Virus record (IMG/VR): IMGVR_UViG_3300042261_002391
Span: 24,469-88,468 of that record
DNA from: a virus
Direction: 5' to 3' (one strand)
DNA: 64,000 nucleotides
This document shows, piece by piece, positions 1 to 64,000 of this stretch. Under the pieces are notes generated by a model. That model was not told the origin of the DNA. It did no database searches and was given only the letters and a program-made list of their open reading frames with translations. The first letter of the stretch is position 1. The number at the start of each line of letters is the position of its first letter. Position numbers and translations under genes: made by a program.

Positions 1-288
1 TTCTCTGTTTGTACCATCACACATTTCAAAAATCATGTTGACTATCGTATGTGTCATATTTCCATAATAACGATTTTCTTCAACCAATCGTTTAAACGTG
101 TTCACCCTGTTTTTTTCAATACCACTGGCTTCGCCACGGTTGTGTTCCATTCTTTTGAAAATATCAAAATTTAAAGTAGTGTATGTTCTACCAAATTCGG
201 TTACTTCGTCAATACTCTCAATAATTGGATAATAACTTTCAATTGTTACACCATTGATAACTTTTGAATAAGATTTTTTTAATTCCAT
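1..288 (-). CDS. ParB-like (Srx-fold) nuclease-domain protein, partial
   Basis: An open frame starts at the ATG at 288 and runs off the left edge after 96 codons. The stretch around residues 45-95 (KRMEHNRGEA, then RVNTFKRLVEENRYYG, then CDGTNR) resembles the ParB/sulfiredoxin fold, whose DGxxR motif is seen here as DGTNR. It is the last visible gene of the leftward array and has its own ECF-type promoter. Family assignment rests on one motif and a truncated sequence. Confidence 0.6.
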   Translation of the reverse strand, partial: MELKKSYSKVINGVTIESYYPIIESIDEVTEFGRTYTTLNFDIFKRMEHNRGEASGIEKNRVNTFKRLVEENRYYGNMTHTIVNMIFEMCDGTNRE

Positions 289-334
289 AATTGGTTAATT
301 TATGAATTACTAATAATGAGATTGTTTGTACTTC

Positions 335-363
335 TTATACGTTTTTAAATAAAAATGGTTACA
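335..363 (-). promoter_or_regulatory. ECF-type promoter (TGTAACC-N15-CGTATAA)
   Basis: Minus strand: TGTAACC, a 15-nt AT-rich spacer, then CGTATAAG. It precedes the gene starting at 288. Confidence 0.8.
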
Positions 364-412
364 GATTTTAATGTTTTTATTTAAAAAAGAAAAGGGGATT
401 TCTCCCCTATCT

Positions 413-1300
413 TTATGCAGTTTCCAACAAGTATTCCAAAACTTTCGAATCGGTTTCCTGTCGTTTCTCCGGTACGGCAATGTTCCGGTTATCATCGTTC
501 AGGTACTGATTGATACCGTTATAAATCAGCCAATCATTAACTCTGCCTTTGTAACCTAAGTTAGGTATTTGTGCTTCGTGGTTGATTCTTGACATGATAT
601 CATTCAACGTATTGAAGTTCTTATTGTCAACCATAGCGATTTTGGTAGCTTCCAGAACTTCTGCTAAACGTTCAACCGGATTTTTAACCCAACTTCCACC
701 AAGTGCTTCGTATCTTGCAGTAATAGCCAGATTTATCTGAACTGCATTTTCGGCAAAGTGTTCCATCATTGCATTAAGCTTTTTAAAGCTTTGTTTAATG
801 CTGTCAGTATGTTTGCCAACAATGCAAAGATTAAATTCTTTCATTTCCTGAACCGGAACAGTTAAACCATTGGTGCAAACCAAACGGAAGTAACCAAAAG
901 TGATTTTGTATTTGGTCAAACCATTGTAAGAATGTTGAACTCTCAGCATCGGGCGAATCTTATCGTTAGTACCTTTCATCTGATAGGCATAACGGTCGTC
1001 AGTAATGGTATAATCAGCATAAAAACGGACGTTATTGATATGGCGATAAGTCACTTCGAATTTAATTCCGTTATCGTTTAATACCTTTTCAATCTCCGGA
1101 AAGATTTCTTCGTTTTTCACCAATGCATAAACAGGAGAACAATAATTTAAATCCACTTCTTCACCGTCAATAGTTCCGGTTACTACTCGTGAATATTCCT
1201 TGTTGGTTTTCCTTGGATTCTTGCGCAATTCAACAGGAAAGTAAAATCCTTCTGCTGTCACAATCTGTGCGCCTTGTTTAATCTTTTTTTCTTTTGCCAT
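413..1300 (-). CDS. DUF932 family phage/plasmid protein
   Basis: This 295-residue protein has the hallmarks of DUF932: a central LRVQHSYNG segment followed by KITFGYFRLVCTNG and a helical C-terminal half. The family is common on phages and plasmids and its biochemical role is not established. The gene has its own ECF-type promoter at 1345-1374 and no visible Shine-Dalgarno sequence. Family recognition is confident; function is not assigned. Confidence 0.85.
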   Translation of the reverse strand: MAKEKKIKQGAQIVTAEGFYFPVELRKNPRKTNKEYSRVVTGTIDGEEVDLNYCSPVYALVKNEEIFPEIEKVLNDNGIKFEVTYRHINNVRFYADYTITDDRYAYQMKGTNDKIRPMLRVQHSYNGLTKYKITFGYFRLVCTNGLTVPVQEMKEFNLCIVGKHTDSIKQSFKKLNAMMEHFAENAVQINLAITARYEALGGSWVKNPVERLAEVLEATKIAMVDNKNFNTLNDIMSRINHEAQIPNLGYKGRVNDWLIYNGINQYLNDDNRNIAVPEKRQETDSKVLEYLLETA

Positions 1301-1344
1301 GATTAGCTGTATTAAGTGATTAATAATTGAACTATTTGTACTTC

Positions 1345-1374
1345 TTATACGTTTCTTAATTAAAAAAGGTTACA
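1345..1374 (-). promoter_or_regulatory. ECF-type promoter
   Basis: TGTAACC, 16-nt spacer containing TTAATTAA, CGTATAAG on the minus strand; precedes the DUF932 gene. Confidence 0.8.
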
Positions 1375-1414
1375 CAAATATACACATTTTTTAAATAAAA
1401 ATACACTCACCAAA

Positions 1415-1464
1415 ATATAAGGCAGGTGTGGATTACTGCACCCTAGTATTACCCAGCCTCATAT
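1415..1464 (-). ncRNA. Candidate small structured RNA or leader
   Basis: About 50 nt directly downstream of the promoter at 1470-1499 can close as ATAT-x-AGGC with GCCT-x-ATAT, enclosing a GGTG/CACC hairpin. The fold starts within 1 nt of the transcription start predicted from the promoter spacing. There is no open frame, and another promoter follows at once. It may be a small RNA or an upstream leader of the DUF932 gene. Confidence 0.35.
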
Positions 1465-1469
1465 AATTA

Positions 1470-1499
1470 TTATACGTTTCTTAATTAAAAAAGGTTACA
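1470..1499 (-). promoter_or_regulatory. ECF-type promoter (no gene directly downstream)
   Basis: TGTAACC, 16 nt, CGTATAA on the minus strand. Only the candidate RNA at 1415-1464 lies between it and the next promoter. Confidence 0.75.
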
Positions 1500-1545
1500 C
1501 ATTTCTGTGCAACCTCAAATGATTAACTGCTAGTACCTTTTTGCA

Positions 1546-2022
1546 TTATCCTAGCATTTCTTTCAGCTTCTGTTTCACCTTCAAATCAATCTGTTCTTCC
1601 AATGATTCATTGGTTAGTTCTTCGGCAATGTATTTCGCTGCTTTTTCTGCCTGCGTTTGAATGCTTTCTCTCAATTCGTCAATTTTCAGGTTTGATTTAA
1701 TCTCCTGTCTCAATTCTTCCATTAAGCCATACTTGGCAGTTTCAAGCAATTCTTTTCTGAGTTCTGGTTTTATCACAACAGTACTCCAAAAGCTACCGGA
1801 TTTCTTAACCTCAGTCAGCATGAATGTTTTAAGTTCATTCCTGATTTCATCAACCACATGATTGGCAGCATCTTTCATCGCATCAGTAGCAACAATTGAT
1901 TTCAAATGCTTTTTGCTGAACTCATGAACGATGTTACCACGGATTTCGACTTCAATTTCACTGTCGCCACCAATCAGCCTTTCTAAGGCTTGTAAGCTGT
2001 TAATTTGTATCTTTATGCTCAT
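1546..2022 (-). CDS. Hypothetical coiled-coil protein
   Basis: 158 residues. The N-terminal 45 residues look like a small beta-rich module, and from about residue 50 on the protein is strongly helical and charged with heptad-like spacing, so an oligomer is likely. No catalytic motif is seen. It has its own promoter at 2051-2079. Function unknown. Confidence 0.8.
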   Translation of the reverse strand: MSIKIQINSLQALERLIGGDSEIEVEIRGNIVHEFSKKHLKSIVATDAMKDAANHVVDEIRNELKTFMLTEVKKSGSFWSTVVIKPELRKELLETAKYGLMEELRQEIKSNLKIDELRESIQTQAEKAAKYIAEELTNESLEEQIDLKVKQKLKEMLG

Positions 2023-2050
2023 AATAATGTAATTAATTGGTTTATAGTTC

Positions 2051-2079
2051 TTATACGTTTTTTAATTAAAAAGGTTACA
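2051..2079 (-). promoter_or_regulatory. ECF-type promoter
   Basis: TGTAACC, 15 nt, CGTATAA on the minus strand; precedes the gene starting at 2022. Confidence 0.8.
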
Positions 2080-2090
2080 AAATTTCAAAT

Positions 2091-2423
2091 TCATTTTTCA
2101 TTGAATCCATTTAACAGTTCTTCAATCAATATATAACCAACACCTGTAAATGGTAATCCACCATCATAACTCCAATTATATTGAAGTCTTATTTGTGGTT
2201 GGTTTGTGGTTGGTTTTACCCTGAAGTTTTGAAATCTGCTGAATCCAAATATTGATTTTTTCAATATGTTGGTTACAACATCAATTTTTGATAGTTCATC
2301 AACAGAAAGATTAGATTTATTAATAGTTTCATAACCTTTATTCTGAAGTGATAAATTAGGGTAATTAGTAAAAATATCCATTAAAACATCAAATTCTTCC
2401 TTAGTAATTAAATTGATTTTCAT
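2091..2423 (-). CDS. Hypothetical protein
   Basis: 110 residues with its own ECF-type promoter at 2451-2479. It begins with a helical LITKEEFDVLMDIF segment and ends with a mixed region (YNWSYDGGLPFTGVGY). No recognised domain. A single-gene transcription unit like its neighbours. Confidence 0.75.
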   Translation of the reverse strand: MKINLITKEEFDVLMDIFTNYPNLSLQNKGYETINKSNLSVDELSKIDVVTNILKKSIFGFSRFQNFRVKPTTNQPQIRLQYNWSYDGGLPFTGVGYILIEELLNGFNEK

Positions 2424-2450
2424 TGTGTTTGTATTTGTGGTTTGTACTTC

Positions 2451-2479
2451 TTATACGTTTTAAATTAAGAAAGGTTACA
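2451..2479 (-). promoter_or_regulatory. ECF-type promoter
   Basis: TGTAACC, 15 nt, CGTATAAG on the minus strand; precedes the gene starting at 2423. Confidence 0.8.
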
Positions 2480-2544
2480 CATTTCTGCGTAACCTTTCAA
2501 CCATTTAACCACTTAAATTAACTATTATGACAACAACAAAAGTC

Positions 2545-2874
2545 TTATTCGTCTTCTTCCATCTCATCTGGTTCTGGGTCTGGATAATCAATTTCAATTA
2601 CTCCGTCTTCAACACCTTGCCAGAAATTTTGGCTATTACCTAAAGTACCTTTAGTACCCTCCTGAAGTCTGTTCCTGCTGGGAACTATATTCCCGTAATA
2701 ATCCTGAGTATCTTCTTCAGGCAAAAAGCACGCACCAGATTCTAATAAACTCATCGCCTTCCTACCCATTGAACCTTCGAACTTCCACACCTCACCAGAT
2801 TCAATAAGATTCTGCATCTGGGTCATCCCGTGTTTGTTCTGAAGTTCTGTTATTCTTTCAAGTGTCATCTCCAT
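2545..2874 (-). CDS. Conserved hypothetical phage protein, acidic tail
   Basis: 109 residues. The N-terminal half (ITELQNKHGMTQMQNLIESG, then VWKFEGSMGRKAM) looks like a conserved small family of phages and mobile elements with no known function. The C-terminus is very acidic. It is unusual in having a structured, cloverleaf-like 5' leader (2904-2988) directly after its promoter. ATG codons lie at 2874 and two codons later. Confidence 0.8.
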   Translation of the reverse strand: MEMTLERITELQNKHGMTQMQNLIESGEVWKFEGSMGRKAMSLLESGACFLPEEDTQDYYGNIVPSRNRLQEGTKGTLGNSQNFWQGVEDGVIEIDYPDPEPDEMEEDE

Positions 2875-2903
2875 TGCCGTCAGTTTTATTGGTTTGTATT
2901 GAT

Positions 2904-2988
2904 AGCATTGGTACTGACCACCAGTCCAGTACTTTAGGGCTTCCCTTATTGCGAAGGGACGTTGCTGGATTTCACAACTTTCAATGCT
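2904..2988 (-). ncRNA. Cloverleaf-like RNA leader (candidate cis-regulatory RNA)
   Basis: On the minus strand this 85-nt leader has a perfect 7-bp closing stem (AGCATTG with CAATGCT) around three arms: GTTG/CAAC, TCCCTT/AAGGGA with loop CGCAAT, and GTACTG/CAGTAC stacked directly on the closing stem. It starts 7 nt after the -10 element, the same spacing at which tRNA-Cys starts at 4727. Its loops do not match a canonical tRNA (no T-loop). It lies about 30 nt before the ATG at 2874, so it may control translation. Confidence 0.5.
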
Positions 2989-2994
2989 AATTTC

Positions 2995-3023
2995 TTATAC
3001 GTTTGAGCTGGGAAAAGGTTACA
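2995..3023 (-). promoter_or_regulatory. ECF-type promoter
   Basis: TGTAACC, 15 nt, CGTATAA on the minus strand; its spacer lacks the usual TTAATTAA. It precedes the cloverleaf leader. Confidence 0.75.
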
Positions 3024-3026
3024 AAT

Positions 3027-3500
3027 TTAATGACGATTATCAATCAAATATCTACCCGCCTTAATATGACCATCTTCAAACAAGCATTTGAATACATGAT
3101 GAATGCAATACATTGGGTACTTTCCGGCACGAATCTTTTCACATTCGCCAAAGTCCATTGTTATTTTTGCGTCATGTTCACTAATCTCGTATTTGTATAA
3201 AGCATTATTAGCTTCTTCAATTGCTTCAAACTCAAAGCTACCACCATAATGCTTTTCAACCAGACGATTAAATTCATCAGCATCCATTTCAATTAACTCT
3301 GGTTTGGCTGGCTCTTCCTCGAATAATACATTGAAAGGATTTTCTTCTGTACATTCAATAACAACATCAACTGGTCTGGCAATTCTTCTTATATCCAATC
3401 CCCAATAAATGCCTTTCCGTATAGCATTAATTACTTCATCAGTTTCTTTATGGGTTTGAATTCCAACCTCAACATTAATTTTCACTTCTCTTGTTTCCAT
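3027..3500 (-). CDS. Hypothetical acidic protein
   Basis: 157 residues from the ATG at 3500 (METREVK). The frame stays open further upstream, but the promoter at 3529-3557 lies inside that extension, so the start at 3500 is chosen. It begins with a predicted beta-strand (REVKINVEVGI) and contains acidic helical stretches. Function unknown. Confidence 0.75.
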   Translation of the reverse strand: METREVKINVEVGIQTHKETDEVINAIRKGIYWGLDIRRIARPVDVVIECTEENPFNVLFEEEPAKPELIEMDADEFNRLVEKHYGGSFEFEAIEEANNALYKYEISEHDAKITMDFGECEKIRAGKYPMYCIHHVFKCLFEDGHIKAGRYLIDNRH

Positions 3501-3528
3501 AACAGTATTGTTTATTGGTTTGTACTTC

Positions 3529-3557
3529 TTATACGTTCTTAAATAAAAAAGGTTACC
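3529..3557 (-). promoter_or_regulatory. ECF-type promoter, variant -35
   Basis: GGTAACC instead of TGTAACC, 15 nt, CGTATAA on the minus strand; precedes the gene starting at 3500. Confidence 0.7.
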
Positions 3558-3579
3558 GAAATATATTTTAATAATGTAG

Positions 3580-3588
3580 GTATTTATA
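3580..3588 (+). promoter_or_regulatory. Late-type GTATTTATA box on the plus strand (orphan)
   Basis: GTATTTATA followed by TAATATTT. No plus-strand gene follows; a run of hairpins does (see 3596-3708). Confidence 0.35.
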
Positions 3589-3595
3589 TAATATT

Positions 3596-3708
3596 TAGCT
3601 ACATTTGTAGCAGTGTTTATTGTGACGCACATAGTGATTCTCGAATAGACGAGAAATAATGGAGAATATCTCACTCACTAAGATATGTTATTTATAGCAT
3701 AATCACAC
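3596..3708 (+). ncRNA. Candidate plus-strand structured RNA
   Basis: Gene-free stretch with three short perfect hairpins in a row: GCTACA/TGTAGC at 3598-3611, TTCTCG/CGAGAA near 3638-3656 and ATATCT/AGATAT near 3665-3686. It follows a plus-strand late-type box. The only frame is 12 codons long. Low confidence. Confidence 0.25.
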
Positions 3709-3738
3709 AAAAAAGTTGCCCCTACTAGTAAAAGCAAC
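3709..3738 (-). terminator. Rho-independent terminator
   Basis: Minus-strand stem GTTGC/GCAAC extended by G-T pairs and TAC/GTA, then six T. It ends the transcript of the 3765-4163 gene. Confidence 0.75.
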
Positions 3739-3764
3739 ATTAAATTTGTAAGTTCAGGTGTACA

Positions 3765-4163
3765 TTACCCATAGACAAGTTCGTCGAACAATGCGTATTG
3801 TACAATGCTGTCAGCATCTCCGGCATCGTGATTATCAATCAATTCGGCAGGGTCAGTACATCTATCTTCGCAGAACATTTTAATGCCTTTAAGCATAGAA
3901 TCTCTAGTCAGTTTCCATTTGTCTGACGATTCAGCATCATGCAATGTCAACGAGCCACCGTAACCAATTACGTCTGATGCATAGTTTACTTTTTCTTGGT
4001 CTTCATCGCTTACACCAATGATTTTACCATCCCTGTCTTTATTGATTACAGCTTTCCCACACCAATAGTTGATACCACCTTCAAGTGCAGTTACAACTAA
4101 GTCGTTAATGTCTTGAGTGCTGAACTCATGTGATAAGGTAATCTCTACTTTAAACTTGTCCAT
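3765..4163 (-). CDS. Conserved hypothetical phage protein
   Basis: 132 residues. The N-terminal FSTQDINDLVVTALEGGINY-WCG segment and the C-terminal DADSIVQYALFDELVYG segment define a small family seen in phages and plasmids of Firmicutes and Bacteroidota; its function is unknown. It has its own promoter at 4192-4220 and a terminator at 3709-3738, so it forms a complete one-gene unit. Confidence 0.85.
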   Translation of the reverse strand: MDKFKVEITLSHEFSTQDINDLVVTALEGGINYWCGKAVINKDRDGKIIGVSDEDQEKVNYASDVIGYGGSLTLHDAESSDKWKLTRDSMLKGIKMFCEDRCTDPAELIDNHDAGDADSIVQYALFDELVYG

Positions 4164-4191
4164 GATAGTATGTTTTAAATGGTTATACTTC

Positions 4192-4220
4192 TTATACGTT
4201 CTTAATTAAAAAAGGTTACA
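4192..4220 (-). promoter_or_regulatory. ECF-type promoter overlapping the upstream stop codon
   Basis: TGTAACC, 15 nt, CGTATAA on the minus strand. The TAA inside TGTAACC is the stop codon of the 4216-4479 gene. Confidence 0.8.
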
Positions 4221-4479
4221 GCTCAATTACACTATTTAGTACATTAACAGCATTCGAAATGCCATCCTTACCTATGAAGAATAGGTAATCGTAAGATGTT
4301 GAACCTAATCTCATTCCATCATTATCATACCAATAGTTATATCCTTTGTTATATTCCTTTTTATCGCCTTTAGCATCATAATAAAAAGAACTTGAACTTG
4401 TTTTGGTCTGGTATTTTCCATCAGTAGTTTGATATGACTTACCTACAATCTTAATATCTTCTTTACTGTACATTGCCAT
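4216..4479 (-). CDS. Hypothetical protein, Tyr/Ser/Lys-rich
   Basis: 87 residues rich in Tyr, Ser, Lys and Gly. Repeated YY/FYYD and YNYWYDNDG stretches suggest a beta-rich fold. Its stop codon is shared with the -35 box of the next promoter. Own promoter at 4500-4528. Function unknown. Confidence 0.75.
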   Translation of the reverse strand: MAMYSKEDIKIVGKSYQTTDGKYQTKTSSSSFYYDAKGDKKEYNKGYNYWYDNDGMRLGSTSYDYLFFIGKDGISNAVNVLNSVIEL

Positions 4480-4499
4480 ATGTGTATTGGTTATACTTC

Positions 4500-4528
4500 T
4501 TATACGTTCTTAATTAAAAAAGGTTACA
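4500..4528 (-). promoter_or_regulatory. ECF-type promoter
   Basis: TGTAACC, 15 nt, CGTATAA on the minus strand; precedes the gene starting at 4479. Confidence 0.8.
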
Positions 4529-4540
4529 AACGTACAATAA

Positions 4541-4568
4541 AAAAGGCGTACATTGCTGCACGCCTTTT
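4541..4568. terminator. Bidirectional terminator
   Basis: AAAAGGCGT / ACGCCTTTT stem with a 10-nt loop, flanked by A and T runs, downstream of tRNA-Cys and the promoter at 4615-4643. Confidence 0.8.
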
Positions 4569-4614
4569 CATTAAACAATGTCACAAATAAAAAGAACAAA
4601 ACAAAATCGATATC

Positions 4615-4643
4615 TTATACGTTTAATCTTTAAAAAGGTTACA
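4615..4643 (-). promoter_or_regulatory. ECF-type promoter without a gene
   Basis: TGTAACC, 15 nt, CGTATAA on the minus strand, just downstream of tRNA-Cys. The terminator at 4541-4568 follows about 40 nt later, so it would give only a short RNA of about 70 nt. Confidence 0.7.
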
Positions 4644-4652
4644 ATTATTATG

Positions 4653-4727
4653 AGCATGGAGTGGGATTCGAACCCACGACTTTACAGTTTTGCAGACTGT
4701 TGCCTTTGACCACTCGACCATCCATGC
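4653..4727 (-). tRNA. tRNA-Cys(GCA)
   Basis: 7-bp acceptor GCATGGA/TCCATGC, anticodon stem ACAGT/ACTGT with loop CTGCAAA, T-arm GTGGG/CCCAC, U73. CCA is not encoded. The mature 5' end is exactly 7 nt after the -10 box of the promoter at 4734-4762, so the transcript may need no 5' processing. A near-identical copy lies at 35852-35926. Confidence 0.93.
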
Positions 4728-4733
4728 ATTATC

Positions 4734-4762
4734 TTATACGTTTTTAATTAAAAAAGGTTACA
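4734..4762 (-). promoter_or_regulatory. ECF-type promoter of tRNA-Cys
   Basis: TGTAACC, 15 nt, CGTATAA on the minus strand, six nucleotides before the tRNA 5' end. Confidence 0.8.
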
Positions 4763-4763
4763 A

Positions 4764-5024
4764 TTATCCGGCACAACTTTTATACGCTAAGTGAAACACA
4801 TCAAACTTCTTTTTAATAACGTACAACTCATAAAAACTATCTGTTTTAGGCTGTACATTATCTACATGAATAATTTTAAATCTGGGTTCATCCGGATAAG
4901 TATGTTCTTCAATCGTTTCATGCTTGGCAAAGTATTCATTCAATGATGCAACCAGCCATTTATGAAACTCTAGTCCTAAATTCTGTTTAATCTTATTCTG
5001 ATTCCTTAATGCGTACCTTGCCAT
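4764..5024 (-). CDS. Hypothetical protein
   Basis: 86 residues, basic N-terminus (MARYALRNQNKIKQN) then a mixed alpha/beta sequence. It is the second gene of a two-gene unit behind the 5030-5287 gene, 5 nt apart. No motif recognised. Confidence 0.75.
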   Translation of the reverse strand: MARYALRNQNKIKQNLGLEFHKWLVASLNEYFAKHETIEEHTYPDEPRFKIIHVDNVQPKTDSFYELYVIKKKFDVFHLAYKSCAG

Positions 5025-5029
5025 CAGTT

Positions 5030-5287
5030 TTAATTTAAGAGTTTACGACTTCTTTTTGATACCAGCTTTAACTCATAACCAATACCAATCAATTCAGCTT
5101 TTAATTCGTTTATTTCGGCTTCTGTTGGCTTCTTGCTGTTCTTCACAACATAATCATAGTCACAAGTACTGTGCTGTCCTACGTGTGCATAACAACAAAC
5201 ATCTCCGTTTTGATTTTCAACTTCATAAGGGAATATTGCTAGTACTTCTCCTTTGAACTTCCTGAACATTACTCTTATTAGTTTCAT
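5030..5287 (-). CDS. Conserved hypothetical phage protein
   Basis: 85 residues with the pattern RVMFRKFKGEVLAIFPYEVEN, then CCYAHVGQHSTC and a C-terminal GIGYELKLV. This is a widespread small phage/plasmid family of unknown function. First gene of the unit driven by the promoter at 5314-5342. Confidence 0.8.
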   Translation of the reverse strand: MKLIRVMFRKFKGEVLAIFPYEVENQNGDVCCYAHVGQHSTCDYDYVVKNSKKPTEAEINELKAELIGIGYELKLVSKRSRKLLN

Positions 5288-5313
5288 AACAGTAAGATAT
5301 AAGCTTGTATTTC

Positions 5314-5342
5314 TTCTACGTTTTTAATTAAAAAAGGTTACA
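5314..5342 (-). promoter_or_regulatory. ECF-type promoter, variant -10 (CGTAGAA)
   Basis: TGTAACC, 15 nt, CGTAGAA on the minus strand. It lies just downstream of the sigma gene. Confidence 0.7.
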
Positions 5343-5353
5343 AATGAGTATGC

Positions 5354-5944
5354 TTAAATTGCATACTCATTTTTCAGGCTTTCAAGTTCTGATTGAAGCA
5401 TTTCCCGACACCGGAATACCATTCCTTTAACTGTGCCTAATGGAACTTCGCAAAGTTCAGCTATTTCGTTATATTCCATTTCCTTAATGAAAAACAGTTC
5501 AGCAATACGCTGATATTTTGGTTTCAAACGACTGATAGCAGAATTAATCGTATTCATTGATTCATTGCTTTCAATCGTTTCCTGAACATCGTTACTTGCT
5601 TCAAATTGAAACAGTTCGTTTCCATCTTCGTCAACATAACCGTCAACGTTGATATTCTTACCAAACTTTGCATTTTTGGTTCTCCAATAGTCAATTACCC
5701 TATTGTTTGCAATGCTGTAAAGCCATGTAGTGAAAGCATTTTTGCTATCATATTGGCTGATAAAACGCTGAACTTTCATAAAGGTATCAGCAGTTAAATC
5801 TTCGGCTGTCATTTCGTCTTTCACCTTACCATTGATGAAGAACTTAACCTGATTGTAAAACTCATTGTAAACTCCGGTAATGTTTCCGGTTGAAACAGCT
5901 AACTGAATTGCTTGTTCTTTTGTCTTTGTCATTGTAGTTGCCAT
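5354..5944 (-). CDS. ECF-type RNA polymerase sigma factor
   Basis: 196 residues with only sigma regions 2 and 4, as in ECF (group 4) sigma factors. Region 2 spans about residues 20-95 (AEDLTADTFMKVQRF, then TWLYSIANNRVIDYW). Region 4 spans about 135-185, with the helix-turn-helix YNEIAELCEVPLGTVKGMVF. A linker rich in Asp/Glu joins them. ECF factors typically read a -35 with AAC and a -10 with CGT, which is what the TGTAACC/CGTATAA sites in this window show, so this is the likely reader (inference). Its own promoter (5988-6019) is host-type, so it could be made first. No anti-sigma gene is obvious next to it. Confidence 0.9.
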   Translation of the reverse strand: MATTMTKTKEQAIQLAVSTGNITGVYNEFYNQVKFFINGKVKDEMTAEDLTADTFMKVQRFISQYDSKNAFTTWLYSIANNRVIDYWRTKNAKFGKNINVDGYVDEDGNELFQFEASNDVQETIESNESMNTINSAISRLKPKYQRIAELFFIKEMEYNEIAELCEVPLGTVKGMVFRCREMLQSELESLKNEYAI

Positions 5945-5987
5945 TGTTGTAAGTATTAAGGTTAAACGTTTGTTCTGAATTGTTTAG

Positions 5988-6019
5988 CAAAGTAAGCGAT
6001 TATAAATTTACTGTGCAAA
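5988..6019 (-). promoter_or_regulatory. Host-type promoter of the sigma gene
   Basis: Minus strand TTTG, 20 nt, TTACTTTG (consensus TAnnTTTG). The sigma gene starts 44 nt downstream. Confidence 0.7.
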
Positions 6020-6088
6020 TTTTTTAATACTTTTTTTAATTAAAATTGTAACATTTTTTTTCGGACAATGATTATCAGATACTTAACT

Positions 6089-6142
6089 CGTACAATCTTT
6101 GCTTTATAATACCGTACAATGTTGAACTATACCGTACAATGT
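6089..6142 (+). repeat. CGTACAAT iteron-like repeats
   Basis: CGTACAAT at 6089-6096, 6113-6120 and 6133-6140. The last two are extended (TACCGTACAATGT) and spaced exactly 20 bp, close to two helical turns. Confidence 0.7.
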
Positions 6143-6298
6143 GACAAACATTAGTACATTGAACATTCTACATTCTATGTTAATTATCTTTTTTTTTATG
6201 CTGTTGATATATTCATGTTGCTATCATATTGTTGATAGCTAAGTAAAACTATTGTCCTTAATCAAACATAAATCTATTATTAATACACTTTAATATTT

Positions 6299-6392
6299 GC
6301 CGGATATTGCCGGATAGTTAATAATACTGTTCTGATTATATTGATAATAAACAAATTTGTTTATTTCTTCTCTGCCGGATATTGCCGGATAG
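6299..6392 (+). repeat. Two 19-bp direct repeats (GCCGGATATTGCCGGATAG)
   Basis: Perfect copies at 6299-6317 and 6374-6392, each internally repeating GCCGGATA. A further GCCGGAT lies at 6483. Confidence 0.85.
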
Positions 6393-6453
6393 ATTAATAT
6401 TTGTTTTGTTATCATAATATTCTGAGGTTTGTTTTTAATTGTTTTTGTAGTTT

Positions 6454-6483
6454 CATATATAAAGTATATATACTTTATATATG
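6454..6483. repeat. Perfect 30-bp palindrome
   Basis: CATATATAAAGTATA followed directly by its reverse complement. It could extrude a cruciform or bind a dimeric protein. Confidence 0.85.
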
Positions 6484-6685
6484 CCGGATGATATAAACAT
6501 AATAATCCGGCATGGTTCTCCGGCTTCCGGCATCATGTATGGTATCATGTATGGCGCATACGTGTGTGTCTGCGCATCACTCGCTTACGCTCGTGTATTA
6601 CGCATACGTGAAGAAATCTTCCTTGACAAAATACTAATCCTCCGGATATATCCTAATTTCTATTGATGTTTTTTAACACATTGCC

Positions 6686-6710
6686 CTTATCTAAAATCAT
6701 TCTAAATAAG
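6686..6710 (+). repeat. 25-bp dispersed repeat, copy 1
   Basis: CTTATCTAAAATCATT then CTAAATAAG. Related copies lie at 8840-8864 and 9790-9814. The ends are inverted (CTTAT/ATAAG), like an operator. Confidence 0.7.
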
Positions 6711-6742
6711 GCTTAGATGTTTTTTAATTAAAAACTATTCAC

Positions 6743-6750
6743 TAACTTTG
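6743..6750 (+). promoter_or_regulatory. Host-type -7 element TAACTTTG
   Basis: Perfect TAnnTTTG 32 bp before the helicase ATG. A TTTTTTAATTAAAAA tract sits just upstream; no clear -33 TTG. Confidence 0.55.
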
Positions 6751-6782
6751 TCACATCGTTTAATCTTTAAAACCTCAATACT

Positions 6783-8330
6783 ATGGCAATTATTGTTAAA
6801 AAAGCAAATCAGCAAAATGTAGCTATTAGCGAACCAATTAAACCCGCTTTCATCCCTAGTGTTTATCAACAGCGTGTTTATGATTTCATTACCTCCGGTA
6901 ATGGGAATGCTGTGATTGATGCTGTTGCTGGCTCAGGCAAAAGTACGACAATTGTTAATGCTTTGCGCCTTATTCCCTCTGATAAATCAGTTTTATTCTT
7001 AGCTTTTAACAAATCAATTGTTGATGAATTGAAGTTGAAAATCAGTAACTCAAAAATTGATATTCAAACCTTGCATTCACTTGGTATGCAAACAATTAAA
7101 GATACTTTAAGGTTTGTTAATGTTGACGCTTCAAAGTATAAAATCTATGTTAAAGACTCCCTGAAATACGGCTATATCAAACCAACCGTAAAACTCGAAG
7201 AAGAAGAAATGGGCGAATATACCCAAAATATCAATAAGTTAGTTGATTTGATTCGTGTTTATTTGGCTTCCGATATCAATTTAGTTTATGATATCGCTGA
7301 TAAGTATCAGATTAATATTATTGATAATGAAGCTGATGTTGCTTTAAATGCTGTTAATTGGGGTATCAGCAATACCAAAAGTATTGATTTTACCGATATG
7401 ATTTTTCTGCCGAACGTGAAAAACTACCGGACTAAAAAATATGATTTCGTGTTTATTGATGAGTGTCAAGACCTGAACACAGCGCAAAGGGAATTATTTC
7501 TGCAATGCCTGAATGATAACGGTCGTTTTATTGCCGTAGGTGACCCAAGACAAGCGATTTATGGCTTTGCCGGAGCAGATGTAGAAAGCTTCAAAATATT
7601 GGCTAATTTGCCTAATACTATCAATTTGCCTTTATCAATCTCCTATCGTTGTGACTCTGATATCATTAACCTTGCCAAAACTATTGTTCCTCAAATTGAA
7701 TCTAGACCGAATGCACTTGCCGGAACAGTTGACCGGAATGCGCATTTAATTGATATTCAGGACGGTGACATGATTCTTTGCCGGAATACCGCTCCTTTAG
7801 TTGACCTTTGCATGAAATTTATTGCTGACAATACCAAAGCCTATGTAAAAGGCAAGGATATAGGCGCAAACCTAATCAATATTATCAAACGTACCAATAA
7901 AAAGCTAATGAAAGACGTTTTTGAACGTTTAAACAAAGAATTATATAAGATTGGCTGCAAAGTATGTAACAAGCAAAAATGCGATTTTAAGGAAGCTAAA
8001 AGCGATTCTCTTTATACTTCTATGAAAGATAAGATTGAAGCAATTGAAGTGCTTTCAAATAGCCTTGAAACAGCAAACGAAGTAATTGAAAGAATTGAAT
8101 TAATTTTCAAGGATGAAGATAGAACCGGAATTTGTTTATCTACTATTCACAAAGCTAAAGGATTGGAAAGTAATAATGTTTACATAATCTGCGAAGAGTT
8201 ATTCTTTCCTAAACGTGCTATGAAAGTAGCTTGGCAAGCTGAACAGGAATATAACATCGTTTATGTAGCTTATACACGTGCAAAGCATAAACTAGGATTT
8301 GTTATCGACTACGTTTATAAACGTGATTAA
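6783..8330 (+). CDS. UvrD/Dda-like superfamily 1 DNA helicase
   Basis: 515 residues with the ordered SF1 motifs: Walker A AVAGSGKST near residue 50, Walker B FVFIDECQD near 220, motif III GDPRQAIYGFAGAD near 250, motif IV SYRCDSDI, and C-terminal TIHKAKGLESNNVY and YVAYTRAKHK (motifs V-VI). It should unwind DNA during replication or recombination, acting 3'-5' if UvrD-like. A host-type promoter upstream and terminator downstream make it a one-gene early unit beside the candidate origin. Confidence 0.93.
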   Translation: MAIIVKKANQQNVAISEPIKPAFIPSVYQQRVYDFITSGNGNAVIDAVAGSGKSTTIVNALRLIPSDKSVLFLAFNKSIVDELKLKISNSKIDIQTLHSLGMQTIKDTLRFVNVDASKYKIYVKDSLKYGYIKPTVKLEEEEMGEYTQNINKLVDLIRVYLASDINLVYDIADKYQINIIDNEADVALNAVNWGISNTKSIDFTDMIFLPNVKNYRTKKYDFVFIDECQDLNTAQRELFLQCLNDNGRFIAVGDPRQAIYGFAGADVESFKILANLPNTINLPLSISYRCDSDIINLAKTIVPQIESRPNALAGTVDRNAHLIDIQDGDMILCRNTAPLVDLCMKFIADNTKAYVKGKDIGANLINIIKRTNKKLMKDVFERLNKELYKIGCKVCNKQKCDFKEAKSDSLYTSMKDKIEAIEVLSNSLETANEVIERIELIFKDEDRTGICLSTIHKAKGLESNNVYIICEELFFPKRAMKVAWQAEQEYNIVYVAYTRAKHKLGFVIDYVYKRD

Positions 8331-8354
8331 ACAGGCTAAAAACAAGCTAAAAAA

Positions 8355-8380
8355 GGCAGTCAAATATTGATTGCCTTTTT
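8355..8380 (+). terminator. Rho-independent terminator
   Basis: GGCA-x-TCAA / TTGA-x-TGCC stem followed by TTTTT, 24 nt after the helicase stop. Confidence 0.8.
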
Positions 8381-8445
8381 GCTTTGTGTACATTGCACAC
8401 GTACATACGGGAAACTATTTTTAATTAAAAAAGTTTGTCTACCTA

Positions 8446-8476
8446 TTGCACAATTCAAAACTATTTACTTACTTTG
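8446..8476 (+). promoter_or_regulatory. Host-type promoter
   Basis: TTG, 20 nt, TTACTTTG. It precedes the 8516 gene; a TTTTTAATTAAAAA tract lies just upstream. Confidence 0.65.
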
Positions 8477-8515
8477 TGCCGTTATTCAATCATTAATCTT
8501 TAATTCTTTGACACT

Positions 8516-8782
8516 ATGAACACTCAAGCAACAACAAATCAGACAGTTAGAAGTTTATCAACTATCGCTCGTGAAATCCGTCAGGATTGGGGTGCAAAAG
8601 TTTATTTTGGTGCTAAACCCTATCTTCAGGCAATGGGAACACTTGACAAAATATCTGATAACTATTATCAGGACTCAGGCAAAAGTATCGTTTTATACTT
8701 TCTCGCAAATGCCGGAACTTGGAGAGGCGAAACAGCCAAACGTATTAAGGCAGAACTCAAAAAAATGGCAGGCATCAAATAA
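8516..8782 (+). CDS. Conserved hypothetical protein
   Basis: 88 residues with the pattern TIAREIRQDW, KVYFGAKPYLQAMGTL, DSGKSIVLYFLANAGTWRG and RIKAELKKM. This small family recurs in Bacteroidota phages and mobile elements; its function is unknown. It is a complete one-gene unit with host-type promoter and strong terminator. Confidence 0.85.
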   Translation: MNTQATTNQTVRSLSTIAREIRQDWGAKVYFGAKPYLQAMGTLDKISDNYYQDSGKSIVLYFLANAGTWRGETAKRIKAELKKMAGIK

Positions 8783-8800
8783 GACCTGACCGGGCAAAAA

Positions 8801-8827
8801 AGCTATCAATACCTGATAGCTTTTTTT
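8801..8827 (+). terminator. Rho-independent terminator
   Basis: AGCTATCA/TGATAGCT stem, 5-nt loop, then a T run. Confidence 0.85.
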
Positions 8828-8839
8828 ATTTCCAGATTC

Positions 8840-8864
8840 CTTATCTGGAATCAGTCTAAATAAA
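8840..8864 (+). repeat. 25-bp dispersed repeat, copy 2
   Basis: CTTATCTGGAATCAGT then CTAAATAAA; aligned without gaps to the copies at 6686 and 9790. Confidence 0.65.
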
Positions 8865-9022
8865 AATAACATCCTCTGGCGCATATGCGCATACCTATGC
8901 ACACGTGAATAACATTTTTTTTCAATTATCCAAACTTTAATGCAATTATTTTCACCCTGAAAAAAAAATCATTTTTAATTAAAAAAAGTTAGCTAAAAGT
9001 TTTTTTATTCAAAACTAATTCC

Positions 9023-9030
9023 GATATTTG
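9023..9030 (+). promoter_or_regulatory. Weak host-type -7 element (GATATTTG)
   Basis: One mismatch to TAnnTTTG, 46 bp before the 9077 gene, with a TTTTTAATTAAAAA tract upstream as for the two genes before it. The GCGCATATGCGC palindrome at 8879-8890 lies in the same gap. Confidence 0.4.
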
Positions 9031-9076
9031 CATAGAGTTATTTAACCAAATTTTTTAACCGTTTAAATTTAACAAC

Positions 9077-9733
9077 ATGAAAAACATTGCTTTAACAATC
9101 GAAATTACTTTGAAAGTGTTAATTGAATTAGTTATGGGTAAATTAACTACCTTTAAAGCCTTGAAAATCAGTACTAAATTCTCTGATATTATTGAAAGTG
9201 TTGCCCGACCTACTTTTGTAGGCATAAACAGCTATCTTTCAAGTACTTCCGGCGAACTTGCAAACCATGTAATTCTTTGCAATTTCAGCTATAAAAATGC
9301 TGTTTTGCGTGACTTGTCAAAACTGCAAAATTCGACAATTGCCGACGTTGAAGCAATTGCAAAAAACTGTTCTATGCCTATTGAATTAGTGAATGAAGCT
9401 ATTGAAAAGCTAAAAAATAGCTTTATTAACAACATGAATAAAGAAACAGCAAGCAATCAAAGCCTAGCCCAAAAAGATACTTTTACTGTTATTTCCGAAG
9501 CTGTTAAAGTTCACAACGAAACCAAACAGATTTATATCTATGGTTTGGCAATCAGCAAAAAAGTAATTGAAAAAGGCGAATATAAAACAGTTAACAGCAG
9601 ACCGTTAACAGTCGCACAGAATGAAGTTAAAAAGTACTTCAACTTCTCTTCTGATAAGTATCGCCAATTTATTGTTAACTCTGAAAATTTGAGTAGTGTT
9701 AAAATAAACGGTCAGGAATTAGAACTATGTTAA
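9077..9733 (+). CDS. Hypothetical protein, hydrophobic N-terminus
   Basis: 218 residues. The first 20 residues (IALTIEITLKVLIELVMG) are hydrophobic and could form a membrane segment or a buried helix; the rest is helical and charged. No known domain. Third single-gene plus-strand unit of this early-looking module, with terminator at 9751-9777. Confidence 0.75.
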   Translation: MKNIALTIEITLKVLIELVMGKLTTFKALKISTKFSDIIESVARPTFVGINSYLSSTSGELANHVILCNFSYKNAVLRDLSKLQNSTIADVEAIAKNCSMPIELVNEAIEKLKNSFINNMNKETASNQSLAQKDTFTVISEAVKVHNETKQIYIYGLAISKKVIEKGEYKTVNSRPLTVAQNEVKKYFNFSSDKYRQFIVNSENLSSVKINGQELELC

Positions 9734-9750
9734 AAACTAATTCCATTAAA

Positions 9751-9777
9751 AAGCTAGTCACCTGACTAGCTTTTTTT
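9751..9777 (+). terminator. Rho-independent terminator
   Basis: AAGCTAGTCA/TGACTAGCTT stem with a tight loop, then seven T. Confidence 0.85.
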
Positions 9778-9789
9778 ATTGACTATAAT

Positions 9790-9814
9790 CTTATTAAGAA
9801 TCATTTTAAATAAG
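9790..9814 (+). repeat. 25-bp dispersed repeat, copy 3
   Basis: CTTATTAAGAATCATT then TTAAATAAG; third copy of the repeat at 6686 and 8840. Confidence 0.65.
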
Positions 9815-9822
9815 CATCAAAC

Positions 9823-10047
9823 ATGAAAATAACAGCCAAAATATTTGCATATATCAATTTCAATTTATTGCCAGTTTTTAGGCGTTTTAAAGCACTCACC
9901 TTTCAACCGGATGCCTTAATCAGATTAGAAAAGATAATAAATTGCTGGGCAGATAAACCCTACCCACAGGCGTATCCCACCCTCCCCGATACCCCCCAAG
10001 ACCCCCCCTTTTCACGTCCGGGGTGCAGCGTCCATGTCCCCTCATAG
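9823..10047 (+). CDS. Doubtful open frame
   Basis: A 74-codon frame begins 8 nt after the third 25-bp repeat. The N-terminal 50 residues could be a protein, but the C-terminal part is forced by a C-rich tract (many Pro). No promoter of the recognised classes precedes it. Kept only as a possibility. Confidence 0.2.
   Translation: MKITAKIFAYINFNLLPVFRRFKALTFQPDALIRLEKIINCWADKPYPQAYPTLPDTPQDPPFSRPGCSVHVPS
9976..10008 (-). other. G-rich tract with G-quadruplex potential
   Basis: The minus strand reads G7, G6, G4, G3, G3 runs separated by 1-4 nt in an otherwise AT-rich genome. The rest of the gene-free gap up to 10255 holds A/T tracts and a CTTGTGA/TCACAAG inverted repeat (10168-10220). Confidence 0.7.
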
Positions 10048-10230
10048 TTAAAAAAATTCTCTAAAAAAATTTTTAAAAATCCTAAATCATTTGCCTGATT
10101 TCCTGATACTTACGCCATTCTATTAATTTTCACGACTAAAAAATTTTCAAAAAAAATTTGTGTGTGGCTTGTGATAATAATCTTGAAGATATTAAACGTC
10201 ATATTAAAAATCTCACAAGTCATTAACGTA

Positions 10231-10239
10231 GTATTTATA
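10231..10239 (+). promoter_or_regulatory. Late-type GTATTTATA box
   Basis: 16 bp before the ATG at 10256. Confidence 0.6.
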
Positions 10240-10255
10240 GATAAACATTAGTAAA

Positions 10256-11089
10256 ATGTCAGTTATTAGCATCATAAAAGAAGAGGTATACAAATTTAAC
10301 GAAGAATATAATCCGGGGGATAAACAATTGTATGGGTATCATGTAACGTCTAAAGAGAAATTAGAATCGATTTTCGCCAATGGTTTTACTGTAGGCACAC
10401 GTCAGATGCAAGGCAGGGGTTTTTATGCTTTTTATGATTATAGTCATGCTGTACGATATTTAATGAAGGGTGAAATTCAGAATCCTGTAATGGTTAAGTT
10501 TGTTGTTACGTGTAAGAATTGTTTACTGTACTTGAATACTGAGATTGCCAAGCAGGTATTAGGGGCAGATTATCATTTAAAACTGCAATTAGAGCAGCAG
10601 TTTAAGTATAGGGGTGGATTAGAGTTTTTATTAAAGGAAGTTCAGACTGTATATGATAAGAATATGACGATGGAAGACTTAATACAGAAGTTAGATTATA
10701 TTGAAGAAAACAATAGTGAGGGCAATCAGAGTTTTTTTATTTTTAACATGATATCTACGAATACTAATGACAGGTTAGATTTAGTATGGAATGGCAATTA
10801 TGGTTTAGAATATCGAGTGAATTATGTCAGGATATTAGACCCTATTGGTTATTATGACTACACGACAACTGACAGGAAATATTATCAGAAGCCTCAAAAG
10901 TCTATTGTACCTGATACTGAAGATTATAAAGATTTACGTTTGATGTTACGTGATAGTAATCTTTTAGGGACGAAATCAGATTTATTAGAGTTGAAGTACA
11001 AGTTATATGATAGGTTAGCTCAGGTAAGAAACAACAGAGATTATGACTATTTCGATAATATAATTAATCAGATACAAAATCTTATATAA
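10256..11089 (+). CDS. ADP-ribosyltransferase-like protein with possible capsid-targeting N-terminus
   Basis: 277 residues. The segment YGYHVTSKEKLESIFANGF (about residues 26-44), then GRGFYAFYDYSHAVRYL, resembles the NAD-binding start of ADP-ribosyltransferase or RNA 2'-phosphotransferase folds; catalytic residues are not certain. The N-terminus SIIKEEVYKFNEE matches those of three other proteins here (20542, 52910 and 53334 starts) and is similar in kind to the T4 capsid-targeting peptide, so the protein may be packaged and injected as T4 Alt is (inference). Confidence 0.55.
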   Translation: MSVISIIKEEVYKFNEEYNPGDKQLYGYHVTSKEKLESIFANGFTVGTRQMQGRGFYAFYDYSHAVRYLMKGEIQNPVMVKFVVTCKNCLLYLNTEIAKQVLGADYHLKLQLEQQFKYRGGLEFLLKEVQTVYDKNMTMEDLIQKLDYIEENNSEGNQSFFIFNMISTNTNDRLDLVWNGNYGLEYRVNYVRILDPIGYYDYTTTDRKYYQKPQKSIVPDTEDYKDLRLMLRDSNLLGTKSDLLELKYKLYDRLAQVRNNRDYDYFDNIINQIQNLI

Positions 11090-11097
11090 GCAAAAAA

Positions 11098-11123
11098 AGA
11101 GTGGTTATATAACCGCTCTTTTT
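11098..11123. terminator. Bidirectional terminator
   Basis: AGAG-x-GGTTA / TAACC-x-CTCT stem between A7 and T6 runs; it ends both the plus gene at 11089 and the leftward operon ending at 11152. Confidence 0.85.
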
Positions 11124-11151
11124 TGTTTTCACTTCCCCATTTGTCATCATT

Positions 11152-11379
11152 TTAGTTCTCCACTTGTCTCATAAATTTTCTGCATCTTGGTGACATATTG
11201 TTAAAATCTCTGTCGGTGATAACACGTGGTAGTCTTATTATTTCGCCTTTTAGTTTATAGTTTGTGTTATAGAGGAATAATATTGGTAGGTAGTCATAGC
11301 CTCTGTGTAGCCATTTTTCGAGTGAATCATAGATGAATTCACGATAGATATTGTCTTTAGGTATTGTAATAATTATCAT
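11152..11379 (-). CDS. Hypothetical protein
   Basis: 75 residues, last gene of the leftward operon that starts at 13659. It has a hydrophobic middle (YLPILFLYN) and a basic C-terminus. Not recognised. Confidence 0.7.
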   Translation of the reverse strand: MIIITIPKDNIYREFIYDSLEKWLHRGYDYLPILFLYNTNYKLKGEIIRLPRVITDRDFNNMSPRCRKFMRQVEN

Positions 11380-11389
11380 TGTATTAGTC

Positions 11390-11653
11390 TTATTTGTATT
11401 TAATTATTTCGTTTGCATCGTCATTAACTAGGTATTCGAGCACTTCCATTACTCTCAGGTCTTCTTTTCTCATTATGCCACAATAGTCCCATTTTTCCGG
11501 GTTGGATATATATTCCATCCATTTTTTTAGTTCTTCGGGTTTGTCTTGGCAATACTCGACTTTATTTTTAGCTTCATGAATAATTTTGGTAAGTAATGAC
11601 TTGCGTAATTCAGCTAAAAGTTTATGTGCTTTATATTCTATTTTTTCTGCCAT
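11390..11653 (-). CDS. Hypothetical helical protein
   Basis: 87 residues, helical and charged throughout. It sits 4 nt after the 11658 gene within the operon. Not recognised. Confidence 0.7.
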   Translation of the reverse strand: MAEKIEYKAHKLLAELRKSLLTKIIHEAKNKVEYCQDKPEELKKWMEYISNPEKWDYCGIMRKEDLRVMEVLEYLVNDDANEIIKYK

Positions 11654-11657
11654 ACAA

Positions 11658-12101
11658 TTATCGCATTATAGTGTCGTCGATTTTCAATAATTGTTTTTCC
11701 TTGTCATCAGGTCGATAAACAACGATTAATTCTTTATTGAAGTTCCTAAAGTTAATTAGTTCCAAGAATGTTTTATTTTGGAATGCTTTAGATTTAGCTT
11801 CGTTTGCTGATAATGCGAAGGTTGAGAAATATATCGATTTTTGATTAGGATTTGTATCGGATTCCGGGTAGCCATATTTAACAACCCATAGTTCGAGTTC
11901 GATTGTATCTACATCAACAAAATCCATATATGGATATTGTTTATCGGTGAATGTTTCGTTGTAGTCACAATGATTGCATTTATGTGGAAATTTTGCCGGG
12001 TATGTTGAATATACTACGCCAGTTGGTCTGAGGAATCCCACATTACATTTAGGACATTTAAAATCGACTTGTACTGTTTTAACATCTTTTCTAGTTTCCA
12101 T
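11658..12101 (-). CDS. Zinc-ribbon protein
   Basis: 147 residues with CPKC near residue 16 and CNHC near 43, a four-Cys zinc ribbon, followed by an alpha/beta domain. It overlaps the upstream gene by 11 nt, which suggests translational coupling. No specific function. Confidence 0.75.
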   Translation of the reverse strand: METRKDVKTVQVDFKCPKCNVGFLRPTGVVYSTYPAKFPHKCNHCDYNETFTDKQYPYMDFVDVDTIELELWVVKYGYPESDTNPNQKSIYFSTFALSANEAKSKAFQNKTFLELINFRNFNKELIVVYRPDDKEKQLLKIDDTIMR

Positions 12102-12336
12102 TTTTCTTCTCTTTTTTAAGATATGATATTACTGTCTTCAATGCCATGTGGTAGTCATATTCTTCTTTGGTTATTTCTTCTTTATCGTCGAATGAATGTT
12201 GACCTGCGCCTACTTCAAAATTGCGATAATATCTACCATTTTCTTCGGTGTACCAGTAACCAGCACCACGTAATGATGTTAAAACATCAATAGGGTCGAT
12301 TTCCACCTTTGTTCTTAAATTTCCCCAAACTTCCAT
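12091..12336 (-). CDS. Hypothetical protein
   Basis: 81 residues ending in a TAG stop. Rich in Tyr and Glu; contains GAGYWYTEENGRYYR. Overlaps the next gene by 11 nt. Not recognised. Confidence 0.7.
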   Translation of the reverse strand: MEVWGNLRTKVEIDPIDVLTSLRGAGYWYTEENGRYYRNFEVGAGQHSFDDKEEITKEEYDYHMALKTVISYLKKEKKNGN

Positions 12337-12354
12337 AGTGTTTTTATTTAAAAT

Positions 12355-13659
12355 TTATAATATAAATGCATTATAACTATCATCGACCACTCCTTTGATA
12401 TCGTATATAATTGATTTATCGTCTTTTTTAAATTGATTCAAATCAATTGTAAGAAATTCGTTATGAGCGACGGCTAATGTGATGATATCATATTTTCCCA
12501 ATTCAGATATATTGTTAATTATATCAATATCGTATTCTGTTTTTGCTTGTTCTTTATTTACCCAAGGGTCATAGATATCAATGTCATATACGCCTAATTT
12601 ATTTAGTTGATTGCAGATGTCCACGACTTTGGTATTACGGATGTCGGTACAATTTTCTTTGAATGTAAAGCCGAGAATTAATATTTTTATAGTTGTAGTA
12701 TTTCCGTATTTGCGATTTACCAGCATTTTAACTGCGACATATTTTGGAAAGCCTTCGTTTACTTTACGTGCATCACTAATAAAATCGGGACGTACACCAT
12801 ATTTTTTAGCTTCTTCGATAAGGTAATATGGGTCAACGCCAATGCAATGACCACCTACGAGTCCCGGAGTGAATTTCAAGAAATTCCATTTAGTCCCGGC
12901 AGCGTTTATAACGTCGTATATATTTATACCCATTGCCCGGTAAACAATTGCAAGTTCATTCATTAACGCAATATTTACGTCACGTTGGATATTCTCTGTT
13001 ATTTTAGCTGCTTCAGCAACTTTAATGCTTGGTGCGAGATATGTACCGATTGTAATTACTTTTCGATATACGTCATCGATTAATTTAGCTGCTTCGGGGT
13101 TTGAGCCTGATGTTATCTTAATAACCTTATCAATTGTGTGAATACTATCGCCCGGGTTAACACGTTCAGGTGAATATCCCACATAGAAATCAGTATTACA
13201 GATTAACTTTGAATCTAATTGTAGTAAAGGTATGCATATGTTTTCAGTTGCTCCCGGGAAGACTGTTGATTCATATACAACAATATCGTCTTTTTTCAAC
13301 ACGGCACTAACGCTACGTGTTGCGAATTTAAGTGTCGTTATGTCAGGGTTATTATCTTGGTCGATTGGTGTAGGGACAGTAACAATATAGAAGTTACAGT
13401 TTTTAACGTCCTCAAGTTTATCGCTAACATATAATCCAATTTGATTTGTTTCTGCCGGGTTATCATTAATCAACACAGAAATCAATAATTCCTTATCAAC
13501 CTCAAGTGTAGTATCATTACCAGCACGCAATTCATTAACTCTACGTGAGTTTATATCAATACCTACGACTGGAAATTTTGTGGCGAATAATCTGGCTAAA
13601 GGTAGTCCAACATATCCTAAGCCAATTACGGCAATTTTAATATTATCAATATTATTCAT
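12355..13659 (-). CDS. Nucleotide-sugar dehydrogenase (UDP-HexNAc/UDP-glucose 6-dehydrogenase family)
   Basis: 434 residues, the usual family length. N-terminal Rossmann motif VIGLGYVGLPLA, ESTVFPGAT in the NAD domain, and catalytic-loop GGHCIGVDPYYL with the nucleophilic Cys. The C-terminal domain (LGFTFKENCTDIRNTKV) is as in the TviB/WbpO/WecC group, which oxidise UDP-GlcNAc, GalNAc or ManNAc to uronic acids. On a phage it may change the host capsule or O-antigen. First gene of an operon down to 11152; host-type promoter at 13677-13707. Confidence 0.93.
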   Translation of the reverse strand: MNNIDNIKIAVIGLGYVGLPLARLFATKFPVVGIDINSRRVNELRAGNDTTLEVDKELLISVLINDNPAETNQIGLYVSDKLEDVKNCNFYIVTVPTPIDQDNNPDITTLKFATRSVSAVLKKDDIVVYESTVFPGATENICIPLLQLDSKLICNTDFYVGYSPERVNPGDSIHTIDKVIKITSGSNPEAAKLIDDVYRKVITIGTYLAPSIKVAEAAKITENIQRDVNIALMNELAIVYRAMGINIYDVINAAGTKWNFLKFTPGLVGGHCIGVDPYYLIEEAKKYGVRPDFISDARKVNEGFPKYVAVKMLVNRKYGNTTTIKILILGFTFKENCTDIRNTKVVDICNQLNKLGVYDIDIYDPWVNKEQAKTEYDIDIINNISELGKYDIITLAVAHNEFLTIDLNQFKKDDKSIIYDIKGVVDDSYNAFIL

Positions 13660-13676
13660 TATAAACTATATTGACG

Positions 13677-13707
13677 CAAAACTACTTATATTTATTTGAA
13701 AATACAA
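13677..13707 (-). promoter_or_regulatory. Host-type promoter (TTG-N20-TAGTTTTG)
   Basis: Perfect TAnnTTTG and TTG on the minus strand, 18 bp before the dehydrogenase ATG. It overlaps only the spacer after the 13718 gene. Confidence 0.8.
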
Positions 13708-13717
13708 GGGTTTATAT

Positions 13718-14620
13718 CTATTTTTTCAATTCTTTTTCAAGAATTGTTGCCATGTTTTCGAGTTTACGCACAATTGAATTTTCATATAGTTTTTCCACGA
13801 TTGAGTTTCCCCTCATATATTCAATAGTTGATTCGCCATACATTTCGATTACTTTTGAATCTTCACACATATGATTAATTCTCGCATTGTCGAACATTTT
13901 TTCAACAATAGACCAGTCACGCATTTCTTCAATAACAGAGTGTCCGTGCATTTCCATAACTTTAGACATATGTGCAAGCCTATCTGCTTTGGAGGCTTCA
14001 TGCATTTCTTCAATATAAGCATCGCCTTTAACCATTACAATGCGTGAATGGTCAAACATTTTACAAACCTTAGCATCTTCAGTCATTTTCATGATTTTAC
14101 TATATTGGTACAACTCTTTAACCTTAGCACACCCCATTAATTCAATTATTTTTGTACCGTCGTGCATTTCTTCAATATAACAATCATCGGTGACAAGTCG
14201 TATTTCTGTACTATCTTCAACAATTTTTATTCTAGCATTATCATACATAGCAAAGATTACTGAATACTTAACTTCACCTATACTAGCGTTTTTAGTTAAG
14301 ATTGCACCTTCATTTAACAATAGATTTCTACGACCTTTAATAATCATAGAGAATATGATTTGATTTAGTTTAGCAATTATAGCATCTTGAAAAGCACCAT
14401 TGAACCATTCCGGGATGAATGTTTCTTCCACAACTAAACGATATTCATCTAGCTCATCTAAACGTGACCCTTCTTTAGGCGAATATGTTGCCCGGAAGAA
14501 TGTTTTATTTTCAATATCATCAGGAGTGATATACTTTTCAATCAAATCGTTATGTGATTTTGCAAATATATTATGAATCACATCTCCATTCTTTTTAATT
14601 AAAACCAAGTAAAATTCCAT
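13718..14620 (-). CDS. Nonapeptide-repeat protein, predicted beta-solenoid
   Basis: 300 residues, TAG stop followed two codons later by TAA. From about residue 100 to the end it is built of roughly 9-residue units such as SIVEKMFDN, ARINHMCED, SKVIEMYGE and STIEYMRGN. Regular spacing of Ile/Val and Met suggests a solenoid. The N-terminal 90 residues are different. Role unknown; next to a sugar dehydrogenase it might act on or bind surface glycans (speculation). Confidence 0.75.
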   Translation of the reverse strand: MEFYLVLIKKNGDVIHNIFAKSHNDLIEKYITPDDIENKTFFRATYSPKEGSRLDELDEYRLVVEETFIPEWFNGAFQDAIIAKLNQIIFSMIIKGRRNLLLNEGAILTKNASIGEVKYSVIFAMYDNARIKIVEDSTEIRLVTDDCYIEEMHDGTKIIELMGCAKVKELYQYSKIMKMTEDAKVCKMFDHSRIVMVKGDAYIEEMHEASKADRLAHMSKVMEMHGHSVIEEMRDWSIVEKMFDNARINHMCEDSKVIEMYGESTIEYMRGNSIVEKLYENSIVRKLENMATILEKELKK

Positions 14621-14668
14621 AGTCGTTTTTTCATAAATATGAAAAAAATAAAAAAAATATTGAAAAAA

Positions 14669-14697
14669 TGTAACCTTTTTAAATATCTAACGTATAT
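14669..14697 (+). promoter_or_regulatory. ECF-type promoter on the plus strand
   Basis: TGTAACC, 15 nt, CGTATAT. It points into the three degenerate tRNA-like elements at 14763-15063. A TATATTTG host-type -7 overlaps its end. Confidence 0.65.
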
Positions 14698-14762
14698 TTG
14701 TGTATCCTAGTTGGAAGACGAGGATTGCATTGGAGATAATTACGTAATAATACCAATGTATC

Positions 14763-14836
14763 TGTGACGTAGCGCAGTTGGTTAGCGTGCCTCCGGGATA
14801 GGGAGAAAGTCGTAGGTTCAAGTCCTGCCGTCACTA
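14763..14836 (+). tRNA. Degenerate tRNA-like element 1
   Basis: Cloverleaf with acceptor TGTGACG/CGTCACT (1-72 mismatch), D-arm GCGC/GCGT, T-arm GTAGG/CCTGC. The anticodon loop reads GGGATAG, giving GAT but with G instead of U33, and the 27-43 pair is lost. Probably a decayed or remodelled tRNA. Confidence 0.55.
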
Positions 14837-14842
14837 CAAAGC

Positions 14843-14916
14843 AGCAATATAGCATAATTGGTAAATGTGCCTGCCAGTGTTGTAGGAGATTAAGATTCGA
14901 GTTCTTTTTATTGTTG
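14843..14916 (+). tRNA. Degenerate tRNA-like element 2 (GTG in anticodon position)
   Basis: Acceptor AGCAATA/TATTGTT, D-arm GCAT/ATGT, anticodon loop CAGTGTT (GTG, A at 33), and a weak T-arm around TTCGAGT with an extra T before the acceptor. Likely non-functional or unusual. Confidence 0.5.
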
Positions 14917-14989
14917 GGTTGAAAGCATATTAAGTACTGTATGCGGTTCAACAAAACATCGAAAATAAGTGTACATATGTTTCGATGTT

Positions 14990-15063
14990 GAGCGTGCCTT
15001 CTATGTGGTGTGGATACTCCCTGATTTGTGGAGAAATTGTTGGTTCAAGTCCAATCACGCTCG
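14990..15063 (+). tRNA. Degenerate tRNA-like element 3
   Basis: Perfect 7-bp acceptor GAGCGTG/CACGCTC and T-arm GTTGG/CCAAT, but no standard D-arm and an anticodon arm CTCC/GGAG with a 9-nt loop. A CATCGAAA/TTTCGATG hairpin lies just upstream. Confidence 0.5.
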
Positions 15064-15106
15064 CTTTTTGGGGTCTGCTAAAAACAGACACGTGGTTGAT
15101 ATTAGA

Positions 15107-15592
15107 ATGCTTAACGAACCCGAAATTGCCAGAGTCTGGTTTACTATAGAATGCTTAACAGACCGAAATGCTCTGGCAATTTCCCAAATTTTTAAAACTA
15201 TGAATAAAATTTATCCAGTAATTCAAGTACCAGCGAATGGCAAACCGGATTGGTACACAGGAGCGAGGACTCTTTGTTTTGTATATTCTAAGCATCATGG
15301 AAACTTCATTCTTGAAGGTTATCGTGGTGAAGTAATGGAATTTCTTAAAAAGAACTGCACACATTATTTTTATTACGTGTCGATGTGGCATAATGGAAAA
15401 GCCAGAGGACATTGGGGTTTTTGGAGAAATTATATCACCATAGCTGAACCCGATAAGCGAGTACCAAAGTATAGGAAGCCGGAACACAAATATCGAATAT
15501 TTACTCGACCAGATGGTTACAGCAATTCAATTGAGGTAATGAAATTAAAAAGATTACCAAAACGTTGGATACCTGATTTTGATGACTTATAA
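15107..15592 (+). CDS. Hypothetical protein
   Basis: 161 residues from the ATG at 15107. The frame is open further upstream, but that part overlaps tRNA-like element 3, so the later start is chosen. Rich in aromatic and basic residues (WHNGKARGHWGFWRNY). A perfect 13-bp inverted repeat lies at its 5' end. No domain recognised. Confidence 0.65.
   Translation: MLNEPEIARVWFTIECLTDRNALAISQIFKTMNKIYPVIQVPANGKPDWYTGARTLCFVYSKHHGNFILEGYRGEVMEFLKKNCTHYFYYVSMWHNGKARGHWGFWRNYITIAEPDKRVPKYRKPEHKYRIFTRPDGYSNSIEVMKLKRLPKRWIPDFDDL
15122..15183 (+). repeat. 13-bp perfect inverted repeat inside the 5' coding region
   Basis: GAAATTGCCAGAG (15122-15134) and its reverse complement (15171-15183), separated by 36 nt. 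Also GAATGCTTAAC occurs twice nearby (15105, 15149). Confidence 0.85.
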
Positions 15593-16006
15593 TTTTTTAT
15601 ATCTACTACCGTAACAATATGGACAGATTTTTTTACCCGCAGTGGATGTATTATCATCAATAATACCATTACCACAGCAATATGGGCATATTTGAAAAAC
15701 AGGAATTTGATTTTTTAGAACATCAATTCTATTTAGCACTGCCTCATCGATTTTCCAATAGTCGAATTCATTTTCTTTGGGTTCATAATAATGCTGCATG
15801 TAAGTAGTTATATCTTCATATAGCTCATACATTCCATTAAAATTGGTAATAAGTTCCCATGTAGTTGCGGGGGTATTGGTATTCCATCGAACTTGGTATG
15901 CTTTTTCGGTTACCAATAAAATGGTGATACACAATAATGAACTGCTTGATGAAGTCATTCGTATTAAATAAGAATGATTTGCTTCTAAATTTTTATTAAT
16001 CGACAT
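15587..16006 (-). CDS. Hypothetical protein with DnaJ-like zinc finger
   Basis: 139 residues from the ATG at 16006. The C-terminal 35 residues carry CPYCCGNG and CPYCYGS, i.e. two CxxCxGxx units as in DnaJ zinc fingers, so one zinc is likely bound. The N-terminal part is not recognised. Its start overlaps the end of the small 15996-16169 gene, and its 3' end overlaps that of the plus gene at 15592. Confidence 0.75.
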   Translation of the reverse strand: MSINKNLEANHSYLIRMTSSSSSLLCITILLVTEKAYQVRWNTNTPATTWELITNFNGMYELYEDITTYMQHYYEPKENEFDYWKIDEAVLNRIDVLKNQIPVFQICPYCCGNGIIDDNTSTAGKKICPYCYGSRYKKL

Positions 16007-16169
16007 ATCCAATAATTTTTAATGATTTTGGGTCACAAAGTAATTTTACTTCTCTTCCTTCCTTTTCGATATAAACAATTTGTTTTTTACCAACTAAATT
16101 ATCCCGGTGAAGTGTTCTACCCTTCAAGCCGGTTTTAGTTTCAACTAAATATCCTGAATTTCTACTCAT
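15996..16169 (-). CDS. Small hypothetical protein
   Basis: 57 residues: starts MSRNSGYLVETKTGLKGRT and contains VGKKQIVYIEKEGREVKLL, probably a small beta-barrel. Its ATG overlaps the upstream TGA (ATGA, 4 bp), indicating translational coupling with the 16166-16363 gene, and its 3' end overlaps the next start. Confidence 0.7.
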   Translation of the reverse strand: MSRNSGYLVETKTGLKGRTLHRDNLVGKKQIVYIEKEGREVKLLCDPKSLKIIGYVD

Positions 16170-16363
16170 GGCATTGATTGTTTTTTACCTACGACCATAA
16201 TTACACGAATTTTTGGTGTAGAATCATTTAATAATGGATATTCATTAGCTTCATGATAATGGATTATTTCGAAACCATCGGCAACTAAATCATAAAAAAT
16301 TATTTGAAGTTCAGCAAGAGTTACTGATTCTTCAATTCGTTTGTATTTTATATATCGCTCCAT
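16166..16363 (-). CDS. Small hypothetical protein
   Basis: 65 residues, mixed alpha/beta (VTLAELQIIFYDLVADGF). First gene of a three-gene coupled operon (16363 to 15587) with a clear host-type promoter. Confidence 0.7.
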   Translation of the reverse strand: MERYIKYKRIEESVTLAELQIIFYDLVADGFEIIHYHEANEYPLLNDSTPKIRVIMVVGKKQSMP

Positions 16364-16377
16364 ATCACATTAAACCG

Positions 16378-16408
16378 CAAATTTATTAAATTTAAATGTA
16401 AATTGCAA
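16378..16408 (-). promoter_or_regulatory. Host-type promoter (TTG-N20-TAAATTTG)
   Basis: Perfect TAnnTTTG on the minus strand, 15 bp before the ATG at 16363. Confidence 0.8.
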
Positions 16409-16416
16409 GTTTTTTT

Positions 16417-16425
16417 GTATTTATA
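16417..16425 (+). promoter_or_regulatory. Late-type GTATTTATA box
   Basis: On the plus strand after a T7 run, 34 bp before the small gene at 16459; divergent from the host-type promoter at 16378. Confidence 0.5.
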
Positions 16426-16458
16426 AGAAAATAATTTAAGTATTAATTTTTAACTATT

Positions 16459-16620
16459 ATGAGCAAGGAAAGAGATATTGAGATATTAGAGTATAAAATC
16501 ACTGAAATCGTTGAAAAAATAGCTGCATTTAAAAAACACGGTATTTCGGAGAAAAAAATGGAAAATCTAATAAGAATGAAAATAAAATACGAAGACCAAT
16601 TAATCGAATTAAAGCAATAA
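16459..16620 (+). CDS. Small coiled-coil protein
   Basis: 53 residues: starts MSKERDIEILEYKITEIVEK and continues with regular heptads to the end, predicted to be one long helix. It has its own late-type box and shares a bidirectional terminator with the convergent gene. Function unknown. Confidence 0.7.
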   Translation: MSKERDIEILEYKITEIVEKIAAFKKHGISEKKMENLIRMKIKYEDQLIELKQ

Positions 16621-16621
16621 A

Positions 16622-16650
16622 AAAAGGGTAGCCTCAGACTACCCTTTTTT
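16622..16650. terminator. Bidirectional terminator
   Basis: AGGGTAG / CTACCCT stem between A6 and T7 runs, shared by convergent genes. Confidence 0.85.
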
Positions 16651-17029
16651 TATTTTGTATAAAATTTCTCACAAAACTAACATCCCTGTCGTATTCACTT
16701 GAGTATAAAACAATATCCTCAATATATTTTTGATGTCCATCATTATAATATTCAATGAATTCAATACAGATTGCAATTATATCGGCTTCAGTTGTTTTAT
16801 TCTTTTTGTATAGATTTAGAACCACCACAGCACACCATGCCTTAACATCTTTATGTAGTTCAGTATGATAGAGTTTAAAGTATTTTTGAAGATAATCTAT
16901 CACATATATTTTTTCAATAATGTGATTTTTATCACTTAAACCATCAGCAATTTCACCATATGTTTTAATTAAAACATCTGTATCAATAACTGGAAGATTA
17001 TTAACAATATCTGTTATAGTACTACTCAT
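16634..17029 (-). CDS. Hypothetical helical protein
   Basis: 131 residues, largely alpha-helical (VIDYLQKYFKLYHTELHKDV, then CAVVVLNLYKK). Its 3' end lies inside the shared terminator. The 180 bp upstream (17030-17210) hold no gene, only a plus-strand GTATTTATT at 17051. Not recognised. Confidence 0.7.
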   Translation of the reverse strand: MSSTITDIVNNLPVIDTDVLIKTYGEIADGLSDKNHIIEKIYVIDYLQKYFKLYHTELHKDVKAWCAVVVLNLYKKNKTTEADIIAICIEFIEYYNDGHQKYIEDIVLYSSEYDRDVSFVRNFIQNKKRVV

Positions 17030-17210
17030 TTTTTACATAAAAAGGAATGTGTATTTATTTAAATAAAACGTGTTGTAAAATAAGTCTTGATTCTTAAATC
17101 ATTAATCTTTAATCCCTGAATACACGAAAATTGAACATTCAAATCGTTATCGTTTCATGTCGGAAATCAACACAGTGTCTTATATCAACAAATAACACAT
17201 TCCAATACAA

Positions 17211-17663
17211 TTATTCATCCATTCCCCAAGGAATGTCGGTTGTGTAGTTAAAAGTATCTAATTCTTCTTGCAATGCATCGACTTTTTTCTGAAATTGATT
17301 GACAATTGTGTTGCGGGTATTTTCGTCATATTGAACTTCATATTCCCGGAGCATTTCTGCGTAACCTGAAGTTTGTGCGCCTTCAACAACGCTTACTTCA
17401 TTCCAAAAAACAATCAATGCTTTATATTCAGCAAGCAAATATATCTTAGACTGAATCTCACGATTGGCTTCGTTGATGACATATTTTAATGCAGTAAGAG
17501 TTTCAATCTTACGTAATAATTCAGTATATGCTTCATCAACGCTAAATTTTTTACCGTTCTGTGAACCAACAAGATACGAGTTCTTATCTTTAATTTGTTG
17601 CTTTAGTTTGACAATTTCGCCAACTAAACTCTTTTTTAATTTTAATGCCTTATATAGTTTCAT
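17211..17663 (-). CDS. Coiled-coil protein, possibly DIP1984-like
   Basis: 150 residues from the ATG at 17663 (MKLYKALKLKKSLVGEI). The pattern of N-terminal KALKLK, a long helical hairpin and a central NEANREIQSKI helix resembles the DIP1984/septicolysin-type family, whose role is unclear. Host-type promoter at 17679-17709. Confidence 0.6.
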   Translation of the reverse strand: MKLYKALKLKKSLVGEIVKLKQQIKDKNSYLVGSQNGKKFSVDEAYTELLRKIETLTALKYVINEANREIQSKIYLLAEYKALIVFWNEVSVVEGAQTSGYAEMLREYEVQYDENTRNTIVNQFQKKVDALQEELDTFNYTTDIPWGMDE

Positions 17664-17678
17664 AACTAAAATTTTGTA

Positions 17679-17709
17679 CAAAGAAAGTTAATTATATTTG
17701 AAAATACAA
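17679..17709 (-). promoter_or_regulatory. Host-type promoter (TTG-N20-TTTCTTTG)
   Basis: Its TTGTATTTTCAAATA upstream half is the same as that of the dehydrogenase promoter at 13677. 16 bp before the ATG at 17663. Confidence 0.65.
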
Positions 17710-17715
17710 GTGTTT

Positions 17716-18603
17716 TTAAATTTTTGTTTTAATCCTGAAATCAACTGACCATCCGATTGGCATGTGTTGTGGATTCATTGTATCGATAAAGTGGTTTCGC
17801 CAGAGCTTAACAAAATTTTCGATTTTATCTTCAGAATCAAGTTTTTGAATCACGTGATAGCCGTGGTCATAATACATTCTATTTTCAGCTTTAAACTTAT
17901 CAACATTATTAAAATGTTCATCTGACAAATATTTGTAAATCTTGTATAACTGCAGATAATTATAGCTACATAATGTTTCAAACGGAATACCACTTAACTC
18001 AGAAATAAGCTTTAATTTTTCCAATTTCAGTTCATAACTAATCCAATGATATGATTTAAATAATGAACCAATATTACTAATTAAAATCACATCATCACGA
18101 CTAAATTCACGAAGTTTGGTGGTATATTCTGCATTGAGTTCAGCAATTGTTTTAACGCCATAAATTCGGGCAATTTCATCCTTAAATTGGGTTGCTTTCA
18201 CTTCATAATCAGCATGTGGCTTATAATTGATTAAAACAACATCATGATGATTTTTAGACTTATATTCTTCCGGGAAGAAAGACCTATAGCAATATGGAAC
18301 AATGTGGTGGCGTTGCAGTCCATCTACAACGCCACTAACAACACATCTGTTTTCACGAGCATTTCTACCAAATTCCTCATTGTCTTCAAAACCATTACCA
18401 CGTGGGTCGAAGGTGAATTTAATTTTCTTGTTGCCAATGACTTTAGCAAGGTCTTTTTCCAAGTACCACATTGCTTTTTTCTCACCACAAGTAAACATAT
18501 GTCTACCATTCGGGTGATGTACCATCCAATTTTCCTTGTTGAGACTATTACTGCCTTCAATCAATACATTATTATTATTTTTCTTAAACTGATTACCGTT
18601 CAT
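17716..18603 (-). CDS. EXD2-like HNH-type protein
   Basis: 295 residues. Residues about 85-135 carry CVVSG, then LQRHHIVPYCYRSFFPEEYK and HHDVVLINYKPHADYE. This closely resembles the HNH-like C-terminal domain of EXD2 proteins and related phage proteins. His-His and the following His are kept, but the second Cys pair seems lost. The rest is helical. It overlaps the nucleotidyltransferase gene by 11 nt, so the two probably work together, perhaps in RNA end processing (inference). Confidence 0.65.
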   Translation of the reverse strand: MNGNQFKKNNNNVLIEGSNSLNKENWMVHHPNGRHMFTCGEKKAMWYLEKDLAKVIGNKKIKFTFDPRGNGFEDNEEFGRNARENRCVVSGVVDGLQRHHIVPYCYRSFFPEEYKSKNHHDVVLINYKPHADYEVKATQFKDEIARIYGVKTIAELNAEYTTKLREFSRDDVILISNIGSLFKSYHWISYELKLEKLKLISELSGIPFETLCSYNYLQLYKIYKYLSDEHFNNVDKFKAENRMYYDHGYHVIQKLDSEDKIENFVKLWRNHFIDTMNPQHMPIGWSVDFRIKTKI

Positions 18604-19594
18604 AATAAATCAACATAAATCGATTTTTAATTGCTTCATAGGATGAATTTAAAATAAAATCATTATAGTCATCATCTAAAGCGTTTTTAAATTTTGAAAT
18701 AGCTGCACCTAATTCACCGCCCCGTAAATCAGGTAGCCAAGACATAACAATATCACCATTAAATTTTTGTGAAATCATTTTGTTCCGGGCATCGATTTTG
18801 TTTAATCTATCGAGTTCGCCAGTCAAATTAGCTTCAGGAAAATATTGACTAATTATATCAACATAATCACTTTTGTTACGATTAAACGGATATGAAACAT
18901 TAATTTCATTATCCTTTAAGTAGTTAAGGAATAGATGATATGAACCACGTTTACGATTTCTTTTTTTATCGATGCTGTTTAGGTTTTCCATTTGAAACAT
19001 AACAGTATCAAAATACTTTCCAGCAATGCAAAATTTAAAAATATCTTCAAGCGTATCGAAACCTTGAAGGTATCTATCGTAATCGTATCCACCAAATTCA
19101 AAAATTTTTCGTGCATCATTACTCAACAAAATATCGTGTGAGTTTGAACCTTTAAAATTCCTGAATTTGTAAAAAAGTCCCTGCCATCCATATGACAAAC
19201 CAAACTTATGGTATGTTTTACCCATGATATTACCAAGCGGGTCGTAAGAAAAATAAATCTTTGCTGTTTCCCACTTAGTGTTGATAATTGGGATGATGTC
19301 AACCTGAAAATTCTTATAATCGAATGAATACACACCACCGTTGCAATAAATAGCATTAGGTTTGAAAGTAAATTCAATATAATTTTTCCAATTGATATTT
19401 GAATTATGGTCAACCATAACTAACAAATCCAAATCTCCATGAGTTTCTTTAGTATGGTAACAAGTGACTACTTCACAAATAGTATTGAAGTCAGATGATA
19501 CTATCTGAGCTAATTCATAACCGATTTGTTTGAATTCATCGGTGTTTTTTCTCTCAGTAAAAACACCATATTTTTGTAATGCTCTTCCTCCCAT
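18593..19594 (-). CDS. Pol-beta superfamily nucleotidyltransferase
   Basis: 333 residues. After an N-terminal GGRAL motif, the metal-binding HGDLDLLVMVD (residues about 52-62) is the GxDxD-type signature of nucleotidyltransferases, with a later VDIIPI carrying the third acidic residue. Relatives add nucleotides to tRNA 3' ends, RNA or proteins; the substrate cannot be told here. Several phage tRNAs here lack encoded CCA, so a tRNA role is possible. ECF-type promoter at 19625-19654. Confidence 0.75.
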   Translation of the reverse strand: MGGRALQKYGVFTERKNTDEFKQIGYELAQIVSSDFNTICEVVTCYHTKETHGDLDLLVMVDHNSNINWKNYIEFTFKPNAIYCNGGVYSFDYKNFQVDIIPIINTKWETAKIYFSYDPLGNIMGKTYHKFGLSYGWQGLFYKFRNFKGSNSHDILLSNDARKIFEFGGYDYDRYLQGFDTLEDIFKFCIAGKYFDTVMFQMENLNSIDKKRNRKRGSYHLFLNYLKDNEINVSYPFNRNKSDYVDIISQYFPEANLTGELDRLNKIDARNKMISQKFNGDIVMSWLPDLRGGELGAAISKFKNALDDDYNDFILNSSYEAIKNRFMLIYYER

Positions 19595-19624
19595 TTCAAT
19601 TTATTTTTCGTTAATATTTTGCAA

Positions 19625-19654
19625 TTATACGAAAAATAAATTGAATATGTTACA
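19625..19654 (-). promoter_or_regulatory. ECF-type promoter
   Basis: TGTAACA, 16-17 nt, CGTATAA on the minus strand, 31 bp before the ATG at 19594. Confidence 0.7.
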
Positions 19655-19661
19655 GGTTTTA

Positions 19662-19994
19662 TTAAAATATTTTAAAAGAAATCGTATTGTCTAGGATATC
19701 AGGCTCAGACATTGACCAATTTTCAGTTTCTTCTATTTCATCTAAAAATATTTCAAGTAGTTCATGGTCTTCATCATAAGCTTCTTGTAATAATTCTTCA
19801 GTACTTATAGATTCAAAATCGAAAATTTCTTCTTCTTCTCCATCTTCATTAATATATGGTATTGAAGTTTCTTCAGGACAATTATCTAAATCATACGACC
19901 AAACTATACAATTTCCATCCAATGAATAATTACCATTAATCTCATCATCGATGAATTTACTTTCAATTCTTTCGAATAGTTGTTTTATGTTCAT
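19662..19994 (-). CDS. Hypothetical acidic protein
   Basis: 110 residues, very acidic (runs such as EDGEEEEIFDFE and LDEIEETE). Such acidic phage proteins are sometimes DNA mimics, but nothing else supports that here. It lies 14 nt after the 20009-20542 gene. Confidence 0.7.
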   Translation of the reverse strand: MNIKQLFERIESKFIDDEINGNYSLDGNCIVWSYDLDNCPEETSIPYINEDGEEEEIFDFESISTEELLQEAYDEDHELLEIFLDEIEETENWSMSEPDILDNTISFKIF

Positions 19995-20008
19995 ATTTAA
20001 CTATTATA

Positions 20009-20542
20009 TTAATTAACTAATTTTAATTTATCAATTCCTGATTTATTCCATATGCAACCAGAAGGTATATCCCAGAAATATAACCATGAATAATAATTAT
20101 CGAGAGCGTTATTCATAGCATATTTATTAAATAGCTCTATATAATTAACTATTTCAATACCAGCATAATCTTGTGTAACTTTAATCCAATCAATACCAGG
20201 ACTTATTGGCTTAATTTTTCTTGATGTATCGAATCCTTGATGATATTTTTTAGTAAATTCAATAAAATCTTCATTATTTTTAATTGAAAATACTTTATTA
20301 TTTGGGAAAACTTCATAGATATATTTTGCATCATTTGGTCTATGTCTTTGCGTAATATTAATCCATTTAGTCCCAATTGCATACCAAAACCCTGATGGTT
20401 TCATAGTACGTTCATAAGTAATTATTTGTGATTTATCAAATACAGAATCAATTTTATTTGGTGATGTATGATATCTACCATCAGGGTTTAACTCTGAATT
20501 AAAATTATCTATTTCTTCTTTTATATATTTCATTAGTTTCAT
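20009..20542 (-). CDS. Conserved phage protein, ART-like, with N-terminal IxEE peptide
   Basis: 177 residues. YHTSPNKIDSVF followed by PSGFWYAIGTKWI, IDWIKVTQDYAGIEI and a C-terminal WDIPSGCIWN define a phage family of unknown function, possibly distantly ADP-ribosyltransferase-like. The N-terminus MKLMKYIKEEIDNFNSEL matches the putative capsid-targeting peptide of the 10256 protein. Late-type box at 20582. Confidence 0.65.
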   Translation of the reverse strand: MKLMKYIKEEIDNFNSELNPDGRYHTSPNKIDSVFDKSQIITYERTMKPSGFWYAIGTKWINITQRHRPNDAKYIYEVFPNNKVFSIKNNEDFIEFTKKYHQGFDTSRKIKPISPGIDWIKVTQDYAGIEIVNYIELFNKYAMNNALDNYYSWLYFWDIPSGCIWNKSGIDKLKLVN

Positions 20543-20581
20543 AACTTAATTTAATTTTAGATACAATTAACGTGTTTTTCA

Positions 20582-20590
20582 CATAAATAC
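20582..20590 (-). promoter_or_regulatory. Late-type GTATTTATG box
   Basis: Minus strand, 40 bp before the ATG at 20542, directly after the terminator of the upstream gene. Confidence 0.55.
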
Positions 20591-20598
20591 AATAATAA

Positions 20599-20623
20599 TA
20601 AAAAAAGCCAGTTTTCACTGGCT
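20599..20623 (-). terminator. Rho-independent terminator
   Basis: Minus-strand AGCCAGT/ACTGGCT stem, 4-nt loop, T7. The stop codon of the phosphoesterase gene touches its base. Confidence 0.85.
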
Positions 20624-21253
20624 TTATATTTCAACTACGATAGGCTCGTATATTGGTACGTAATTATCGTTGAGCAATGCTGCATTAATAAATTTAATAC
20701 CATCAATTTCACAAATCCCATGACTTTCATGTAAATGACCAAAACAATGAATCTTAGGTTTTACTCTTTCAAGTACTTCAGTACGTAAAGATTCACTACC
20801 TTCATTACTTTTCTTATGCGGTATGTAGTCAAGAATTTGATGTGGTGGAGTATGTGTTATTAACACATCAGTCTTATCAGGAATCATTTCCCAATATTGT
20901 TTTAGTATCTCTTCAGGACGATTAAATGCCCAATCATAAAAGGGTTTAGATACTGGTGTTCCATAGAAATACAAACCATCAAGTTCAATACCATCATCTT
21001 CCAAATAAAATACATTACTCGGCACTAAACTTTTTGCTAAATGTGGATTGGTTTCAAATAGAAAATCATGATTTCCGGCAATACAAATTCGATATTTATA
21101 TTGATTCAAGCTAGAAAACCATTTAAAAAAATTAGTCAATTCATGGACACGACCGAGCGGTGTCATATCACCACAATGGATAATTGCATCAGCTTGTGGA
21201 AGCACGAATTTTTTATGTAAATTATGAGTATCAGATATTATACAGATTTTCAT
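20624..21253 (-). CDS. Calcineurin-like metallophosphoesterase
   Basis: 209 residues with the full metal-ligand set: SDTHN near the N-terminus, HCGDMT, AGNHD, LITHTPPH and GHLHESHG. This is the MPPED-like branch of two-metal phosphoesterases, acting on phosphodiesters; the substrate is unknown. It overlaps the upstream gene by 4 nt (ATGA), so it is co-translated with 21250-21561. Confidence 0.9.
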   Translation of the reverse strand: MKICIISDTHNLHKKFVLPQADAIIHCGDMTPLGRVHELTNFFKWFSSLNQYKYRICIAGNHDFLFETNPHLAKSLVPSNVFYLEDDGIELDGLYFYGTPVSKPFYDWAFNRPEEILKQYWEMIPDKTDVLITHTPPHQILDYIPHKKSNEGSESLRTEVLERVKPKIHCFGHLHESHGICEIDGIKFINAALLNDNYVPIYEPIVVEI

Positions 21254-21561
21254 TTAGTGTTTTTATTAAATTTTTTTAACTCAAGCAACAAGACATCGAT
21301 ACTAATTTCAATGTCACTAAAAACTCTTGAATTAAACAAGTATTCTATTTTATCTTCACAATAGTAATTTAATTCAAAATTATAAAAAGTATTTCCGACG
21401 CTATACCAAATTGAATTAATATATATGTCATATGTATTTCCTTTGCTTATTATTTTTTCTGGTAAACCATCAAATTTTTCAATAATTTCACCACCAACAT
21501 TATTTTTAATTAAAAAAACCTTAAATGATTCTTTATTGTATTGAGTCGGATACACTCCCAT
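21250..21561 (-). CDS. Hypothetical protein
   Basis: 103 residues, beta-rich (DIYINSIWYSVGNTFYNF), helical C-terminus. Translationally coupled to the phosphoesterase. Not recognised. Confidence 0.7.
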   Translation of the reverse strand: MGVYPTQYNKESFKVFLIKNNVGGEIIEKFDGLPEKIISKGNTYDIYINSIWYSVGNTFYNFELNYYCEDKIEYLFNSRVFSDIEISIDVLLLELKKFNKNTK

Positions 21562-21573
21562 ATAGAAATTAAG

Positions 21574-21876
21574 TTATTTACTTATTATTTTTTCATATAT
21601 GGCATCGATTCTTTTATTGCTATCATTGATTCTATTATCTATTTTATCCAAACGACTGTTCATTTCATTCTCTAAATCAATAATAGCGTTTTTATTCTCG
21701 ACACCGTTTTTTTCAATATCATTGATTTTATTGATTGCAATAACTTTAAATTCACCAATAATGAATGCAGCAATAATTGCAAATATTGCTATTCTCAAAA
21801 TCCATTTGATAATGATTTTTGTTTTACTTGGCTTAATTACAACATCTTCAACAATATCATCTAAGATATTACTCAT
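21574..21876 (-). CDS. Membrane-anchored coiled-coil protein
   Basis: 100 residues: a 20-residue cytosolic start, one transmembrane helix at about 22-43 (IKWILRIAIFAIIAAFIIG), then a coiled coil (DKIDNRINDSNKRIDAIYEK). It resembles small phage inner-membrane or spanin-like proteins, without a lipobox. First gene of the unit reaching 20624. Confidence 0.75.
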   Translation of the reverse strand: MSNILDDIVEDVVIKPSKTKIIIKWILRIAIFAIIAAFIIGEFKVIAINKINDIEKNGVENKNAIIDLENEMNSRLDKIDNRINDSNKRIDAIYEKIISK

Positions 21877-21898
21877 ATATTTAAAATTATTTCACATA

Positions 21899-21907
21899 TA
21901 AATACAT
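21899..21907 (-). promoter_or_regulatory. Late-type GTATTTATA box
   Basis: Minus strand, 22 bp before the ATG at 21876. Confidence 0.6.
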
Positions 21908-21955
21908 CAATATGAGATAAGAACAGTATAATACGTGTTAAATAGTGTTGATTTT

Positions 21956-22837
21956 TTACGTTAATAATGGGATTTCTTTCAATGAATCTAAACGCATGTG
22001 ACCAACACCATATTTAGTATTCCAGCTATTTGTAAATAAATAAGTGAAAATCCCGGCATTATTTAGTTCAACAAAATTTTCGAATCTGTCATCAACAAAA
22101 ATTTCAATGCCTGCTTGTTTTGCTGCATCAACCTTACTTTCCATAATATCAAGACTATAGACTGGTTTTTTCGGATAATTATGTTTATCCAACCATTGTT
22201 CAGTAATTTCTTTCTTAACTGGTCTTGATGTTATGTAGCAATGAGGTTCGAATGGCAATTCTTCAGCCAAGACCAACGGTTTTAAATTAAGATAAAACTC
22301 ATCGAGTGTATTGGCATTACGCATAGCCTCAAATCTTTTGGTAATTTTTCTATCAAGAAAGAACGAATTTGGCGTTGAGCTAATTTCAGGATACAATTCA
22401 TGCCATCCACCAGTAAAATCAGCTAATACACCATCAATGTCCAATCCGATTTTAGGCATTTTCAAAAATCTTTTTGGTCTATCATCCCCTTGTGGAAATG
22501 TGTAATAAAAGGCATTTAAAAAATGTACGTTGCATGCTGCATGTGCAATGTGTAAGCAACCTGTTTCCGGGTCATAATCTTCGCCAGCTTCCATCGCAGC
22601 CACATGTCGTTTTAATGAAGCAATTACTGAAGTCCAACTAAAACCATTTTCCCAATTCCGGTCATAATATTTGTTTGCCCCAATTGTTAGTACTTCAACA
22701 AAATCACGAAAAGCACGAGGTTCTACCAAGTCATATCTTAATTTACCTTGATTGAATCTAAGTCCACCGCCTTTGCTGGTGACAGCATTAATATCTTTAC
22801 CATCAGCCAATAATTTTTCTTTAATATTTTCTTCCAT
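21956..22837 (-). CDS. dATP/dGTP pyrophosphohydrolase domain fused to a HAD-type nucleotidase
   Basis: 293 residues from the ATG at 22837. Residues about 20-115 (GGLRFNQGKLRYDLVEP, KYYDRNWENGF, SLKRHVAAMEAGEDYDPE, LHIAHAACNVHFL) match the DUF5664 family of dATP/dGTP diphosphohydrolases, an all-alpha MazG-like fold. Residues about 125-290 form a HAD phosphatase with GLDIDGVLADF and a late FVDDR, as in 5'(3')-deoxyribonucleotidases. Together they could take dNTPs to dNMPs to nucleosides (inference), reshaping the host pool beside NrdJ. Confidence 0.85.
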   Translation of the reverse strand: MEENIKEKLLADGKDINAVTSKGGGLRFNQGKLRYDLVEPRAFRDFVEVLTIGANKYYDRNWENGFSWTSVIASLKRHVAAMEAGEDYDPETGCLHIAHAACNVHFLNAFYYTFPQGDDRPKRFLKMPKIGLDIDGVLADFTGGWHELYPEISSTPNSFFLDRKITKRFEAMRNANTLDEFYLNLKPLVLAEELPFEPHCYITSRPVKKEITEQWLDKHNYPKKPVYSLDIMESKVDAAKQAGIEIFVDDRFENFVELNNAGIFTYLFTNSWNTKYGVGHMRLDSLKEIPLLT

Positions 22838-22844
22838 TTTTTTA

Positions 22845-23204
22845 TTATTCAAATATTTTTACGCCGAACAACTCTTGAAGTTCTCTTAATGGAGCTTCAT
22901 ATGTTTGAGTTTCTGTTTTAATATAGTCAGCAATTGAATATACTTCCAATTCAGTAATTTCCATCTGACAATCTTCAATAGTTTGTAATTTTTCAGGTCT
23001 TGATTTTTTACGAATACTTGTTACATAAGTAAAAATTGCACGTAAATGTCCCGGTGGTAGGTCTGGATGTGAGGCAATACGTAACGAACCATACGATTTA
23101 TCAGTATCGCTATTACGTAATACCCAACGTGCATCAACACGTAATTCACTAACAAAACCCCTGACTCTATCCCAATAGGTGTTGTTTAAATCAATATCTT
23201 CCAT
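22845..23204 (-). CDS. Hypothetical protein
   Basis: 119 residues in the operon 23878 to 21956, 7 nt before the fusion-gene ATG. Basic middle (TSIRKKSRPEKL). Not recognised. Confidence 0.7.
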   Translation of the reverse strand: MEDIDLNNTYWDRVRGFVSELRVDARWVLRNSDTDKSYGSLRIASHPDLPPGHLRAIFTYVTSIRKKSRPEKLQTIEDCQMEITELEVYSIADYIKTETQTYEAPLRELQELFGVKIFE

Positions 23205-23207
23205 TTA

Positions 23208-23477
23208 TTATTTTATTACCCTTTCAGGACAACCATGAATTTCCATTGCTCTAACGCCCAAAGCAGTTACTTTTCGTATTTCGGCAAGAGCTTCTTCATC
23301 ATTCAAATAATATACAGAATTTTTTGCTTTTTGTAAATGAAATTCCATATAGTTAATCCATTCAGCAATCGATTTTTCTTCATCTGGAATACCTATTGCT
23401 TCCCTTCGTGGTGTCCACGTTGCATCTTGATAGTCTCTTTCGCCATCAATACGCTTATATACTTCCTGTCTTTCCAT
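23208..23477 (-). CDS. MazG-like or related phage protein
   Basis: 89 residues: RIDGERDYQDATW, then SIAEWINYMEFHLQKAK and EIRKVTALGVRAMEIHG. This is a conserved phage family with the helical layout of MazG-type NTP pyrophosphohydrolases; catalytic residues are not certain. Its ATG directly abuts the upstream stop. Confidence 0.6.
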   Translation of the reverse strand: MERQEVYKRIDGERDYQDATWTPRREAIGIPDEEKSIAEWINYMEFHLQKAKNSVYYLNDEEALAEIRKVTALGVRAMEIHGCPERVIK

Positions 23478-23878
23478 TATTTTTTACGATTATTCTTACG
23501 TGATTGTTTCTGCATTTTGTTACGATTTTGACGTTTCTTTTTGTACGCAGCATCGAATTGATTAACAGTAACATTTCCCCGGTGAACAATTGGTTTGAAT
23601 TTAATTTTCGATTGTTTCAACTGTTCAATCAAAAATTCACGTTTCTGTTCTTCAGTGAGTTCTAATAGTTCTTCAGCATCAGGTACTAATTCAAATTCCG
23701 GTGAGGAAATAAAACCGTCAGCTAATTCGTTTTTTAATTCATCAACAACAGGAGCATTACTTAATACATCCTGCAAATCATCTTTTTCTCGCATATTGTA
23801 ATAATTTTTAATGTCATCTAAAGTTAACTCAATATCTGGATATACCACCTGTTCAATGTCTCGTTTACCTTTAGTCAT
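23477..23878 (-). CDS. Hypothetical protein with basic tail
   Basis: 133 residues: acidic N-terminal 90 residues and a C-terminal 25-residue stretch of Lys, Arg, Asn and Gln that may bind nucleic acid. First gene of the four-gene operon; only a weak host-type promoter (TTG near 23923, TATTTTTA) is seen upstream. Confidence 0.7.
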   Translation of the reverse strand: MTKGKRDIEQVVYPDIELTLDDIKNYYNMREKDDLQDVLSNAPVVDELKNELADGFISSPEFELVPDAEELLELTEEQKREFLIEQLKQSKIKFKPIVHRGNVTVNQFDAAYKKKRQNRNKMQKQSRKNNRKK

Positions 23879-23926
23879 GTAATTTATTTTTGTGTAAAAA
23901 TATAAAATGTTTTTTTTATATACAAG

Positions 23927-23953
23927 AAAAAAGGGAGCATTGCCCCCTTTTTT
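23927..23953. terminator. Bidirectional terminator
   Basis: GGG-x-GC / GC-x-CCC stem inside A6 and T6 runs, at the end of the 23956-24399 gene. Confidence 0.8.
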
Positions 23954-23955
23954 AT

Positions 23956-24399
23956 TTACTTCTTGTAAAAATCACCCTTTTCGGCTTTATACACATCATA
24001 TGCATCGATTGCTATTTTACGTGCTGCTATATATTTTTTACGTGCTTCTTGAATTTTTTCTTCCTTAAGACTTATTTTTACTGATGGTGCTGGACTTTTA
24101 AAATCCTTATACACCTCACGTTGCAAGAAGTGAAAGAAACGATTAATTGTACGCAATGTTTGTTTATTAACACAACTATTGATATTATTCTTCAATTTCT
24201 TTCTTTGGTTGAGAGATAAGTTTGTAATCATTAATGATAAAATGTTTTCATTAATGTTGAAGTTATTCAATCTCCAATTTTCAATTGCAATTTTTTCATT
24301 GATTTTTTGTACTGCGGTGTTTACACCTTTTACTAACTCGTTTACGCTTCTGTGATTTAATACGTTATTTTCTTTTACTAAAGTTTCCATAATATACAT
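23956..24399 (-). CDS. Hypothetical basic helical protein
   Basis: 147 residues (or 144 from the ATG at 24390), rich in Lys, Asn and Arg, mostly helical. It is preceded by an 85-nt leader with cloverleaf potential (24411-24495). Not recognised. Confidence 0.7.
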   Translation of the reverse strand: MYIMETLVKENNVLNHRSVNELVKGVNTAVQKINEKIAIENWRLNNFNINENILSLMITNLSLNQRKKLKNNINSCVNKQTLRTINRFFHFLQREVYKDFKSPAPSVKISLKEEKIQEARKKYIAARKIAIDAYDVYKAEKGDFYKK

Positions 24400-24410
24400 T
24401 TTTTATTTTT

Positions 24411-24495
24411 GATTATAATTTATTGAACAATAATAATATTCCAAATTCCGATATGGAATATTTGCGATTCTCAAATCACGAATCTGGTTATAATC
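24411..24495 (-). ncRNA. Cloverleaf-like leader, second example
   Basis: 85 nt closed by an 8-bp stem (GATTATAA/TTATAATC) around three arms: GATTC/GAATC, a 9-bp AATATTCCA/TGGAATATT and TTATTG/CAATAA. It lies 12 nt before the ATG at 24399. Same length and layout as the leader at 2904-2988 but no shared sequence. AT-rich stems make chance pairing more likely here. Confidence 0.35.
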
Positions 24496-24541
24496 AAACT
24501 ATTATGGAGGTCTGTTGATAATCTATGTGTCTTTCATACTT

Positions 24542-24880
24542 TTAATTTTTTAATGCTAAATCTAATGATTGAGTAATTTTACGCATCTCCGGAGTACCGT
24601 AGAAGCATACAGAGGTCATTTGGTTGTCGATGTCAGGTTCGTGGAACGAAATAACATCAGCACCATTAGAAACTAATTTTGAATAAAGTTTTTGGAGTTC
24701 ATCTTCATTATTAATTTCAAGTACGATAATGTAATTAGAAGCTTCATACCATCTATTAAACAATTTATTATTTTTTATCGAAAAATCAGCAATGGCATGA
24801 TTTGATTGTGCAATCATTAATCCATTACTTAAATCATTTCTAACAACAATAACTAATTTATCAATCTACTTATCTTTCAT
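24542..24880 (-). CDS. Peptidyl-tRNA hydrolase (PTH2-like) with an in-frame TAG at codon 5
   Basis: The conserved part, KLVIVVRNDLSNG through SNHAIADF, WYEASNYIIVLEI and FHEPDIDNQMTSVCFYG, matches the PTH2-type family, which frees tRNA from stalled peptidyl-tRNA. The first internal ATG (24817) would cut off the first strand, KLVIVVRNDL. Reading upstream gives ATG-KDK-TAG-ID-KLV; the TAG (24866-24868) is also the stop of the upstream endonuclease, in the same frame. Full-length protein would need TAG readthrough, a non-ATG start (ATT) after the TAG, or is not made. An amber-suppressor tRNA lies 1.1 kb upstream. Confidence 0.7.
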
Positions 24881-25783
24881 AACTAAACAATTTAATTTAT
24901 TAATAATATTTTCGTTATATTTTATTCTAATCATTCTTATTTTATTTTCAAAGCAATAGTTGTTTTTTATTAAGTCCCTTCTTTTAATGTTTAAAAATTC
25001 TGACTTCCCGCCAAATGCATCAATTGGCTTATAATGTTGAATTCCATCAAATTCAATGACAATATTTAAATCAGGTAAATAAAAATCAAATCTAAGATTA
25101 CCATTATCGATACAATTATCAAATGATTTTTCTCTTATATAGAGTATATTTTCATTGTTTAAAAATTCAGCAATAATAGATTCTCCTTTTGATTCATTAC
25201 ATATTGGACATCCAATTCCTCTCATGTGATGTACTGGTGCTTGTTGAAACATACCGTGATTAGGACATATTATTGTAACTTTGGTTTTATTGTTAATATA
25301 ATTAACCAATGAATAGTCATACTTTCTATTATGAATATTATTCGATGTTTCAATAAATTCTTCCTGAGATAATTTAAGTTTATTAGCCTTATATTCAATT
25401 GCGCATTTAGGACAGCCTGACTTTTTTAAAATGTGACTTTTAGGCGTTTGTTGAAATATACCGTGTTTTTTACACTGAATTTTTATTTTGGTATAATAAT
25501 TTACATAATCAACCAATGTATAATCATACGTATCGCCATGTATCTCGACACATTTAGCAATAATATCTAATGTGGTATGCCTATTTTTTTGCAAAATTTT
25601 AGTATACCCACATTTTTTACAACCTTGACCAGCTATATGATTTTTAGGCGTTTGAAAAAAATCGCCATGAATTGGACACGTGATAATTATTTTTGTAGTG
25701 TTATTAATATATTCGACTTTATTATAGTCATACTTATCACCATGTTTTTTTATTGCATTAAGTATAAATTTACTAGTATTCAT
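24866..25783 (-). CDS. Homing-type endonuclease (Vsr/EDxHD-like) with zinc-finger repeats
   Basis: 305 residues. Three repeats of about 60-70 residues carry HGDxYDYxxVxYxN, then CPIHG/CKKHG/CPNHG and a CxxC finger. The C-terminal domain (RFDFYLPDLNIVIEFDGIQHY, then RRDLIKNNYC, MIRIKY) is a Vsr-like PD-(D/E)xK nuclease. It is a mobile gene inserted within a duplicated PTH2 region and ends in TAG. Late-type box at 25796-25804. Confidence 0.85.
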   Translation of the reverse strand: MNTSKFILNAIKKHGDKYDYNKVEYINNTTKIIITCPIHGDFFQTPKNHIAGQGCKKCGYTKILQKNRHTTLDIIAKCVEIHGDTYDYTLVDYVNYYTKIKIQCKKHGIFQQTPKSHILKKSGCPKCAIEYKANKLKLSQEEFIETSNNIHNRKYDYSLVNYINNKTKVTIICPNHGMFQQAPVHHMRGIGCPICNESKGESIIAEFLNNENILYIREKSFDNCIDNGNLRFDFYLPDLNIVIEFDGIQHYKPIDAFGGKSEFLNIKRRDLIKNNYCFENKIRMIRIKYNENIINKLNCLVMKDK

Positions 25784-25795
25784 AATATCGTTTAC

Positions 25796-25804
25796 TATAA
25801 ATAC
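25796..25804 (-). promoter_or_regulatory. Late-type GTATTTATA box
   Basis: Minus strand, 13 bp before the endonuclease ATG. Confidence 0.6.
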
Positions 25805-25814
25805 TAAGTATTTG

Positions 25815-25885
25815 TCTAAAAGATAACCAGCTTTTAAATCCTTTCTGGTAATCGTAACTAATTTAACCTAGTGTGTGTGTCTCAT
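25815..25885 (-). pseudogene. 5' remnant of a PTH2-like gene, interrupted by the endonuclease
   Basis: ATG-RHTH-TAG-V-KLVTITRKDLKAGYLL: the KLV..R.DL..G stretch is the N-terminus of the PTH2-like family and aligns with the intact copy (KLVIVVRNDLSNG) downstream of the endonuclease. It also has a TAG (25868-25870) just before KLV. The frame runs on into the endonuclease ATG. It has a late-type box and a host-type promoter of its own. Confidence 0.6.
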
Positions 25886-25902
25886 AACTTTTAGAGTTTA
25901 AT

Positions 25903-25911
25903 TATAAATAC
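25903..25911 (-). promoter_or_regulatory. Late-type GTATTTATA box
   Basis: Minus strand, 18 bp before the ATG of the PTH2 remnant. Confidence 0.6.
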
Positions 25912-25921
25912 TATTGAATTG

Positions 25922-25951
25922 CAAATGTAATGAATAATTTTTAATATACAA
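25922..25951 (-). promoter_or_regulatory. Host-type promoter (TTG-N19-TACATTTG)
   Basis: Perfect TAnnTTTG on the minus strand between the suppressor tRNA and the PTH2 remnant. Confidence 0.75.
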
Positions 25952-25972
25952 GCAATTTCAAATAAATTTTTG

Positions 25973-26046
25973 AGATTCTAGTGGGATTCGAACCCACGAT
26001 TTTCAAGTTTTAGAGACCTGTGCAATAACCACTCTGCCATAGAACC
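25973..26046 (-). tRNA. tRNA-Sup(CTA), amber suppressor
   Basis: Acceptor GGTTCTA/TAGAATC, D-arm GCAG/TTGC, anticodon stem CAGGT/ACTTG with a canonical loop CTCTAAA (U33, anticodon CTA, A37), T-arm GTGGG/CCCAC, U73. CTA pairs with the codon UAG. The D-arm resembles that of the TTG tRNA at 62913, hinting at Gln, but the amino acid is not proven. Confidence 0.9.
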
Positions 26047-26055
26047 ATTTAATTA

Positions 26056-26505
26056 TTAATCAACTACGATTTCAAAATCGACATCTTTTTCACTTGAGCT
26101 GCAGTAAAATCTAAAGCTATAACCCTTATCTTTACAGGCAGCAATTAATCTGTGAGCAAATTCTTCACCACCACCATCATTTTCAGGCATTAATACCTCA
26201 ATATCGTCAATTATAATCGTCTTGAATGGCGGTTCTTTAATACTATCATCATATCTTGCAATGACGCATTTTTTAATAACTTCTTCTTTAACTGTAACAT
26301 CATTAAGAAGATTAAATTTATTTAAAACACTTCTCACGTTTTTATGAAATGTATTGCCATTACGAAAACTTACTGATGTTTCAGTGGGTAACACACCTAA
26401 TTTACCTTCTTTATTCAGAATTGAATTTGCAGTTCCCAATGCTTTCTCTAAACGAACTACATATTCAGCTATATTGTAGATTTTATTATTCCTATTAATC
26501 TTCAT
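26056..26505 (-). CDS. Hypothetical protein
   Basis: 149 residues from the ATG at 26505. A basic N-terminal half, then acidic C-terminal half containing PENDGGGEEFAHRLIAACKDKG. Overlaps the preceding gene by 11 nt. Not recognised. It ends 10 nt before the suppressor tRNA, so the two may share a transcript. Confidence 0.7.
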   Translation of the reverse strand: MKINRNNKIYNIAEYVVRLEKALGTANSILNKEGKLGVLPTETSVSFRNGNTFHKNVRSVLNKFNLLNDVTVKEEVIKKCVIARYDDSIKEPPFKTIIIDDIEVLMPENDGGGEEFAHRLIAACKDKGYSFRFYCSSSEKDVDFEIVVD

Positions 26506-26767
26506 TGTCTTCAAATTTAAACATTTTTTTTCGTATTATCTCGTAGTTTTTAAAGCATAAGCACATTGTTTTAAACTCTTTGCCTTCTTTAGCTACTTGA
26601 TAAATATATTTTTCACCTTCTTTAATTGTTATCTGCAAACCATTATCAATTCCCCAATCTTTTCTTTCTTCCGGGGTACTATGACTCATTATATAAACAT
26701 AGCCATCACATAAACGTTCGAATTTAGATATTGGATATGTTCGTTTTAATAATTCAAAGTTTTGCAT
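26495..26767 (-). CDS. Hypothetical protein
   Basis: 90 residues, with SHSTPEERKDWGIDNG and a Cys-containing MCLCFKNYE. ECF-type promoter directly upstream (26781-26808). First gene of a short unit leading to the suppressor tRNA. Not recognised. Confidence 0.7.
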   Translation of the reverse strand: MQNFELLKRTYPISKFERLCDGYVYIMSHSTPEERKDWGIDNGLQITIKEGEKYIYQVAKEGKEFKTMCLCFKNYEIIRKKMFKFEDNED

Positions 26768-26780
26768 AGAACTACATTTA

Positions 26781-26808
26781 TATACGAAACAGATTGAAAA
26801 AGGTTACA
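26781..26808 (-). promoter_or_regulatory. ECF-type promoter overlapping the upstream stop codon
   Basis: TGTAACC, 15 nt, CGTATA on the minus strand. The TAA in TGTAACC is the stop of the 26804-27019 gene. Confidence 0.7.
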
Positions 26809-27019
26809 AAATATCTTTAATAATTTCATCAAACTCTTCTGCGGTCATACTTACTTCCATTCTAAGCTCAGAAATCTTTCTTATAGCAAACACTGCTTCG
26901 CCATAAGCATCTTCATAAATAACAAATAATTGATTGTCGTATTCGCCGGAAAATGGCTTCAACAAAGTCATTGCTGAATCTTCGTCGTAAATTGTAATTG
27001 CTTTTCTTTTATTTGACAT
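26804..27019 (-). CDS. Small hypothetical protein
   Basis: 71 residues from the ATG at 27019, just downstream of tRNA-Met (27038); the frame upstream of this ATG runs through tRNA genes and is not used. YDNQLFVIYEDAYGEAVFAI suggests a beta-sheet. Not recognised. Confidence 0.7.
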   Translation of the reverse strand: MSNKRKAITIYDEDSAMTLLKPFSGEYDNQLFVIYEDAYGEAVFAIRKISELRMEVSMTAEEFDEIIKDIL

Positions 27020-27037
27020 GTTGAGTAAATTTTTTTG

Positions 27038-27123
27038 TAGCGGATACAGGATTCGAACCTGTGACTCCTTTTGGGAGTTCTGGCTTATGAGACCAGCGAG
27101 ATAGTCCACTTCTCTAATCCACA
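27038..27123 (-). tRNA. tRNA with CAT anticodon and long variable arm (Met/Ile2)
   Basis: Anticodon stem CTGGT/GCCAG, loop CTCATAA, D-arm GAGA/TCTC, T-arm ACAGG/CCTGT, A73. Unusually it carries a 5-bp variable hairpin (ACTCC/GGAGT), normally found only in Leu, Ser and Tyr tRNAs, and a T-T mismatch at 1-72. Confidence 0.85.
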
Positions 27124-27128
27124 ATGTG

Positions 27129-27220
27129 CGGAAGGTGAGGGATTCGAACCCTCGGTGCGGAGGTTCTCTCCGCACGGTAGTTTAGCAAACTACTGATTTA
27201 AGCCACTCATCCAACCTTCC
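27129..27220 (-). tRNA. tRNA-Ser(GCT)
   Basis: Acceptor GGAAGGT/ACCTTCC, anticodon stem GTAGT/ACTAC with loop TTGCTAA, long variable arm GTGCGGAG/CTCCGCAC, G73 as expected for Ser. Confidence 0.93.
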
Positions 27221-27430
27221 TTAATTAATAACAATATCCTTATCTGAAAAAGCTTCGCATATTTCAGTATTTGGTTTAATCCATGCTTCACCACATTCAA
27301 GCAAATATCTTGGATATAAATGCTCTTTAGCAAATTTCCTAATATGCTCACAATCTTGAAGCGATAATAACAATACCTTTTCAAGCCGTTCTGCATTATT
27401 TGCAGCCAATGCTTCGCTAACTATACTCAT
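27221..27430 (-). CDS. Small hypothetical protein
   Basis: 69 residues. Its C-terminal part (FAKEHLYPRYLLECG) resembles that of the neighbouring 27433 protein (FARRKLLPWYLSECKG), so the two may be a tandem duplicate. The stop codon is adjacent to tRNA-Ser. Not recognised. Confidence 0.65.
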   Translation of the reverse strand: MSIVSEALAANNAERLEKVLLLSLQDCEHIRKFAKEHLYPRYLLECGEAWIKPNTEICEAFSDKDIVIN

Positions 27431-27432
27431 AC

Positions 27433-27834
27433 TTACTGAACATTAAAGTTTTTCAATATAAATGGATTTGGTTTACCTTTACATTCCGATAAATACCAAG
27501 GCAACAACTTTCTTCTCGCAAATGCACTAACAGCACTTCTAATATCACTCCAATCTGAACCGTTCATTGCATCAAGAATAAGCCTTTCCAAGATTTGAGA
27601 TGTTTCATATTGTACTTCAGATTTGCTTGCTTTAATTGTATTTTCAACTAATGTCTGTTCATAGGCTTCTTCAAGAGTATCGCCCGGATAATACCAATGT
27701 GGACATAAATGAGCTTCAATACCAAGTGTTTCGGCTTCATGCTCCCATTCAGGTTTTTCCCACCTATTTGTACGTTTATTTAAACACCAACCATTTTCGA
27801 TTAGATATTGTTCTCTTTCAAGATTTGTTTTCAT
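27433..27834 (-). CDS. Hypothetical protein
   Basis: 133 residues from the ATG at 27834. Starts with a short Trp-rich motif (LIENGWCLNKRTNRWEKPEW), and ends with FARRKLLPWYLSECKG shared with the next gene. Not recognised. Confidence 0.7.
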   Translation of the reverse strand: MKTNLEREQYLIENGWCLNKRTNRWEKPEWEHEAETLGIEAHLCPHWYYPGDTLEEAYEQTLVENTIKASKSEVQYETSQILERLILDAMNGSDWSDIRSAVSAFARRKLLPWYLSECKGKPNPFILKNFNVQ

Positions 27835-27835
27835 A

Positions 27836-28057
27836 TTATTCAACTTTTACGTGTTTCAATGAATCACATGGAACACAAGTTATCGATGAATATGAACCGC
27901 CTTGTGTGCTAACGCTATTAACAACAGCATAGCATAAGCCAGTCCGTTCATCTTTAAAATATGTCAAATTTTTCTTAACCTGTTTAATATCTGTTTCTTC
28001 ACTCATTTGACATGAGGCAACAAAAAATACCAATAATAACAATGCAATCTTTTTCAT
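27836..28057 (-). CDS. Small lipoprotein
   Basis: 73 residues from the ATG at 28057: MKKIALLLLVFFVASC is a signal peptide with lipobox ASC, so lipidation at Cys16 is likely. The mature part contains TGLCYAV and ITCVPCD. Similar small exported proteins exist in Bacteroidota phages. It could alter the infected cell's surface (inference). ECF-type promoter at 28074-28102. Confidence 0.8.
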   Translation of the reverse strand: MKKIALLLLVFFVASCQMSEETDIKQVKKNLTYFKDERTGLCYAVVNSVSTQGGSYSSITCVPCDSLKHVKVE

Positions 28058-28073
28058 ACCATTCTTTTTGCAA

Positions 28074-28102
28074 TTATACGAAAACAATTTGAAATTGTTA
28101 CA
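28074..28102 (-). promoter_or_regulatory. ECF-type promoter overlapping the upstream stop codon
   Basis: TGTAACA, 15 nt, CGTATAA on the minus strand; the TAA is the stop of the HNH gene at 28098. Confidence 0.7.
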
Positions 28103-28793
28103 ACTTTTTCAATAAATTTTTATTTTCATTTCTTTTTTCTCTTCTTTTAGTTCTCCCGTTACCCTTATTTAATGCACCATATGTCGGTGTTAATGAATGG
28201 CAATTAGGACATAATAATTCTAAATTATTCAAGCTATTATTGTCAGAATTTCCATCTTTATGTTCTAATTGTATTGGTACTAATCCAGTAGTTTGATTAA
28301 TTTCATGCCATCCACACTTCATACATTTATCACCACATTTAAATATTAAATATTTTTTATATGTATCTGAGCTATATGTTGTGTTACCCGATTCGATATT
28401 ATTGAAAATTAAATTTTGTTTATATGTATTACTACATTCAACAGAACAAAATTTATTTTGATTACTGTTTAAATCATTTCCACAATTTAAACATTTTTTT
28501 AGCTTTACAAAATTGCTCACTCTTTTAGGATATTTTCTATTATTATATTTAGCACTACACGACCTACAACAAAATTTTCTACTATCATTAATCATTCCGA
28601 TAAATTCGCCACCACAATTTAAGCAAACAATCTTTTCACGTATATTAGATGTATTTTGTTTATATCCTAATTTATTTAATTTAACTTGAACGCTCCTAAA
28701 ACTACGATTTAATTCTTTAGCGATTCCTTCAAGTCTCATACCTGATTTATTCAAAAAAACAGCTTTTTCAATATCTTCTTTCGACCATTTCAT
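28098..28793 (-). CDS. HNH homing endonuclease
   Basis: 231 residues. N-terminal helix-turn-helix (KEDIEKAVFLNKSGMRLEGI), two CxxC fingers in the middle, and a C-terminal HNH domain with CMKCGW, LEHKDGNSDNNSLNNLELLC and PNCHSLTPTYG. Late-type box at 28808, and tRNA-Gly lies 59 nt upstream. Mobile gene in the tRNA cluster. Confidence 0.9.
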   Translation of the reverse strand: MKWSKEDIEKAVFLNKSGMRLEGIAKELNRSFRSVQVKLNKLGYKQNTSNIREKIVCLNCGGEFIGMINDSRKFCCRSCSAKYNNRKYPKRVSNFVKLKKCLNCGNDLNSNQNKFCSVECSNTYKQNLIFNNIESGNTTYSSDTYKKYLIFKCGDKCMKCGWHEINQTTGLVPIQLEHKDGNSDNNSLNNLELLCPNCHSLTPTYGALNKGNGRTKRREKRNENKNLLKKL

Positions 28794-28807
28794 AATATAT
28801 AATTTAT

Positions 28808-28816
28808 TATAAATAC
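28808..28816 (-). promoter_or_regulatory. Late-type GTATTTATA box
   Basis: Minus strand, 15 bp before the HNH ATG; preceded by TTTTTTCG. Confidence 0.6.
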
Positions 28817-28851
28817 TATAAAATGCGAAAAAAGATTTTCGAAACTAATTG

Positions 28852-28925
28852 TGCGGGTAAAGGGAGTCGAACCCTCTCTATTTCTGCTTGGCAAGCAGAT
28901 GCACCACCAACTATGCGTCACCCGC
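28852..28925 (-). tRNA. tRNA-Gly(GCC)
   Basis: Acceptor GCGGGTG/TACCCGC, anticodon stem TCTGC/GCAGA with loop TTGCCAA, T-arm GAGGG/CCCTT. Confidence 0.92.
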
Positions 28926-28957
28926 AAATTAGCAGGAATTACTTCCTGCAATTTTTT

Positions 28958-29158
28958 TTAAGGCATGAGCCTAAATGTTAGCTTATTTCTAAGTTTTGGA
29001 TTGCCAACCCAATACACATATTCTTCAGCTTTTTCATAAGCATAGAATTGGGAAATAGCTTTAACATAGAACGTTAGAACTTCACCACTCGTAAGCGTGA
29101 ATTCTACCAACCAATATTTCATTGGTTGTTTTTCGATAACCTTTTTTGAATTCTTCAT
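28958..29158 (-). CDS. Small hypothetical protein
   Basis: 66 residues: a basic start, then YWLVEFTLTSGEVLTFYVKA and YAYEKAEEYVYW, a likely small beta-sheet with one helix. A 21-bp palindrome lies directly upstream. A GCAGGAA/TTCCTGC hairpin separates it from tRNA-Gly. Not recognised. Confidence 0.7.
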   Translation of the reverse strand: MKNSKKVIEKQPMKYWLVEFTLTSGEVLTFYVKAISQFYAYEKAEEYVYWVGNPKLRNKLTFRLMP

Positions 29159-29166
29159 TCTTGCAA

Positions 29167-29187
29167 TTTATCAGATAATCTGATAAA
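29167..29187. repeat. 21-bp palindrome upstream of the 29158 start
   Basis: TTTATCAGAT-A-ATCTGATAAA, perfect 10-bp arms, 9 bp before the ATG. Operator or leader hairpin. Confidence 0.8.
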
Positions 29188-29227
29188 CTACGAACTGTTA
29201 ACTTTTCTCATACTCATTATTACATTG

Positions 29228-29303
29228 AACGTCTGGAGGGATTCGAACCCTCATGTATCCAATTACACTTCTCTACGTTCGTAGCGTAGCGTGATACAGA
29301 CGC
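29228..29303 (-). tRNA. Aberrant tRNA-like element, Arg(ACG)-like, no normal D-arm
   Basis: Acceptor GCGTCTG/CAGACGT and T-arm GAGGG/CCCTC are intact. Only 7 nt (TATCACG) separate the acceptor from a perfect arm CTACG-CTACGAA-CGTAG (ACG). A GTGTA/TACAT arm follows, before the T-arm. If that later arm is the anticodon arm, TGG (Pro) could be read instead. Confidence 0.6.
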
Positions 29304-29307
29304 ATGT

Positions 29308-29898
29308 TTATTTTTTTCTGTTTTCGTATTTTAAGTATCTTTCTTTTCTTGCAGAATTTTTATTTTTAGATGTAAATGTATCCAATTGACTATTACAATT
29401 AGAACAAACTAATCGTAAATTTTCTCGTTTATTATTTGAAGCATCACCGTTAATATGGTCTAGCACAAATACTAAAGGTTTCCCATTCCAAAAATTTTCA
29501 ATACCACAAATCGCACATTTATTATCTTGTTCTTTTAATACGTGTTTTTTTACAAACACAGGCATATAATCGGCTCTACAATATTTTTCGTTATTTTTTA
29601 AAAAATCTTCGTATTTTATTTTTGCCTTATATTCAAACTCACATGTTTTATTACAATATTTCCCACAATAATAATCACATTCTTTACCACAATTAAGACA
29701 ATAAACAATCTTTTTTTTACCCTTATTTGCTGGAACAAAATTAATTGGGAATTTAGCTCTCCTTGGTAATGAAATTCCTAAACTATTACATATTTTTTTT
29801 ATATATGTATCGGAAACATTATACATTTTACCGATTTCACGATATGTTTTTTTTTCAACAAAAATTAAATTTTCTAATTCTTCTTTAATGTATTTCAT
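29308..29898 (-). CDS. HNH homing endonuclease
   Basis: 196 residues. N-terminal helix-turn-helix (TYREIGKMYNVSDTYIKKIC), CLNCGKEC/CGKYCNKTC fingers, then an HNH domain with CAICG, LDHINGDASNNKRENLRLVC and SNCNSQ. It ends 5 nt from the aberrant tRNA at 29228-29303. Late-type box at 29911. Confidence 0.9.
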   Translation of the reverse strand: MKYIKEELENLIFVEKKTYREIGKMYNVSDTYIKKICNSLGISLPRRAKFPINFVPANKGKKKIVYCLNCGKECDYYCGKYCNKTCEFEYKAKIKYEDFLKNNEKYCRADYMPVFVKKHVLKEQDNKCAICGIENFWNGKPLVFVLDHINGDASNNKRENLRLVCSNCNSQLDTFTSKNKNSARKERYLKYENRKK

Positions 29899-29910
29899 AA
29901 TATTTTTTTA

Positions 29911-29919
29911 TATAAATAC
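29911..29919 (-). promoter_or_regulatory. Late-type GTATTTATA box
   Basis: Minus strand, 13 bp before the HNH ATG. Confidence 0.6.
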
Positions 29920-29981
29920 TATGAATATTAAAATCGAACTAAAAAATCAAAAATAAATTTTATTGTTATTGGTTCGATTAG

Positions 29982-30053
29982 TAGGGATTAGAGGATTCGA
30001 ACCTTTACAATTTTGTTAGGAACAAAATATGCTATCCATTACATCAAACCCCC
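29982..30053 (-). tRNA. tRNA-Arg(CCT)
   Basis: Acceptor GGGGGTT/AATCCCT, D-arm ATGT/GCAT, anticodon stem TTTTG/CAAAA with loop TTCCTAA, A73. Close paralogue of the TCT tRNA at 30182. Confidence 0.88.
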
Positions 30054-30055
30054 AT

Positions 30056-30166
30056 TTAATTTTCATCTGTTTTAATTGGTATATAAATAACCTCACCGCA
30101 ACATAAACCATAGTCACTTCCATTAATTGGAGCTACTGGTTGATTACATTTAGGACAATATGCCAT
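30056..30166 (-). CDS. Very small zinc-ribbon protein
   Basis: 36 residues starting MAYCPKCNQPV and containing GLCCGE, i.e. a possible CxxC...CC zinc site. It fills the gap between two tRNA-Arg genes exactly. Small, so moderate confidence. Confidence 0.55.
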   Translation of the reverse strand: MAYCPKCNQPVAPINGSDYGLCCGEVIYIPIKTDEN

Positions 30167-30181
30167 ATGTTTTAAATTTAG

Positions 30182-30253
30182 TAGGAATTAGAGGATTCGA
30201 ACCTCTACGATTTCGTTAGAAGCGAAATATGCTATCCATTACATCAAATCCCC
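30182..30253 (-). tRNA. tRNA-Arg(TCT)
   Basis: Acceptor GGGGATT/AATTCCT, anticodon stem TTTCG/CGAAA with loop CTTCTAA, T-arm GAGG/CCTC, A73. Confidence 0.92.
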
Positions 30254-30291
30254 GTTAGTGAACATTACCCTATTACCTATAGAGGCAAATA

Positions 30292-30513
30292 TTATTTCTT
30301 TCTAAAGAAAACTTTTAATGGGTTTAATTTAGCAAAGATAAAGTAGAGTATAAAGAAAAATAGAGACAATAGGTAGAAAATAGAAATTGAAAACCAATAA
30401 CTTCCCGTTGTGTCTATTAACCACTTCAGAATAGCGTCGTAACCCATAGGATTGAAAAATGTTCCTAAAAAGAGGAACAGAGTCGCTAGTTTCTCCCTGT
30501 TTATTACCTTCAT
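30292..30513 (-). CDS. Small membrane protein
   Basis: 73 residues from the ATG at 30513 with two hydrophobic segments (about 9-32 and 40-60, e.g. WFSISIFYLLSLFFFILYFI), then a basic end KVFFRKK. No family recognised. Confidence 0.65.
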   Translation of the reverse strand: MKVINREKLATLFLFLGTFFNPMGYDAILKWLIDTTGSYWFSISIFYLLSLFFFILYFIFAKLNPLKVFFRKK

Positions 30514-30559
30514 CACTTTCCATATTTTTCGAATTAATAAATGTAATTTTTTTCATATG

Positions 30560-30633
30560 AGCCGAGGACAGGACTCGAACCTGCAACTTCCTGATTACAA
30601 GTCAGGCACTCTACCAATTAAAGTTACCTCGGC
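30560..30633 (-). tRNA. tRNA-Thr(TGT)
   Basis: Acceptor GCCGAGG/CCTCGGC, anticodon stem CCTGA/TCAGG with loop CTTGTAA, T-arm GCAGG/CCTGT, U73. Its 5' end overlaps the last codons of the HNH gene at 30624. Confidence 0.93.
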
Positions 30634-31082
30634 ATTGTTCTTTCTTTTCGACCATTTCCACGATTAGCACCTTTATATGTTGGTGTTAAACTATGACAAT
30701 TAGGACATAAAAGTTTTAAATTTTCTTCTTTATTATTCAAATAATTACCATCAATATGTTCGATTTCCAACGGTATTTTACCAGTGTATTGATTAACTTC
30801 AGACCATCCGCATTCAGAGCATTTGTTGGAGAATTTTTCAAATATATATCTTTTAATGTGACATGATAATTGATATTCACCTCTCATTCCATCAACTAAT
30901 CCAGCTTTCCATTTATCGATATACTCCAGATATTTAATATCTGCGCCAATTTTTGCTTTTTCAGATGAATGTAATTTTGAGCAATCTTTGCAATATACCA
31001 CCTTCCATTTTTTTATTTCGGAAGGTCTTCGATAGATTGGTTTATTACAATCACTACAATTACAATTTGGTTTTCTCACCAT
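30624..31082 (-). CDS. HNH homing endonuclease
   Basis: 152 residues. Two CxxC fingers near the N-terminus (NCSDCNKP, YCKDCSK), then the HNH domain CSECGW, LEIEHIDGNYLNNKEENLKL and CPNCHSLTPTYKG. It lacks the long N-terminal helix-turn-helix of its relatives. Its last ten bases lie inside tRNA-Thr, so gene and tRNA overlap. Confidence 0.88.
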   Translation of the reverse strand: MVRKPNCNCSDCNKPIYRRPSEIKKWKVVYCKDCSKLHSSEKAKIGADIKYLEYIDKWKAGLVDGMRGEYQLSCHIKRYIFEKFSNKCSECGWSEVNQYTGKIPLEIEHIDGNYLNNKEENLKLLCPNCHSLTPTYKGANRGNGRKERTMPR

Positions 31083-31099
31083 ATTTATTTTCTATTTTG

Positions 31100-31171
31100 A
31101 GCCGACTATTGGAATCGAACCAATATTTACGGGTTACAAAGCCGTAGTAATAACCGTTATACGAAGTCGGC
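31100..31171 (-). tRNA. tRNA-Thr(TGT), second copy
   Basis: Acceptor GCCGACT/AGTCGGC, anticodon loop TTTGTAA with a C-C mismatch at the top of the stem (ACGGC/CCCGT), T-arm ATTGG/CCAAT, U73. Confidence 0.8.
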
Positions 31172-31176
31172 ATTTG

Positions 31177-31521
31177 TTATATTATATGACCAATTCTCTC
31201 TTTCACATGTGCTTTATATCTTTCGATATTTCTAACACTACCACGTGTTGCCGGGTGATAAATGAATTCATGCGATATTTGGTGCTTTTTAAGCTCTTTT
31301 TCGACCTTTCTGCCCATTGCTATTACAACACCATTAAATGATTGAATATCGTTTATATCATCTTCAAATACGTTTTTAAACTCACATTCATTCCAATCAA
31401 TTCCAATGTTTTCAACTGCTTTTGATAAATGTGCTGCAGCTAATCGCTTATCAACCCAAGTAACATTCATTCTAATTGCAGTATTACTTCTTCTTTCTCC
31501 GACAAATAAAAATCGTTTCAT
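31177..31521 (-). CDS. Conserved phage protein, possibly uracil-DNA-glycosylase-fold
   Basis: 114 residues: FLFVGERRSN at the N-terminus, WVDKRLAAAHL, GVVIAMGRKVEKEL and FIYHPATRGSVRN. The order VGE...AMGR...HPA resembles the layout of the UDG superfamily, though too short for an active glycosylase. Recognised as a phage family; function uncertain. Confidence 0.6.
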   Translation of the reverse strand: MKRFLFVGERRSNTAIRMNVTWVDKRLAAAHLSKAVENIGIDWNECEFKNVFEDDINDIQSFNGVVIAMGRKVEKELKKHQISHEFIYHPATRGSVRNIERYKAHVKERIGHII

Positions 31522-31525
31522 ATTA

Positions 31526-31888
31526 TTAATTGTTAATCATTTCGTTTTTAGATTCCAAAAATTTTTCTAAAATCAATTCCTTCCTGAATGTTGTTGTTAC
31601 ATATTCATCAATTTTATTCAAAGTTAGGTTTTTAATTAGTTCTTCAACAGTAATGTATTTACCTTCAGAATAAACCATTGGTGGATATGAAACACCTTTC
31701 CAAATACGTGGAGTAAAATATTTTACTCCCAGCCTTGCCCAACCATAGATTGCAATTTCTTTTGGTCTAATATTGGTGATTTTTTGGCATTCACTACAAT
31801 AGCATAAAGAAACCGGAGCATAATCAGTAGAATAAACACCTTCACTTTCCCGTTCTTCACAAAAATCACAAATTGTTGCGTTATTCAT
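31526..31888 (-). CDS. Zinc-finger protein
   Basis: 120 residues: CDFCEE near residue 7 and CYCSEC near 29 form a four-Cys zinc finger; the rest is a small mixed domain with a helical C-terminus. It sits 4 nt upstream of the 31177-31521 gene, so they are co-transcribed. Not assigned. Confidence 0.7.
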   Translation of the reverse strand: MNNATICDFCEERESEGVYSTDYAPVSLCYCSECQKITNIRPKEIAIYGWARLGVKYFTPRIWKGVSYPPMVYSEGKYITVEELIKNLTLNKIDEYVTTTFRKELILEKFLESKNEMINN

Positions 31889-31909
31889 TCTTTTTATTTA
31901 AAAAGTTTG

Positions 31910-31981
31910 CGCTCCGAGGGAATTACGATATCCCAACCCTCACTTTAACAGAGTGACGCTCTACCTTTGAGCTACCGAAGC
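31910..31981 (-). tRNA. tRNA-Asn(GTT)
   Basis: Acceptor GCTTCGG/TCGGAGC, D-arm GCTC/GAGC, anticodon stem TCACT/AGTGA with loop CTGTTAA, G73. The T-loop (ATCGTAA) departs from TTCGAAT. Confidence 0.85.
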
Positions 31982-31988
31982 ATTTGTT

Positions 31989-32147
31989 TTAAACATCATC
32001 GATGTCTTTTTGTTTTTTCCTATCATACTTCTTTTTTGATGTATGAATTTTGTTTACTGTCACCCAACCAGTGGAATTTTCTAGTTCGGCTTCTCTCGAC
32101 CCTTTTCTCGATGCGAGAACATAGTCCGATAGTTTCTTCTTTTTCAT
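31989..32147 (-). CDS. Small conserved basic protein
   Basis: 52 residues: begins MKKKKLSDYVLASRKGSREA and ends SKKKYDRKKQKDIDDV. The pattern SRKxSREAE followed by KxHxSKKxYxRKK is a small family common on Bacteroidota phages and plasmids; function unknown. It lies between the two tRNA-Asn genes. Confidence 0.75.
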   Translation of the reverse strand: MKKKKLSDYVLASRKGSREAELENSTGWVTVNKIHTSKKKYDRKKQKDIDDV

Positions 32148-32163
32148 TTCACTAGTTTTTTTG

Positions 32164-32235
32164 CGCCCCGAATAGGACTCGAACCTATAATCTATTGGTT
32201 AACAGCCAATTGCTTCACCATTAAGCTATCGGAGC
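32164..32235 (-). tRNA. tRNA-Asn(GTT), second copy
   Basis: Acceptor GCTCCGA/TCGGGGC, anticodon stem ATTGG/CCAAT with loop CTGTTAA, G73. Its first 15 nt overlap the 3' end of the HNH gene at 32221. Confidence 0.92.
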
Positions 32236-32928
32236 ATTGTTTATTTTTTCATGTAATTCAATATGACAATTAGCACATAGTAATATACATTTATCCACTT
32301 CTTTTTTTAAACGTTCGATTGAATAACTTTTACCACTAACCGTAAAATCTTTCATATTTGGATTGGTGTGATGAAATTGTAACACACTTATTGACTTATC
32401 ATATCCACAAATTTCACACTTACCTCCCTTATATTGAATTAACTCAATTTTTTTTCGCTTTCTCCATTCAATAACTGATTGAGATTTTGTTTTTGTCTTT
32501 TCCCTCTTAAATATTTTCAAATCGGGTATTAATTTTCTCAAAGTATCTCTACTGGTATTAAAATGCTTTGCAGTTAATCTTAGTGATTTTACGGTATTAT
32601 AGTATGTAATAATCTCATCAACATCAAATCTTTTTTTTACAGTATTAATTGGTTTATTTAACTTATATTTTCTACATATTTTAATTAACTTATCTTCACT
32701 AATGTCAACTATTTTAAGTATTTCATCATATGTTTTTTCTTCAATCCTTAATTTTTTTATTAATTCGATTGTCCTTTCATCAACGCCAAATAAAAAACTG
32801 TTAATATTACCACCAAGACCAGCATTATTTAAATGATATGATACCGTACTTTTACTACAATTTAAGTTTTTGGCGATTTCATTAATACTTTTACCCCTTT
32901 TCCTTAATTCTAAAATTTTTTCTTTCAT
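32221..32928 (-). CDS. HNH homing endonuclease
   Basis: 235 residues from the ATG at 32928; an ATG at 32952 is closer to the late-type box (32961) than other genes allow. N-terminal helix-turn-helix (SINEIAKNLNCSKSTVSYHL), a second HTH-like region, then CEICGYDKS, LQFHHTNP and CILLCANCHIELHEK. The HxxH form is a variant HNH. The last five codons lie inside tRNA-Asn. Confidence 0.88.
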   Translation of the reverse strand: MKEKILELRKRGKSINEIAKNLNCSKSTVSYHLNNAGLGGNINSFLFGVDERTIELIKKLRIEEKTYDEILKIVDISEDKLIKICRKYKLNKPINTVKKRFDVDEIITYYNTVKSLRLTAKHFNTSRDTLRKLIPDLKIFKREKTKTKSQSVIEWRKRKKIELIQYKGGKCEICGYDKSISVLQFHHTNPNMKDFTVSGKSYSIERLKKEVDKCILLCANCHIELHEKINNAPIA

Positions 32929-32960
32929 ATTATTAATACCGATGATTAACATCTTTTGTT

Positions 32961-32969
32961 AATAAATAC
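32961..32969 (-). promoter_or_regulatory. Late-type GTATTTATT box
   Basis: Minus strand, preceded by ACTTTTTTGCAG; drives the HNH gene. Confidence 0.55.
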
Positions 32970-33017
32970 GTATAACTGCAAAAAAGTTCGATTCTTTATC
33001 ACAAAATTAATATTTTA

Positions 33018-33085
33018 GCTCTCGTATTGGACTCGAACCAATCCCGCCCTGCTTCACGCAGAGTGTACCTTCCACTATACGAACG
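33018..33085 (-). tRNA. tRNA-like element, His(GTG)-like, shortened anticodon loop
   Basis: T-arm ATTGG/CCAAT and C73 (typical of tRNA-His) are present. The anticodon arm is CTGC/GCAG with a 5-nt loop GTGAA, two bases short, and the acceptor has one mismatch. Possibly decayed; an intact His(GTG) lies at 63060. Confidence 0.55.
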
Positions 33086-33188
33086 AAATAACTACTACTC
33101 AACTTCACCGCTAAATTCCATTTTTTGTAGAGAACATAAATCTAATCAATGATGTTAGCGCATCATGTTTCAACTTCCAATTCTTTTG

Positions 33189-33262
33189 TAGTGAGGGTGA
33201 GGGTCGAACTCACACATCTTTTGCTTATAAGACAAATGCCGTCACCATTTAGCTACCTCACC
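33189..33262 (-). tRNA. tRNA-Ile(TAT)
   Basis: Acceptor GGTGAGG/CCTCACT, anticodon stem TTTGT/GCAAA with loop CTTATAA, T-arm GTGAG/CTCAC, A73. Reads the rare codon ATA. Confidence 0.9.
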
Positions 33263-33271
33263 ATTTATTAA

Positions 33272-33478
33272 CTACCATTCAATAGTAACATCTTTTACTG
33301 ATTCAACATCAATTTCATGATAATATTTCCTATGTTTTTTATTGAAAAGAGTGCTTCTAATATTATTAAAACTACAATCACTTGGGCAATGAATTAGTGC
33401 AGTTCCATTTCCTTTTTCTTCCGTGCCTTGACAATAATATGTATAGGTATATTCAAGTAAAACATATTTCCATTCCAT
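33272..33478 (-). CDS. Small hypothetical protein
   Basis: 68 residues, TAG stop, beta-rich with aromatic residues (YVLLEYTYTYYCQG). Second gene behind the YqeY-like gene. Not recognised. Confidence 0.65.
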   Translation of the reverse strand: MEWKYVLLEYTYTYYCQGTEEKGNGTALIHCPSDCSFNNIRSTLFNKKHRKYYHEIDVESVKDVTIEW

Positions 33479-33483
33479 AACAA

Positions 33484-33885
33484 CTAACTTAAAATTTGTT
33501 TTACAATATTACTTACAATAATGTTATCAGCTTTTCCTTTGTACAGTGCATTAAATTTGCCCATTATCATTCCGAATGATTTCATGTCCAATGCGATTGC
33601 ATAATCAGCAATAATTGAATCAACTGCTATCTTAATTTCATCATCAGACATTAATTCTGGTAAATATGCAGCATAGAAATTAGCTTCCTCGATATTTGAA
33701 CATTCAATCGCCGAATTTTTCATTTGTTTCAATACTTCAAACGCAACTGAATCGGGAAGATTTGTAGTCCCTTTACGCTGTAATTCACTTTTAATCATTT
33801 TCAAACGATTGATTAGCACGTTGTCACGATTTTTTTCTGCAAGTGCTTGTTTCAATTCTTCATTTACTTTTTCCTGCAATAGCAT
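33484..33885 (-). CDS. YqeY/GatB-tail-like protein
   Basis: 133 residues from the ATG at 33885, which fits the promoter at 33910. The pattern LLQEKVNEELKQALAEKNRD, RLKMIKSEL, YLPELMSDDEI and FGMIMGKF...GKAD...VKQIL matches the YqeY family, related to the tail domain of the tRNA amidotransferase subunit GatB. Its exact role is unclear; the position among tRNA genes fits a link to tRNA metabolism. TAG stop. Confidence 0.8.
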   Translation of the reverse strand: MLLQEKVNEELKQALAEKNRDNVLINRLKMIKSELQRKGTTNLPDSVAFEVLKQMKNSAIECSNIEEANFYAAYLPELMSDDEIKIAVDSIIADYAIALDMKSFGMIMGKFNALYKGKADNIIVSNIVKQILS

Positions 33886-33909
33886 AGTTTCAATTTTTAA
33901 ATTAACACA

Positions 33910-33939
33910 CAAAATTAACTAAATAATTCAATCTACCAA
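33910..33939 (-). promoter_or_regulatory. Host-type promoter (TTG-N19-TAATTTTG)
   Basis: Perfect TAnnTTTG on the minus strand, 25 bp before the ATG at 33885. Confidence 0.75.
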
Positions 33940-33959
33940 AATATTTGATAAATTTTTTG

Positions 33960-34033
33960 AGCAGCATCCCGGATTTGAACCGAGACCTCAACCTTGGAAG
34001 GGTCATATGCTAACCGTTAAACACCAATGCTGC
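33960..34033 (-). tRNA. tRNA-Gly(TCC)
   Basis: Acceptor GCAGCAT/ATGCTGC, anticodon stem TGACC/GGTTG with loop CTTCCAA, T-arm CTCGG/CCGGG, U73. Confidence 0.9.
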
Positions 34034-34104
34034 TTATGTGATAAAGAGATAATCAATATGAAGCAATTAAATCGACATACCTCGAACTTTCCGTCATTAC
34101 CTCG

Positions 34105-35166
34105 CTATAATGTCCGGGAGTTTATCTCTTCACATTTTAAGTTAATTAAATCATCATAACTATATTCTTTATTTTCAAGTATTAATAATACAGAAAACCC
34201 CAACTTAATATATTCATTAAACTTATCAATAATATTATTTTTATTTAATGTAAATTTTGATTTAATTTCAATTATTTTATTTTCATGAGGAATATAAAAA
34301 TCTGGGATTGCTACTCTATATTTTTTATTAGATGAATCCCAATATTTAATTCTAAAATACTCTACTTCATAATCAATTTTATTATTATCTAAATTAATTG
34401 CAAAATTTAATTCATATGAACTTCTATAGTATATTTTTTTTCCGTTCCATGTTTCATGCCAGCCATGTTTATATTGGTATTTAGTCTCTGAACTTAAAAC
34501 ATTATTGTTTAACTTACCTATCAAACATGCGTTAATTTCACTCTCGGATAGATTTCTAGTTTTAATACCAAATGATTTTAATATATGCAATATATTTTCA
34601 GAATTTTTATTATAATTATATTTAATTGCAATATCTTTAGGTGATAAATTATTGTCAAAATATTCCTTTAACAATAACTCCCTTATCCTATAATACTCTT
34701 CAAATATTTTCAATGTTCCAACAGAATCCAAATCAAACCCAAATTCAATTAAATTATTAAACCATTTTTTTGAGTGTTTACATATTTCAATATTTACACA
34801 TTTTTCCTGTCCACAAATTTTACATAATTTAGGTTTGTTATTTTTTTGTGACTTTATCGATAAAGTATTTTTTATTTTGTTCTTAGTTGCTTCACTCACT
34901 ATTCTAATTTGATTATTGAATTTAGCTGAACATGAATGTGAACAAAAATTAAGTTGTCTTTTATTCAATGAAGTATTACAAAATTTACATTTATTAGTAC
35001 ATTCAACTCTTCGTCGATTATATGTATTTAAGTCAAAACCAACAGATTTTGCAATATTTTTCAACTTTAAAATACCTGCAGAATTATCTGAAAATCCAAA
35101 ATAAACATACGCTTCTGTTCTACTATTAAAACTATTTAAAATATCAAACATTTTGCTATTTTCCAT
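34105..35166 (-). CDS. Homing-type endonuclease with PD-(D/E)xK domain
   Basis: 353 residues. N-terminal module resembling the start of the 63137 protein, a CKFC/CSHSC finger followed by SAKFNNQ, a second CKICG motif, a helix-turn-helix region, and a C-terminal nuclease: YRSSYELNFAINLD, then IPDFYIPHENKIIEIKS (Asp, Glu-x-Lys). TAG stop. Late-type box at 35179. Lies 71 nt from tRNA-Gly. Confidence 0.85.
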   Translation of the reverse strand: MENSKMFDILNSFNSRTEAYVYFGFSDNSAGILKLKNIAKSVGFDLNTYNRRRVECTNKCKFCNTSLNKRQLNFCSHSCSAKFNNQIRIVSEATKNKIKNTLSIKSQKNNKPKLCKICGQEKCVNIEICKHSKKWFNNLIEFGFDLDSVGTLKIFEEYYRIRELLLKEYFDNNLSPKDIAIKYNYNKNSENILHILKSFGIKTRNLSESEINACLIGKLNNNVLSSETKYQYKHGWHETWNGKKIYYRSSYELNFAINLDNNKIDYEVEYFRIKYWDSSNKKYRVAIPDFYIPHENKIIEIKSKFTLNKNNIIDKFNEYIKLGFSVLLILENKEYSYDDLINLKCEEINSRTL

Positions 35167-35178
35167 ACTAAAGTTTAT

Positions 35179-35187
35179 AATAAATAC
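35179..35187 (-). promoter_or_regulatory. Late-type GTATTTATT box
   Basis: Minus strand, 13 bp before the ATG at 35166; TTTTTTCC lies 10 nt upstream. Confidence 0.55.
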
Positions 35188-35263
35188 TTACTTTAGCGGA
35201 AAAAACACGTTATGAGCCAAATATAATAAACATATTTCCAAGGTTCATAATAATCATATTTCG

Positions 35264-35336
35264 TTGGAAAGGTGGAAATCGAATCCACTTAAACGGTTTT
35301 TCAAACCGTCAGATACACCACGTCTCTCACTTTCCA
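35264..35336 (-). tRNA. tRNA-Phe(GAA)
   Basis: Acceptor TGGAAAG/CTTTCCA, anticodon stem ACGGT/ACCGT with loop TTGAAAA, T-arm GTGGA/TCCAC, A73. Confidence 0.9.
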
Positions 35337-35374
35337 ATATTAAATTTCACATATAAAGAAATTCATATAAAAAT

Positions 35375-35528
35375 GGTTCTGGTGTGAGCCTCCTACTCAC
35401 GTCTCCCGATGATATTTCGACCATCATAAATGTCTCGGAGATTATTGATGTATCAAACCGTATTGCCAAGTACGTTTACATTAACTTTCTACTGAACATT
35501 AGGTCAGCCTCTTATGCAATCCAGAACC
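35375..35528 (-). ncRNA. Candidate structured RNA in the tRNA cluster
   Basis: Gene-free 260-bp gap between tRNA-Phe and tRNA-Ser. A long-range 8-bp stem (GGTTCTGG with CCAGAACC at 35375 and 35521) encloses a GTGAG/CTCAC hairpin and a longer TCTCC...ATGAT/ATCAT...GGAGA hairpin. A further CCAAAA...TTTTGG hairpin lies beside it near 35563-35592. No open frame. Not a family I can name. Confidence 0.45.
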
Positions 35529-35602
35529 TTCACATCTAAAGATTCATGACTTCTTTTCGATGCACAAACCAAAACGATGGTGTCCTATCCATTTTGGTTT
35601 TG

Positions 35603-35697
35603 AGGAAGAAGTCGGACTCGAACCGACACACCACGTTCTTCACATGATTACTCGTAGTTTTCAAGACTACTCCCTTACCAATTAGGGTTATTCTTCC
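35603..35697 (-). tRNA. tRNA-Ser(TGA)
   Basis: Acceptor GGAAGAA/TTCTTCC, anticodon stem GTAGT/ACTAC with loop CTTGAAA, long variable arm, T-arm GTCGG/CCGAC. The base after the acceptor is U, not the usual G73. Confidence 0.9.
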
Positions 35698-35707
35698 ATT
35701 ATTATCG

Positions 35708-35788
35708 TAGTGATGGTGGGATTCGAACCCACATTACCTTACGGTACACCTTATCAGGGTGCTGCCTTAACCAATCGACCACATCACT
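35708..35788 (-). tRNA. tRNA-Ile(GAT) with extra variable hairpin
   Basis: Acceptor AGTGATG/CATCACT, anticodon stem GCACC/GGTGT with loop CTGATAA, T-arm GTGGG/CCCAC, A73. The variable region forms TACC-GTAA-GGTA, a class II-like arm unexpected for Ile. The D-arm (GTCGATTGGTTAAGGC) is Ser-like. Confidence 0.85.
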
Positions 35789-35851
35789 ATATTTTAGTAA
35801 TACTATGCATTAATTATTGAAAAGCGATAATTTTCGCATAATATTACTATG

Positions 35852-35926
35852 AGCACGGAGTGGGATTTGAACCCACGACTTTACAGTTTTGCAGACTGTT
35901 GCCTTTGACCACTCGACCATCCGTGC
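35852..35926 (-). tRNA. tRNA-Cys(GCA), second copy
   Basis: Same as 4653-4727 except for three changes: compensatory ones in the acceptor (GCACGGA/TCCGTGC) and one in the T-loop. Confidence 0.93.
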
Positions 35927-35963
35927 ATTATTTTTACCCAACATGTCAATGAACTAAAACAAA

Positions 35964-35990
35964 AAACCCGAAACTTTTGATTTCGGGTTT
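35964..35990 (-). terminator. Terminator of the small-ORF cassette
   Basis: AAACCCGAAA/TTTCGGGTTT stem with A6/T flanks, downstream of the 36011 gene. Confidence 0.85.
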
Positions 35991-36010
35991 TACTTTATGC
36001 TTAATATTCT

Positions 36011-36145
36011 TTACGAACCTATCGCATCCTCTACACCCGAATCAATTACAATATTTCTGCCTGTAATGTTAGAACAGAATATACCATTTCCATTGCGACT
36101 TGATGTCCCAAAATTTGAACTTGATATGGTTGTAAAAGTATTCAT
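36011..36145 (-). CDS. Small protein, cassette copy A
   Basis: 44 residues with Ser/Asn/Gly-rich start and GIFCSNITGRN. It lies between a double promoter (36187-36227) and a strong terminator. Two similar cassettes lie at 49232-49459 and 60764-61004. Expression should be strong; function unknown. Confidence 0.6.
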   Translation of the reverse strand: MNTFTTISSSNFGTSSRNGNGIFCSNITGRNIVIDSGVEDAIGS

Positions 36146-36186
36146 CGTTTTTATTTTTAATTGTTAATATTAATTCGTTTTCATCT

Positions 36187-36227
36187 AAATACGTTGCAAA
36201 GGTAAAAAAGGTTACACAATTTGCAAA
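36187..36227 (-). promoter_or_regulatory. Composite promoter: ECF-type and host-type interleaved
   Basis: TGTAACC, 16 nt, CGTATTT (36187-36216) shares DNA with TTTG, 19 nt, TACCTTTG (36197-36227). About 45 bp are repeated almost exactly at 60964-61004. Confidence 0.75.
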
Positions 36228-36295
36228 CATTTTTCAGGAAAAAATGAAAAAAAAATCATTAATTTTTATAAGTATTTAATTTTCAAACATATCCA

Positions 36296-39052
36296 TTATG
36301 TGGTTACATCAACAATTTTTATTGTATTATCACTACCATCAATATATTTTAGCTTAATTGTACCTGTAGATGTTTTAATAATTTCCTTAGAATAGTCGGC
36401 AAAGATATGTGTTGCACTTGAAAAATCAATTCCGACAAAATTAATATTACCAAATATCATATTTTGTTGAAATGTCACTCCCGATATTGGTATATTAAAA
36501 TATGAAACCAAATGACCGAAAGTATTTAAATTACTACCACTTGATAATGTGATATCTATACAACTATCTCCAAATATATTATTAAAACAATTATCATTCA
36601 AATGGATGCTATTGCAAGCAACTCCAAATATGTTTGAATCACACGTAATGCTCAAAAAATTACCATTACAATGATTGCCAAATACATTATTAGTGCAATT
36701 CTCACCAATATTGTTATACATACATTTATTACCTAAAATAATTGAGTTACAATGACTGCCAAAATTGTTTTCCACACAATTAAAACCTAAAACTGTTGAG
36801 GTAACTCCTGATGAAAATACATTTGATATATTAGCAGCACCTAAAGTACAATTATTTAACCCAAATCCCGATGTATTTATTTGACAATCATCGCCAAAAG
36901 TGTTTGAGGTACACTCATCGCCAAAAGTGTTTGTGGAATTATTTGAATCAAAACGATTAAAGCCACAAGTATTGCCAAAAGTGTTCGCATAACAGTTATA
37001 GCCAAAAATGTTCCCATAACAAGTATTGCCAAAAATATTTTCATTACAACCATCACCAAAAATATTTGAATGACAACTATTACCAAAAGTATTTGAACCA
37101 CAATTATCACTAAAAATATTTGAATAACAACTATTGCCAAAAAAATTCACTGAGCAACTATTGTTAAAAGTATTTGAATAACAGCTATCGCCAAAAGTGT
37201 TTCCATAACAAGTATTGCCAAAAATATTTAAATAACAACCTACGCCAAAAGTGTTTCCATAACAAGTATTGCCAAAAATATTTAAATAACAACCTACGCC
37301 TAAAGTGTTTGAGCTACAATTATTGCCAAAAATATTTTCACTACAACCATCAGCTAAAATATTTCCACTACAGTTAATGCCAAATCTGTTATTATAAGAG
37401 CCACCGCTTAAAGTGTTTAACCTACAAATATCACTAAAAATGTTTTCATTACAACCATTAGCTAAATTATTGGTATTACAGTTATCACCCAAAATATTTG
37501 AATAAGAACCACTAAATACATTATCATAACAACCATAACCCAAAGTATTGTTATAACATATATTATTAAAAATATTATTATAAGAATAACTTCCAAATTT
37601 ATTGTAATAACAATTATATGTTAAAGTATTATTATTACAATTATCAGCAAAAGTATTGTTAGCACACACACTATATAACGTGTTTGAATAACATCCATCA
37701 CCAAAAGTATTATTTACAGAATTATTACCTAAAAAATTTGACTGGCAACCACCATTAAAAATATTTGAAGAGCAATTATTTCCAAACGTGCATAAACTAA
37801 AATTTTTTCCTAAAATATTAAAATTACATGACTTACCAAAAACATTTGACTGACAATAATCACCAAAAACATTCGAGGCAAATTCCCTTCCAATAATATT
37901 ATTATCACACCCATTACCAAAAGTATTTGAGTCACAGTTTATACCAAATATATTACGAGTACAATTATTACCAAAAGTGTTTGATGTAAATAAATCGGAA
38001 ATAGTATTTAGCTGAAAATCAGCCCCATATTTATTATTAGTAATTGAAGAGAATTGGCTATCAATATTACTATTAGATAAATAAAATACGTTATTTTGTA
38101 ATATCGATGGGATGTACCCTGTTTGGCTATTTACGCCATTAATTATTGAATCGAAAATATTATTCTTAACTAATAATTCATATGTATTATACTCATCAAA
38201 ACCTTGAAACGTTAAACAGTCAATATAGTTCGAATAACCATCAGAATAAGACATATAGCTCCAATATTGTGTTATATTGTAGTCAACAATTTTTGCCCAA
38301 GATGTATCATCTGTGACATCATTTAAATTATCATCAATTACACTAAGATAAACACCACCTGTAGAACCTGTTACTTGTACATAAGTATTTACGCTGTATG
38401 CAGTCCCACCACTCCACTGAGGATATCCATTAGTATCTTCAGTAAACAAATATCTTCTGAATTTAACATTTCTAAAGTCATACCCTAAGCTATTATTGTT
38501 TTTTACGTCATGTCTTTTATATATAACACCCTTAAAATCAGGTATTAATGTAACATTAGTTAAATCAGGATTTAAAGCTGTGCCACCAGCATTTTCAGCA
38601 GTCGCAAAACCATAATCTAGCATCCAATTGTTTGGATTCCAGTCGTAATAAATTATATCTTGTGGATATTGTTGTGAATATGCTTGTGGATAGAATTCGC
38701 TAATTGTACTTGCTTTAATAATTAGCGGTTCTAAGTTCCCAACATTAATATCATCAAGTCTATCGTAACCATCAAACATATAATGAACAGTTCTATAATC
38801 ATTTATTCTATAGAAAGTATTGGGTGTTAATCCGGAGGTAGTTGTTAAACCAGTTAATTGATTATAAGTTAAATTAATCACACCTGCAGTATTACCACTG
38901 ATTTCAACAAAATATCCTTCACCATTGAGATAGGTGTCTGGGTCTTGTGATAGTGTAGTATTTATTGGTGATGATGATACATAAACATCGCCAGTTCTAA
39001 GATAATTTCTATAATCGGAAACTGAAAGTTTATCTAGTTCTTGTGTTGCCAT
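36296..39052 (-). CDS. Virion-type protein with about 50 nonapeptide repeats (predicted beta-helix)
   Basis: 918 residues. The N-terminal region contains INLTYNQLTGLTTTSGLTPN followed by TFYRINDYRTVHYMFDGY, a segment typical of Bacteroidota phage tail-fibre or surface proteins. Residues about 345-840 are an array of 9-residue units of the form N-x-F-G-x-x-C-x-x. Regular stacking predicts a beta-solenoid with a ladder of Cys and Asn. The C-terminus is non-repetitive. Late-type promoter at 39070. A tail fibre or host-binding role is likely but unproven. Confidence 0.75.
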   Translation of the reverse strand: MATQELDKLSVSDYRNYLRTGDVYVSSSPINTTLSQDPDTYLNGEGYFVEISGNTAGVINLTYNQLTGLTTTSGLTPNTFYRINDYRTVHYMFDGYDRLDDINVGNLEPLIIKASTISEFYPQAYSQQYPQDIIYYDWNPNNWMLDYGFATAENAGGTALNPDLTNVTLIPDFKGVIYKRHDVKNNNSLGYDFRNVKFRRYLFTEDTNGYPQWSGGTAYSVNTYVQVTGSTGGVYLSVIDDNLNDVTDDTSWAKIVDYNITQYWSYMSYSDGYSNYIDCLTFQGFDEYNTYELLVKNNIFDSIINGVNSQTGYIPSILQNNVFYLSNSNIDSQFSSITNNKYGADFQLNTISDLFTSNTFGNNCTRNIFGINCDSNTFGNGCDNNIIGREFASNVFGDYCQSNVFGKSCNFNILGKNFSLCTFGNNCSSNIFNGGCQSNFLGNNSVNNTFGDGCYSNTLYSVCANNTFADNCNNNTLTYNCYYNKFGSYSYNNIFNNICYNNTLGYGCYDNVFSGSYSNILGDNCNTNNLANGCNENIFSDICRLNTLSGGSYNNRFGINCSGNILADGCSENIFGNNCSSNTLGVGCYLNIFGNTCYGNTFGVGCYLNIFGNTCYGNTFGDSCYSNTFNNSCSVNFFGNSCYSNIFSDNCGSNTFGNSCHSNIFGDGCNENIFGNTCYGNIFGYNCYANTFGNTCGFNRFDSNNSTNTFGDECTSNTFGDDCQINTSGFGLNNCTLGAANISNVFSSGVTSTVLGFNCVENNFGSHCNSIILGNKCMYNNIGENCTNNVFGNHCNGNFLSITCDSNIFGVACNSIHLNDNCFNNIFGDSCIDITLSSGSNLNTFGHLVSYFNIPISGVTFQQNMIFGNINFVGIDFSSATHIFADYSKEIIKTSTGTIKLKYIDGSDNTIKIVDVTT
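37201..37308 (-). repeat. Exact 54-bp tandem duplication inside the repeat gene
   Basis: Two adjacent copies of a 54-bp unit (18 codons, two nonapeptides) are essentially identical, so the array expanded recently here. Confidence 0.85.
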
Positions 39053-39069
39053 ATTAATTTCTAGTTTAA

Positions 39070-39078
39070 TATAAATAC
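39070..39078 (-). promoter_or_regulatory. Late-type GTATTTATA box
   Basis: Minus strand, 18 bp before the ATG at 39052; flanked by TAGTTTAATA / TATTAACTA arms. Confidence 0.6.
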
Positions 39079-39130
39079 AAAATATTAACTAAATAACTAT
39101 AATATTATATACAAATCAAGAACATAAAAA

Positions 39131-39156
39131 AAAGGCTGTCCATTTGGACAGCCTTT
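39131..39156 (-). terminator. Terminator of the vWA gene
   Basis: AAAGGCTGTCC/GGACAGCCTTT stem, 4-nt loop, T run on the minus strand. Confidence 0.9.
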
Positions 39157-39175
39157 AATATTATAGAATTATGAA

Positions 39176-41449
39176 TTAAATCTTTTCTTCTTTTTCGCAC
39201 ATGTCGAAAGTGAAATCAACAGATTGTCCGTCAAGAGTGAGTGTTAATTTATTTTCGTCAAAACTCTTGAACTCGGTGAACCATTTTTTCGATAAGATAA
39301 GAGCAAATTTAATTTCAGCAATTTCTTGCATAATTTTTCTCTTTTGCTTATTCAAAATGTTCGATTTTGTTTCGAGATATGTTTTTAACACACCCTTTTG
39401 CTGTTCTTCAGATAATGTTTTGTAAATATCAGATTCGGTCTGTGCAACGTATTTATTAATCGCATCAGCCATAACCAATTCATTAATCTTCAAAGGAGCA
39501 CCGGATTTAATTTTAGCTACAACATCTTCGACTTTAGGAAGTGATGATAATCCTTTAATCTTCGTAGCAAGATTTACTGACATGTAGAAGTCGGTTGATT
39601 CAGCAGAAGTTACTTTTGGTGCGAAACCATTGAAATCTGTGATACCAATTTCTTTTAACCAATCAGCACATTCCTGACCAAGTAATTCGACGAACGATTG
39701 ACTTGTTTTTGGGTAAAGTGATTTCCGATAATAATCGTAAACCTTTTTATCACCTTGCAATTTAACGAGTTTCCATTCTAATTTGGCAAGTTCAACAGCA
39801 CTAATTGATTTAATCATACCTTTATTAACAATTGGTAATGATTTCAAATCAATTACAATAATGTTTGGTGCAGATGTTACATGAGATTCTTTAGTGTAAA
39901 ATGCCACAACCGAATACTTAACATTGTTTTTGTCCAAAATGTCAATCAATTCACTAGAATACGATACCGGGATTTTGTCAACATTTACAATACCGTCTTT
40001 TACCAAAGTGAACGTATTGTATTTGAATGTAGCTACCTTATCAATGCCGTACTTATTTTTAGGTAAAATTCCTTCACCTTCAATGTAAATACGAACACTC
40101 AAATTAGCACGTTCTTCGTTCCAAACTAAGTCAGTTAATGGATAACCTCTTTCAGGATTACTGTTAACAAATTTAATGTCAACTTTCTTTTCTTCTAATT
40201 CTTTCAAGATTGCTGATGCTTCATCAACACTTTTAGCTTCGGCAAGTCTTTGTTTATCGGCATCTGTTAAAGTACTACCAACAGCAACTTTTTTCCGTCC
40301 AATACGATTGTACTGGAAATCTTCATGATTAGGATAGAACAAACAACCTTCAAGGCTACCCAAATCACCGATAAGATTCATCAAGCAATAAGCATTGTCC
40401 GGAACTGGAACAATAGTTTCACGACTTCCGTTAGGGAAACGTTTAGAAACGTCGGTGATACAATCCTTAATTGCAGATTTGAATGAATTCAGTTTTTGTT
40501 TACCAAAAGCATTTGCAAGCATTTTGTAATAGTAATTATCACCCAATGCATAGAAGATTTTTTCGGCTTCATCATTCAATAATTTGTCAGCCAAAACATA
40601 GATACCCGCATACAATGAAGTATCAGTAAGTTGTTCAGAATCACCGACAGCATTTGGTGAGAAGAAGTATACTTCTTCAACATCAGCACCGACCATAATC
40701 TTACTGTCAACAATATTATACAACAATACGCTGCCGTTTGAAACGCTAAATGCAAAGTCATACAAATACTTGTCAGTAATCTCAACCAACGTTTTCTTTC
40801 CACTACGGAATGTTGATGAGATTTTTGCATTGAACACTGGTTCGAAATCATCAAACCCATCACAACTTACTTTCTCACCACCGAGAATCGATGCCATTTC
40901 AGTAATCCTGCGTGAATCAGCATAATAACCATATTCAACAAAAGTTGAAGCGGTAATGTCATTTTCAAGTGATTTTAATGCTTTAGTTACATCACCCCAA
41001 GGACAGTCATTGTTGTAACCATCAGTAAGGAAAATCATTGAAAATACGCTGTCTGGTCTGTTTTTCTTAATTCGTTGAACTAATTCACCAACCAATTCAA
41101 GTGGTTTTAAGAATGCTGTTAACCCAACAGGACGAAGCCATTTGTCGATTGCATCATTTAAATCACTAAGTGTTTTTAATGATTTTACTTCAACCTCTTC
41201 TTTCAAAATACCAGCATCCCTACTGCCCGAAAACCAAACAATAGAAATAGTATCGCCATCTTTCATGATGTTCGATAGTTTGTTCTTAAGCTGTGTTCTG
41301 ATGTGTTGAAGTTCGTAAGACATTGACCCTGATACGTCAACTACGAAGATGTGATTAGTTTTTTTTGGAAGTTCCACAACTACTTCATTATTTACTTTTT
41401 GCGAAACAAGGAAATAGTTTTCATCAATTTTTACATTTTGTTTTCTCAT
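39176..41449 (-). CDS. Large von Willebrand factor A (vWA) domain protein
   Basis: 757 residues. The vWA domain spans about 30-230 with an intact MIDAS: DVSGSMS, then a Thr in PVGLTAF and FLTDGYNND. It should bind a partner through a divalent metal. The remaining 500 residues are not recognised and contain helical stretches. Preceded by both an ECF-type (41505) and a host-type (41566) promoter. A second vWA protein (47278) and a GHKL ATPase (41676) are close by. Confidence 0.85.
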   Translation of the reverse strand: MRKQNVKIDENYFLVSQKVNNEVVVELPKKTNHIFVVDVSGSMSYELQHIRTQLKNKLSNIMKDGDTISIVWFSGSRDAGILKEEVEVKSLKTLSDLNDAIDKWLRPVGLTAFLKPLELVGELVQRIKKNRPDSVFSMIFLTDGYNNDCPWGDVTKALKSLENDITASTFVEYGYYADSRRITEMASILGGEKVSCDGFDDFEPVFNAKISSTFRSGKKTLVEITDKYLYDFAFSVSNGSVLLYNIVDSKIMVGADVEEVYFFSPNAVGDSEQLTDTSLYAGIYVLADKLLNDEAEKIFYALGDNYYYKMLANAFGKQKLNSFKSAIKDCITDVSKRFPNGSRETIVPVPDNAYCLMNLIGDLGSLEGCLFYPNHEDFQYNRIGRKKVAVGSTLTDADKQRLAEAKSVDEASAILKELEEKKVDIKFVNSNPERGYPLTDLVWNEERANLSVRIYIEGEGILPKNKYGIDKVATFKYNTFTLVKDGIVNVDKIPVSYSSELIDILDKNNVKYSVVAFYTKESHVTSAPNIIVIDLKSLPIVNKGMIKSISAVELAKLEWKLVKLQGDKKVYDYYRKSLYPKTSQSFVELLGQECADWLKEIGITDFNGFAPKVTSAESTDFYMSVNLATKIKGLSSLPKVEDVVAKIKSGAPLKINELVMADAINKYVAQTESDIYKTLSEEQQKGVLKTYLETKSNILNKQKRKIMQEIAEIKFALILSKKWFTEFKSFDENKLTLTLDGQSVDFTFDMCEKEEKI

Positions 41450-41504
41450 ACAATGAAATTTTATTACAGTTATTTATTATTTTCAGTTTTTATTATTTAC
41501 AGTC

Positions 41505-41533
41505 TTATACGTTACAGTTTTTAAAATGTTACA
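41505..41533 (-). promoter_or_regulatory. ECF-type promoter
   Basis: TGTAACA, 15 nt, CGTATAAG on the minus strand, upstream of the large vWA gene. Confidence 0.7.
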
Positions 41534-41565
41534 TATTTGCATCAAAAACTTACTTTATTAAGACA

Positions 41566-41595
41566 CAAATATAATACAATATAATTAAATTACAA
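41566..41595 (-). promoter_or_regulatory. Host-type promoter (TTG-N19-TATATTTG)
   Basis: Perfect TAnnTTTG; second promoter for the vWA gene. Confidence 0.7.
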
Positions 41596-41627
41596 TATAG
41601 TTTTTTACTAAATACTATAAAATAAAT

Positions 41628-41664
41628 AAAAATCTCCTAAATTATATCAATTCAGGAGATTTTT
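41628..41664. terminator. Bidirectional terminator
   Basis: AAAAATCTCCT/AGGAGATTTTT stem, 15-nt loop, just after the GHKL gene. Confidence 0.85.
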
Positions 41665-41675
41665 ATTTAAAATGT

Positions 41676-43265
41676 TTATATGAACTTATTCATTAATTTT
41701 CTCAATGAATCACTCATCGATAAATGATATTCATCAATCATTGCAACCATATTATTATCATCAAAATTATCTCTTGCCAATGCCATTCCAACAAATAATT
41801 TATTAACAACCCCAACAACGTCACCATTCCCAGACTTAGCATATTTAGCCAAAAACTCTTTCCAAAAAACATGTGACGAATTCCAATATATTACATGTTT
41901 ACCACTTTCTCTACCAAAACTACAAACCGGGTCACCTTCACCCATTTCTCTCGTTTCCCATCTAACAAATTCTCTACTACCATTTTGACTTGGGTGAACC
42001 TCTTTCCGATTTCTAGGACCTGTATTTTCATTGTGTTTTTCAGGTTTAGATTTTTCACCACCAACTTTATTATTTTTCCCCGCTAATTTTAATAATTTAG
42101 TATCGTTAATTTCTTTAAAACTACCATCCATAGTTTCGTTTACATTTTTATCGTCAATGTTAACATCTTTTTCAAGTCTTTTCAAAGTTAATGCAGATTT
42201 TGCATAAATCGAAACATATGATGATAGCTTATCCATGAACCCTTGGTCTATAGTAGTTTTATCTTTTTCTGTGATAACTTTTAAAAAGGATGAACCGAAA
42301 ATATAATCATCATTTCCATCAATAAACAACTCAAATCTAAATCCGTTTAAATAACCATCACCTTTTGTAAAAGTTCCCAAACACAAACCTTCACCAACTA
42401 ATCTGTAATTTCTATAAATATATATTCCATTATTAGCAGCATTTCTACCGATTGATTCCGAAAATTTACCGGATTGACTCTCTAAATAATATGCATTAAA
42501 TCTGTAGGTTTTATTTTTATATTCGAAAGTTTCATTAAATTCACTCATTAATTTTGACCAATTTTCATTTCTATACATTGGGTCAAATGGTTTTACCAGA
42601 CAACCATTAACGAAAATATTGACTTTATTTTCCTCAATGATATATTTATAATTTAAACCAAATTTTTTAATCAAAGTGTCTTTAAAATTAGTAACATTTG
42701 TTGTATTACTAGCTCTATCGATATTTGAAATTTCAACAATCGTACCTGTTTCGGAACTTGTTTTAGTTTTAAACTTTTCATATTCCTCATCAGAACCTTC
42801 ACCAATAGTAGCCGACCAAATATTGTTATCAATCATATAATCATAATCAAATACTGCAATAAGAAATGGTGAATTCAATTCTTTAGTCTTAATAACTAAT
42901 TTCCTACCGATAGATAAAAAGGCTGTCTTTAAACCAGTTCCATAACATCCAAGGTCAATACTTGAGTCCTTAGACCCAATTGAGCCTAATTTCAATGCTT
43001 CATGTAGAATATTAAAATCCATTCCACACCCATCATCAATAATAGTAATATTGCTTTCAGGTTTTAACTCTTTATCTGCTAATTTAAAATTAATATTAAC
43101 CCATACATTTTTTGAATTTACGTCGGTTTCTAATGAATTATCAACAATATCAGCAATTGCTGTATAATTATTATAACCTGAATTTCTCATAGTTGATAAA
43201 TAACCAACATTTGGCAGAATGCCCACATTCTGAATCGAGTCAGAATTTTTAAAATAATTTTCCAT
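41676..43265 (-). CDS. GHKL (Bergerat-fold) ATPase, MORC/Hsp90-like
   Basis: 529 residues. N-box AIADIVDNSLE near 35-45, G1 box IIDDGCGMD near 75, and G2 LGCYGTGLKTA near 105-115 mark a GHKL ATP-binding domain. A transducer-like middle and a C-terminal domain with FVRWETREMGEGDP follow. Such ATPases work as ATP-driven clamps. No topoisomerase or kinase domain follows, so MORC-like is the best fit. Host-type promoter at 43360-43390. Confidence 0.85.
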   Translation of the reverse strand: MENYFKNSDSIQNVGILPNVGYLSTMRNSGYNNYTAIADIVDNSLETDVNSKNVWVNINFKLADKELKPESNITIIDDGCGMDFNILHEALKLGSIGSKDSSIDLGCYGTGLKTAFLSIGRKLVIKTKELNSPFLIAVFDYDYMIDNNIWSATIGEGSDEEYEKFKTKTSSETGTIVEISNIDRASNTTNVTNFKDTLIKKFGLNYKYIIEENKVNIFVNGCLVKPFDPMYRNENWSKLMSEFNETFEYKNKTYRFNAYYLESQSGKFSESIGRNAANNGIYIYRNYRLVGEGLCLGTFTKGDGYLNGFRFELFIDGNDDYIFGSSFLKVITEKDKTTIDQGFMDKLSSYVSIYAKSALTLKRLEKDVNIDDKNVNETMDGSFKEINDTKLLKLAGKNNKVGGEKSKPEKHNENTGPRNRKEVHPSQNGSREFVRWETREMGEGDPVCSFGRESGKHVIYWNSSHVFWKEFLAKYAKSGNGDVVGVVNKLFVGMALARDNFDDNNMVAMIDEYHLSMSDSLRKLMNKFI

Positions 43266-43359
43266 TTCATTTGTTTTTTATTAATACGATATATTCATTT
43301 TTATATACCATATCTAATTATTATTTATTTGAATCAATTAATTACTAATTAATTCACGA

Positions 43360-43390
43360 CAAACATATAAACTTAATTTCATTTACACAA
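43360..43390 (-). promoter_or_regulatory. Host-type promoter (TTG-N20-TATGTTTG)
   Basis: Perfect TAnnTTTG. Its upstream half lies in the 3' end of the endonuclease gene at 43383. Confidence 0.75.
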
Positions 43391-44411
43391 GTATTTTTAA
43401 AAATTCGTCATAATTTTCATCTAAAATTAAAACATACACATATCCACACGCCTCAACAGATTTTCTTTTTGCATTAATTTTATCCCATCCACCTTGTCGT
43501 TTTAACCAATATGCTGATTTAATTTCAATGATATTATTATTATACTTAAAATCAGGTAAATGCCATTTTCCATATTGACTATCTAAATATTTGAATGTTG
43601 GCGAATTATTAATATCATCAATAATACTAATATTCTCACAATATTCAAGGAAACGAAACTCATGTAATGATTGATAATATAATTTAGTGTTTTTATATTG
43701 TTTAATCATATGATTAGTAATTGGGTTCTCATTGTATTTACACATATTTTGTGATGCTAATTCTTTAAATTCATCAGTTTTTGAATAATGAGTCACACCA
43801 TAATTTTTTAATATCGAATCTTTTTGTTTTTCTTTAACATATGTTAACGATTGGGGATATTTAACACCATACTTATTTAAATTATTAGTGATTCTTTTAT
43901 TAACTAAAGCCTTAGACTGCATACAATACTCAACGTCATAATTATTTTTCAATGTGTTTTTTGATTTTTCCTTTACTTCTTCTAATTGAAAAACATTTTC
44001 TACTTGGTATTTGCTAATAACAGTATCTTTTACTTTCGATTGATTCCAATGTGATGGCTCTGCAATCTCAGAACATTTATGTGAACAGTATTTTCTAGGC
44101 TTTCCTCGATAAAATTCCACATCATTATCACAATTAGGATTCTGACATTTCGGGTGACTATGTTTTTCAACATAATTTAATTCTTGCCACTCATATTTAT
44201 TGTGTCCAATTGCATATTTTGAAAATTTGCCCCTATTAAAATTCGGTCGTTCATCACAATATCCGCATTGACATTTAGGCTCGATTTCATTTAAAACAGT
44301 TAGCACATAATAATCAGCAGTTGACATATTATGTACGTCACGTATATGATTAGTTAAATCACCGCCTAAATTGTTTTTAAATTCCTTTCCACAAATTTCA
44401 CATTTAATCAT
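43383..44411 (-). CDS. Homing-type endonuclease with zinc fingers and PD-(D/E)xK domain
   Basis: 342 residues from the ATG at 44411, which follows GGAGGA and the T-run of the hairpin at 44418-44450. Zinc fingers (CEICGKEF, CQCGYC, CQNPNCDN), then repeats of the form KYxVxNVFQxxEVKEK that recall NUMOD-type DNA-binding repeats. The C-terminal nuclease has WHLPDFKYNNNIIEIKSAYW. It sits between NrdJ and the GHKL gene, a common homing target area. Confidence 0.85.
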   Translation of the reverse strand: MIKCEICGKEFKNNLGGDLTNHIRDVHNMSTADYYVLTVLNEIEPKCQCGYCDERPNFNRGKFSKYAIGHNKYEWQELNYVEKHSHPKCQNPNCDNDVEFYRGKPRKYCSHKCSEIAEPSHWNQSKVKDTVISKYQVENVFQLEEVKEKSKNTLKNNYDVEYCMQSKALVNKRITNNLNKYGVKYPQSLTYVKEKQKDSILKNYGVTHYSKTDEFKELASQNMCKYNENPITNHMIKQYKNTKLYYQSLHEFRFLEYCENISIIDDINNSPTFKYLDSQYGKWHLPDFKYNNNIIEIKSAYWLKRQGGWDKINAKRKSVEACGYVYVLILDENYDEFLKILV

Positions 44412-44450
44412 AAAAAAATCCTCCAGCATTTAATATAAATAGTGGAGGAT
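44412..44450 (-). terminator. NrdJ terminator with a late-type promoter in its loop
   Basis: ATCCTCCA (44418-44425) pairs with TGGAGGAT (44443-44450), followed by seven T on the minus strand. The 17-nt loop contains CTATTTATA (44434-44442), and the next gene's ATG (44411) follows the T run at once. Confidence 0.7.
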
Positions 44451-44478
44451 GATTGAAAAGTATATGATGTGGGAATTC

Positions 44479-47055
44479 TTACCCGCACCGTGAATTTCCG
44501 CACCCCATGCAAGTTAAACACCCCTCTTTATATTCAAGATGTTCACTGCCACAATTCGGACATTTTCCTTTTCCCTTTTCGCCATCTTTAATATATCGTT
44601 TTATCACACGTGCAACACCATTTTTCCAAGTATTGATATATTCTTCACTAAAATTCAAAGATTCAATCAATTCGTGTAAATATATTGTAGGCATTCCATG
44701 TCTCATAATACCCGAGATAAGTTTGGCGTAATTCCAGAATACAGGATTAAATGCGTGATTGACACCAGTATGTACTTGTTTAACGCCGTCAGCATCAATA
44801 TATTCAATGTCGTAACGTTTGATTTTTATTGGATTATTATTTTCATCAACAGCATCGATAATATTCTTCACCACTTCACATTCTTTAACATTTGGCGGTA
44901 ATTTACTTAAACCATTTTCAAGTTTTCCTGTGAATATTTCATAAGGTCTACCATCTTTCAATCCAACAACAGCAATCCATTTTTCAAGATTGTTTTGGAA
45001 ACGATGAATATCTGCTTTCAAACGTTTAGGACGCTTTGGCGCATGATTTTCATGGAAGTGTTCTTGATTATCTTTAACTTCTTTAGCAGGTTTTTCATCA
45101 GTACTAACCAACACACCGCTTCTACTACCATCACGATAAACAGTAAGACCTTTACATCCCACACGCCAACCAGTTTCATATACCTTAGCAACCATTTCTT
45201 CAGTAATCGTATTTGGAAGATTAACTGTTACTGAAATTGAATGGTCTACATGCTTTTGTAAACGACCCTGCATTTCAACTTTCTTAACCCAATCAACATC
45301 GTTTGATGTTGCTTTATAATATGGAGATTTTTTTACGATTTCATCAAGTTGTTCGCTGTTCATGCTCTTAACAACTTTAATATCGTATCCGTTGATTTCA
45401 AGCCATTTTTCGAACTTATGGTGAAATACTGGATATTGCATCCATGCAATACCTTCATCATCAACATAGTCAATACGCACATCTTTTTCCTGTGGATTGA
45501 TTTTCCTACGCCTCATATACAATGGCAAGAATACTGGTTCGATTCCTGATGTTGTTTGAGTCATTAAACTCAATGTTCCAGTTGGTGCGATAGTGAGCAA
45601 TGCAATATTTCTACGCCCATACTTAACCATATCATCATATAGTTTAGAGTCTGCTTCTTTAATTCTTAAAATAAAAGGATTATTAACCTCACGCTTAGAA
45701 TCGTAAACAGGGAAAGCACCACGTTCTTTAGCCATATTTACTGATGAACGATAAGCATTTAATTTTAATGTTTCATGAACTTTTTCGCTAAAATCGTTTG
45801 CTTCGTCAGTGCCATAACGTAAACCTAAAGCAGCCAACATATCACCTTCAGCAGTAATACCTAAACCAGTTCTACGACCATTAATAGTCATTTGTTTGAT
45901 TTCATTCCAAAGACTGATTTCGATTTGTTTAATAAATTCTTCTTCAGGGTCTGATTCAATTTTAGCTAATATTGCGTCAATTTTTTCAATTTCAAGGTCG
46001 ATAATATCGTCCATGTATCTTTGAGCAATCCGAGCGTCTAATTTAAATGCTTCCCAATCAAAATACGCCTGTGGTGTGAATGGATTACGGACATAACCGT
46101 ATAAATTAAGTGACAATAAACGACAGCTATCATTTGGACATAACGGAATTTCACCACAAGGATTAGTACTAACAGTTCTAAAACCCAAATCAGCGTAACA
46201 ATCAGGAATACTTTCACGAATAATAGCATCCCAAAATAAAATACCGGGTTCTGCTGATTTCCATGCATTGTGAATAATCTTTTTCCAAATTTTATTAGCA
46301 TCCGCATCTTTCACATATTTTGGCGCATTGCTATCAATTGGATATTTTTGATGAAATGGCGTATTATTCAATGCAGCTTCCATAAATTCATCAGTAATTT
46401 TTACTGAAATATTTGCACCAGTTACTTTACCTTGTTCGAGTTTTGCATCAATGAATTTTTCAGAATCAGGATGTTTAATTGATGTGCTTAGCATTAATGC
46501 GCCTCTACGACCATCTTGGGCAACTTCCTTAGTTGTATTTGAATAACGTTCCATGAAAGGAACAACACCTGTTGATGTAATTGCTGAGTTTTTTACCGGG
46601 CTTCCAGTTGGTCTGATAAACGACATATCAAGTCCAACACCGCCACGTCTTTTTTGTAGCTGAACAACTTCTTGGTCAAGTTTCAAAATACCGCCATAAC
46701 TATCACTATCTGTCTTGTTCCCAATAACGAAACAATTGGATAATGAAACAATTTGATTGTTATTGCCGATGCCTGACATTGGTGAACCACCCGGAACAAT
46801 TCTATTGAATCCTTTCAATGTTTCGTAAATATATTCTTCACTTAAACCATTGGGATACTTTGCTTCGATTCTCGCAAGTTCTTTAGCGATTCTTCGATGC
46901 ATATCATCGGGAGTTAGTTCATATAAATTCTTATCGTCCTTTAGACAATATTTTCTAATCCATACATCTGTAGCAAGCTCATCCCCTTTAAAATACTCTA
47001 AAGTAGCTTTTTCCACTTCGTGTTTAGGATAAATTTTTAGATTTTTTTCCGTCAT
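44479..47055 (-). CDS. nrdJ: Cobalamin-dependent class II ribonucleotide reductase
   Basis: 858 residues. Order of motifs: SNCFVIGNKTDS, QKRRGGVGLDMS, STNPCGEIPLC (central radical-site loop), APTGTLSLMTQTTSGIEP, then RVGCKGLTVYRDGSR, a TSCPD-like region and a C-terminal zinc ribbon CPNCGSEHLEY...CLTCMGCGNSRCG with the redox Cys pair. It makes dNDPs or dNTPs from ribonucleotides using adenosylcobalamin, oxygen-independently, which suits an anaerobic host. Complete length. Host-type promoter at 47088. Confidence 0.95.
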   Translation of the reverse strand: MTEKNLKIYPKHEVEKATLEYFKGDELATDVWIRKYCLKDDKNLYELTPDDMHRRIAKELARIEAKYPNGLSEEYIYETLKGFNRIVPGGSPMSGIGNNNQIVSLSNCFVIGNKTDSDSYGGILKLDQEVVQLQKRRGGVGLDMSFIRPTGSPVKNSAITSTGVVPFMERYSNTTKEVAQDGRRGALMLSTSIKHPDSEKFIDAKLEQGKVTGANISVKITDEFMEAALNNTPFHQKYPIDSNAPKYVKDADANKIWKKIIHNAWKSAEPGILFWDAIIRESIPDCYADLGFRTVSTNPCGEIPLCPNDSCRLLSLNLYGYVRNPFTPQAYFDWEAFKLDARIAQRYMDDIIDLEIEKIDAILAKIESDPEEEFIKQIEISLWNEIKQMTINGRRTGLGITAEGDMLAALGLRYGTDEANDFSEKVHETLKLNAYRSSVNMAKERGAFPVYDSKREVNNPFILRIKEADSKLYDDMVKYGRRNIALLTIAPTGTLSLMTQTTSGIEPVFLPLYMRRRKINPQEKDVRIDYVDDEGIAWMQYPVFHHKFEKWLEINGYDIKVVKSMNSEQLDEIVKKSPYYKATSNDVDWVKKVEMQGRLQKHVDHSISVTVNLPNTITEEMVAKVYETGWRVGCKGLTVYRDGSRSGVLVSTDEKPAKEVKDNQEHFHENHAPKRPKRLKADIHRFQNNLEKWIAVVGLKDGRPYEIFTGKLENGLSKLPPNVKECEVVKNIIDAVDENNNPIKIKRYDIEYIDADGVKQVHTGVNHAFNPVFWNYAKLISGIMRHGMPTIYLHELIESLNFSEEYINTWKNGVARVIKRYIKDGEKGKGKCPNCGSEHLEYKEGCLTCMGCGNSRCG

Positions 47056-47087
47056 ATTAAAAATATTTTTTATTAAAATTATTTTCG

Positions 47088-47118
47088 CAAATATATTCTA
47101 TTGCCTCAATAAATACAA
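47088..47118 (-). promoter_or_regulatory. Host-type promoter (TTG-N20-TATATTTG)
   Basis: Perfect TAnnTTTG and TTG, 33 bp before the nrdJ ATG. Confidence 0.8.
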
Positions 47119-47216
47119 GCATTTTAGAAAAAGTAAAGAATAATTTTAAGCTTTTTTTTAAGTATTTGTAGATTAGATTTTTAGCAATTTTTATTAAAAT
47201 GTTAAATAAAAATTAC

Positions 47217-47243
47217 AAAAAAGGGTGCTATAAAATAGCACCC
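47217..47243 (-). terminator. Terminator
   Basis: GGGTGCTAT/ATAGCACCC stem with a T6 run on the minus strand, after the small vWA gene. Confidence 0.85.
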
Positions 47244-47277
47244 CAAAAAAACGGAAATAAATACAAAACAGAAAATA

Positions 47278-48006
47278 TTACTTATTAGTATCTGTAGTAA
47301 TCGACCCTGCAGTATTACTAACAACTGATGAACCATTTTGATTATCGGCATTAATAAGACCTTTAGATTTTAATTTAAAACTAGCATCCTTACTTGACAT
47401 GCTACGATAACTCACTGTTGCATCAGATAATGTTGCTGACATATTAAACACGCCATCACTAGTTGCAGTATAGGTATACGTATTTGATGTTGAAATTCCA
47501 AATCCACTACCAACCGAAAATGCATCTTGGTTTGCAGCGAGATAAATGAAATTCCAATTATCGTCTTCGCACTCTTTAATCATTTGTTTAATGGTATCCA
47601 ACTTATACTCCTTACTGGCATTTTCCTGACCATCGGTTACAATACAAACCAATACTTTCGATGGTTTCACGTAATCTAATTTAGCAAACGTTGCCCGGGT
47701 GCTATTAATTGTTTTACCAATTGCATCGTATAATGCAGTCATACCTCTAGGCTTCCAAACTTCTTTTGAAATTTTTTCAGCCTTTTTAATGTCGATATTG
47801 TCATAAACCAATTCATATTGGTCATCGAATAATACAACGCTGATTGTTGCCTCATCCGGCAATTTTTTCTGTTCATCCAGAAATGTACCGAATCCACCAA
47901 CACTATCGTCAATAATGTTGGACATAGACCCTGAACGGTCAAGAATACAGATTATGTGTGTTTTTTCATTTGTTGGCATTTCTACCTCTACTTTAACTCT
48001 AGCCAT
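47278..48006 (-). CDS. Small vWA-domain protein (TerY-like)
   Basis: 242 residues from the ATG at 48006, matching the promoter position. MIDAS: LDRSGSMS, GMTAL and VTDGQENAS, all three conserved, so metal binding is likely. About residues 5-170 form the vWA domain; the tail is Ser/Thr/Asn-rich (SVVSNTAGSITTDTNK). It resembles the stand-alone TerY type. Its own host-type promoter and terminator make it a single-gene unit. Confidence 0.88.
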   Translation of the reverse strand: MARVKVEVEMPTNEKTHIICILDRSGSMSNIIDDSVGGFGTFLDEQKKLPDEATISVVLFDDQYELVYDNIDIKKAEKISKEVWKPRGMTALYDAIGKTINSTRATFAKLDYVKPSKVLVCIVTDGQENASKEYKLDTIKQMIKECEDDNWNFIYLAANQDAFSVGSGFGISTSNTYTYTATSDGVFNMSATLSDATVSYRSMSSKDASFKLKSKGLINADNQNGSSVVSNTAGSITTDTNK

Positions 48007-48039
48007 ATTAATTATAATTAAACTTGAAATTATTTTTAG

Positions 48040-48070
48040 CAAATATAATATATTAAAATGGAAAATGCAA
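48040..48070 (-). promoter_or_regulatory. Host-type promoter (TTG-N20-TATATTTG)
   Basis: Perfect TAnnTTTG, 34 bp before the ATG at 48006. Confidence 0.8.
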
Positions 48071-48108
48071 GTTATTTTTATTTAGACTAAATAAAAAATA
48101 ATGAAATA

Positions 48109-48780
48109 TTAAATAAAATCAGTACCATCAAATTCTTTTTTTAATTTATGGCATCTTTTGTAATTACCGCCTTTAGGTGCTAAACCTACGAATATTAGTG
48201 ATTGTCTAAAATTAAAATTATTTCTAATTAATGCTTCTAATAAGGTATCATCACTAATTTTTTTCTTGTTAGTTGTTTTATTTCTACCTCTCCATGTAGG
48301 TGTTAAAGCATGACAATTAGGGCATAATGCCTCTAAATTTTCTCTACTATTGTTATGATGATTACCGTCGATATGTTCCAATTCCAATGGAAGTGGAACA
48401 TCTAACCATTTACTTAATCCACACTTATTACATTTATTATTTTGTTCTAAAATAATTCTTTTTCTTAGTCTTTCATAACTTAATGTGGAAAATTCAGCAT
48501 TTAGTATTTTATCATTAAATAGTTTAGTCCTATTTTCTTTAATTTTTTTGATTTTATCAATGTCGATGATTTTAATGATATTGTTATCTTCCAATTTCTT
48601 AGATGGAAATACACCACCAACTTTCCTACCTTTTAATGACTTACTTACGGCAATATTAATATTGGTTCTATTTTCTTTTGTACTATATGCTCTAGCACAT
48701 GCTCTCGAACAAAAATCGCCGTTACTATATTTACTGTATTTTACGGCATCATTTACCTGACAATTTTTACATTTTTCCAT
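48109..48780 (-). CDS. HNH homing endonuclease
   Basis: 223 residues from the ATG at 48780. A FLYWCH-like finger CKNCQVND...FCSRACARAYS, a NUMOD-like stretch (SLKGRKVGG), then CNKCGLSKW, LELEHIDGNHHNNSRENLEALC and PNCHALTPTWRG. C-terminal helices follow. The promoter lies inside a long palindrome, and tRNA-Lys starts 57 nt upstream. Confidence 0.9.
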   Translation of the reverse strand: MEKCKNCQVNDAVKYSKYSNGDFCSRACARAYSTKENRTNINIAVSKSLKGRKVGGVFPSKKLEDNNIIKIIDIDKIKKIKENRTKLFNDKILNAEFSTLSYERLRKRIILEQNNKCNKCGLSKWLDVPLPLELEHIDGNHHNNSRENLEALCPNCHALTPTWRGRNKTTNKKKISDDTLLEALIRNNFNFRQSLIFVGLAPKGGNYKRCHKLKKEFDGTDFI

Positions 48781-48833
48781 AATTTGAACTAATTTTAATA
48801 TAAATACTATTAAAATTAAAATTAGTTCAAATT
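48781..48833 (-). promoter_or_regulatory. Late-type box inside a 19-bp inverted repeat
   Basis: GTATTTATA (minus, 48799-48807) sits between AATTTGAACTAATTTTAAT (48781-48799) and its perfect reverse complement (48815-48833). Confidence 0.7.
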
Positions 48834-48836
48834 TAG

Positions 48837-48910
48837 TACTCCCGATGGGACTTGAACCCATAGTCTCGCACTTTAAAAGAGTGGGGTTTTACCAATTAAA
48901 CTACGGAAGT
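48837..48910 (-). tRNA. tRNA-Lys(TTT)
   Basis: Acceptor ACTTCCG/CGGGAGT, anticodon loop CTTTTAA on stem CACT/AGTG, T-arm ATGGG/CCCAT, A73. Confidence 0.9.
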
Positions 48911-48946
48911 ATCTTATTATAATAACTGTTATATTTTAACAGTTTG

Positions 48947-49028
48947 TAGGAATGGTAGGATTCGAACCTACTAGACCGAAGTACTTGATTTACAGTCAAG
49001 CCTAACCCTCCAACGTTAGCGCATTCCC
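48947..49028 (-). tRNA. tRNA-Tyr(GTA)
   Basis: Acceptor GGGAATG/CATTCCT, D-arm CTAAC/TTAG, anticodon stem CTTGA/TCAAG with loop CTGTAAA, short class II variable arm, T-arm GTAGG/CCTAC, A73. Confidence 0.92.
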
Positions 49029-49038
49029 ATTTATATTG

Positions 49039-49130
49039 TGGAACATGTAGGATTCGAACCTACTTACTGCGACCAATACGACTATTTAGCGATGCAGGTT
49101 GGATTTACAGTCCAGTGCCGTTAATGTTCC
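49039..49130 (-). tRNA. Aberrant tRNA-like element, Tyr(GTA)-like, no D-arm
   Basis: Acceptor GGAACAT/ATGTTCC and T-arm GTAGG/CCTAC are perfect, anticodon arm TGGA-CTGTAAA-TCCA. Only 8 nt separate acceptor and anticodon arm, so there is no D-arm, while the variable region is about 35 nt (CTGC...GCAG). Same layout as the element at 29228. Confidence 0.6.
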
Positions 49131-49141
49131 AAATTTCCGTG

Positions 49142-49213
49142 TACTCCCGGTGGGAATCGAACCCACAACCCACTGATTAAGAGTCAGTTACTCTACCTTT
49201 AAGCTACAAGAGC
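49142..49213 (-). tRNA. tRNA-Lys(CTT)
   Basis: Acceptor GCTCTTG/CGGGAGT with G-T pairs, anticodon stem ACTGA/TCAGT with loop CTCTTAA, T-arm GTGGG/CCCAC, A73. Confidence 0.9.
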
Positions 49214-49231
49214 AAATATATAAAAACAAAA

Positions 49232-49255
49232 AACCCGAATCTTTCGAATCGGGTT
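49232..49255 (-). terminator. Terminator of the small-ORF cassette
   Basis: AACCCGA/TCGGGTT stem with flanking A and T runs; same type as at 35964 and 60764. Confidence 0.8.
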
Positions 49256-49286
49256 CTTTTAATTTCTGGCTTTGCAAAATCATTGC

Positions 49287-49382
49287 TTATTTTTTGCGTC
49301 CTGCAGAACAAAACATTCCCGATTCCATAAGAGATTTCTTATAAGATTTATAACCGTAATATTTTTTTGCAGTAGCTTTCAT
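49287..49382 (-). CDS. Small basic protein, cassette copy B
   Basis: 31 residues, MKATAKKYYGYKSYKK then SGMFCSAGRKK. The FCSxxGR end resembles cassette copy A (IFCSNITGR). It has double promoters upstream and a matching terminator downstream. Confidence 0.55.
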   Translation of the reverse strand: MKATAKKYYGYKSYKKSLMESGMFCSAGRKK

Positions 49383-49417
49383 TTCTTTATTTTTTAATTG
49401 TTCAACTTTTAATAGTG

Positions 49418-49459
49418 CAAATATACGCATAAATACGAAATAAACAAGAAAAGGTTACA
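49418..49459 (-). promoter_or_regulatory. Double promoter: ECF-type plus host-type
   Basis: TGTAACC, 15 nt, CGTATTTATG (49428-49459) and TTG, 19 nt, TATATTTG (49418-49447) overlap on the minus strand. Confidence 0.7.
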
Positions 49460-49511
49460 AAAAATAGCAACATTTTTCAAAGTTTTTTCTAAATTATTGA
49501 TTTTCAATATT

Positions 49512-50321
49512 TTATTCAACTAATCTAATTGTCCAATAGTCGGCAGATAACCCTGATTGTTCGACATATCCGTAAGGCAAATAGAAATATCCATTAATTC
49601 CCCATTTTTCACCCCAACTATTACGAACAATTAATGCTTGTTTATTATCGTCATAACCAACAGCAAGTACGGCATGTCCACCCATTGATTGTTCTCCGGG
49701 TTTAGGCATTGATGCAATTCCTGTACGAGCAACTTCATCACTCATAAACGATTCATATATTGTAAACCCAAATGCTACGGGATATCCATCAGATAAGCAA
49801 TGTTTTACTTCATATAACGTATGTGGACTAATTCTTAAATATTCCAGTACTTGATTATCTAACGCAACACGATAACAATCATTATTCGGTTTTGTTTTAA
49901 ATTTCCAAATATCATATTTCCACATTGATTCTGAACAAACACCGTCTTTGACCATTGTTTTAATACCATCACGAATCATCGCACCAGCATCTTCATTAAT
50001 AGTTCCCTCCAATGCTCTTTCATTATAATAAATGAACAATCTTGAAGGAATAAAATCTTGTTTCTTTTGTTTAATTTGTTCAAATTGAAATGCAGCACCT
50101 AAAGCATTTGCAGTACAACTACCTAATTCGCCTTGATTATAGACTGGTGGACAATATTGTCTTAAATCTACTATTGATGGTAGTTCATGAGGAGCAGTAA
50201 TTTTAAATTTACGGTCACGTGGGTCTACATTATCTTTTACCCAACCAAATTTAAATGTTTGTTTTTCGGGTTTACCGAAAATTTTCTTGAAGAATTTTTT
50301 AATTAATGTTAATAGTTTCAT
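49512..50321 (-). CDS. Papain-like (C1A) cysteine protease
   Basis: 269 residues. Catalytic order: NQGELGSCTANAL (oxyanion Gln and nucleophile Cys near residue 75), GGHAVLAVGYD (His near 215), RNSWGEKWGINGYF (Asn near 235). The N-terminal 25 residues are basic and amphipathic (LLTLIKKFFKKIFGK), perhaps a membrane or particle-targeting helix. It may process phage or host proteins. Late-type box at 50337. Confidence 0.92.
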   Translation of the reverse strand: MKLLTLIKKFFKKIFGKPEKQTFKFGWVKDNVDPRDRKFKITAPHELPSIVDLRQYCPPVYNQGELGSCTANALGAAFQFEQIKQKKQDFIPSRLFIYYNERALEGTINEDAGAMIRDGIKTMVKDGVCSESMWKYDIWKFKTKPNNDCYRVALDNQVLEYLRISPHTLYEVKHCLSDGYPVAFGFTIYESFMSDEVARTGIASMPKPGEQSMGGHAVLAVGYDDNKQALIVRNSWGEKWGINGYFYLPYGYVEQSGLSADYWTIRLVE

Positions 50322-50336
50322 AGTATTTCGTTTTCA

Positions 50337-50345
50337 TATAAATAC
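50337..50345 (-). promoter_or_regulatory. Late-type GTATTTATA box inside an 8-bp inverted repeat
   Basis: TTTTCATA / TATGAAAA arms flank the box; 16 bp before the protease ATG. Confidence 0.65.
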
Positions 50346-50350
50346 TATGA

Positions 50351-50382
50351 AAAATGGCTACATTGTTAAATGCAGCCATTTT
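50351..50382 (-). terminator. Terminator of the RNA ligase operon
   Basis: AAAATGGCT/AGCCATTTT stem with a T run on the minus strand. Confidence 0.8.
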
Positions 50383-50384
50383 AT

Positions 50385-51467
50385 TTATCCTACTTCATAA
50401 CCATCCTTAAACGGTTTTGAATATGTTGGTCTGATTTTCTTCCATATAATTTCATCATATGGTCTTTTATCAAACATTTTAAATAAGATGCTGCAATATT
50501 CAGTTTTAAGTGCTTCTGCTGCAAATTCTTTACGTGTTTTAATATCATTGATATGATAAATACGAATGAATTCTTTCAACGATAGTCTTTCAATTGAGTT
50601 ATATTCGTTTTCCAACGAAGCAACTGTTTTTTTCAACCAATCATAAAATTCGTCAGGTACTCGGTCAAGTAACGAATCAAAATCATAATTATTCATCAAA
50701 TGTTCCCATACCGTAATATTTGAAACATTCGTTAAAATACCATGTAATCTGATATATTCACTAAATTTTACTTTAACACGAAAACCGTCAGAAAACCTAA
50801 CAACAAAACCTTCACGATTTTCTTCTTCAAGTGCCTTCAAATCATTAAGATTCTTTATGTTTTTTAATTCATATTTCTTAACAACAGTAAAATACTTAGA
50901 ATACATCGCAATCAATTTATCGTATGGTAATTCTTCCCCGGTTGAAGTTATAATGTTACCTAGTAACACTAATTCCCTTCTATCACCATAATCGACAACA
51001 ATACGATTTTCTTTATATAAAATTTCGAACAAATATGTGCAATTACGATTCAATGCATCAAAAGTATTATTTTCAATCATTTTACGTGCTTCAATAACTT
51101 GCTCGGAAATAAATGAACCACGACTAGCAACAATCCATTGCATTATTTCTTCATAAAAGAAAACTATAATCAATGACCCATCCATTTTTTCAAAAATTTC
51201 AAATTCTTTAGACATATCAATTTCTGATGGGTCGTGTTCTTCAAAATTCTTGAATTTCATGAATGGTCTAGCAAGAATATTACCATTGCCATCAACAACC
51301 ATTCCACGACAAGATAATGTGTATACATCCCAAAATCTTTTAGATTGTACTTTAGGTGAATAATTCAAAATCCAAATATCATATTCTGGATGCTTATTGG
51401 CAACAATTAATCCATTGTCAATATATTCCCGCAATAATGCCCAATCAACTTCTTCCAACATTTCCAT
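50385..51467 (-). CDS. T4 Rnl1-like RNA ligase
   Basis: 360 residues from the ATG at 51467, which overlaps the upstream TAG region. Motif I FEKMDGSLI (Lys near residue 90 takes AMP), motif IIIa-like YLFEILYKENRIV, motif IV EGFVVRF, motif V VKVKF; the C-terminus is helical. Members join 5'-phosphate and 3'-OH RNA ends and repair tRNAs cut by anticodon nucleases, which fits the many tRNA genes here. Confidence 0.9.
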   Translation of the reverse strand: MEMLEEVDWALLREYIDNGLIVANKHPEYDIWILNYSPKVQSKRFWDVYTLSCRGMVVDGNGNILARPFMKFKNFEEHDPSEIDMSKEFEIFEKMDGSLIIVFFYEEIMQWIVASRGSFISEQVIEARKMIENNTFDALNRNCTYLFEILYKENRIVVDYGDRRELVLLGNIITSTGEELPYDKLIAMYSKYFTVVKKYELKNIKNLNDLKALEEENREGFVVRFSDGFRVKVKFSEYIRLHGILTNVSNITVWEHLMNNYDFDSLLDRVPDEFYDWLKKTVASLENEYNSIERLSLKEFIRIYHINDIKTRKEFAAEALKTEYCSILFKMFDKRPYDEIIWKKIRPTYSKPFKDGYEVG

Positions 51468-51468
51468 T

Positions 51469-52332
51469 CTATGTCCCCCTCTTTTTAGGATATGAGTATA
51501 ACTTGTTTCTTTCAAGAAATTCTCGTCTCAATTGTTTTGTTTCATATTTATTCTCGCCTAAAACATATACGTATTTATGCTTTTTACCGATTTCCCGGGA
51601 TTCGCACGATAACATATAATCTTTAGATAATTTTTTTATCCTTTTAGCAATATCTTCAGGCATTTGGTCAAACTTTACACTATCACCTTTCTGCCAATCA
51701 AGTTGCCAAATAATTCCATCATTTTTTGCAACTTTTCTATATACTGAACGTGCTCTAAAATATCTGTCTGATACCCATCTACCTGATTCAATTCTATATT
51801 GTTTGCTTGCACCAGATTTCTTACCAATATAATAAAAATTACATGCTTGATAAAGAGTACCTAATTCATTTGCCTCCACATCAGAATATGCGACAAATAC
51901 TCTAAATCTGGTGTTTTTAACCATCCAATTAATAGCGTACATTATTAATGAACTTCCCAAATTTTTGGGTGACCAACTAATGCATGCACCTCTGCTAATT
52001 AATCTTTCAATCTTTTTGGTCTTTTCTCCAACTAATTTCGAAAAAACACTAGGCATATCCATTATCACAACACCTGCTAATATACCATTATATCTTGCAG
52101 TAAAAATGTGCGTTGGATATAAACTCATTCTGCCAAGCCATTCATGTCGTTCGATAAATTCTTTTACTTCATCGTAACACGCATCCTTTTCTTCGAATTG
52201 TATTGTAAAATCAGAAACTCTTAAATCCTTAACATCGTCTTCAGATAAATTTGCTCTTTTTAAATCTTCATCCCGGTTAGCAACCCTTATTTCATATTGC
52301 CAACAATTTTCAGTGTTTGTTTTTATTCCCAT
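51469..52332 (-). CDS. GNAT-fold protein, Mom-like
   Basis: 287 residues. Residues about 55-190 (HEWLGRMSLYPTHIFTARYN, AGVVIMDMPS, RLISRGACISWSPKNLGSSL, YQACNFYYIGKKSG) follow the layout of GNAT acyltransferases and resemble Mom, which modifies DNA adenine in phage Mu. TAG stop. Overlaps the upstream methyltransferase-like gene by 10 nt. DNA modification is plausible, not shown. Confidence 0.65.
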   Translation of the reverse strand: MGIKTNTENCWQYEIRVANRDEDLKRANLSEDDVKDLRVSDFTIQFEEKDACYDEVKEFIERHEWLGRMSLYPTHIFTARYNGILAGVVIMDMPSVFSKLVGEKTKKIERLISRGACISWSPKNLGSSLIMYAINWMVKNTRFRVFVAYSDVEANELGTLYQACNFYYIGKKSGASKQYRIESGRWVSDRYFRARSVYRKVAKNDGIIWQLDWQKGDSVKFDQMPEDIAKRIKKLSKDYMLSCESREIGKKHKYVYVLGENKYETKQLRREFLERNKLYSYPKKRGT

Positions 52333-52835
52333 TTATGTGCATGTATTATACCGTGCTCCAACTTAGCATCATGAAATATTTCTTTCACGATTTTCAAATA
52401 ATCTTCTTGCTTCAAATAATGCTGATATGTTCCAGATTTGGTCAATCCCGAGGCTTTATTTGGATTCATATATGTCGAGCGAACAAACACCTGTCCGTGC
52501 CTTTTTAATCCATTATATGCCAATAAAAGTATCATTAATTGAACCTCACATTCCATCACAACATTTAACACATTAAATATTGTAGCTGTATCTGTATTAA
52601 ATGCCAAAACATGCTCTAATATCATTAAGTTATGTGCTGCGGTTCTATTATACGGGTCATACACCAAATTTGTTACATTTTTTTCACGTAATTTTTCACT
52701 AAATAAATCATATTTACCACCGCCAATATCAAAATTCACTGTATTCGGTTTCCAGCCAAAATATTTATCCACAATTTTAAATCCCGCTGGGACTTGTTTC
52801 ATAGATGATGCTTCTGAAGAATATTTTTGTATCAT
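52323..52835 (-). CDS. SAM-methyltransferase-like protein
   Basis: 170 residues. FDIGGGKYDLFSEKL (motif I, about 35-50), VYDPYNR (motif II-like acidic loop), TIFNVLNVVMEC (motif IV region) and FVRSTYMNP suggest a small class I methyltransferase fold. No DNA-methylase NPPY motif is seen. First gene of the operon with the GNAT and RNA ligase. Confidence 0.65.
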   Translation of the reverse strand: MIQKYSSEASSMKQVPAGFKIVDKYFGWKPNTVNFDIGGGKYDLFSEKLREKNVTNLVYDPYNRTAAHNLMILEHVLAFNTDTATIFNVLNVVMECEVQLMILLLAYNGLKRHGQVFVRSTYMNPNKASGLTKSGTYQHYLKQEDYLKIVKEIFHDAKLEHGIIHAHKWE

Positions 52836-52857
52836 TACTATAATCCATTCTAATCAG

Positions 52858-52887
52858 CAAAGGTAAAACTATTTTAAAAACAATCAA
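52858..52887 (-). promoter_or_regulatory. Host-type promoter (TTG-N19-TACCTTTG)
   Basis: Perfect TAnnTTTG on the minus strand, 23 bp before the ATG at 52835. Confidence 0.75.
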
Positions 52888-52896
52888 GTATTTATA
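52888..52896 (+). promoter_or_regulatory. Late-type GTATTTATA box
   Basis: Plus strand, 13 bp before the ATG at 52910; abuts the divergent host-type promoter. Confidence 0.6.
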
Positions 52897-52909
52897 GAAA
52901 AAAATAGTA

Positions 52910-53347
52910 ATGAAAAATTCAGTCAATAAAATAATCAATGAAGAAGTTGGAAATTATTTAAACGAAGCATATGTTTTTGAAGGAGATAATTTTAAATTTC
53001 AACAACGCATAAATAATTCGACATTTATAAATTATGAAGGGTTTTCAACCGATTATGACCTTAATATAATTGAGAGTGATGTTATGGTTAATTGGCATAT
53101 TGTATTCTGGTTAAACCAATATGGAATTGAAAATTTCAATATAATCGTTGACAGTGTTGAGGGAACATATAAGATTCAATATTTAAATAAACAAACCGAT
53201 GTTCAAGAACAGGAAGTAGAAAAGAATATTTCTGAAATTAAATGGAAATTCGTTGTAGGTGCTGCAAGTCTTAATATTGGTGGTGGCTTATATGTTTCCG
53301 GATTAAATTTTGATTTTAAAACAAATACATGTGATGTCAAATTCTAA
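52910..53347 (+). CDS. Hypothetical protein with N-terminal IxEE peptide
   Basis: 145 residues. The start MKNSVNKIINEEVGNYLNEA resembles the putative capsid-targeting peptide seen at 10256, 20542 and 53334. The rest is beta-rich (MVNWHIVFWLNQYG, FVVGAASLNIGGGLYVSG). Not recognised. First gene of a plus-strand trio. Confidence 0.7.
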   Translation: MKNSVNKIINEEVGNYLNEAYVFEGDNFKFQQRINNSTFINYEGFSTDYDLNIIESDVMVNWHIVFWLNQYGIENFNIIVDSVEGTYKIQYLNKQTDVQEQEVEKNISEIKWKFVVGAASLNIGGGLYVSGLNFDFKTNTCDVKF

Positions 53348-54176
53348 TGTCATAACAAATATTATTACTGAAGAAATTAATAAGGTATTGTACGAAAATG
53401 AAAAATTTAACGATACTGACATAATCAATCCCGAGAATATTGATTTATATCGTGAATACGATAAACTAAATGCACAATTGTTTGATGATAAGCTTCCACG
53501 AGTACCAATGAAATGGTCAAATCGAAAATATAGTCTTGGTCACGTTAATGCACACATAAACAGAGCATCAAGAGAATCAAAAATTAATTACTTGGGAATG
53601 TCTAATTTTCATGCAATGCCGTATCGTGTGTTTAAAGATACTCTAGCACATGAAATGATACATGTTTTGCTTTTAATTAACGGAAAACACGATTATGGCG
53701 ATAATCATGGATATAATTTTCATCGAGAAGCAAATAGAATTAATAGTATGGGTTTAGGCTATAATATTACTGCACATAGTAATGATAAATTGGGTGTAAG
53801 TGATAGTGTTAAAGGTAGGGAAATGATTGCGATTATATTAAAAATCAACAACGTTAATTACATAGCAGTCACTTCAAATAAAGTATATGAAACTGAATTC
53901 AGTAGAGTTGTTAATTTATTCGAAAGATTGGTTAATCGTGGAAAATATAACGAGGTCGATATTACGATTGTTAAATCAAGTAATCCGTTATTGCAAAAAT
54001 ACAAACATTTAAGGAATTTTAATTCTGGAATATCTTATTCCCCGCTATCTGATGACCAATTAAACAGTTTATTACAAGACACAATATTGACAAAGTATGA
54101 AGTACGAAGGGATAAACCAGTTGTAATGACTGAAGAAACACACGATAATAATTGGGAAGAAGTGATTATCGTTTAA
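53334..54176 (+). CDS. SprT-like zinc metallopeptidase with N-terminal IxEE peptide
   Basis: 280 residues from the ATG at 53334, overlapping the previous gene by 14 nt. Start SNVITNIITEEINKVLYEN, then YDKLNAQLFDDKLPRVPMKW and the zinc motif LAHEMIHVLL (HExxH near residue 115) with the third ligand in HGYNFHREA. This is the SprT/SPRTN layout; relatives cut protein-DNA crosslinks. Phage forms may act on host DNA-bound proteins (inference). Confidence 0.85.
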   Translation: MSNSNVITNIITEEINKVLYENEKFNDTDIINPENIDLYREYDKLNAQLFDDKLPRVPMKWSNRKYSLGHVNAHINRASRESKINYLGMSNFHAMPYRVFKDTLAHEMIHVLLLINGKHDYGDNHGYNFHREANRINSMGLGYNITAHSNDKLGVSDSVKGREMIAIILKINNVNYIAVTSNKVYETEFSRVVNLFERLVNRGKYNEVDITIVKSSNPLLQKYKHLRNFNSGISYSPLSDDQLNSLLQDTILTKYEVRRDKPVVMTEETHDNNWEEVIIV

Positions 54177-54221
54177 TAATTATATTACACACACAAAACG
54201 ATTATTTTTAATTAATATCAT

Positions 54222-54416
54222 ATGAAAAATCTATTAGAAAAATTGAAAAACTGGTTTAAGAAAAACTGGTTTATTGTAGTAAACTACTTAGTGATTTTTA
54301 TCGCTTATTCAAATGTTTACGAAAAGGAAGGTACTGTACTTGCAGAAGTACTTTTAGGTCTTTGGTTATTTGCTTCCGCAGCATACGGAATTTATAAACT
54401 AACAATTAGAAAATAA
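54222..54416 (+). CDS. Small two-helix membrane protein
   Basis: 64 residues: a basic amphipathic start (EKLKNWFKKNW), then hydrophobic segments at about 17-30 and 40-57. Size and layout recall small phage membrane proteins; no holin claim can be made. Followed by a bidirectional terminator. Confidence 0.7.
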   Translation: MKNLLEKLKNWFKKNWFIVVNYLVIFIAYSNVYEKEGTVLAEVLLGLWLFASAAYGIYKLTIRK

Positions 54417-54420
54417 AAAC

Positions 54421-54446
54421 AAAACCCATCAATTACGATGGGTTTT
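54421..54446. terminator. Bidirectional terminator
   Basis: AAAACCCATC/GATGGGTTTT stem between convergent genes. Confidence 0.9.
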
Positions 54447-54449
54447 GTT

Positions 54450-54740
54450 TTAAAATATTAATTCAGTGTAAATATCACTACACCACCTACCTTGAGTTTT
54501 GACGATTTTAATGGGTTTTTTCATCCATTGTTTTGGATTTTTCGATACTAATTTCCAATTAGGATATTTAATATTGTTATCACACGCATAACCGCCATAA
54601 CATTTACCTTCATAATTTTCATTGTCATGATATTTGCAATACGAACATCTAATTTTGCCACTTCTTTCAAGAGTGTGTTTATATGCACGATTAAATTCAT
54701 AACGATTTGTAGTTGTTTCACTAATAATTTTTGCCTTCAT
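54450..54740 (-). CDS. Cys-rich hypothetical protein
   Basis: 96 residues with CSYCKYH, KCYGGYACD and a late RWCSD, enough Cys for a zinc site or Fe-S binding. Its start is overlapped by a 22-codon upstream frame. Not recognised. Confidence 0.7.
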   Translation of the reverse strand: MKAKIISETTTNRYEFNRAYKHTLERSGKIRCSYCKYHDNENYEGKCYGGYACDNNIKYPNWKLVSKNPKQWMKKPIKIVKTQGRWCSDIYTELIF

Positions 54741-54790
54741 AATTTTCTAAGTTTAACTTAGAAAACAGATGCCCTTTCTTTAATTTTCAT
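54722..54790 (-). CDS. Possible 22-residue leader peptide
   Basis: ATG at 54790 lies 14 nt after a late-type box, the usual distance here; the frame (MKIKKGHLFSKLNLENYEGK and two more codons) ends in TAG inside the start of the 54740 gene. A perfect 11-bp inverted repeat (54744-54766) lies within it. Could be a translational leader or chance. Confidence 0.3.
54744..54766. repeat. 23-bp palindrome (TTTTCTAAGTT, 1 nt, inverse)
   Basis: Perfect 11-bp arms just upstream of the ATG at 54740; could occlude the start in RNA. Confidence 0.85.
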
Positions 54791-54804
54791 AGTAAAATTT
54801 TTTA

Positions 54805-54813
54805 TATAAATAG
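54805..54813 (-). promoter_or_regulatory. Late-type CTATTTATA box
   Basis: Minus strand, upstream of the 54790 leader frame and the 54740 gene. Confidence 0.55.
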
Positions 54814-54820
54814 TTGATAG

Positions 54821-54937
54821 TTATTTCAAATTTCTTTTCTTAACCGTTTTTTTTATAATCGGCTTTGTTCTGCGTGGGTCATTAACTTTCAATGGCTTTC
54901 CACAATTACAATCATCTTGTTTATTAGTATTACTCAT
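54821..54937 (-). CDS. Small basic protein
   Basis: 38 residues starting MSNTNKQDDCNCGKPLK and ending KKTVKKRNLK. CNC and a very basic tail suggest nucleic-acid binding. Too short for family recognition. Confidence 0.45.
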   Translation of the reverse strand: MSNTNKQDDCNCGKPLKVNDPRRTKPIIKKTVKKRNLK

Positions 54938-54942
54938 CACAC

Positions 54943-55359
54943 TTATACTTGTAATAACAATCTCTTATCTTCCCTATTGTAGATTTTAGCAATAGTACCT
55001 TGACCATGAATAATTTGAATGAAATATCCTTTAAATGGATATATCGAATTCATAAATTCTGAATTTAATTCAGGTACGGATATTGGTTGAAATGTATCTG
55101 TAACATATTCAATTATGAAAGATAATTTATTATTGGGGTATGGTTCACATCCGTTAGAATAACATTTTTCACGATATTCGTCATCATGTTCAAAAATTAA
55201 TCGGTAGATTAATGTATCAAAATCATTTTGACTCAACCATTCTTCAAAACGATGATATCTATCTCTTTTAATCATTCCACGTTGTCTTTCTTTCCCAATG
55301 AAAGCTTCGCCTTCTTCAGATTCAAACCAATTATGTAATTTTTCTAAATCAAGTGCCAT
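54943..55359 (-). CDS. Hypothetical protein
   Basis: 138 residues from the ATG at 55359. Helical N-terminus (LEKLHNWFESEEGEAF), beta-rich C-terminus (GYFIQIIHGQGTIAKIYN). Follows the 55362 gene directly. Not recognised. Confidence 0.7.
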   Translation of the reverse strand: MALDLEKLHNWFESEEGEAFIGKERQRGMIKRDRYHRFEEWLSQNDFDTLIYRLIFEHDDEYREKCYSNGCEPYPNNKLSFIIEYVTDTFQPISVPELNSEFMNSIYPFKGYFIQIIHGQGTIAKIYNREDKRLLLQV

Positions 55360-55361
55360 AA

Positions 55362-55646
55362 TCAATCAAATAAAACATTCCACTTTTCTTTAAACAACTC
55401 AGAATATTCATTAGCATCAACGAAGTTTACTTGCAATACTCCAACGCCTGTCATTACACCAACAAACAACAAGTTAGGGTCAGAAATACCTTCACACGCA
55501 TATGAATCAAATATTCTAATCTGACAATAATCATCATTAATTAACACCTTAACCAAGTGTTTATCGTCACGTTTTTCAACATATTTTGCAGGAAACATCC
55601 ATATTTTTTGAATGTCTATTTCTGCGGTTCTTTCCTGAAACTCCAT
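55362..55646 (-). CDS. Hypothetical protein
   Basis: 94 residues, beta-rich (HLVKVLINDDYCQIRIF, LLFVGVMTGVGVLQV). It overlaps the upstream gene by 31 nt. Not recognised. Confidence 0.7.
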   Translation of the reverse strand: MEFQERTAEIDIQKIWMFPAKYVEKRDDKHLVKVLINDDYCQIRIFDSYACEGISDPNLLFVGVMTGVGVLQVNFVDANEYSELFKEKWNVLFD

Positions 55647-56341
55647 TTGTCAAATCCGAATTGAGCTATTTTATACTTATCTTCAATATTTAGTGTATCC
55701 TTTTCAGGATTACCTAAAACTCCGCTAATATACATCTGAATTTCCTGAAAAGCAAGAAAACTGTCGAAAACTTTATAGAATTCGTAATCAGCTAGAATCG
55801 GGTTGATTATCAATTCTGAGTCATTACTCAAGCGAATAGTATTGTGACCCAAACTATAATACCCTTCGTTATAGCAAGAGTCATACACGAAAATTGGCGA
55901 CTTAAATTTCCGGAAATAAGATGTAACATCATAGTTGATAATTTCGTTATAGATGTCAACCATATTTCCATTAAAGCTTCTTTCGGTATTAACTAATGGC
56001 TTAATTTCTTCAAAATCGTATGTAATGGTAGTCTTAACACCATTATTACCAACCAATTCGTATAATTTAAAACCAACATAGATTTTACCACAAAATCCAA
56101 TAATAAAGTATGAATAGTTATGATACTTCTGTGGGTTTATTTTCTTCATAAAGAAATTACCCAATCTTAAAAATGGGCTTATGTCTTTATGTTTACCATA
56201 ATAGTCAGCACGTCTAAAAGCGTCGAACATTTCATTTTTTTTCAGTTTAATCTCAGTTCGCTCATAAACAATGGTTTTATCAATGCCAAGTGTTCCGGCA
56301 ACGCCATCGTAATAATCTTTTTTCTTCGATAAAATTAACAT
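55616..56341 (-). CDS. Conserved phage hypothetical protein
   Basis: 241 residues. The start ILSKKKDYYDGVAGTLGIDK-TIVYER is a recurrent signature of a phage protein family without known function; the middle SYFIIGFCGKIYVGF is its core. TAG stop. First gene of the small operon 56341 to 54943. Confidence 0.75.
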   Translation of the reverse strand: MLILSKKKDYYDGVAGTLGIDKTIVYERTEIKLKKNEMFDAFRRADYYGKHKDISPFLRLGNFFMKKINPQKYHNYSYFIIGFCGKIYVGFKLYELVGNNGVKTTITYDFEEIKPLVNTERSFNGNMVDIYNEIINYDVTSYFRKFKSPIFVYDSCYNEGYYSLGHNTIRLSNDSELIINPILADYEFYKVFDSFLAFQEIQMYISGVLGNPEKDTLNIEDKYKIAQFGFDKWSFRKEPQK

Positions 56342-56389
56342 GAGTTTTATTTATTGAGGTTTAACACTAAATAATGCTTGTTTCATTAA

Positions 56390-56863
56390 TTAAAAGTCTT
56401 TAAATTGTGGGTATTTTTTTAGTAAAATTTTATCAAAATGTATAAATGATTCACGCTCATTATCATCTCCAATCTCATATTCAATATTAATGTATTCATT
56501 AAACCATGAATATTCGCCGTTAAAATGCAGCACATTATACTTTTTGTATAAGATATTTAAATATCTTTGGTATTGATTATCGTTATATACGTAATATCTT
56601 ACACTATAAAGGGTATTGTCAACAAACAACAATACAACATCCTTTTTAAAAGAATATTCATCTAATCTTACAATCGTAACATTATCAGGATAATCAGTAG
56701 TGTTCGCATCATTAATATCGACACCTTTTTTTATTAGTGATTCTTTACTATCATATCCCAAAATAAAATATTTTAGAACTGTTTTGGAATTAGCACCAAC
56801 CTGAGAGAACACAGTCGTTGAAAACAACAACACAATCAAAGCCAATATAAATTTTTTCATCAT
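56390..56863 (-). CDS. Exported hypothetical protein
   Basis: 157 residues. KKFILALIVLLFSTTVFSQ is a Sec signal peptide with cleavage expected after FSQ; the mature part is Tyr-rich and beta-rich. It should reach the periplasm. ECF-type promoter at 56876-56905. Function unknown. Confidence 0.75.
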   Translation of the reverse strand: MMKKFILALIVLLFSTTVFSQVGANSKTVLKYFILGYDSKESLIKKGVDINDANTTDYPDNVTIVRLDEYSFKKDVVLLFVDNTLYSVRYYVYNDNQYQRYLNILYKKYNVLHFNGEYSWFNEYINIEYEIGDDNERESFIHFDKILLKKYPQFKDF

Positions 56864-56875
56864 TATTTTTTTTAC

Positions 56876-56905
56876 TTATACGTAAAGGCTCTAAAAAATG
56901 TTACA
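56876..56905 (-). promoter_or_regulatory. ECF-type promoter
   Basis: TGTAACA, 16 nt, CGTATAAG on the minus strand, 12 bp before the ATG at 56863. Confidence 0.7.
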
Positions 56906-56908
56906 ATT

Positions 56909-57607
56909 CTAACAAAATTTTATCCATTTTCGTATGGTATTGTCACTCACGCCATATTTCTTTCCAGTTGCAGCATATCCAATCTCATTAACACTATTCA
57001 ATAAAACATCTAGGTCTGGTCTGTCTACTTTACGTAAGCTCTTATGGTGACATTTTTGACACATAACGCTATTATTACTTATTGTTGCACCACACGAACA
57101 AAGCTTGTTTTTTTGTTTAGGTTTTTTTTCTCTAAATTTTAACAGCTTATTGTTTTTTCCTGCAAATGTATCTGATTGAGAATGACAGTTGGGACATAAA
57201 AATTCTAAATTTTCAATTCTGTTGTCATTATTAATACCATTTTTGTGTTCTAATTGTAATGATAATTTTTTACCTTCCCAACATCCAGTATTTCCGCATT
57301 TACATTTATACTCCAACAACCCTTTATTAATTAAACGTTTTTTTAGAGTAGCTCTATTCGTATAGGTTGAATTTTCAACGAGAATATCTTCTATTGGAAT
57401 TATTTCTTTAATTGATGTATGGTCACCATAATAATGATATTTAGGTATTACAATTCCTCTTTTAATTAGTTGTGATTTAATTGAGGCATATCCACCACTA
57501 CCGTTGCTACTATACCCAAAATTAATTAATACTTCCCTTAGTGACTTACTTTTTGCCAATACAGCAATAATCTCAGCATTACTATATTTTTCAATCTTAC
57601 TATTCAT
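56909..57607 (-). CDS. HNH homing endonuclease
   Basis: 232 residues. N-terminal module SLREVLINFGYSSNGSGGY, then KCKCGNTGCWEGKKLSLQLEHKNG, DNRIENLEFLCPNCHSQSDTF (HNH), a zinc pair CSCG...CQKCHH, and a C-terminal helix-turn-helix KKYGVSDNTIRKWIKFC. TAG stop. Close relative of the 59839 gene. tRNA-Trp lies 67 nt upstream. Confidence 0.9.
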   Translation of the reverse strand: MNSKIEKYSNAEIIAVLAKSKSLREVLINFGYSSNGSGGYASIKSQLIKRGIVIPKYHYYGDHTSIKEIIPIEDILVENSTYTNRATLKKRLINKGLLEYKCKCGNTGCWEGKKLSLQLEHKNGINNDNRIENLEFLCPNCHSQSDTFAGKNNKLLKFREKKPKQKNKLCSCGATISNNSVMCQKCHHKSLRKVDRPDLDVLLNSVNEIGYAATGKKYGVSDNTIRKWIKFC

Positions 57608-57621
57608 AACAATATTTTTTA

Positions 57622-57630
57622 TATAAATAG
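57622..57630 (-). promoter_or_regulatory. Late-type CTATTTATA box
   Basis: Minus strand, 15 bp before the HNH ATG. Confidence 0.6.
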
Positions 57631-57673
57631 TATTTCGAACAGCAAAAGTATTATTACATCAAAACTAATTTTG

Positions 57674-57745
57674 CACGCTTGGAAGTAATCGAAACCTCAT
57701 CTTCGGGGTTGGAAGCCGACATCTTAGCCATTAGACGACAAGCGT
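57674..57745 (-). tRNA. tRNA-Trp(CCA)
   Basis: Acceptor ACGCTTG/CAAGCGT, D-arm GTCT/AGAT, anticodon loop TTCCAAC on stem TCGG/CCGA, T-arm GAGGT/ACTTC, G73. Confidence 0.88.
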
Positions 57746-57766
57746 ATATTTATTTTTTCCCACTAA

Positions 57767-58243
57767 TTAAAATATTGATGCCCCTATTGTATATACAATT
57801 GCACTAAATGCAACTAATTCAATCCACCATGTTTTATTCTTTTTTAGTAATAACCCAATCAAAATCATTAAAGACGCTGATATCGCATTAACATGCCACA
57901 TATTATAACCAAATAGAATTGCTAATTGACTAAATCCAACACCTGCGATAGCTGCTGCAGCGTGTATTTTATATATCCAACTATCATTTATTTGAGCTGC
58001 TGCACCAACAAAACAAATACCAGCACCAGCAAAAAATATTAATGGTGTCACATCTATCCCGGCAATTATTGCTGGTATCGCAAAACCCCAACAAAATAAT
58101 GTAAATAGAAAGTTATATTGTTTAGGTAATGCATAGTAACTAGCACTGATTGAACTTTGTACACCGTATTTAATCCAAATAAACGATACATATGATACGA
58201 ACACAAGTACCATTATAATAAACGAAACTAATTGAAATCCCAT
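57767..58243 (-). CDS. Multi-pass membrane protein
   Basis: 158 residues from the ATG at 58243. An earlier ATG overlaps the late-type box itself, so it is not used. Four to five hydrophobic helices, e.g. FIIMVLVFVSYVSFIWI, FAGAGICFVGAAAQI and AISASLMILIGLLL. No family recognised. Confidence 0.7.
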   Translation of the reverse strand: MGFQLVSFIIMVLVFVSYVSFIWIKYGVQSSISASYYALPKQYNFLFTLFCWGFAIPAIIAGIDVTPLIFFAGAGICFVGAAAQINDSWIYKIHAAAAIAGVGFSQLAILFGYNMWHVNAISASLMILIGLLLKKNKTWWIELVAFSAIVYTIGASIF

Positions 58244-58258
58244 ATAATCATTTTTTTT

Positions 58259-58267
58259 CATAAATAC
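58259..58267 (-). promoter_or_regulatory. Late-type GTATTTATG box
   Basis: Minus strand, 16 bp before the ATG at 58243. Confidence 0.6.
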
Positions 58268-58299
58268 GAAGAATATCAAATTAAAGTCGATAAACTACA

Positions 58300-58377
58300 T
58301 TCGGTTCAAGGCACTCTATAGTCCCGACTAATTTACCATAGATGCAGTAGTTCTTAACTCGTCTAACATCGACTTTG
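58300..58377 (-). ncRNA. Possible structured RNA next to tRNA-Ala
   Basis: Gene-free; can form a bulged hairpin (GCA-TCTAT with ATAGA-x-TGC) topped by TAGTC/GACTA. Could also be a decayed tRNA. Low confidence. Confidence 0.25.
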
Positions 58378-58450
58378 TGGAGCTATCGGAGTACGATTCC
58401 GAAACATGACATTGCAAGTGTCATATGATAGCCAGTTTCACCATAACCCC
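58378..58450 (-). tRNA. tRNA-Ala(TGC)
   Basis: Acceptor GGGGTTA/TAGCTCC with the G3-U70 pair that marks tRNA-Ala, anticodon stem TGACA/TGTCA with loop CTTGCAA, A73. T-loop ATCGTAC is atypical. Confidence 0.88.
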
Positions 58451-58461
58451 AAATTTAATCG

Positions 58462-58532
58462 TTGCGATAACGGGAATCGAACCCGTATTGTCTCCTTATG
58501 AGAGAGGTATCCTACCGTTAGAAGATATCGCA
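58462..58532 (-). tRNA. tRNA-Met(CAT)
   Basis: Acceptor TGCGATA/TATCGCA, anticodon loop CTCATAA on stem CTCT/GGAG, T-arm ACGGG/CCCGT, A73. Elongator Met or Ile2 cannot be told apart. Confidence 0.88.
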
Positions 58533-58540
58533 ATATTGTG

Positions 58541-58614
58541 TGGAGTCGAAGGGACTCGAACCCTCAACATCCTGCGTGCAAGGCAGGTGCTCTAGCCAAT
58601 TGAGCTACGACCCC
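58541..58614 (-). tRNA. tRNA-Ala(TGC), second copy
   Basis: Acceptor GGGGTCG/CGACTCC with G3-U70, D-arm GCTC/GAGC, anticodon loop CTTGCAC, T-arm GAGGG/CCCTT, A73. Confidence 0.92.
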
Positions 58615-58625
58615 AAGTTAATTTG

Positions 58626-58698
58626 TACACCCGGTCGGATTCGAACCGACACTTTATACGTTCTAAGCGTATTGACTCTACCGTTGGTCTACGAGTGC
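58626..58698 (-). tRNA. tRNA with TAG anticodon (Leu), short variable loop
   Basis: Acceptor GCACTCG/CGGGTGT, anticodon stem ATACG/CGTAT with loop CTTAGAA, T-arm GTCGG/CCGAC, A73. TAG reads the Leu codon CTA, but the long arm of bacterial tRNA-Leu is missing. Confidence 0.85.
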
Positions 58699-58704
58699 AT
58701 TTTG

Positions 58705-58777
58705 TAGCTACGGTCGGATTCGAACCGACACTTAACTGTGTTTGAAACAGACGACTCTGCCGTTGGTCTACGTAGCC
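58705..58777 (-). tRNA. tRNA with CAA anticodon (Leu), short variable loop
   Basis: Acceptor GGCTACG/CGTAGCT, anticodon loop TTCAAAC on stem CTGT/ACAG, T-arm GTCGG/CCGAC, A73. Same scaffold as its neighbours; no long arm. Confidence 0.85.
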
Positions 58778-58789
58778 ATTTAATTTTTG

Positions 58790-58862
58790 TAGCTGCAATC
58801 GGATTCGAACCGATACTTTATACGTTCTTAGCGTATTGACTCTGCCGTTGGTCTACGCAGCC
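58790..58862 (-). tRNA. tRNA with AAG anticodon (Leu), short variable loop
   Basis: Acceptor GGCTGCG/TGCAGCT, anticodon stem ATACG/CGTAT with loop CTAAGAA, T-arm ATCGG/CCGAT, A73. Nearly the same body as the tRNA at 58626. Confidence 0.85.
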
Positions 58863-58871
58863 AAATAGTTG

Positions 58872-58959
58872 TAGCTCAGATGGGACTCGAACCCACACGC
58901 CCCTCACGGAGCAGCAGATTTTAAGTCTGCTATGTACTACCAAATTTCATCACTGAGCC
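58872..58959 (-). tRNA. tRNA-Leu(TAA), class II
   Basis: Acceptor GGCTCAG/CTGAGCT, anticodon stem GCAGA/TCTGC with loop CTTAAAA, proper long variable arm (GCTCC/GGGGC), T-arm GTGGG/CCCAT, A73. Confidence 0.92.
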
Positions 58960-58964
58960 ATTCC

Positions 58965-59198
58965 TTAATTAATCTTAACAAGAGTATTGGAATTAAGTGC
59001 TTTCCTAATATATCTCATCAATGTTATTCCACGATATTCAGCAAAAAATGTTGATGTTCCAACATCTGCTTTATCGTTCATATCAACTTCAAATTGATAA
59101 ATATCTTCACCCACATACAAATTGTAATACAATACACCTGCAATAGCATGACTGAATTTTGCTGTTGTATCTTTTACTGCTTCTATAATTGTAATCAT
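58965..59198 (-). CDS. Conserved small phage protein
   Basis: 77 residues from the ATG at 59198: MITIIEAVKDTTAKF, GVLYYNLYVGEDIYQFEVDM, DVGTSTF and ITLMRYIRKAL. This pattern recurs in many phage genomes; function unknown. It lies between two tRNA genes. Confidence 0.8.
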   Translation of the reverse strand: MITIIEAVKDTTAKFSHAIAGVLYYNLYVGEDIYQFEVDMNDKADVGTSTFFAEYRGITLMRYIRKALNSNTLVKIN

Positions 59199-59213
59199 AA
59201 TTTCGAATTTTAG

Positions 59214-59300
59214 CATGGGCGGGAGGATTCGAACCTAATGCTGCAGACAATCCATATTTCCCCTCGGGCGGGGAACGTCTTACCGTTAAACGACACCCAT
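59214..59300 (-). tRNA. Aberrant tRNA, Gly(CCC)-like
   Basis: Acceptor ATGGGTG/CGCCCAT, D-arm GTTT/AGAC, anticodon stem TTCCC/GGGGA with loop CGCCCGA (CCC, but G at 33), a 21-nt variable region, and T-loop TTCGAAT. Identity uncertain. Confidence 0.65.
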
Positions 59301-59308
59301 ATTTTTAA

Positions 59309-59361
59309 TTTATCGGTAATATAACCTATAAACGTTATTTATCGGTAATATAACCTATAAA
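59309..59361 (+). repeat. 24-bp direct repeat, period 29
   Basis: TTTATCGGTAATATAACC followed by TATAAA occurs at 59309-59332 and 59338-59361, between two tRNA genes. Confidence 0.85.
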
Positions 59362-59365
59362 TTTG

Positions 59366-59439
59366 TAGTCGTAGAGGGAATCGAACCCCCGATATTTTGC
59401 TTGTAAAGCAAACGCTCTAAACCACTAAGCCATACGACT
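59366..59439 (-). tRNA. tRNA-Val(TAC)
   Basis: Acceptor AGTCGTA/TACGACT, anticodon stem TTTGC/GCAAA with loop TTTACAA, A73. Confidence 0.92.
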
Positions 59440-59446
59440 ATTTATG

Positions 59447-59520
59447 TGCTTCCAGTTGGATTCGAACCAACGACATTCACTTTGTAGGAGTGACATTCTT
59501 AACCACTGAAATATGGAAGC
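59447..59520 (-). tRNA. tRNA-Val(TAC), second copy with C33
   Basis: Acceptor GCTTCCA/TGGAAGC, anticodon stem TCACT/AGTGA with loop CCTACAA, so C replaces U33; T-arm GTTGG/CCAAC, A73. Confidence 0.8.
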
Positions 59521-59619
59521 ATTTTTGTATGAAAATTCCGTCAATAACTCTCATTTTCGACGTTAGTGTTGGTTATTTCCGACAAAACAATATCTTTTGT
59601 TGATAATAAGCAACATCAG

Positions 59620-59709
59620 TACAGCGTAGGGGATTCGAACCCCTGATACCTCTATTAGAAGTATATCAGATTGAAAGTCTGACAACATAAGCCACTCGTT
59701 CAACGCTGC
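59620..59709 (-). tRNA. tRNA with TTC anticodon (Glu) and long variable arm
   Basis: Acceptor GCAGCGT/ACGCTGT, anticodon stem TCAGA/TCTGA with loop CTTTCAA, long variable arm (GATAC...GTATC), Ser-like D-arm (GAGTGGCTTA). A normal Glu(TTC) lies next to it. Confidence 0.8.
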
Positions 59710-59741
59710 ATCTTTCAGATTATATCGATTATAATCCATTG

Positions 59742-59813
59742 TACTCGGTACGGTACTCGAAACCGTATGGCAAGGTTGAAAACCTTGAATCCTAACCGTT
59801 AGATGAACCGAGC
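59742..59813 (-). tRNA. tRNA-Glu(TTC)
   Basis: Acceptor GCTCGGT/ACCGAGT, D-arm ATCT/GGAT, anticodon stem CAAGG/CCTTG with loop TTTTCAA, A73. Confidence 0.92.
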
Positions 59814-59838
59814 ATTTCTTTTGCTTATCATTTAAGCA

Positions 59839-60495
59839 TTAATATTTTTCATAATACTTTATCCACTTTCTTATGGCATTATCACTTACACCATATTTTC
59901 TACCTGTACCTAAATATCCTAGTTCTTTGATTTCATCAACTAATTGTTTATATTCAGGACGTTTAACTTTACGTTGATTGATTGATTTGTCCTTATTTAG
60001 AGTGCTTTTATTGACAAGATTTTTTATTTTCTTAATCCTTTCAACATTTTTTCCTCCATGTGTTGGGAGTGTTGCATTACAATTAGGACAAACAATTCTC
60101 AAATTTTCAATTCTATTATCATCATGCATTCCATTAATATGGTCAAGAATTAAACTCATATGCTTTCCATGCCAATTTTCATCCTGTCCACACAATTCAC
60201 ATTTACGTTCTTTTAATCCTTCTTTATATAGACGATTTTTTAAATTACACGTACTATGTGTTGAATTAAGAACTAATATATCTTCAATCGGTATTTTCAG
60301 CATAAAATTATATTTGTTGTCGTTAAAATTTGTCTGATTGATACGAATAAAATGATTCGTATCTAAATTAAATAACTTAATATATTTTTTTACTGTATTT
60401 CGATTTCCACATAAATTGTTACCATATAATTTTCTTGACACTTCTGATAACGATACTGATTCTTTTACGATTTTTTCAAATTCTAATTTATTCAT
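59839..60495 (-). CDS. HNH homing endonuclease
   Basis: 218 residues from the ATG at 60495, the one that fits the late-type box at 60509. N-terminal module, then CELCGQDENWHGKHMSLILD-HINGM, DDNRIENLRIVCPNCNATLP (HNH), and a C-terminal helix-turn-helix RKYGVSDNAIRKWIKYY. Paralogue of the 56909 gene. Ends 25 nt from tRNA-Glu. Confidence 0.9.
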   Translation of the reverse strand: MNKLEFEKIVKESVSLSEVSRKLYGNNLCGNRNTVKKYIKLFNLDTNHFIRINQTNFNDNKYNFMLKIPIEDILVLNSTHSTCNLKNRLYKEGLKERKCELCGQDENWHGKHMSLILDHINGMHDDNRIENLRIVCPNCNATLPTHGGKNVERIKKIKNLVNKSTLNKDKSINQRKVKRPEYKQLVDEIKELGYLGTGRKYGVSDNAIRKWIKYYEKY

Positions 60496-60508
60496 AACTG
60501 TCATTTAT

Positions 60509-60517
60509 TATAAATAC
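60509..60517 (-). promoter_or_regulatory. Late-type GTATTTATA box
   Basis: Minus strand, preceded by TTTTTTCG; 14 bp before the ATG at 60495. Confidence 0.6.
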
Positions 60518-60565
60518 GAATCAGTTCGAAAAAACAGCGAAAAACCTCAATAAAATCAACATTGC

Positions 60566-60635
60566 CGAACGTGTGGGATTCGAACCCCTACTTCTGAGAG
60601 ACAGTCAGAGATGTTAGCCATTACACTACACGCCC
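60566..60635 (-). tRNA. tRNA-Asp(GTC)
   Basis: Acceptor GGGCGTG/CACGTTC, D-arm GTGT/ACAT, anticodon stem TCTGA/TCAGA with loop CTGTCTC, G73. Confidence 0.9.
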
Positions 60636-60645
60636 GTTATTTTTT

Positions 60646-60720
60646 GCGGTACTGATGGGACTCGAACCCACGACCTGAGCATAGACAGTGCCCCATTCTC
60701 ACCACTGAACTACAGTACCG
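60646..60720 (-). tRNA. tRNA-Asp(GTC), second copy
   Basis: Acceptor CGGTACT/AGTACCG, anticodon stem GGGCA/TGCTC with loop CTGTCTA, T-arm GTGGG/CCCAT. The base after the acceptor is C rather than G. Confidence 0.85.
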
Positions 60721-60763
60721 TATTTTTCAACCCACAATTTCAATGAACTACATAAAACAAAAA

Positions 60764-60789
60764 AACCCGGCTTAATCTTAAGTCGGGTT
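60764..60789 (-). terminator. Terminator of the small-ORF cassette
   Basis: AACCCG-x-CTTAA / TTAAG-x-CGGGTT stem, then T7 on the minus strand. Confidence 0.85.
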
Positions 60790-60817
60790 CTTTAAACAAT
60801 AACAATAGAAAGGAGGT

Positions 60818-60925
60818 TTATTGTTTCAAATTTTTGAACCCGACTTTGCATAACATATCCTCTGCATCTGCCCATAAGAGGTCAACTGCCACAACCACTG
60901 CTAATATGTTTAGTAAAGTCTTCAT
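60818..60925 (-). CDS. Small protein with hydrophobic segment, cassette copy C
   Basis: 35 residues: KTLLNILAVVVAVDLLWADA is a likely membrane or signal segment, followed by EDMLCKVGFKNLKQ. Double promoter upstream and AACCCG terminator downstream are shared with copies at 36011 and 49287. Confidence 0.6.
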   Translation of the reverse strand: MKTLLNILAVVVAVDLLWADAEDMLCKVGFKNLKQ

Positions 60926-60963
60926 TTTGTTATTTTTTAAATTTTTAACTATTCGTTTCATCT

Positions 60964-61004
60964 AAATACGTTGCAAAGGTATAAAAGGTTACACAATTTG
61001 CAAA
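60964..61004 (-). promoter_or_regulatory. Composite promoter: ECF-type and host-type interleaved
   Basis: TGTAACC, 16 nt, CGTATTT (60964-60993) shares DNA with TTTG, 19 nt, TACCTTTG (60974-61004). Near-copy of 36187-36227. Confidence 0.75.
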
Positions 61005-61078
61005 CATTTTTGCGAGAAAAATTGATTTTTTTTAAAAATTTTATTTAATTGTTTGAATATCAGTAAATTAAAAATACG

Positions 61079-61495
61079 CTAAATATTAAATATTTTTGGC
61101 AGACCTAATGATTTATGGTATGAATTGAATATTGATTTAATATTTAATGTTCCAGCAGGATTCATTGAATGAACCAATATTGTTTCAGGAAGTGCTAGTT
61201 TATTTTCGGCACAGTAATCAATCAACCATTTGGCACAATCATATCCGGTTTTTTCAACGAAGCTATCGTAAAGTTCGTTATATGTTTCCGAACCATGTAA
61301 ATCCGGGTCATAGTGTTCATCAGCTAAATCATGGTCAAATGAAACCATTGTAGGCAATCCGTTTTCTTCAATAGCTTTTATGAATTCATTATAACTACGG
61401 ACAACTTTCCAGCCAAGCAAATATAATTGATTATAGGTATAGTCGAAACTATCTTGAGGTTGACGATAATCGTCGAGATATAGATTATAAGTCAT
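61079..61495 (-). CDS. cREC-type (cyclic-phosphate processing receiver) domain protein
   Basis: 138 residues: LYLDDYRQP at the N-terminus, a central VSFDHDLADE, GYDCAKWLIDYC, then LVHSMNPAGTLNI. This order matches the receiver-like cREC family linked by genome context to RNA cyclic-phosphate processing. It fits an RNA-repair setting with the RNA ligase, but activity is inferred. TAG stop. Confidence 0.75.
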   Translation of the reverse strand: MTYNLYLDDYRQPQDSFDYTYNQLYLLGWKVVRSYNEFIKAIEENGLPTMVSFDHDLADEHYDPDLHGSETYNELYDSFVEKTGYDCAKWLIDYCAENKLALPETILVHSMNPAGTLNIKSIFNSYHKSLGLPKIFNI

Positions 61496-61497
61496 GA

Positions 61498-61695
61498 TTA
61501 TTCATTTAATTCGTTTACTGTGACCATAAATCTTGGATAATAGCCATTATCTGACTTTCCAAATATTATTAAAGACACGTCTTTTTGTTTTTCAGTAGGG
61601 TCACCTGTTGTGGGAATGATATTGATTCTATCATTAAATTCCGGAATTTCTTCCAAATCGGACTTAATTGTTTTTAACAGTTCTTCAGCATCCAT
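61498..61695 (-). CDS. Small hypothetical protein
   Basis: 65 residues from the ATG at 61695, starting just after tRNA-Gln. Acidic helical start (DAEELLKTIKSDLEEI), then a beta-rich half. The frame upstream of this ATG runs through the tRNA. Adjacent to the cREC gene. Not recognised. Confidence 0.65.
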   Translation of the reverse strand: MDAEELLKTIKSDLEEIPEFNDRINIIPTTGDPTEKQKDVSLIIFGKSDNGYYPRFMVTVNELNE

Positions 61696-61714
61696 ATGTT
61701 CTAAATTTATTGGT

Positions 61715-61784
61715 TGTCCAGCGTGGACTCGAACCACGACTCCGACAGTCAAAGTGTCGTATGCTAACCATTACATAACAGGAC
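61715..61784 (-). tRNA. tRNA-Gln(TTG)
   Basis: Acceptor GTCCTGT/GCTGGAC with one mismatch, D-arm TGT/GCA, anticodon stem CGACA/TGTCG with loop CTTTGAC, T-arm CGTGG/CCACG, A73. Confidence 0.88.
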
Positions 61785-61788
61785 AATT

Positions 61789-62553
61789 TTATGAAAATGC
61801 TTCTTCTAAGCACATTATTAATTTTTGCATGTTTGCTCGATAAAAGCCAGCACTATTAGTACAACCACATTCGACTATTTTATACTGACCATTAACCAAA
61901 CACACATCCATTACAAACGTTTCATTTATTTCAAACAACTTTATCATTTCTCTTACGAAAGAATATGCTGATTCATCAACAAATTCATCTAAACAATACC
62001 TACCGCCTAAACTATACTGACTTGCGGTAGCAATTTCACCTTTTACAATCCAAAATCGAATTTCTTTTTGTATTTTCTTTACACTTGAAATCTGTATTTT
62101 AGTGTCAAGGTTTAATATTGTTGAATGACCGTTTGTTGATTGTTCGTTTTTAAATATATTCCATTGCTCCATATCGAAAACACGCCCGGTAAATACTTTT
62201 GTATCTTCAGTAGGTCTAGCGAAAAAAATATCTTCACGAAAAAAATTATCACCAAATTTAACGATTTCCGAATCATAATTCAACAAATTGTCTTTATAAT
62301 ACTTACTATATACTTCGTAATCATGATTTTCGCATAAAGTTGAACCCGGATACCAACCATATTGTTTGGAGATTCTCGACATTTTTACAGCACCAAAAGG
62401 AAACACATCATTTCTTTTGGTTTTAAATTTAAATGTTTCAATGAATGGTCTTACATTAACAATTTCATATGGTAAATTTAAACGATTCAATGCTAGAATC
62501 AAACTGTTATAGTTTTCTTCACGGAATACATTTTCTTGAACGATATAATACAT
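61789..62553 (-). CDS. ATP-grasp domain protein
   Basis: 254 residues. The C-terminal half (KEIRFWIVKGEIATASQYSL, FVMDVCLVNGQYKIVECGC) fits the ATP-grasp fold seen in DUF4343-type proteins, with the metal-binding Asp and Glu. Such enzymes ligate amino acids or peptides; the substrate is unknown. It overlaps the neighbour at 62555 in the same operon. Confidence 0.75.
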   Translation of the reverse strand: MYYIVQENVFREENYNSLILALNRLNLPYEIVNVRPFIETFKFKTKRNDVFPFGAVKMSRISKQYGWYPGSTLCENHDYEVYSKYYKDNLLNYDSEIVKFGDNFFREDIFFARPTEDTKVFTGRVFDMEQWNIFKNEQSTNGHSTILNLDTKIQISSVKKIQKEIRFWIVKGEIATASQYSLGGRYCLDEFVDESAYSFVREMIKLFEINETFVMDVCLVNGQYKIVECGCTNSAGFYRANMQKLIMCLEEAFS

Positions 62554-62554
62554 A

Positions 62555-62857
62555 TCAAATATTTTCGATTATCCAATCAGTTAAATTAGTTTCAGCAGCC
62601 ACTTGATTATATGACCATTTACAATCTTCCCAATTTAACATATCTTTAGTCTGTTTATAGATTAGACTATCTTTTTCACAATAAATTCTAAATGTTTTAT
62701 ATCTCTCATCATCAGGATACTTTTTAGCATCTTTATATGCTGAAGATAATCCATGTGTGGACGTTTGGTAAACTTTACCTCGTTTACTTAAATTACTGCC
62801 ACGATGTTTATGTGGCTGGTAATATAACCCGGTTGGTACATGTTTTAATTTATACAT
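62555..62857 (-). CDS. Conserved small phage protein
   Basis: 100 residues from the ATG at 62857: MYKLKHVPTGLYYQPHKHR, then SNLSKRGKVYQT. This start pattern recurs in phage genomes; function unknown. Host-type promoter at 62873-62902. Confidence 0.7.
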   Translation of the reverse strand: MYKLKHVPTGLYYQPHKHRGSNLSKRGKVYQTSTHGLSSAYKDAKKYPDDERYKTFRIYCEKDSLIYKQTKDMLNWEDCKWSYNQVAAETNLTDWIIENI

Positions 62858-62872
62858 CGCTCTTTTTTCTTG

Positions 62873-62902
62873 CAAAGATAAATAATAATTTCAATCACAC
62901 AA
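62873..62902 (-). promoter_or_regulatory. Host-type promoter (TTG-N19-TATCTTTG)
   Basis: Perfect TAnnTTTG on the minus strand, 16 bp before the ATG at 62857. Confidence 0.8.
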
Positions 62903-62912
62903 GTATTTTTTG

Positions 62913-62995
62913 TAGTCCCCGCAGGATTCGAACCTGCAAACCCGTTAGAGTGTCGGCTTCAAAGACCGATGCATTAACCATTCTGCCAGAGGACT
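62913..62995 (-). tRNA. tRNA with TTG anticodon (Gln) and long variable arm
   Basis: Acceptor AGTCCTC/GGGGACT, D-arm GCAG/ATGC, anticodon stem TCGGT/GCCGA with loop CTTTGAA, 15-nt variable region able to pair (ACTC/GGGT), A73. Its D-arm is close to that of the CTA suppressor. Confidence 0.82.
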
Positions 62996-63005
62996 ATAAT
63001 AAAAA

Positions 63006-63056
63006 GCTGTCTTGACAGGATTCGAACCTGTACTCTCTTGGTTCAGAGCCAATAAT
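63006..63056 (-). pseudogene. 3' fragment of tRNA-Gln(CTG)
   Basis: Anticodon arm TTGG-CTCTGAA-CCAA, T-arm ACAGG/CCTGT and a 3' acceptor strand are present, but there is no matching 5' acceptor strand or D-arm; tRNA-His abuts where they should be. Confidence 0.6.
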
Positions 63057-63059
63057 TGG

Positions 63060-63132
63060 TGTGTCTAGGAAGATTCGAACTTCTCACCAACAGAATCACA
63101 AGCTGTCGTGCTAACCGTTACACTATAGACAC
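63060..63132 (-). tRNA. tRNA-His(GTG)
   Basis: Acceptor GTGTCTA/TAGACAC, G at -1, D-arm GTGT/GCAC, anticodon loop TTGTGAT with a C-U mismatch at 31-39, T-arm GAGAA/TTCTTC-like. Followed by encoded CCA (63057-63059). A73 instead of the usual C73. Confidence 0.82.
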
Positions 63133-63136
63133 CATA

Positions 63137-64000
63137 TCACGAGTTTTCATAAAACTCTAAAAATTTTTTAATTTCATTTTCAATATAAATTTTTCCTGAT
63201 TCACTATTAATACTTTTCCATTTAATTCTATAAACATTAAAACCGTTCTCTTTTAATATTTTATCTCTTTCAATATCATGTTCTTTTCTGTACTTATGTT
63301 GACTACCATCAATTTCCAAATCAATATTTTTATTTTTTAAATAGAAATCTAAAAAATAATTACATGAACTTCGTAATCCTAAATTATTTTTATTTATCGG
63401 AAAATTATGACTAAAATCAATATTATTATTTTTTAATACATTAATAAAAAATTGTTCAGGATAGCTTATAATATTTCTTGTTTGCCAACCTTTATGTGAG
63501 CCATTAAATATCGCATTTTCCATATATTTTTTCTGATTGTCGCTTCTTAATTTATTTCTACAAGTATCAGAACAACATTTATTTTTCAAATAAGAACCTT
63601 TATGACTAACATTAACAATAAATTCATTGTTACATATTATGCATATTCTAGTTAATTCAGGTAATTTAATTTCATTTTTCGTTCTTTTAACCTTAACGCT
63701 ATTTTTTAGTCTATTACTTATTTTATTTTTTGTTTCTGTTGATAATATTCTATTTTTATTATTAAAACTTGCAGCACAACTACTATTACAAAATTTATTA
63801 TATTTACTTATTATAGGTTTTCCGCAAAATAAACAATATTTGATTTTCTTCTCAAAATGACTTACATCGATATTATATTTTTTTATTAAAATATCTAATT
63901 TATCATACGTTGTTTTATTTGAGTAACCATAATATTTAAGTAACACATCATTTTTAGAATTAGCATTTCTTATAATTTCAAATAAATTTTTTTCTATCAT
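63137..64000 (-). CDS. Homing-type endonuclease (Vsr/DUF559-like)
   Basis: 287 residues from an ATG at the very edge of the window, so the start could be further out. N-terminal module (NSKNDVLLKYYGYSNKTTY) like that of the 34105 gene, a CLFCGKP...FCNSSC finger with ASFNNKN, a second CIICNNEF finger, and a C-terminal Vsr-like domain: LDFYLKNKNIDLEIDGSQHK, then ERDKILKENGFNVYRIKW. Ends 4 nt from tRNA-His. Confidence 0.85.
   Translation of the reverse strand: MIEKNLFEIIRNANSKNDVLLKYYGYSNKTTYDKLDILIKKYNIDVSHFEKKIKYCLFCGKPIISKYNKFCNSSCAASFNNKNRILSTETKNKISNRLKNSVKVKRTKNEIKLPELTRICIICNNEFIVNVSHKGSYLKNKCCSDTCRNKLRSDNQKKYMENAIFNGSHKGWQTRNIISYPEQFFINVLKNNNIDFSHNFPINKNNLGLRSSCNYFLDFYLKNKNIDLEIDGSQHKYRKEHDIERDKILKENGFNVYRIKWKSINSESGKIYIENEIKKFLEFYENS

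What the first reader, a model, noticed from the sequence alone, without database searches (positions are those of the whole stretch)
2904..2988. Cloverleaf-shaped RNA leader starting exactly at the predicted transcription start
A 7-bp perfect closing stem encloses three arms, the last stacked without linker, giving a tRNA-like outline of 85 nt. It begins 7 nt after the -10 box, the same offset as mature tRNA-Cys. Its loops are not those of a tRNA. A tRNA-shaped mRNA leader could bind a tRNA-processing enzyme, a synthetase or the downstream protein.
Basis: partly seen in the sequence, partly recalled or inferred. Interest (0 to 1): 0.7.

Follow-up and report, generated by a model that had tools for sequence, protein, structure and literature searches.

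The report
Cloverleaf RNA leader of phage gene
A small gene of an uncultured phage carries a stable cloverleaf-shaped RNA, not a transfer RNA, wedged between its predicted transcription start and its ordinary leader; it is probably a folded mRNA head piece found so far in this one phage, and its function is untested.

Summary
The RNA from 2988 down to 2904 folds into a 7-bp closed, three-armed cloverleaf. Only 16 of 5000 shuffles give three arms with such a closing stem. It starts at the same offset from the promoter as tRNA-Cys. It lies between the -10 box and a leader tail that matches the phage's ordinary leaders. It is not a tRNA: Rfam finds nothing, and its similarity to 335 tRNAs is at shuffle level.

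No relative keeps it. Two phages with the same promoter type and a homologous gene have plain short leaders, so covariation could not be tested. The outline alone is weak evidence: 11 of 206 such promoters are followed by some three-armed fold. In longer transcripts the closing stem competes with pairing to the start codon.

Best reading: a lineage-specific structured 5'-UTR module that buries the 5' end and keeps the ordinary leader free. tRNA-like processing, a switch and chance remain open.

Side result: related phages carry undescribed tRNA-like elements just upstream of genes, including 41-44 nt mini-tRNAs (72 of 92 pattern matches with paired acceptor; 5.7 expected).

The parts
2992..3022 (-). 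promoter: GTAACCTTTT - 10 nt - ACGTATAAG(AA), ECF-sigma-like by eye
   Evidence: 12 promoter-like sites in the window share it; exact ACGTATAAGAA with up to 1 mismatch found 15 times, 1.97 expected. The ECF resemblance is recalled knowledge.
2904..2988 (-). cloverleaf element, 85 nt
   Evidence: MFE fold; 16 of 5000 shuffles have three arms with a closing stem of 7 bp or more; G+C 0.471 against 0.312 for the window
2982..2988 (-). closing stem, 5' strand AGCAUUG
2961..2978 (-). arm A, 5 bp, loop GAAAUCCA
2942..2959 (-). arm B, 6 bp, loop CGCAAU
2911..2932 (-). arm C, 6 bp, 10-nt loop, stacked on the closing stem
2904..2910 (-). closing stem, 3' strand CAAUGCU; can pair instead with the start region GGCAAUGG
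2875..2903 (-). ordinary leader tail AATACAAACCAATAAA..., matching leaders of sister genes
2545..2874 (-). downstream gene, 109 aa, DUF7417-like / phrog_3908, function unknown
   Evidence: phrogs E 2.9e-07; Pfam below cut-off, E 4e-4
4652..4727 (-). tRNA-Cys whose mature 5' end has the same offset from the same promoter type
5354..5944 (-). phage-encoded sigma factor (region 2 and region 4_2), possible reader of these promoters
   Evidence: Pfam, phrogs; the link to the promoters is inference

Best explanation
The element is a lineage-specific structured 5'-UTR module. Shown from sequence: an 85-nt three-armed fold lies between the -10 box and an otherwise ordinary A-rich leader. Inferred: transcription starts at or within a few nucleotides of its 5' strand, so the 5' end is buried in the 7-8 bp stem. 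The cloverleaf then acts as a compact head that shields the mRNA from 5'-end-dependent decay. While folded it leaves the normal leader and start codon unpaired, as in the sister genes. If its closing stem opens, the freed 3' strand can pair with the start region, so folding may also favour translation.
For: Fold and rarity. Lowest energy of the 11 promoter-proximal three-arm folds among 206 promoters. G+C 0.471 in a 0.312 window. The tail after the element (AATACAAACCAATAAA) matches leaders that elsewhere follow the -10 box directly, so the element sits in a standard leader. No further promoter of this type is visible between element and gene, so it should be part of the mRNA. Mean unpairedness of the start region is 0.66 with the cloverleaf formed, 0.41 in the full ensemble and 0.66 without the element.
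Against: No homologue of the element was found in 1.7 Mb of related loci, in phages by BLASTN or by an exact 18-mer of arm A, so there is no covariation. Homologous genes with the same promoter type do without it. The cloverleaf is outweighed by other folds in transcripts of 129-209 nt. No RNA data exist. The 5'-decay rule is recalled from E. coli and may not hold in this unknown host.
Confidence: 0.42

Rival explanations
1. tRNA-mimic processing module. The stacked closing stem and arm C imitate the acceptor/T-arm helix; RNase P and/or RNase Z cuts at its edges and releases an mRNA that starts with the ordinary leader.
For: The 3' edge of the element coincides with the start of the ordinary leader. 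Its 5' edge has the offset of a mature tRNA. Related phages place tRNA-like elements about 15-25 nt before start codons, including before homologues of this gene, against 29 nt here.
Against: No T-loop sequence and no detectable tRNA similarity. The element lies at the start of the transcript, where a 5' cut would free almost nothing. The window holds no mini-tRNA by descriptor.
Confidence: 0.2
2. Translation switch. The closing stem's 3' strand chooses between the cloverleaf and the start codon region, under control of a ligand, a protein or the speed of transcription.
For: Mutually exclusive folds of similar energy (-30.2 with the cloverleaf forced against -31.9 free, 165 nt); closing-stem probability changes with transcript length.
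Against: Mean unpairedness of the start region, 0.41, is within the range of sister leaders, 0.40-0.69. No Rfam riboswitch match. No conservation.
Confidence: 0.13
3. Non-functional insertion whose cloverleaf fold is chance or a relic of a decayed tRNA gene.
For: Absent from all relatives seen. Three-arm folds follow 11 of 206 promoters. The element was picked out of a 64-kb reading.
Against: Perfect 7-8 bp stem, 16 of 5000 shuffles, high G+C, exact placement behind the promoter. Tail and gene intact. No tRNA similarity above shuffles (16 of 100 reach it).
Confidence: 0.25

Closest known systems
Phage tRNA genes, for example the tRNA-Cys at 4652-4727 in this window
   Same: Promoter type, offset from the promoter, cloverleaf topology with the last arm stacked on the closing stem
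   Different: No D-loop or T-loop signature, 6-nt middle loop, no tRNA score, followed directly by an mRNA
5'-terminal stem-loop mRNA stabilisers such as the E. coli ompA leader (recalled)
   Same: Structured, base-paired 5' end of an mRNA
   Different: Three-armed cloverleaf rather than simple hairpins; no half-life data; host unknown
tRNA-mimicking leaders such as the E. coli thrS operator (recalled)
   Same: tRNA-like fold in an mRNA leader
   Different: The downstream gene is a small phage protein of unknown function, not a synthetase; no anticodon mimicry is evident
Mini-tRNA and tRNA-like elements of related phages found here
   Same: tRNA-like RNA shortly before a start codon, in gaps before homologues of the same gene; 12-13 bp stacked helix
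   Different: They keep the GTTCRANNC T-loop and the mini forms are 41-44 nt; the element has neither feature
Stable RNAs C and D of phage T4 (recalled)
   Same: Phage-coded tRNA-like small RNAs of unknown role
   Different: They lie in a tRNA cluster and are processed as separate RNAs; no sequence comparison was made

Membership tests
tRNA (Rfam RF00005) | Covariance-model match | tested here: not met
   No tRNA hit at E<=10 in a 221-base search; not among the 38 tRNA hits of the window or the ARAGORN calls
tRNA (Rfam RF00005) | T-loop GTTCRANNC and D-loop GG | tested here: not met
   Arm C loop GACUGGUGGU, arm A loop GAAAUCCA
tRNA (Rfam RF00005) | Cloverleaf topology with stacked 3' arm | tested here: met
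Phage mini-tRNA class described here | 41-44 nt, acceptor plus ATGGTT linker plus T arm | tested here: not met
   Descriptor scan including the window finds no such element in it
5'-UTR stabiliser | Base-paired 5' end of an mRNA | tested here: inconclusive
   Stem predicted; start site not mapped
5'-UTR stabiliser | Longer mRNA half-life | not testable with these tools
   Needs RNA experiments
Riboswitch or other known RNA family (Rfam 15) | Match to a curated model | tested here: not met
   Only a chance Togavirus hit, 8.5 bits against a gathering score of 120
Conserved structured leader | Covariation in homologous leaders | tested here: inconclusive
   The two homologues with the same promoter type lack the element; no homologue of the element found

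The most novel reading that the evidence does not exclude
The cloverleaf is an extreme member of an undescribed phage habit: tRNA-like RNAs, from 41-44 nt mini-tRNAs to full cloverleaves with aberrant anticodon arms, set just before start codons as punctuation, so that tRNA enzymes or the folded RNA itself define mRNA 5' ends.
Probability: 0.12. Interest if true: 0.8.

Novelty: new variant of a known kind. Interest (0 to 1): 0.42.

Why it matters
If the leader works, it is a tRNA-shaped mRNA head in a phage, placed by the same promoter geometry as a real tRNA, and a compact test case for how phages protect or process 5' ends. The search around it uncovered a larger matter: a recurrent class of mini-tRNA elements in phage intergenic gaps that ARAGORN did not call in the loci checked and Rfam did not match in the one locus tested. 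It would make 'tRNA punctuation' in phages directly testable.

Tried and rejected
Rejected: plus-strand reading (one search gives an elongated hairpin). A tRNA missed by the finders. Known RNA families. Match to T4-like thymidylate synthase genes (28 records, best E 0.03): it covers the promoter as well as the first part of the element, on the opposite strand of a coding gene, so I take it as chance. An exact arm-A match in L270: no promoter or cloverleaf visible around it. Sequence homologues of the element in 1.7 Mb: none below E 3.9. Homologues of the downstream protein: 1 pattern match and no relative from the single sequence; 2 of 28 records; 23 loci with a three-sequence alignment. Of those 23 only L146 and L152 have the promoter type, so the other 21 say little about this leader. 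L151's tRNA-like hit (6 of 7 acceptor pairs, 4-bp T stem) is weak and counted as doubtful.

Literature: I saw search listings only and read no paper. Searches were. Searches returned no paper, and none of the listed titles describes phage mini-tRNAs or a cloverleaf phage leader; the library misses most subscription journals and bioRxiv.

Full report
What is there. The 85-nt element lies on the minus strand, 2988 down to 2904, in an 88,468-base virus record. The plus strand does not fold this way. With one more base on each side the closing stem has 8 bp.

Is it more than chance? Of 5000 dinucleotide shuffles, 202 have any three-arm MFE, 16 have one with a closing stem of 7 bp or more, and 35 have one of 5 bp or more starting in the first four bases. 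In the window scan (15,976 folds of 100 nt, 215 three-arm places including tRNAs) the folds deeper than -28.7 kcal/mol all lie on tRNA genes, on their complements or across neighbouring tRNA genes. The outline alone is not rare, however: of 206 promoters of this type in the loci then held, 11 are followed by a three-arm fold with a closing stem of 6 bp or more. Three of these are tRNA-type genes (L027, L056, L090), and the element is the most stable of the 11. The element has 47.1% G+C in a 31.2% window.

The promoter and the insertion. Twelve minus-strand sites in the window share GTAACCTTTT (one has GTAACCATTT), a spacer and a CGTATAA-like -10 box. The spacing and the CGTAT box resemble ECF-sigma promoters (recalled), and the phage encodes a sigma factor with regions 2 and 4_2 at 5354-5944; that link is inference. 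Ordinary genes of this set start within about 60 nt of the box with leaders such as GAAGTACAAACCAATAAA. Among 148 promoters in the window and related loci only 25 are more than 60 nt from an ORF of 35 aa or longer, or have none in reach. By my reading 7 of the 25 precede tRNAs or tRNA-like RNAs and 5 precede another small RNA family. In the element's gene the same tail, AATACAAACCAATAAA, comes after the cloverleaf. The element therefore looks wedged between the box and a standard leader. Its first base and that of the mature tRNA-Cys are both 5 nt after the TATAAG hexamer, that is 7 nt after CGTATA. The only other tRNA found behind such a promoter, tRNA-Pyl in L056, has an offset of 10. Transcription start is predicted, not mapped.

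Not a tRNA. Rfam finds no tRNA in the stretch even at E 10. The best alignment score against 335 distinct tRNAs, 48, is reached by 16 of 100 shuffled elements, while the first 60 real tRNAs taken score at least 63.5 against another tRNA. The loops have no T-loop or D-loop signature. By eye, loop A (UCCA) and loop C (CUGGUGGU) could touch through CCA/UGG, as an elbow would; this was not tested.

Fold within the mRNA. Up to the start codon the closing stem has probability about 0.99. It falls to 0.34 at 129 nt, 0.24 at 139 nt, 0.05 at 169 nt and 0.34 at 209 nt. In the competing fold the stem's 3' strand CCAAUGCU pairs with the start region GGCAAUGG. The start region is unpaired 0.66 on average with the cloverleaf forced, 0.41 in the free ensemble and 0.66 without the element; seven sister leaders range from 0.40 to 0.69. 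Co-transcriptional folding would form the cloverleaf first. This is compatible with a switch but does not show one.

Relatives. The syntenic relative L018 (62% identity in the DUF932 protein, 63% in the helicase) and contig IMGVR_UViG_3300048838_001248 (L097/L146) carry homologues of the downstream gene (47 and 48% identity in the alignment) behind the same promoter type with plain leaders. The closest protein relatives by sequence, L143 (64%) and L144 (60%), have no such promoter or element in the 320 bases shown. The element had no sequence relative in 1.7 Mb. The tools may withhold the nearest relatives of this record, so absence is not proven for close kin.

tRNA-like RNAs in the same gene neighbourhoods. 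L018 has a 74-nt cloverleaf with a canonical T arm and a 6-nt anticodon loop directly behind the homologous gene; ARAGORN does not call it. In the 23 homologue loci, 8 contain tRNA-like elements by descriptor (7 without the doubtful L151), and ARAGORN calls none in those 8. In L149 five copies of a 43-44 nt element stand in the gaps, one of them 19 nt before the homologue of this gene; L158 has a similar one 21 nt before its homologue.

The mini-tRNA class. The mini element is a 7-bp acceptor helix, a 10-nt linker with ATGGTT, and a T arm with GTTCGATTC. Six scrambled T-loop motifs gave 0 or 1 short hit each, against 8 for the real motif. A pattern that demands no pairing found 104 stretches in viral contigs. 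Of 92 distinct matches in all 104 loci, 80 have a T stem of 5 bp or more, 72 also have 6 or 7 acceptor pairs, and 46 have 7 of 7; swapping strands between elements gives 5.7 and 1.4. In a 24-sequence alignment 12 of 13 pairs show changes on both sides; those sequences were chosen by a descriptor that demands pairing, so one search is the fair test. A related, stricter pattern found 5 stretches in the genome collection. Rfam has no match in L149 at E 1.

How it bears on the finding. These elements make tRNA-like RNA before genes a real habit of related phages. The window's element differs from them: no T-loop motif, full cloverleaf size, a position at the predicted start of the transcript. I therefore do not file it with them. 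I keep the structured-leader reading as most likely (0.42), with chance or relic (0.25), processing (0.20) and switch (0.13) as rivals.

Noticed in passing
L149:130-173, 433-475, 1082-1125, 1667-1709, 2551-2593; also L154, L155, L158, L163, L183, L187, L195, L197, L219: Mini-tRNA elements, 41-44 nt: acceptor helix, ATGGTT linker and T arm only, in phage intergenic gaps, often about 15-35 nt before a start codon. 72 of 92 pattern matches have a T stem of 5 bp or more and at least 6 acceptor pairs, 5.7 expected. Rfam has no match in L149; ARAGORN calls none of them in the loci checked.
   Followed up: partly
L114:2316 and L058:2088; L027:8015 and L052:10951; L070:2172 and L127:14771; L114:2115 and L121:14033: Extended tRNA-like RNAs with normal acceptor and T arm but a 50-60 nt insert (about 25 nt in the last pair) replacing the anticodon region; each pair looks homologous by eye.
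   Followed up: partly
window 1400-1498 (-); L018 about 6957-7010 and 14873-14930; L090 about 13711: Small RNA behind the same promoter with a shared core like AGGGTGCAGTAATCCACACCTGCC; next to the DUF932 gene in the window and L018. Possibly also L097 near 2700, where the resemblance is weak.
   Followed up: partly
window about 3623-3655 (+); L088 about 7750: Conserved non-coding stretch GTGACGCACATAGTGATTCTCGAA.AGACGAGAA seen in both by eye.
   Followed up: no
window 4560-4642 (-): Promoter directly behind tRNA-Cys drives a short transcript with a strong terminator-like hairpin and no ORF of 35 aa before it.
   Followed up: no
window 25972-26046 (-); L056:2488-2562: CTA-anticodon tRNA (called tRNA-Pyl) in this phage and a relative, possibly an amber suppressor.
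   Followed up: no
window 29228-29303 and 49039-49130 (-): tRNA matches by Rfam that ARAGORN does not call, possibly aberrant tRNAs.
   Followed up: no

What the first reader, a model, noticed from the sequence alone, without database searches (positions are those of the whole stretch)
24542..26046. Amber suppressor tRNA next to a peptidyl-tRNA hydrolase gene with an early in-frame TAG
The tRNA at 25973-26046 has a textbook anticodon loop with CTA. About 100 nt downstream, and again at 24880, a PTH2-like frame reads ATG, three or four codons, TAG, then the conserved KLV..R.DL strand. Both copies keep the TAG at nearly the same place, so it may be a sense or regulatory codon read by the suppressor. 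PTH2 frees tRNA from stalled peptides, which would link amber readthrough to translation rescue.
Basis: partly seen in the sequence, partly recalled or inferred. Interest (0 to 1): 0.85.

Follow-up and report, generated by a model that had tools for sequence, protein, structure and literature searches.

The report
Phage gene gated by suppressor tRNA
Many giant phages start one gene, a tRNA-recycling enzyme (PTH2), with a built-in stop signal one to a few codons after its start, and almost always carry a matching tRNA that can read through that stop, so the gene seems to be switched by that tRNA; this gives a candidate answer to what these phage suppressor tRNAs are for.

Summary
In the window, PTH2 (24865-24545, -) is preceded by ATG AAA GAT AAG TAG with no start codon between the TAG and the first core strand; a second 5' copy at 25885-25823 reads ATG AGA CAC ACA CAC TAG. 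They flank a homing-endonuclease ORF. A CTA tRNA lies 87 nt upstream of the first copy.

Among 137 distinct phage PTH2-like loci, 88 have a stop shortly after the start: 84 TAG and 4 TAA. Every suppressor detected beside such a gene is cognate: CTA with TAG (65), TTA with TAA (4/4). A TGA-bearing gene pairs with a TCA tRNA, and two cultured sister phages switch together (Atu_ph07 TGA/TCA; Phosso TAG/CTA). The base after the stop is a purine in 87/88, against 26/67 natural TAG stops. The genomes are not recoded; no other gene in four genomes shows the pattern.

Best reading: PTH2 is made only when the phage suppressor tRNA reads its early stop, coupling peptidyl-tRNA recycling to suppressor activity. 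Cognate matching is shown by sequence; readthrough, feedback and hydrolase activity are inferred. Exceptions (suppressor present, no stop) exist. I found no report of this in the open literature I could search.

The parts
25972..26046 (-). tRNA with CTA (amber) anticodon; U73, body most similar to the phage's own tRNA-Cys
   Evidence: ARAGORN; similarity and discriminator
25868..25885 (-). first PTH2 5' end: ATG AGA CAC ACA CAC TAG (start plus in-frame amber), next base G
   Evidence: sequence
25823..25867 (-). displaced PTH2 strand-1 fragment VKLVTITRKDLKAGY, running in frame into the endonuclease ORF
   Evidence: translation; same layout in L034
24866..25783 (-). homing-endonuclease-like ORF (DUF723 / DUF4379 / CapR-like zinc-ribbon repeats), ends at the second TAG
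   Evidence: Pfam; relatives in G004 and G001
24866..24880 (-). second PTH2 5' end: ATG AAA GAT AAG TAG; the TAG is also the stop of the endonuclease ORF; next base A
   Evidence: sequence
24542..24865 (-). PTH2-like gene body, 107 codons plus TAA, no start codon before strand 1
   Evidence: Pfam PF01981; AlphaFold pLDDT 96.6, strand 1 = residues 3-9; Foldseek to archaeal/human PTH2

Best explanation
A suppressor-gated gene. Ribosomes start at the ATG and meet a stop codon, usually at codon 3 to 5. Normally release factor ends translation there, or a one- to four-residue peptidyl-tRNA drops off. Only when the phage's own suppressor tRNA for exactly that stop codon is made and charged does the ribosome continue and make PTH2. 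PTH2 output therefore reports suppressor activity against release factor, and the enzyme then recycles the peptidyl-tRNAs that early stops, stop readthrough and 3'-end stalling produce. Supported by sequence: the conserved stop, absence of another start, cognate tRNA close by on the same strand, stop/anticodon co-variation, purine context, uniqueness of the gene in four genomes. Inferred: that the tRNA is expressed and charged, that readthrough occurs, the amino acid inserted, and the physiological purpose (feedback or timing). The confidence given is for suppressor-dependent synthesis of PTH2; I put about 0.4 on the peptidyl-tRNA-recycling feedback as its purpose.
For: Relatives L001-L005 and L007-L008 keep ATG-(1-3 codons, 8 in L002)-TAG with no later start. 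137 distinct loci: 88 stops, 84 TAG + 4 TAA; in-locus suppressors 65 CTA with TAG, 4 TTA with TAA, none non-cognate. L080: TGA inside the body with a TCA tRNA. Prediction then test: Atu_ph07, whose one published suppressor is UCA, has ATG-(5)-TGA-ATT before a PTH2 paralogue; sister phage Phosso has ATG AAA TAC TAG GTT and two CTA tRNAs. Other cultured phages: GAP32, SNUABM/BF, CBB, XbC2, Kaldavass, Arash, ME3, pT24, and an HD-PTH2 fusion in XacN1 and RAS14. Suppressor on the same strand 98/98, median 894 nt away. Purine after the stop 87/88 vs 26/67 at natural TAG stops. PTH2 the only such gene in G000, G001, G034, G004. Suppressors of mixed descent.
Against: No protein, ribosome-profiling or charging data. 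In 23 PTH2-like loci without the stop a suppressor is still nearby (L103, L006, L110, Lak phages, C1 mycobacteriophages), so the link is not only through the stop. About a dozen stop-bearing loci have no detected suppressor (e.g. L031, L046, L073, L086, L105-L107), some on short contigs. In Alice and Myrna a GTG right after the TAG has the better Shine-Dalgarno spacing, so no readthrough is needed there. TTA-suppressor phages still end 67-78% of genes with TAA, so suppression must be weak, conditional or tolerated. The divergent PTH2 subfamily lacks the canonical Gly-Lys motif, so hydrolase activity is unproven.
Confidence: 0.8

Rival explanations
1. Short leader ORF with re-initiation: AUG-X-stop is a minigene or leader peptide, and PTH2 starts at a non-canonical codon just after the stop (often AUU or GUU).
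For: The next codon is often ATT (36 of 74), a known rare start; minigenes and peptidyl-tRNA drop-off involve Pth (literature).
Against: Does not explain why TAA goes with TTA, TGA with TCA and TAG with CTA tRNAs. The next codon can be AAT, ACA, GAA, GGC. Strand 1 follows at once in many cases (KLV one codon after the stop).
Confidence: 0.08
2. Whole-genome or late-gene amber recoding (code 15 type), with PTH2 as one ordinary recoded gene.
For: Phages with CTA tRNAs that read TAG as Gln are known. L093 and L108 carry extra TAGs inside PTH2.
Against: Code 15 does not lengthen genes in the window and TAG ends 9 of 74 genes; no enrichment of conserved in-body TAGs; the codon is not seen as a Gln codon at this place within the stop-bearing families; tRNAs are not Gln-like in most.
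Confidence: 0.04
3. A particular amino acid delivered by a special tRNA is needed at this position (a pyrrolysine-like use).
For: ARAGORN labels these tRNAs Pyl (the label follows from the anticodon only).
Against: Suppressor bodies and discriminator bases differ widely (A 38, G 15, T 10, C 4); the position is in a variable N-terminal tail ahead of strand 1; the stop type itself changes.
Confidence: 0.04
4. The suppressor tRNA mainly acts on host or other phage genes, and PTH2 is linked because it cleans up after suppression; the stop in PTH2 only times it. This is compatible with suppressor-dependent PTH2 synthesis and differs in what the suppressor is mainly for.
For: Loci with a linked suppressor but no stop in PTH2; Lak phages, which read TAG as Gln, keep a TTA tRNA by PTH2.
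Against: Suppressed stops are still common natural stops in the same genomes; no second target found in four genomes.
Confidence: 0.35

Closest known systems
Phage alternative genetic codes (TAG to Gln, code 15) in crAss-like and Lak phages, with CTA suppressor tRNA
   Same: phage-encoded suppressor tRNA reads a stop in phage mRNA
   Different: here the genome keeps the standard code, a single gene carries the stop, at a fixed place near the start, and the stop type follows the anticodon (TAG, TAA or TGA)
Programmed stop-codon readthrough
   Same: conserved in-frame stop with homologous sequence after it, purine 3' context
   Different: decoded by a dedicated linked tRNA rather than by leaky near-cognate decoding; stop sits mostly at codons 3-5, so the short product is a tiny peptide
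Phage lambda bar minigenes / peptidyl-tRNA drop-off and Pth
   Same: AUG plus a few codons plus stop, and a connection to peptidyl-tRNA hydrolase
   Different: here the minigene is the 5' end of the hydrolase gene itself and is read through in frame
PTH2 (PF01981) of archaea and eukaryotes; phage PTH2 noted by Iyer et al. (PMC7824862)
   Same: fold, by sequence and by structure
   Different: a divergent phage subfamily without the Gly-Lys motif, often beside a second, canonical, stop-free PTH2

Membership tests
PTH2 (PF01981) | sequence above family cut-off and PTH2 fold | tested here: met
   40 bits vs cut-off 23; Foldseek 2zv3, 1wn2, 3erj, 1q7s, TM 0.71-0.85
PTH2 (PF01981) | canonical G-K motif before the AQ..HA helix and the DSG/DAG..T motif | tested here: not met
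   replaced by GYQ-like and EPD..T in the divergent subfamily; R, D, Q, H and T invariant. The claim kept is 'divergent PTH2-fold protein', not 'proven hydrolase'
PTH2 (PF01981) | peptidyl-tRNA hydrolase activity | not testable with these tools
   needs enzyme assay
Phage genetic code 15 | TAG used as a sense codon in many genes | tested here: not met
Phage genetic code 15 | CTA suppressor tRNA encoded | tested here: met
Programmed readthrough | conserved in-frame stop with selected coding sequence after it | tested here: met
Programmed readthrough | readthrough product detected | not testable with these tools
   needs proteomics or profiling
Cognate suppressor-gated expression | stop identity matches suppressor anticodon across lineages | tested here: met
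   TAG-CTA 65, TAA-TTA 4, TGA-TCA L080 and Atu_ph07; no mismatch
Minigene / leader with re-initiation | a usable standard start codon just after the stop | tested here: not met
   no ATG/GTG/TTG before strand 1 in the 88 loci (that is how the class was drawn; 44 others do have one); next codon varies

The most novel reading that the evidence does not exclude
A stand-alone regulatory circuit made of a dedicated nonsense-suppressor tRNA and one target gene with a matching early stop, which senses the balance between suppressor and release factor and controls peptidyl-tRNA recycling during infection. It has kept working while the suppressor tRNA was replaced many times and the stop switched between UAG, UAA and UGA. 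It would be the main job of suppressor tRNAs in non-recoded jumbo phages.
Probability: 0.5. Interest if true: 0.95.

Novelty: new variant of a known kind. Interest (0 to 1): 0.9.

Why it matters
Suppressor tRNAs are reported in many jumbo phages that use the standard code, and authors searched for their target without success (XacN1, PMC5852040; Summit, PMC9022506). This names a specific, shared target with a testable prediction in cultured phages. It also shows a gene whose stop codon, rather than an amino acid, appears to be under selection at the start of translation, and it explains why this gene is missed or truncated in GenBank records (GAP32, CBB, SNUABM/BF, XbC2, Atu_ph07).

Tried and rejected
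Whole-genome code 15: rejected. Group I intron between the two copies: not pursued, because both copies hold overlapping strand-1 sequence and L034 shows the same endonuclease layout. Two early genome-wide scans for other stop-bearing genes were swamped by antisense frames and were redone with filters. A first pattern for CTA tRNAs had too long a minimum gap and missed D-arm-poor tRNAs; corrected. TTCTAA hits in W02 and W03 were read as tRNA-Arg(TCT) by hand and not counted. Depletion of the suppressed stop as terminator was tested and not clearly seen. XacN1 and RAS14 were first taken as exceptions, then found to carry ATG AAG TAG at the start of a longer HD-PTH2 fusion. A genome-contig scan found almost nothing in bacteria. 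Supplement files and paywalled papers, including the main paper on phage stop-codon recoding, could not be read.

Full report
What is in the window. The window is part of an 88 kb phage record (G000) with 39 tRNA genes. On the minus strand, in order: a tRNA with anticodon CTA (26046-25972); ATG AGA CAC ACA CAC TAG (25885-25868) followed by VKLVTITRKDLKAGY; a 305-codon ORF (25783-24866); ATG AAA GAT AAG TAG (24880-24866) followed by a 107-codon PTH2 (24865-24545). Everything from 25885 to 24542 is one frame apart from the two TAGs. The 305-codon ORF has zinc-ribbon repeats and related homing-type families and relatives elsewhere in related phages. It is a homing-endonuclease-like gene that split the PTH2 5' end and rebuilt it, TAG included. 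A second phage (L034) has the same layout at the same place...G#TQDHKLVTITRQDL-[endonuclease]-...MENT#IHPNLITIVRSD... (# = TAG).

The protein. The region after the TAG is a PTH2 by Pfam, by profile search of solved structures and by fold: the AlphaFold model has pLDDT 96.6 and its best matches are archaeal and human PTH2. Strand 1 of the fold is residues 3-9, directly after the TAG, so any start further down would remove part of the core. The subfamily is divergent: the canonical Gly-Lys motif is replaced, and several of these genomes also hold a second, canonical PTH2 with no stop. It is almost absent from bacterial genomes.

Relatives keep the stop. The first eight relatives showed ATG-(1-3 codons, 8 in L002)-TAG in seven of eight, with a CTA tRNA in the same locus. 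A survey of 137 distinct PTH2-like loci gave 88 with a stop 1-12 codons after an ATG (two with GTG/TTG only) and no start before strand 1: 84 TAG and 4 TAA. Chance placement of an ATG 1-4 codons before a TAG in these loci is 9.3%; observed 79 of 88. The base after the stop is A or G in 87 of 88, against 26 of 67 natural TAG terminators in related genomes. These sequences are related, so the p-values overstate independence; the next codon nevertheless varies (ATT, GTT, GTA, ATA, AAT, ACA, GGC, GAA...).

The stop matches the tRNA. Among stop-bearing loci, 65 TAG loci have a CTA tRNA in the held DNA (55 by default ARAGORN, 10 by relaxed search or motif), and all 4 TAA loci (L025, L051, L360, L391) have a TTA tRNA; none has only a non-cognate suppressor. 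L080 carries its stop as TGA inside the first segment of the body and has a TCA tRNA. The nearby suppressor is on the same strand in 98 of 98 cases, median 894 nt away. A clade that at first seemed to lack a suppressor has D-arm-poor CTA tRNAs close to PTH2; 2 of 83 background windows give such a relaxed hit.

Cultured phages and a forward test. The pattern is present in GAP32, CBB, the SNUABM/BF group, XbC2, Kaldavass, Arash, ME3 and pT24, with CTA tRNAs found by ARAGORN (XbC2 through L255). XacN1 and RAS14 carry ATG AAG TAG at the start of a longer HD-PTH2 fusion whose sequence is conserved from the stop onward; XacN1's authors had reported two CUA suppressors and no target. RaK2 and Hallingskeid have neither the stop nor a detected CTA tRNA. 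Atu_ph07 was chosen as a forward test because its published suppressor is UCA: one of its PTH2 paralogues reads ATG ATT GGC GAA CAC TTT TGA ATT..., with no start until after strand 1, and GenBank annotates a truncated protein. Its 73%-identical counterpart in phage Phosso reads ATG AAA TAC TAG GTT, and Phosso has two CTA tRNAs, one 4.6 kb away.

Not recoding. In four related genomes (G000, G001, G034, G004) the PTH2 gene is the only one with start-TAG-conserved frame and no other start (one other TAG case has its own ATG nine codons on), and conserved in-body TAGs are not enriched (6/137 TAG, 21/653 TAA, 9/143 TGA). TAG still ends 4-15% of genes, and TAA still ends 67-78% of genes in the TTA-suppressor phages. 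The suppressor tRNAs are of mixed descent, with different discriminator bases. So what is conserved is a stop plus a tRNA that can read it, not one amino acid.

Exceptions. 44 loci have a usable start; 23 of these still have a suppressor in the locus, including Lak phages with a TTA tRNA about 600-800 nt upstream and mycobacteriophages Alice and Myrna, where GTG directly after the TAG has better Shine-Dalgarno spacing. So PTH2 and suppressor are linked even without the stop, which suggests a functional tie (recycling of peptidyl-tRNA made by suppression) beyond simple gating. About a dozen stop-bearing loci have no suppressor found, several on short contigs.

Mechanism. Most likely the early stop makes PTH2 depend on the phage suppressor tRNA, with failed attempts costing only a one- to four-residue peptide or a dropped-off peptidyl-tRNA, itself a PTH substrate (drop-off in early elongation: PMC10192219). 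This would couple peptidyl-tRNA recycling to the activity of the phage tRNA set. Sequence evidence supports the dependence; the purpose is inferred.

Literature. Open-access searches found phage suppressor tRNAs, recoded phages and phage PTH2, but no link between them; two papers say the suppressor's target is unknown. Paywalled work could not be checked.

Noticed in passing
window 24866-25783 and L034 about 5211-5982: A homing-endonuclease-like gene sits at the same site in PTH2 in two phages, leaves a displaced strand-1 fragment upstream, and rebuilds the PTH2 5' end including the TAG, which doubles as its own stop codon.
   Followed up: partly
L041, L050, L055, L056, L059, L060, L070, L091 (offsets): Suppressor tRNAs with CTA anticodon and a degenerate or missing D-arm, missed by default ARAGORN.
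   Followed up: partly
L168, L275, L276, L277 (Lak phages): Lak phages, which read TAG as Gln, carry a TTA (ochre) suppressor tRNA 600-800 nt upstream of PTH2; Lak-B also has ATG AAT ATC TAA ATA in frame shortly before the start.
   Followed up: partly
L100 7744-7902, L101 7738-7890: Paired tRNAs with unusual anticodon loops that may read UGA, downstream of stop-free PTH2; the sister L103 has two CTA tRNAs in the same place.
   Followed up: no
L163 (XacN1 ORF364) and L171 (RAS14): HD-domain protein fused to a PTH2 domain, starting ATG AAG TAG, in phages with CTA tRNAs.
   Followed up: partly
records (Myrna, XacN1, G011, G006, G037, LR745208): Jumbo phages often encode two PTH2 paralogues, one canonical and stop-free, one divergent and linked to a suppressor tRNA.
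   Followed up: partly
JN882285, KU574722, MW879342, OP292654, MF403008: PTH2 genes are truncated or missing in GenBank annotation because of the early stop.
   Followed up: yes
L093, L108, L354: Additional in-frame TAG inside the PTH2 body; in L093 at a position that is Gln in relatives.
   Followed up: no
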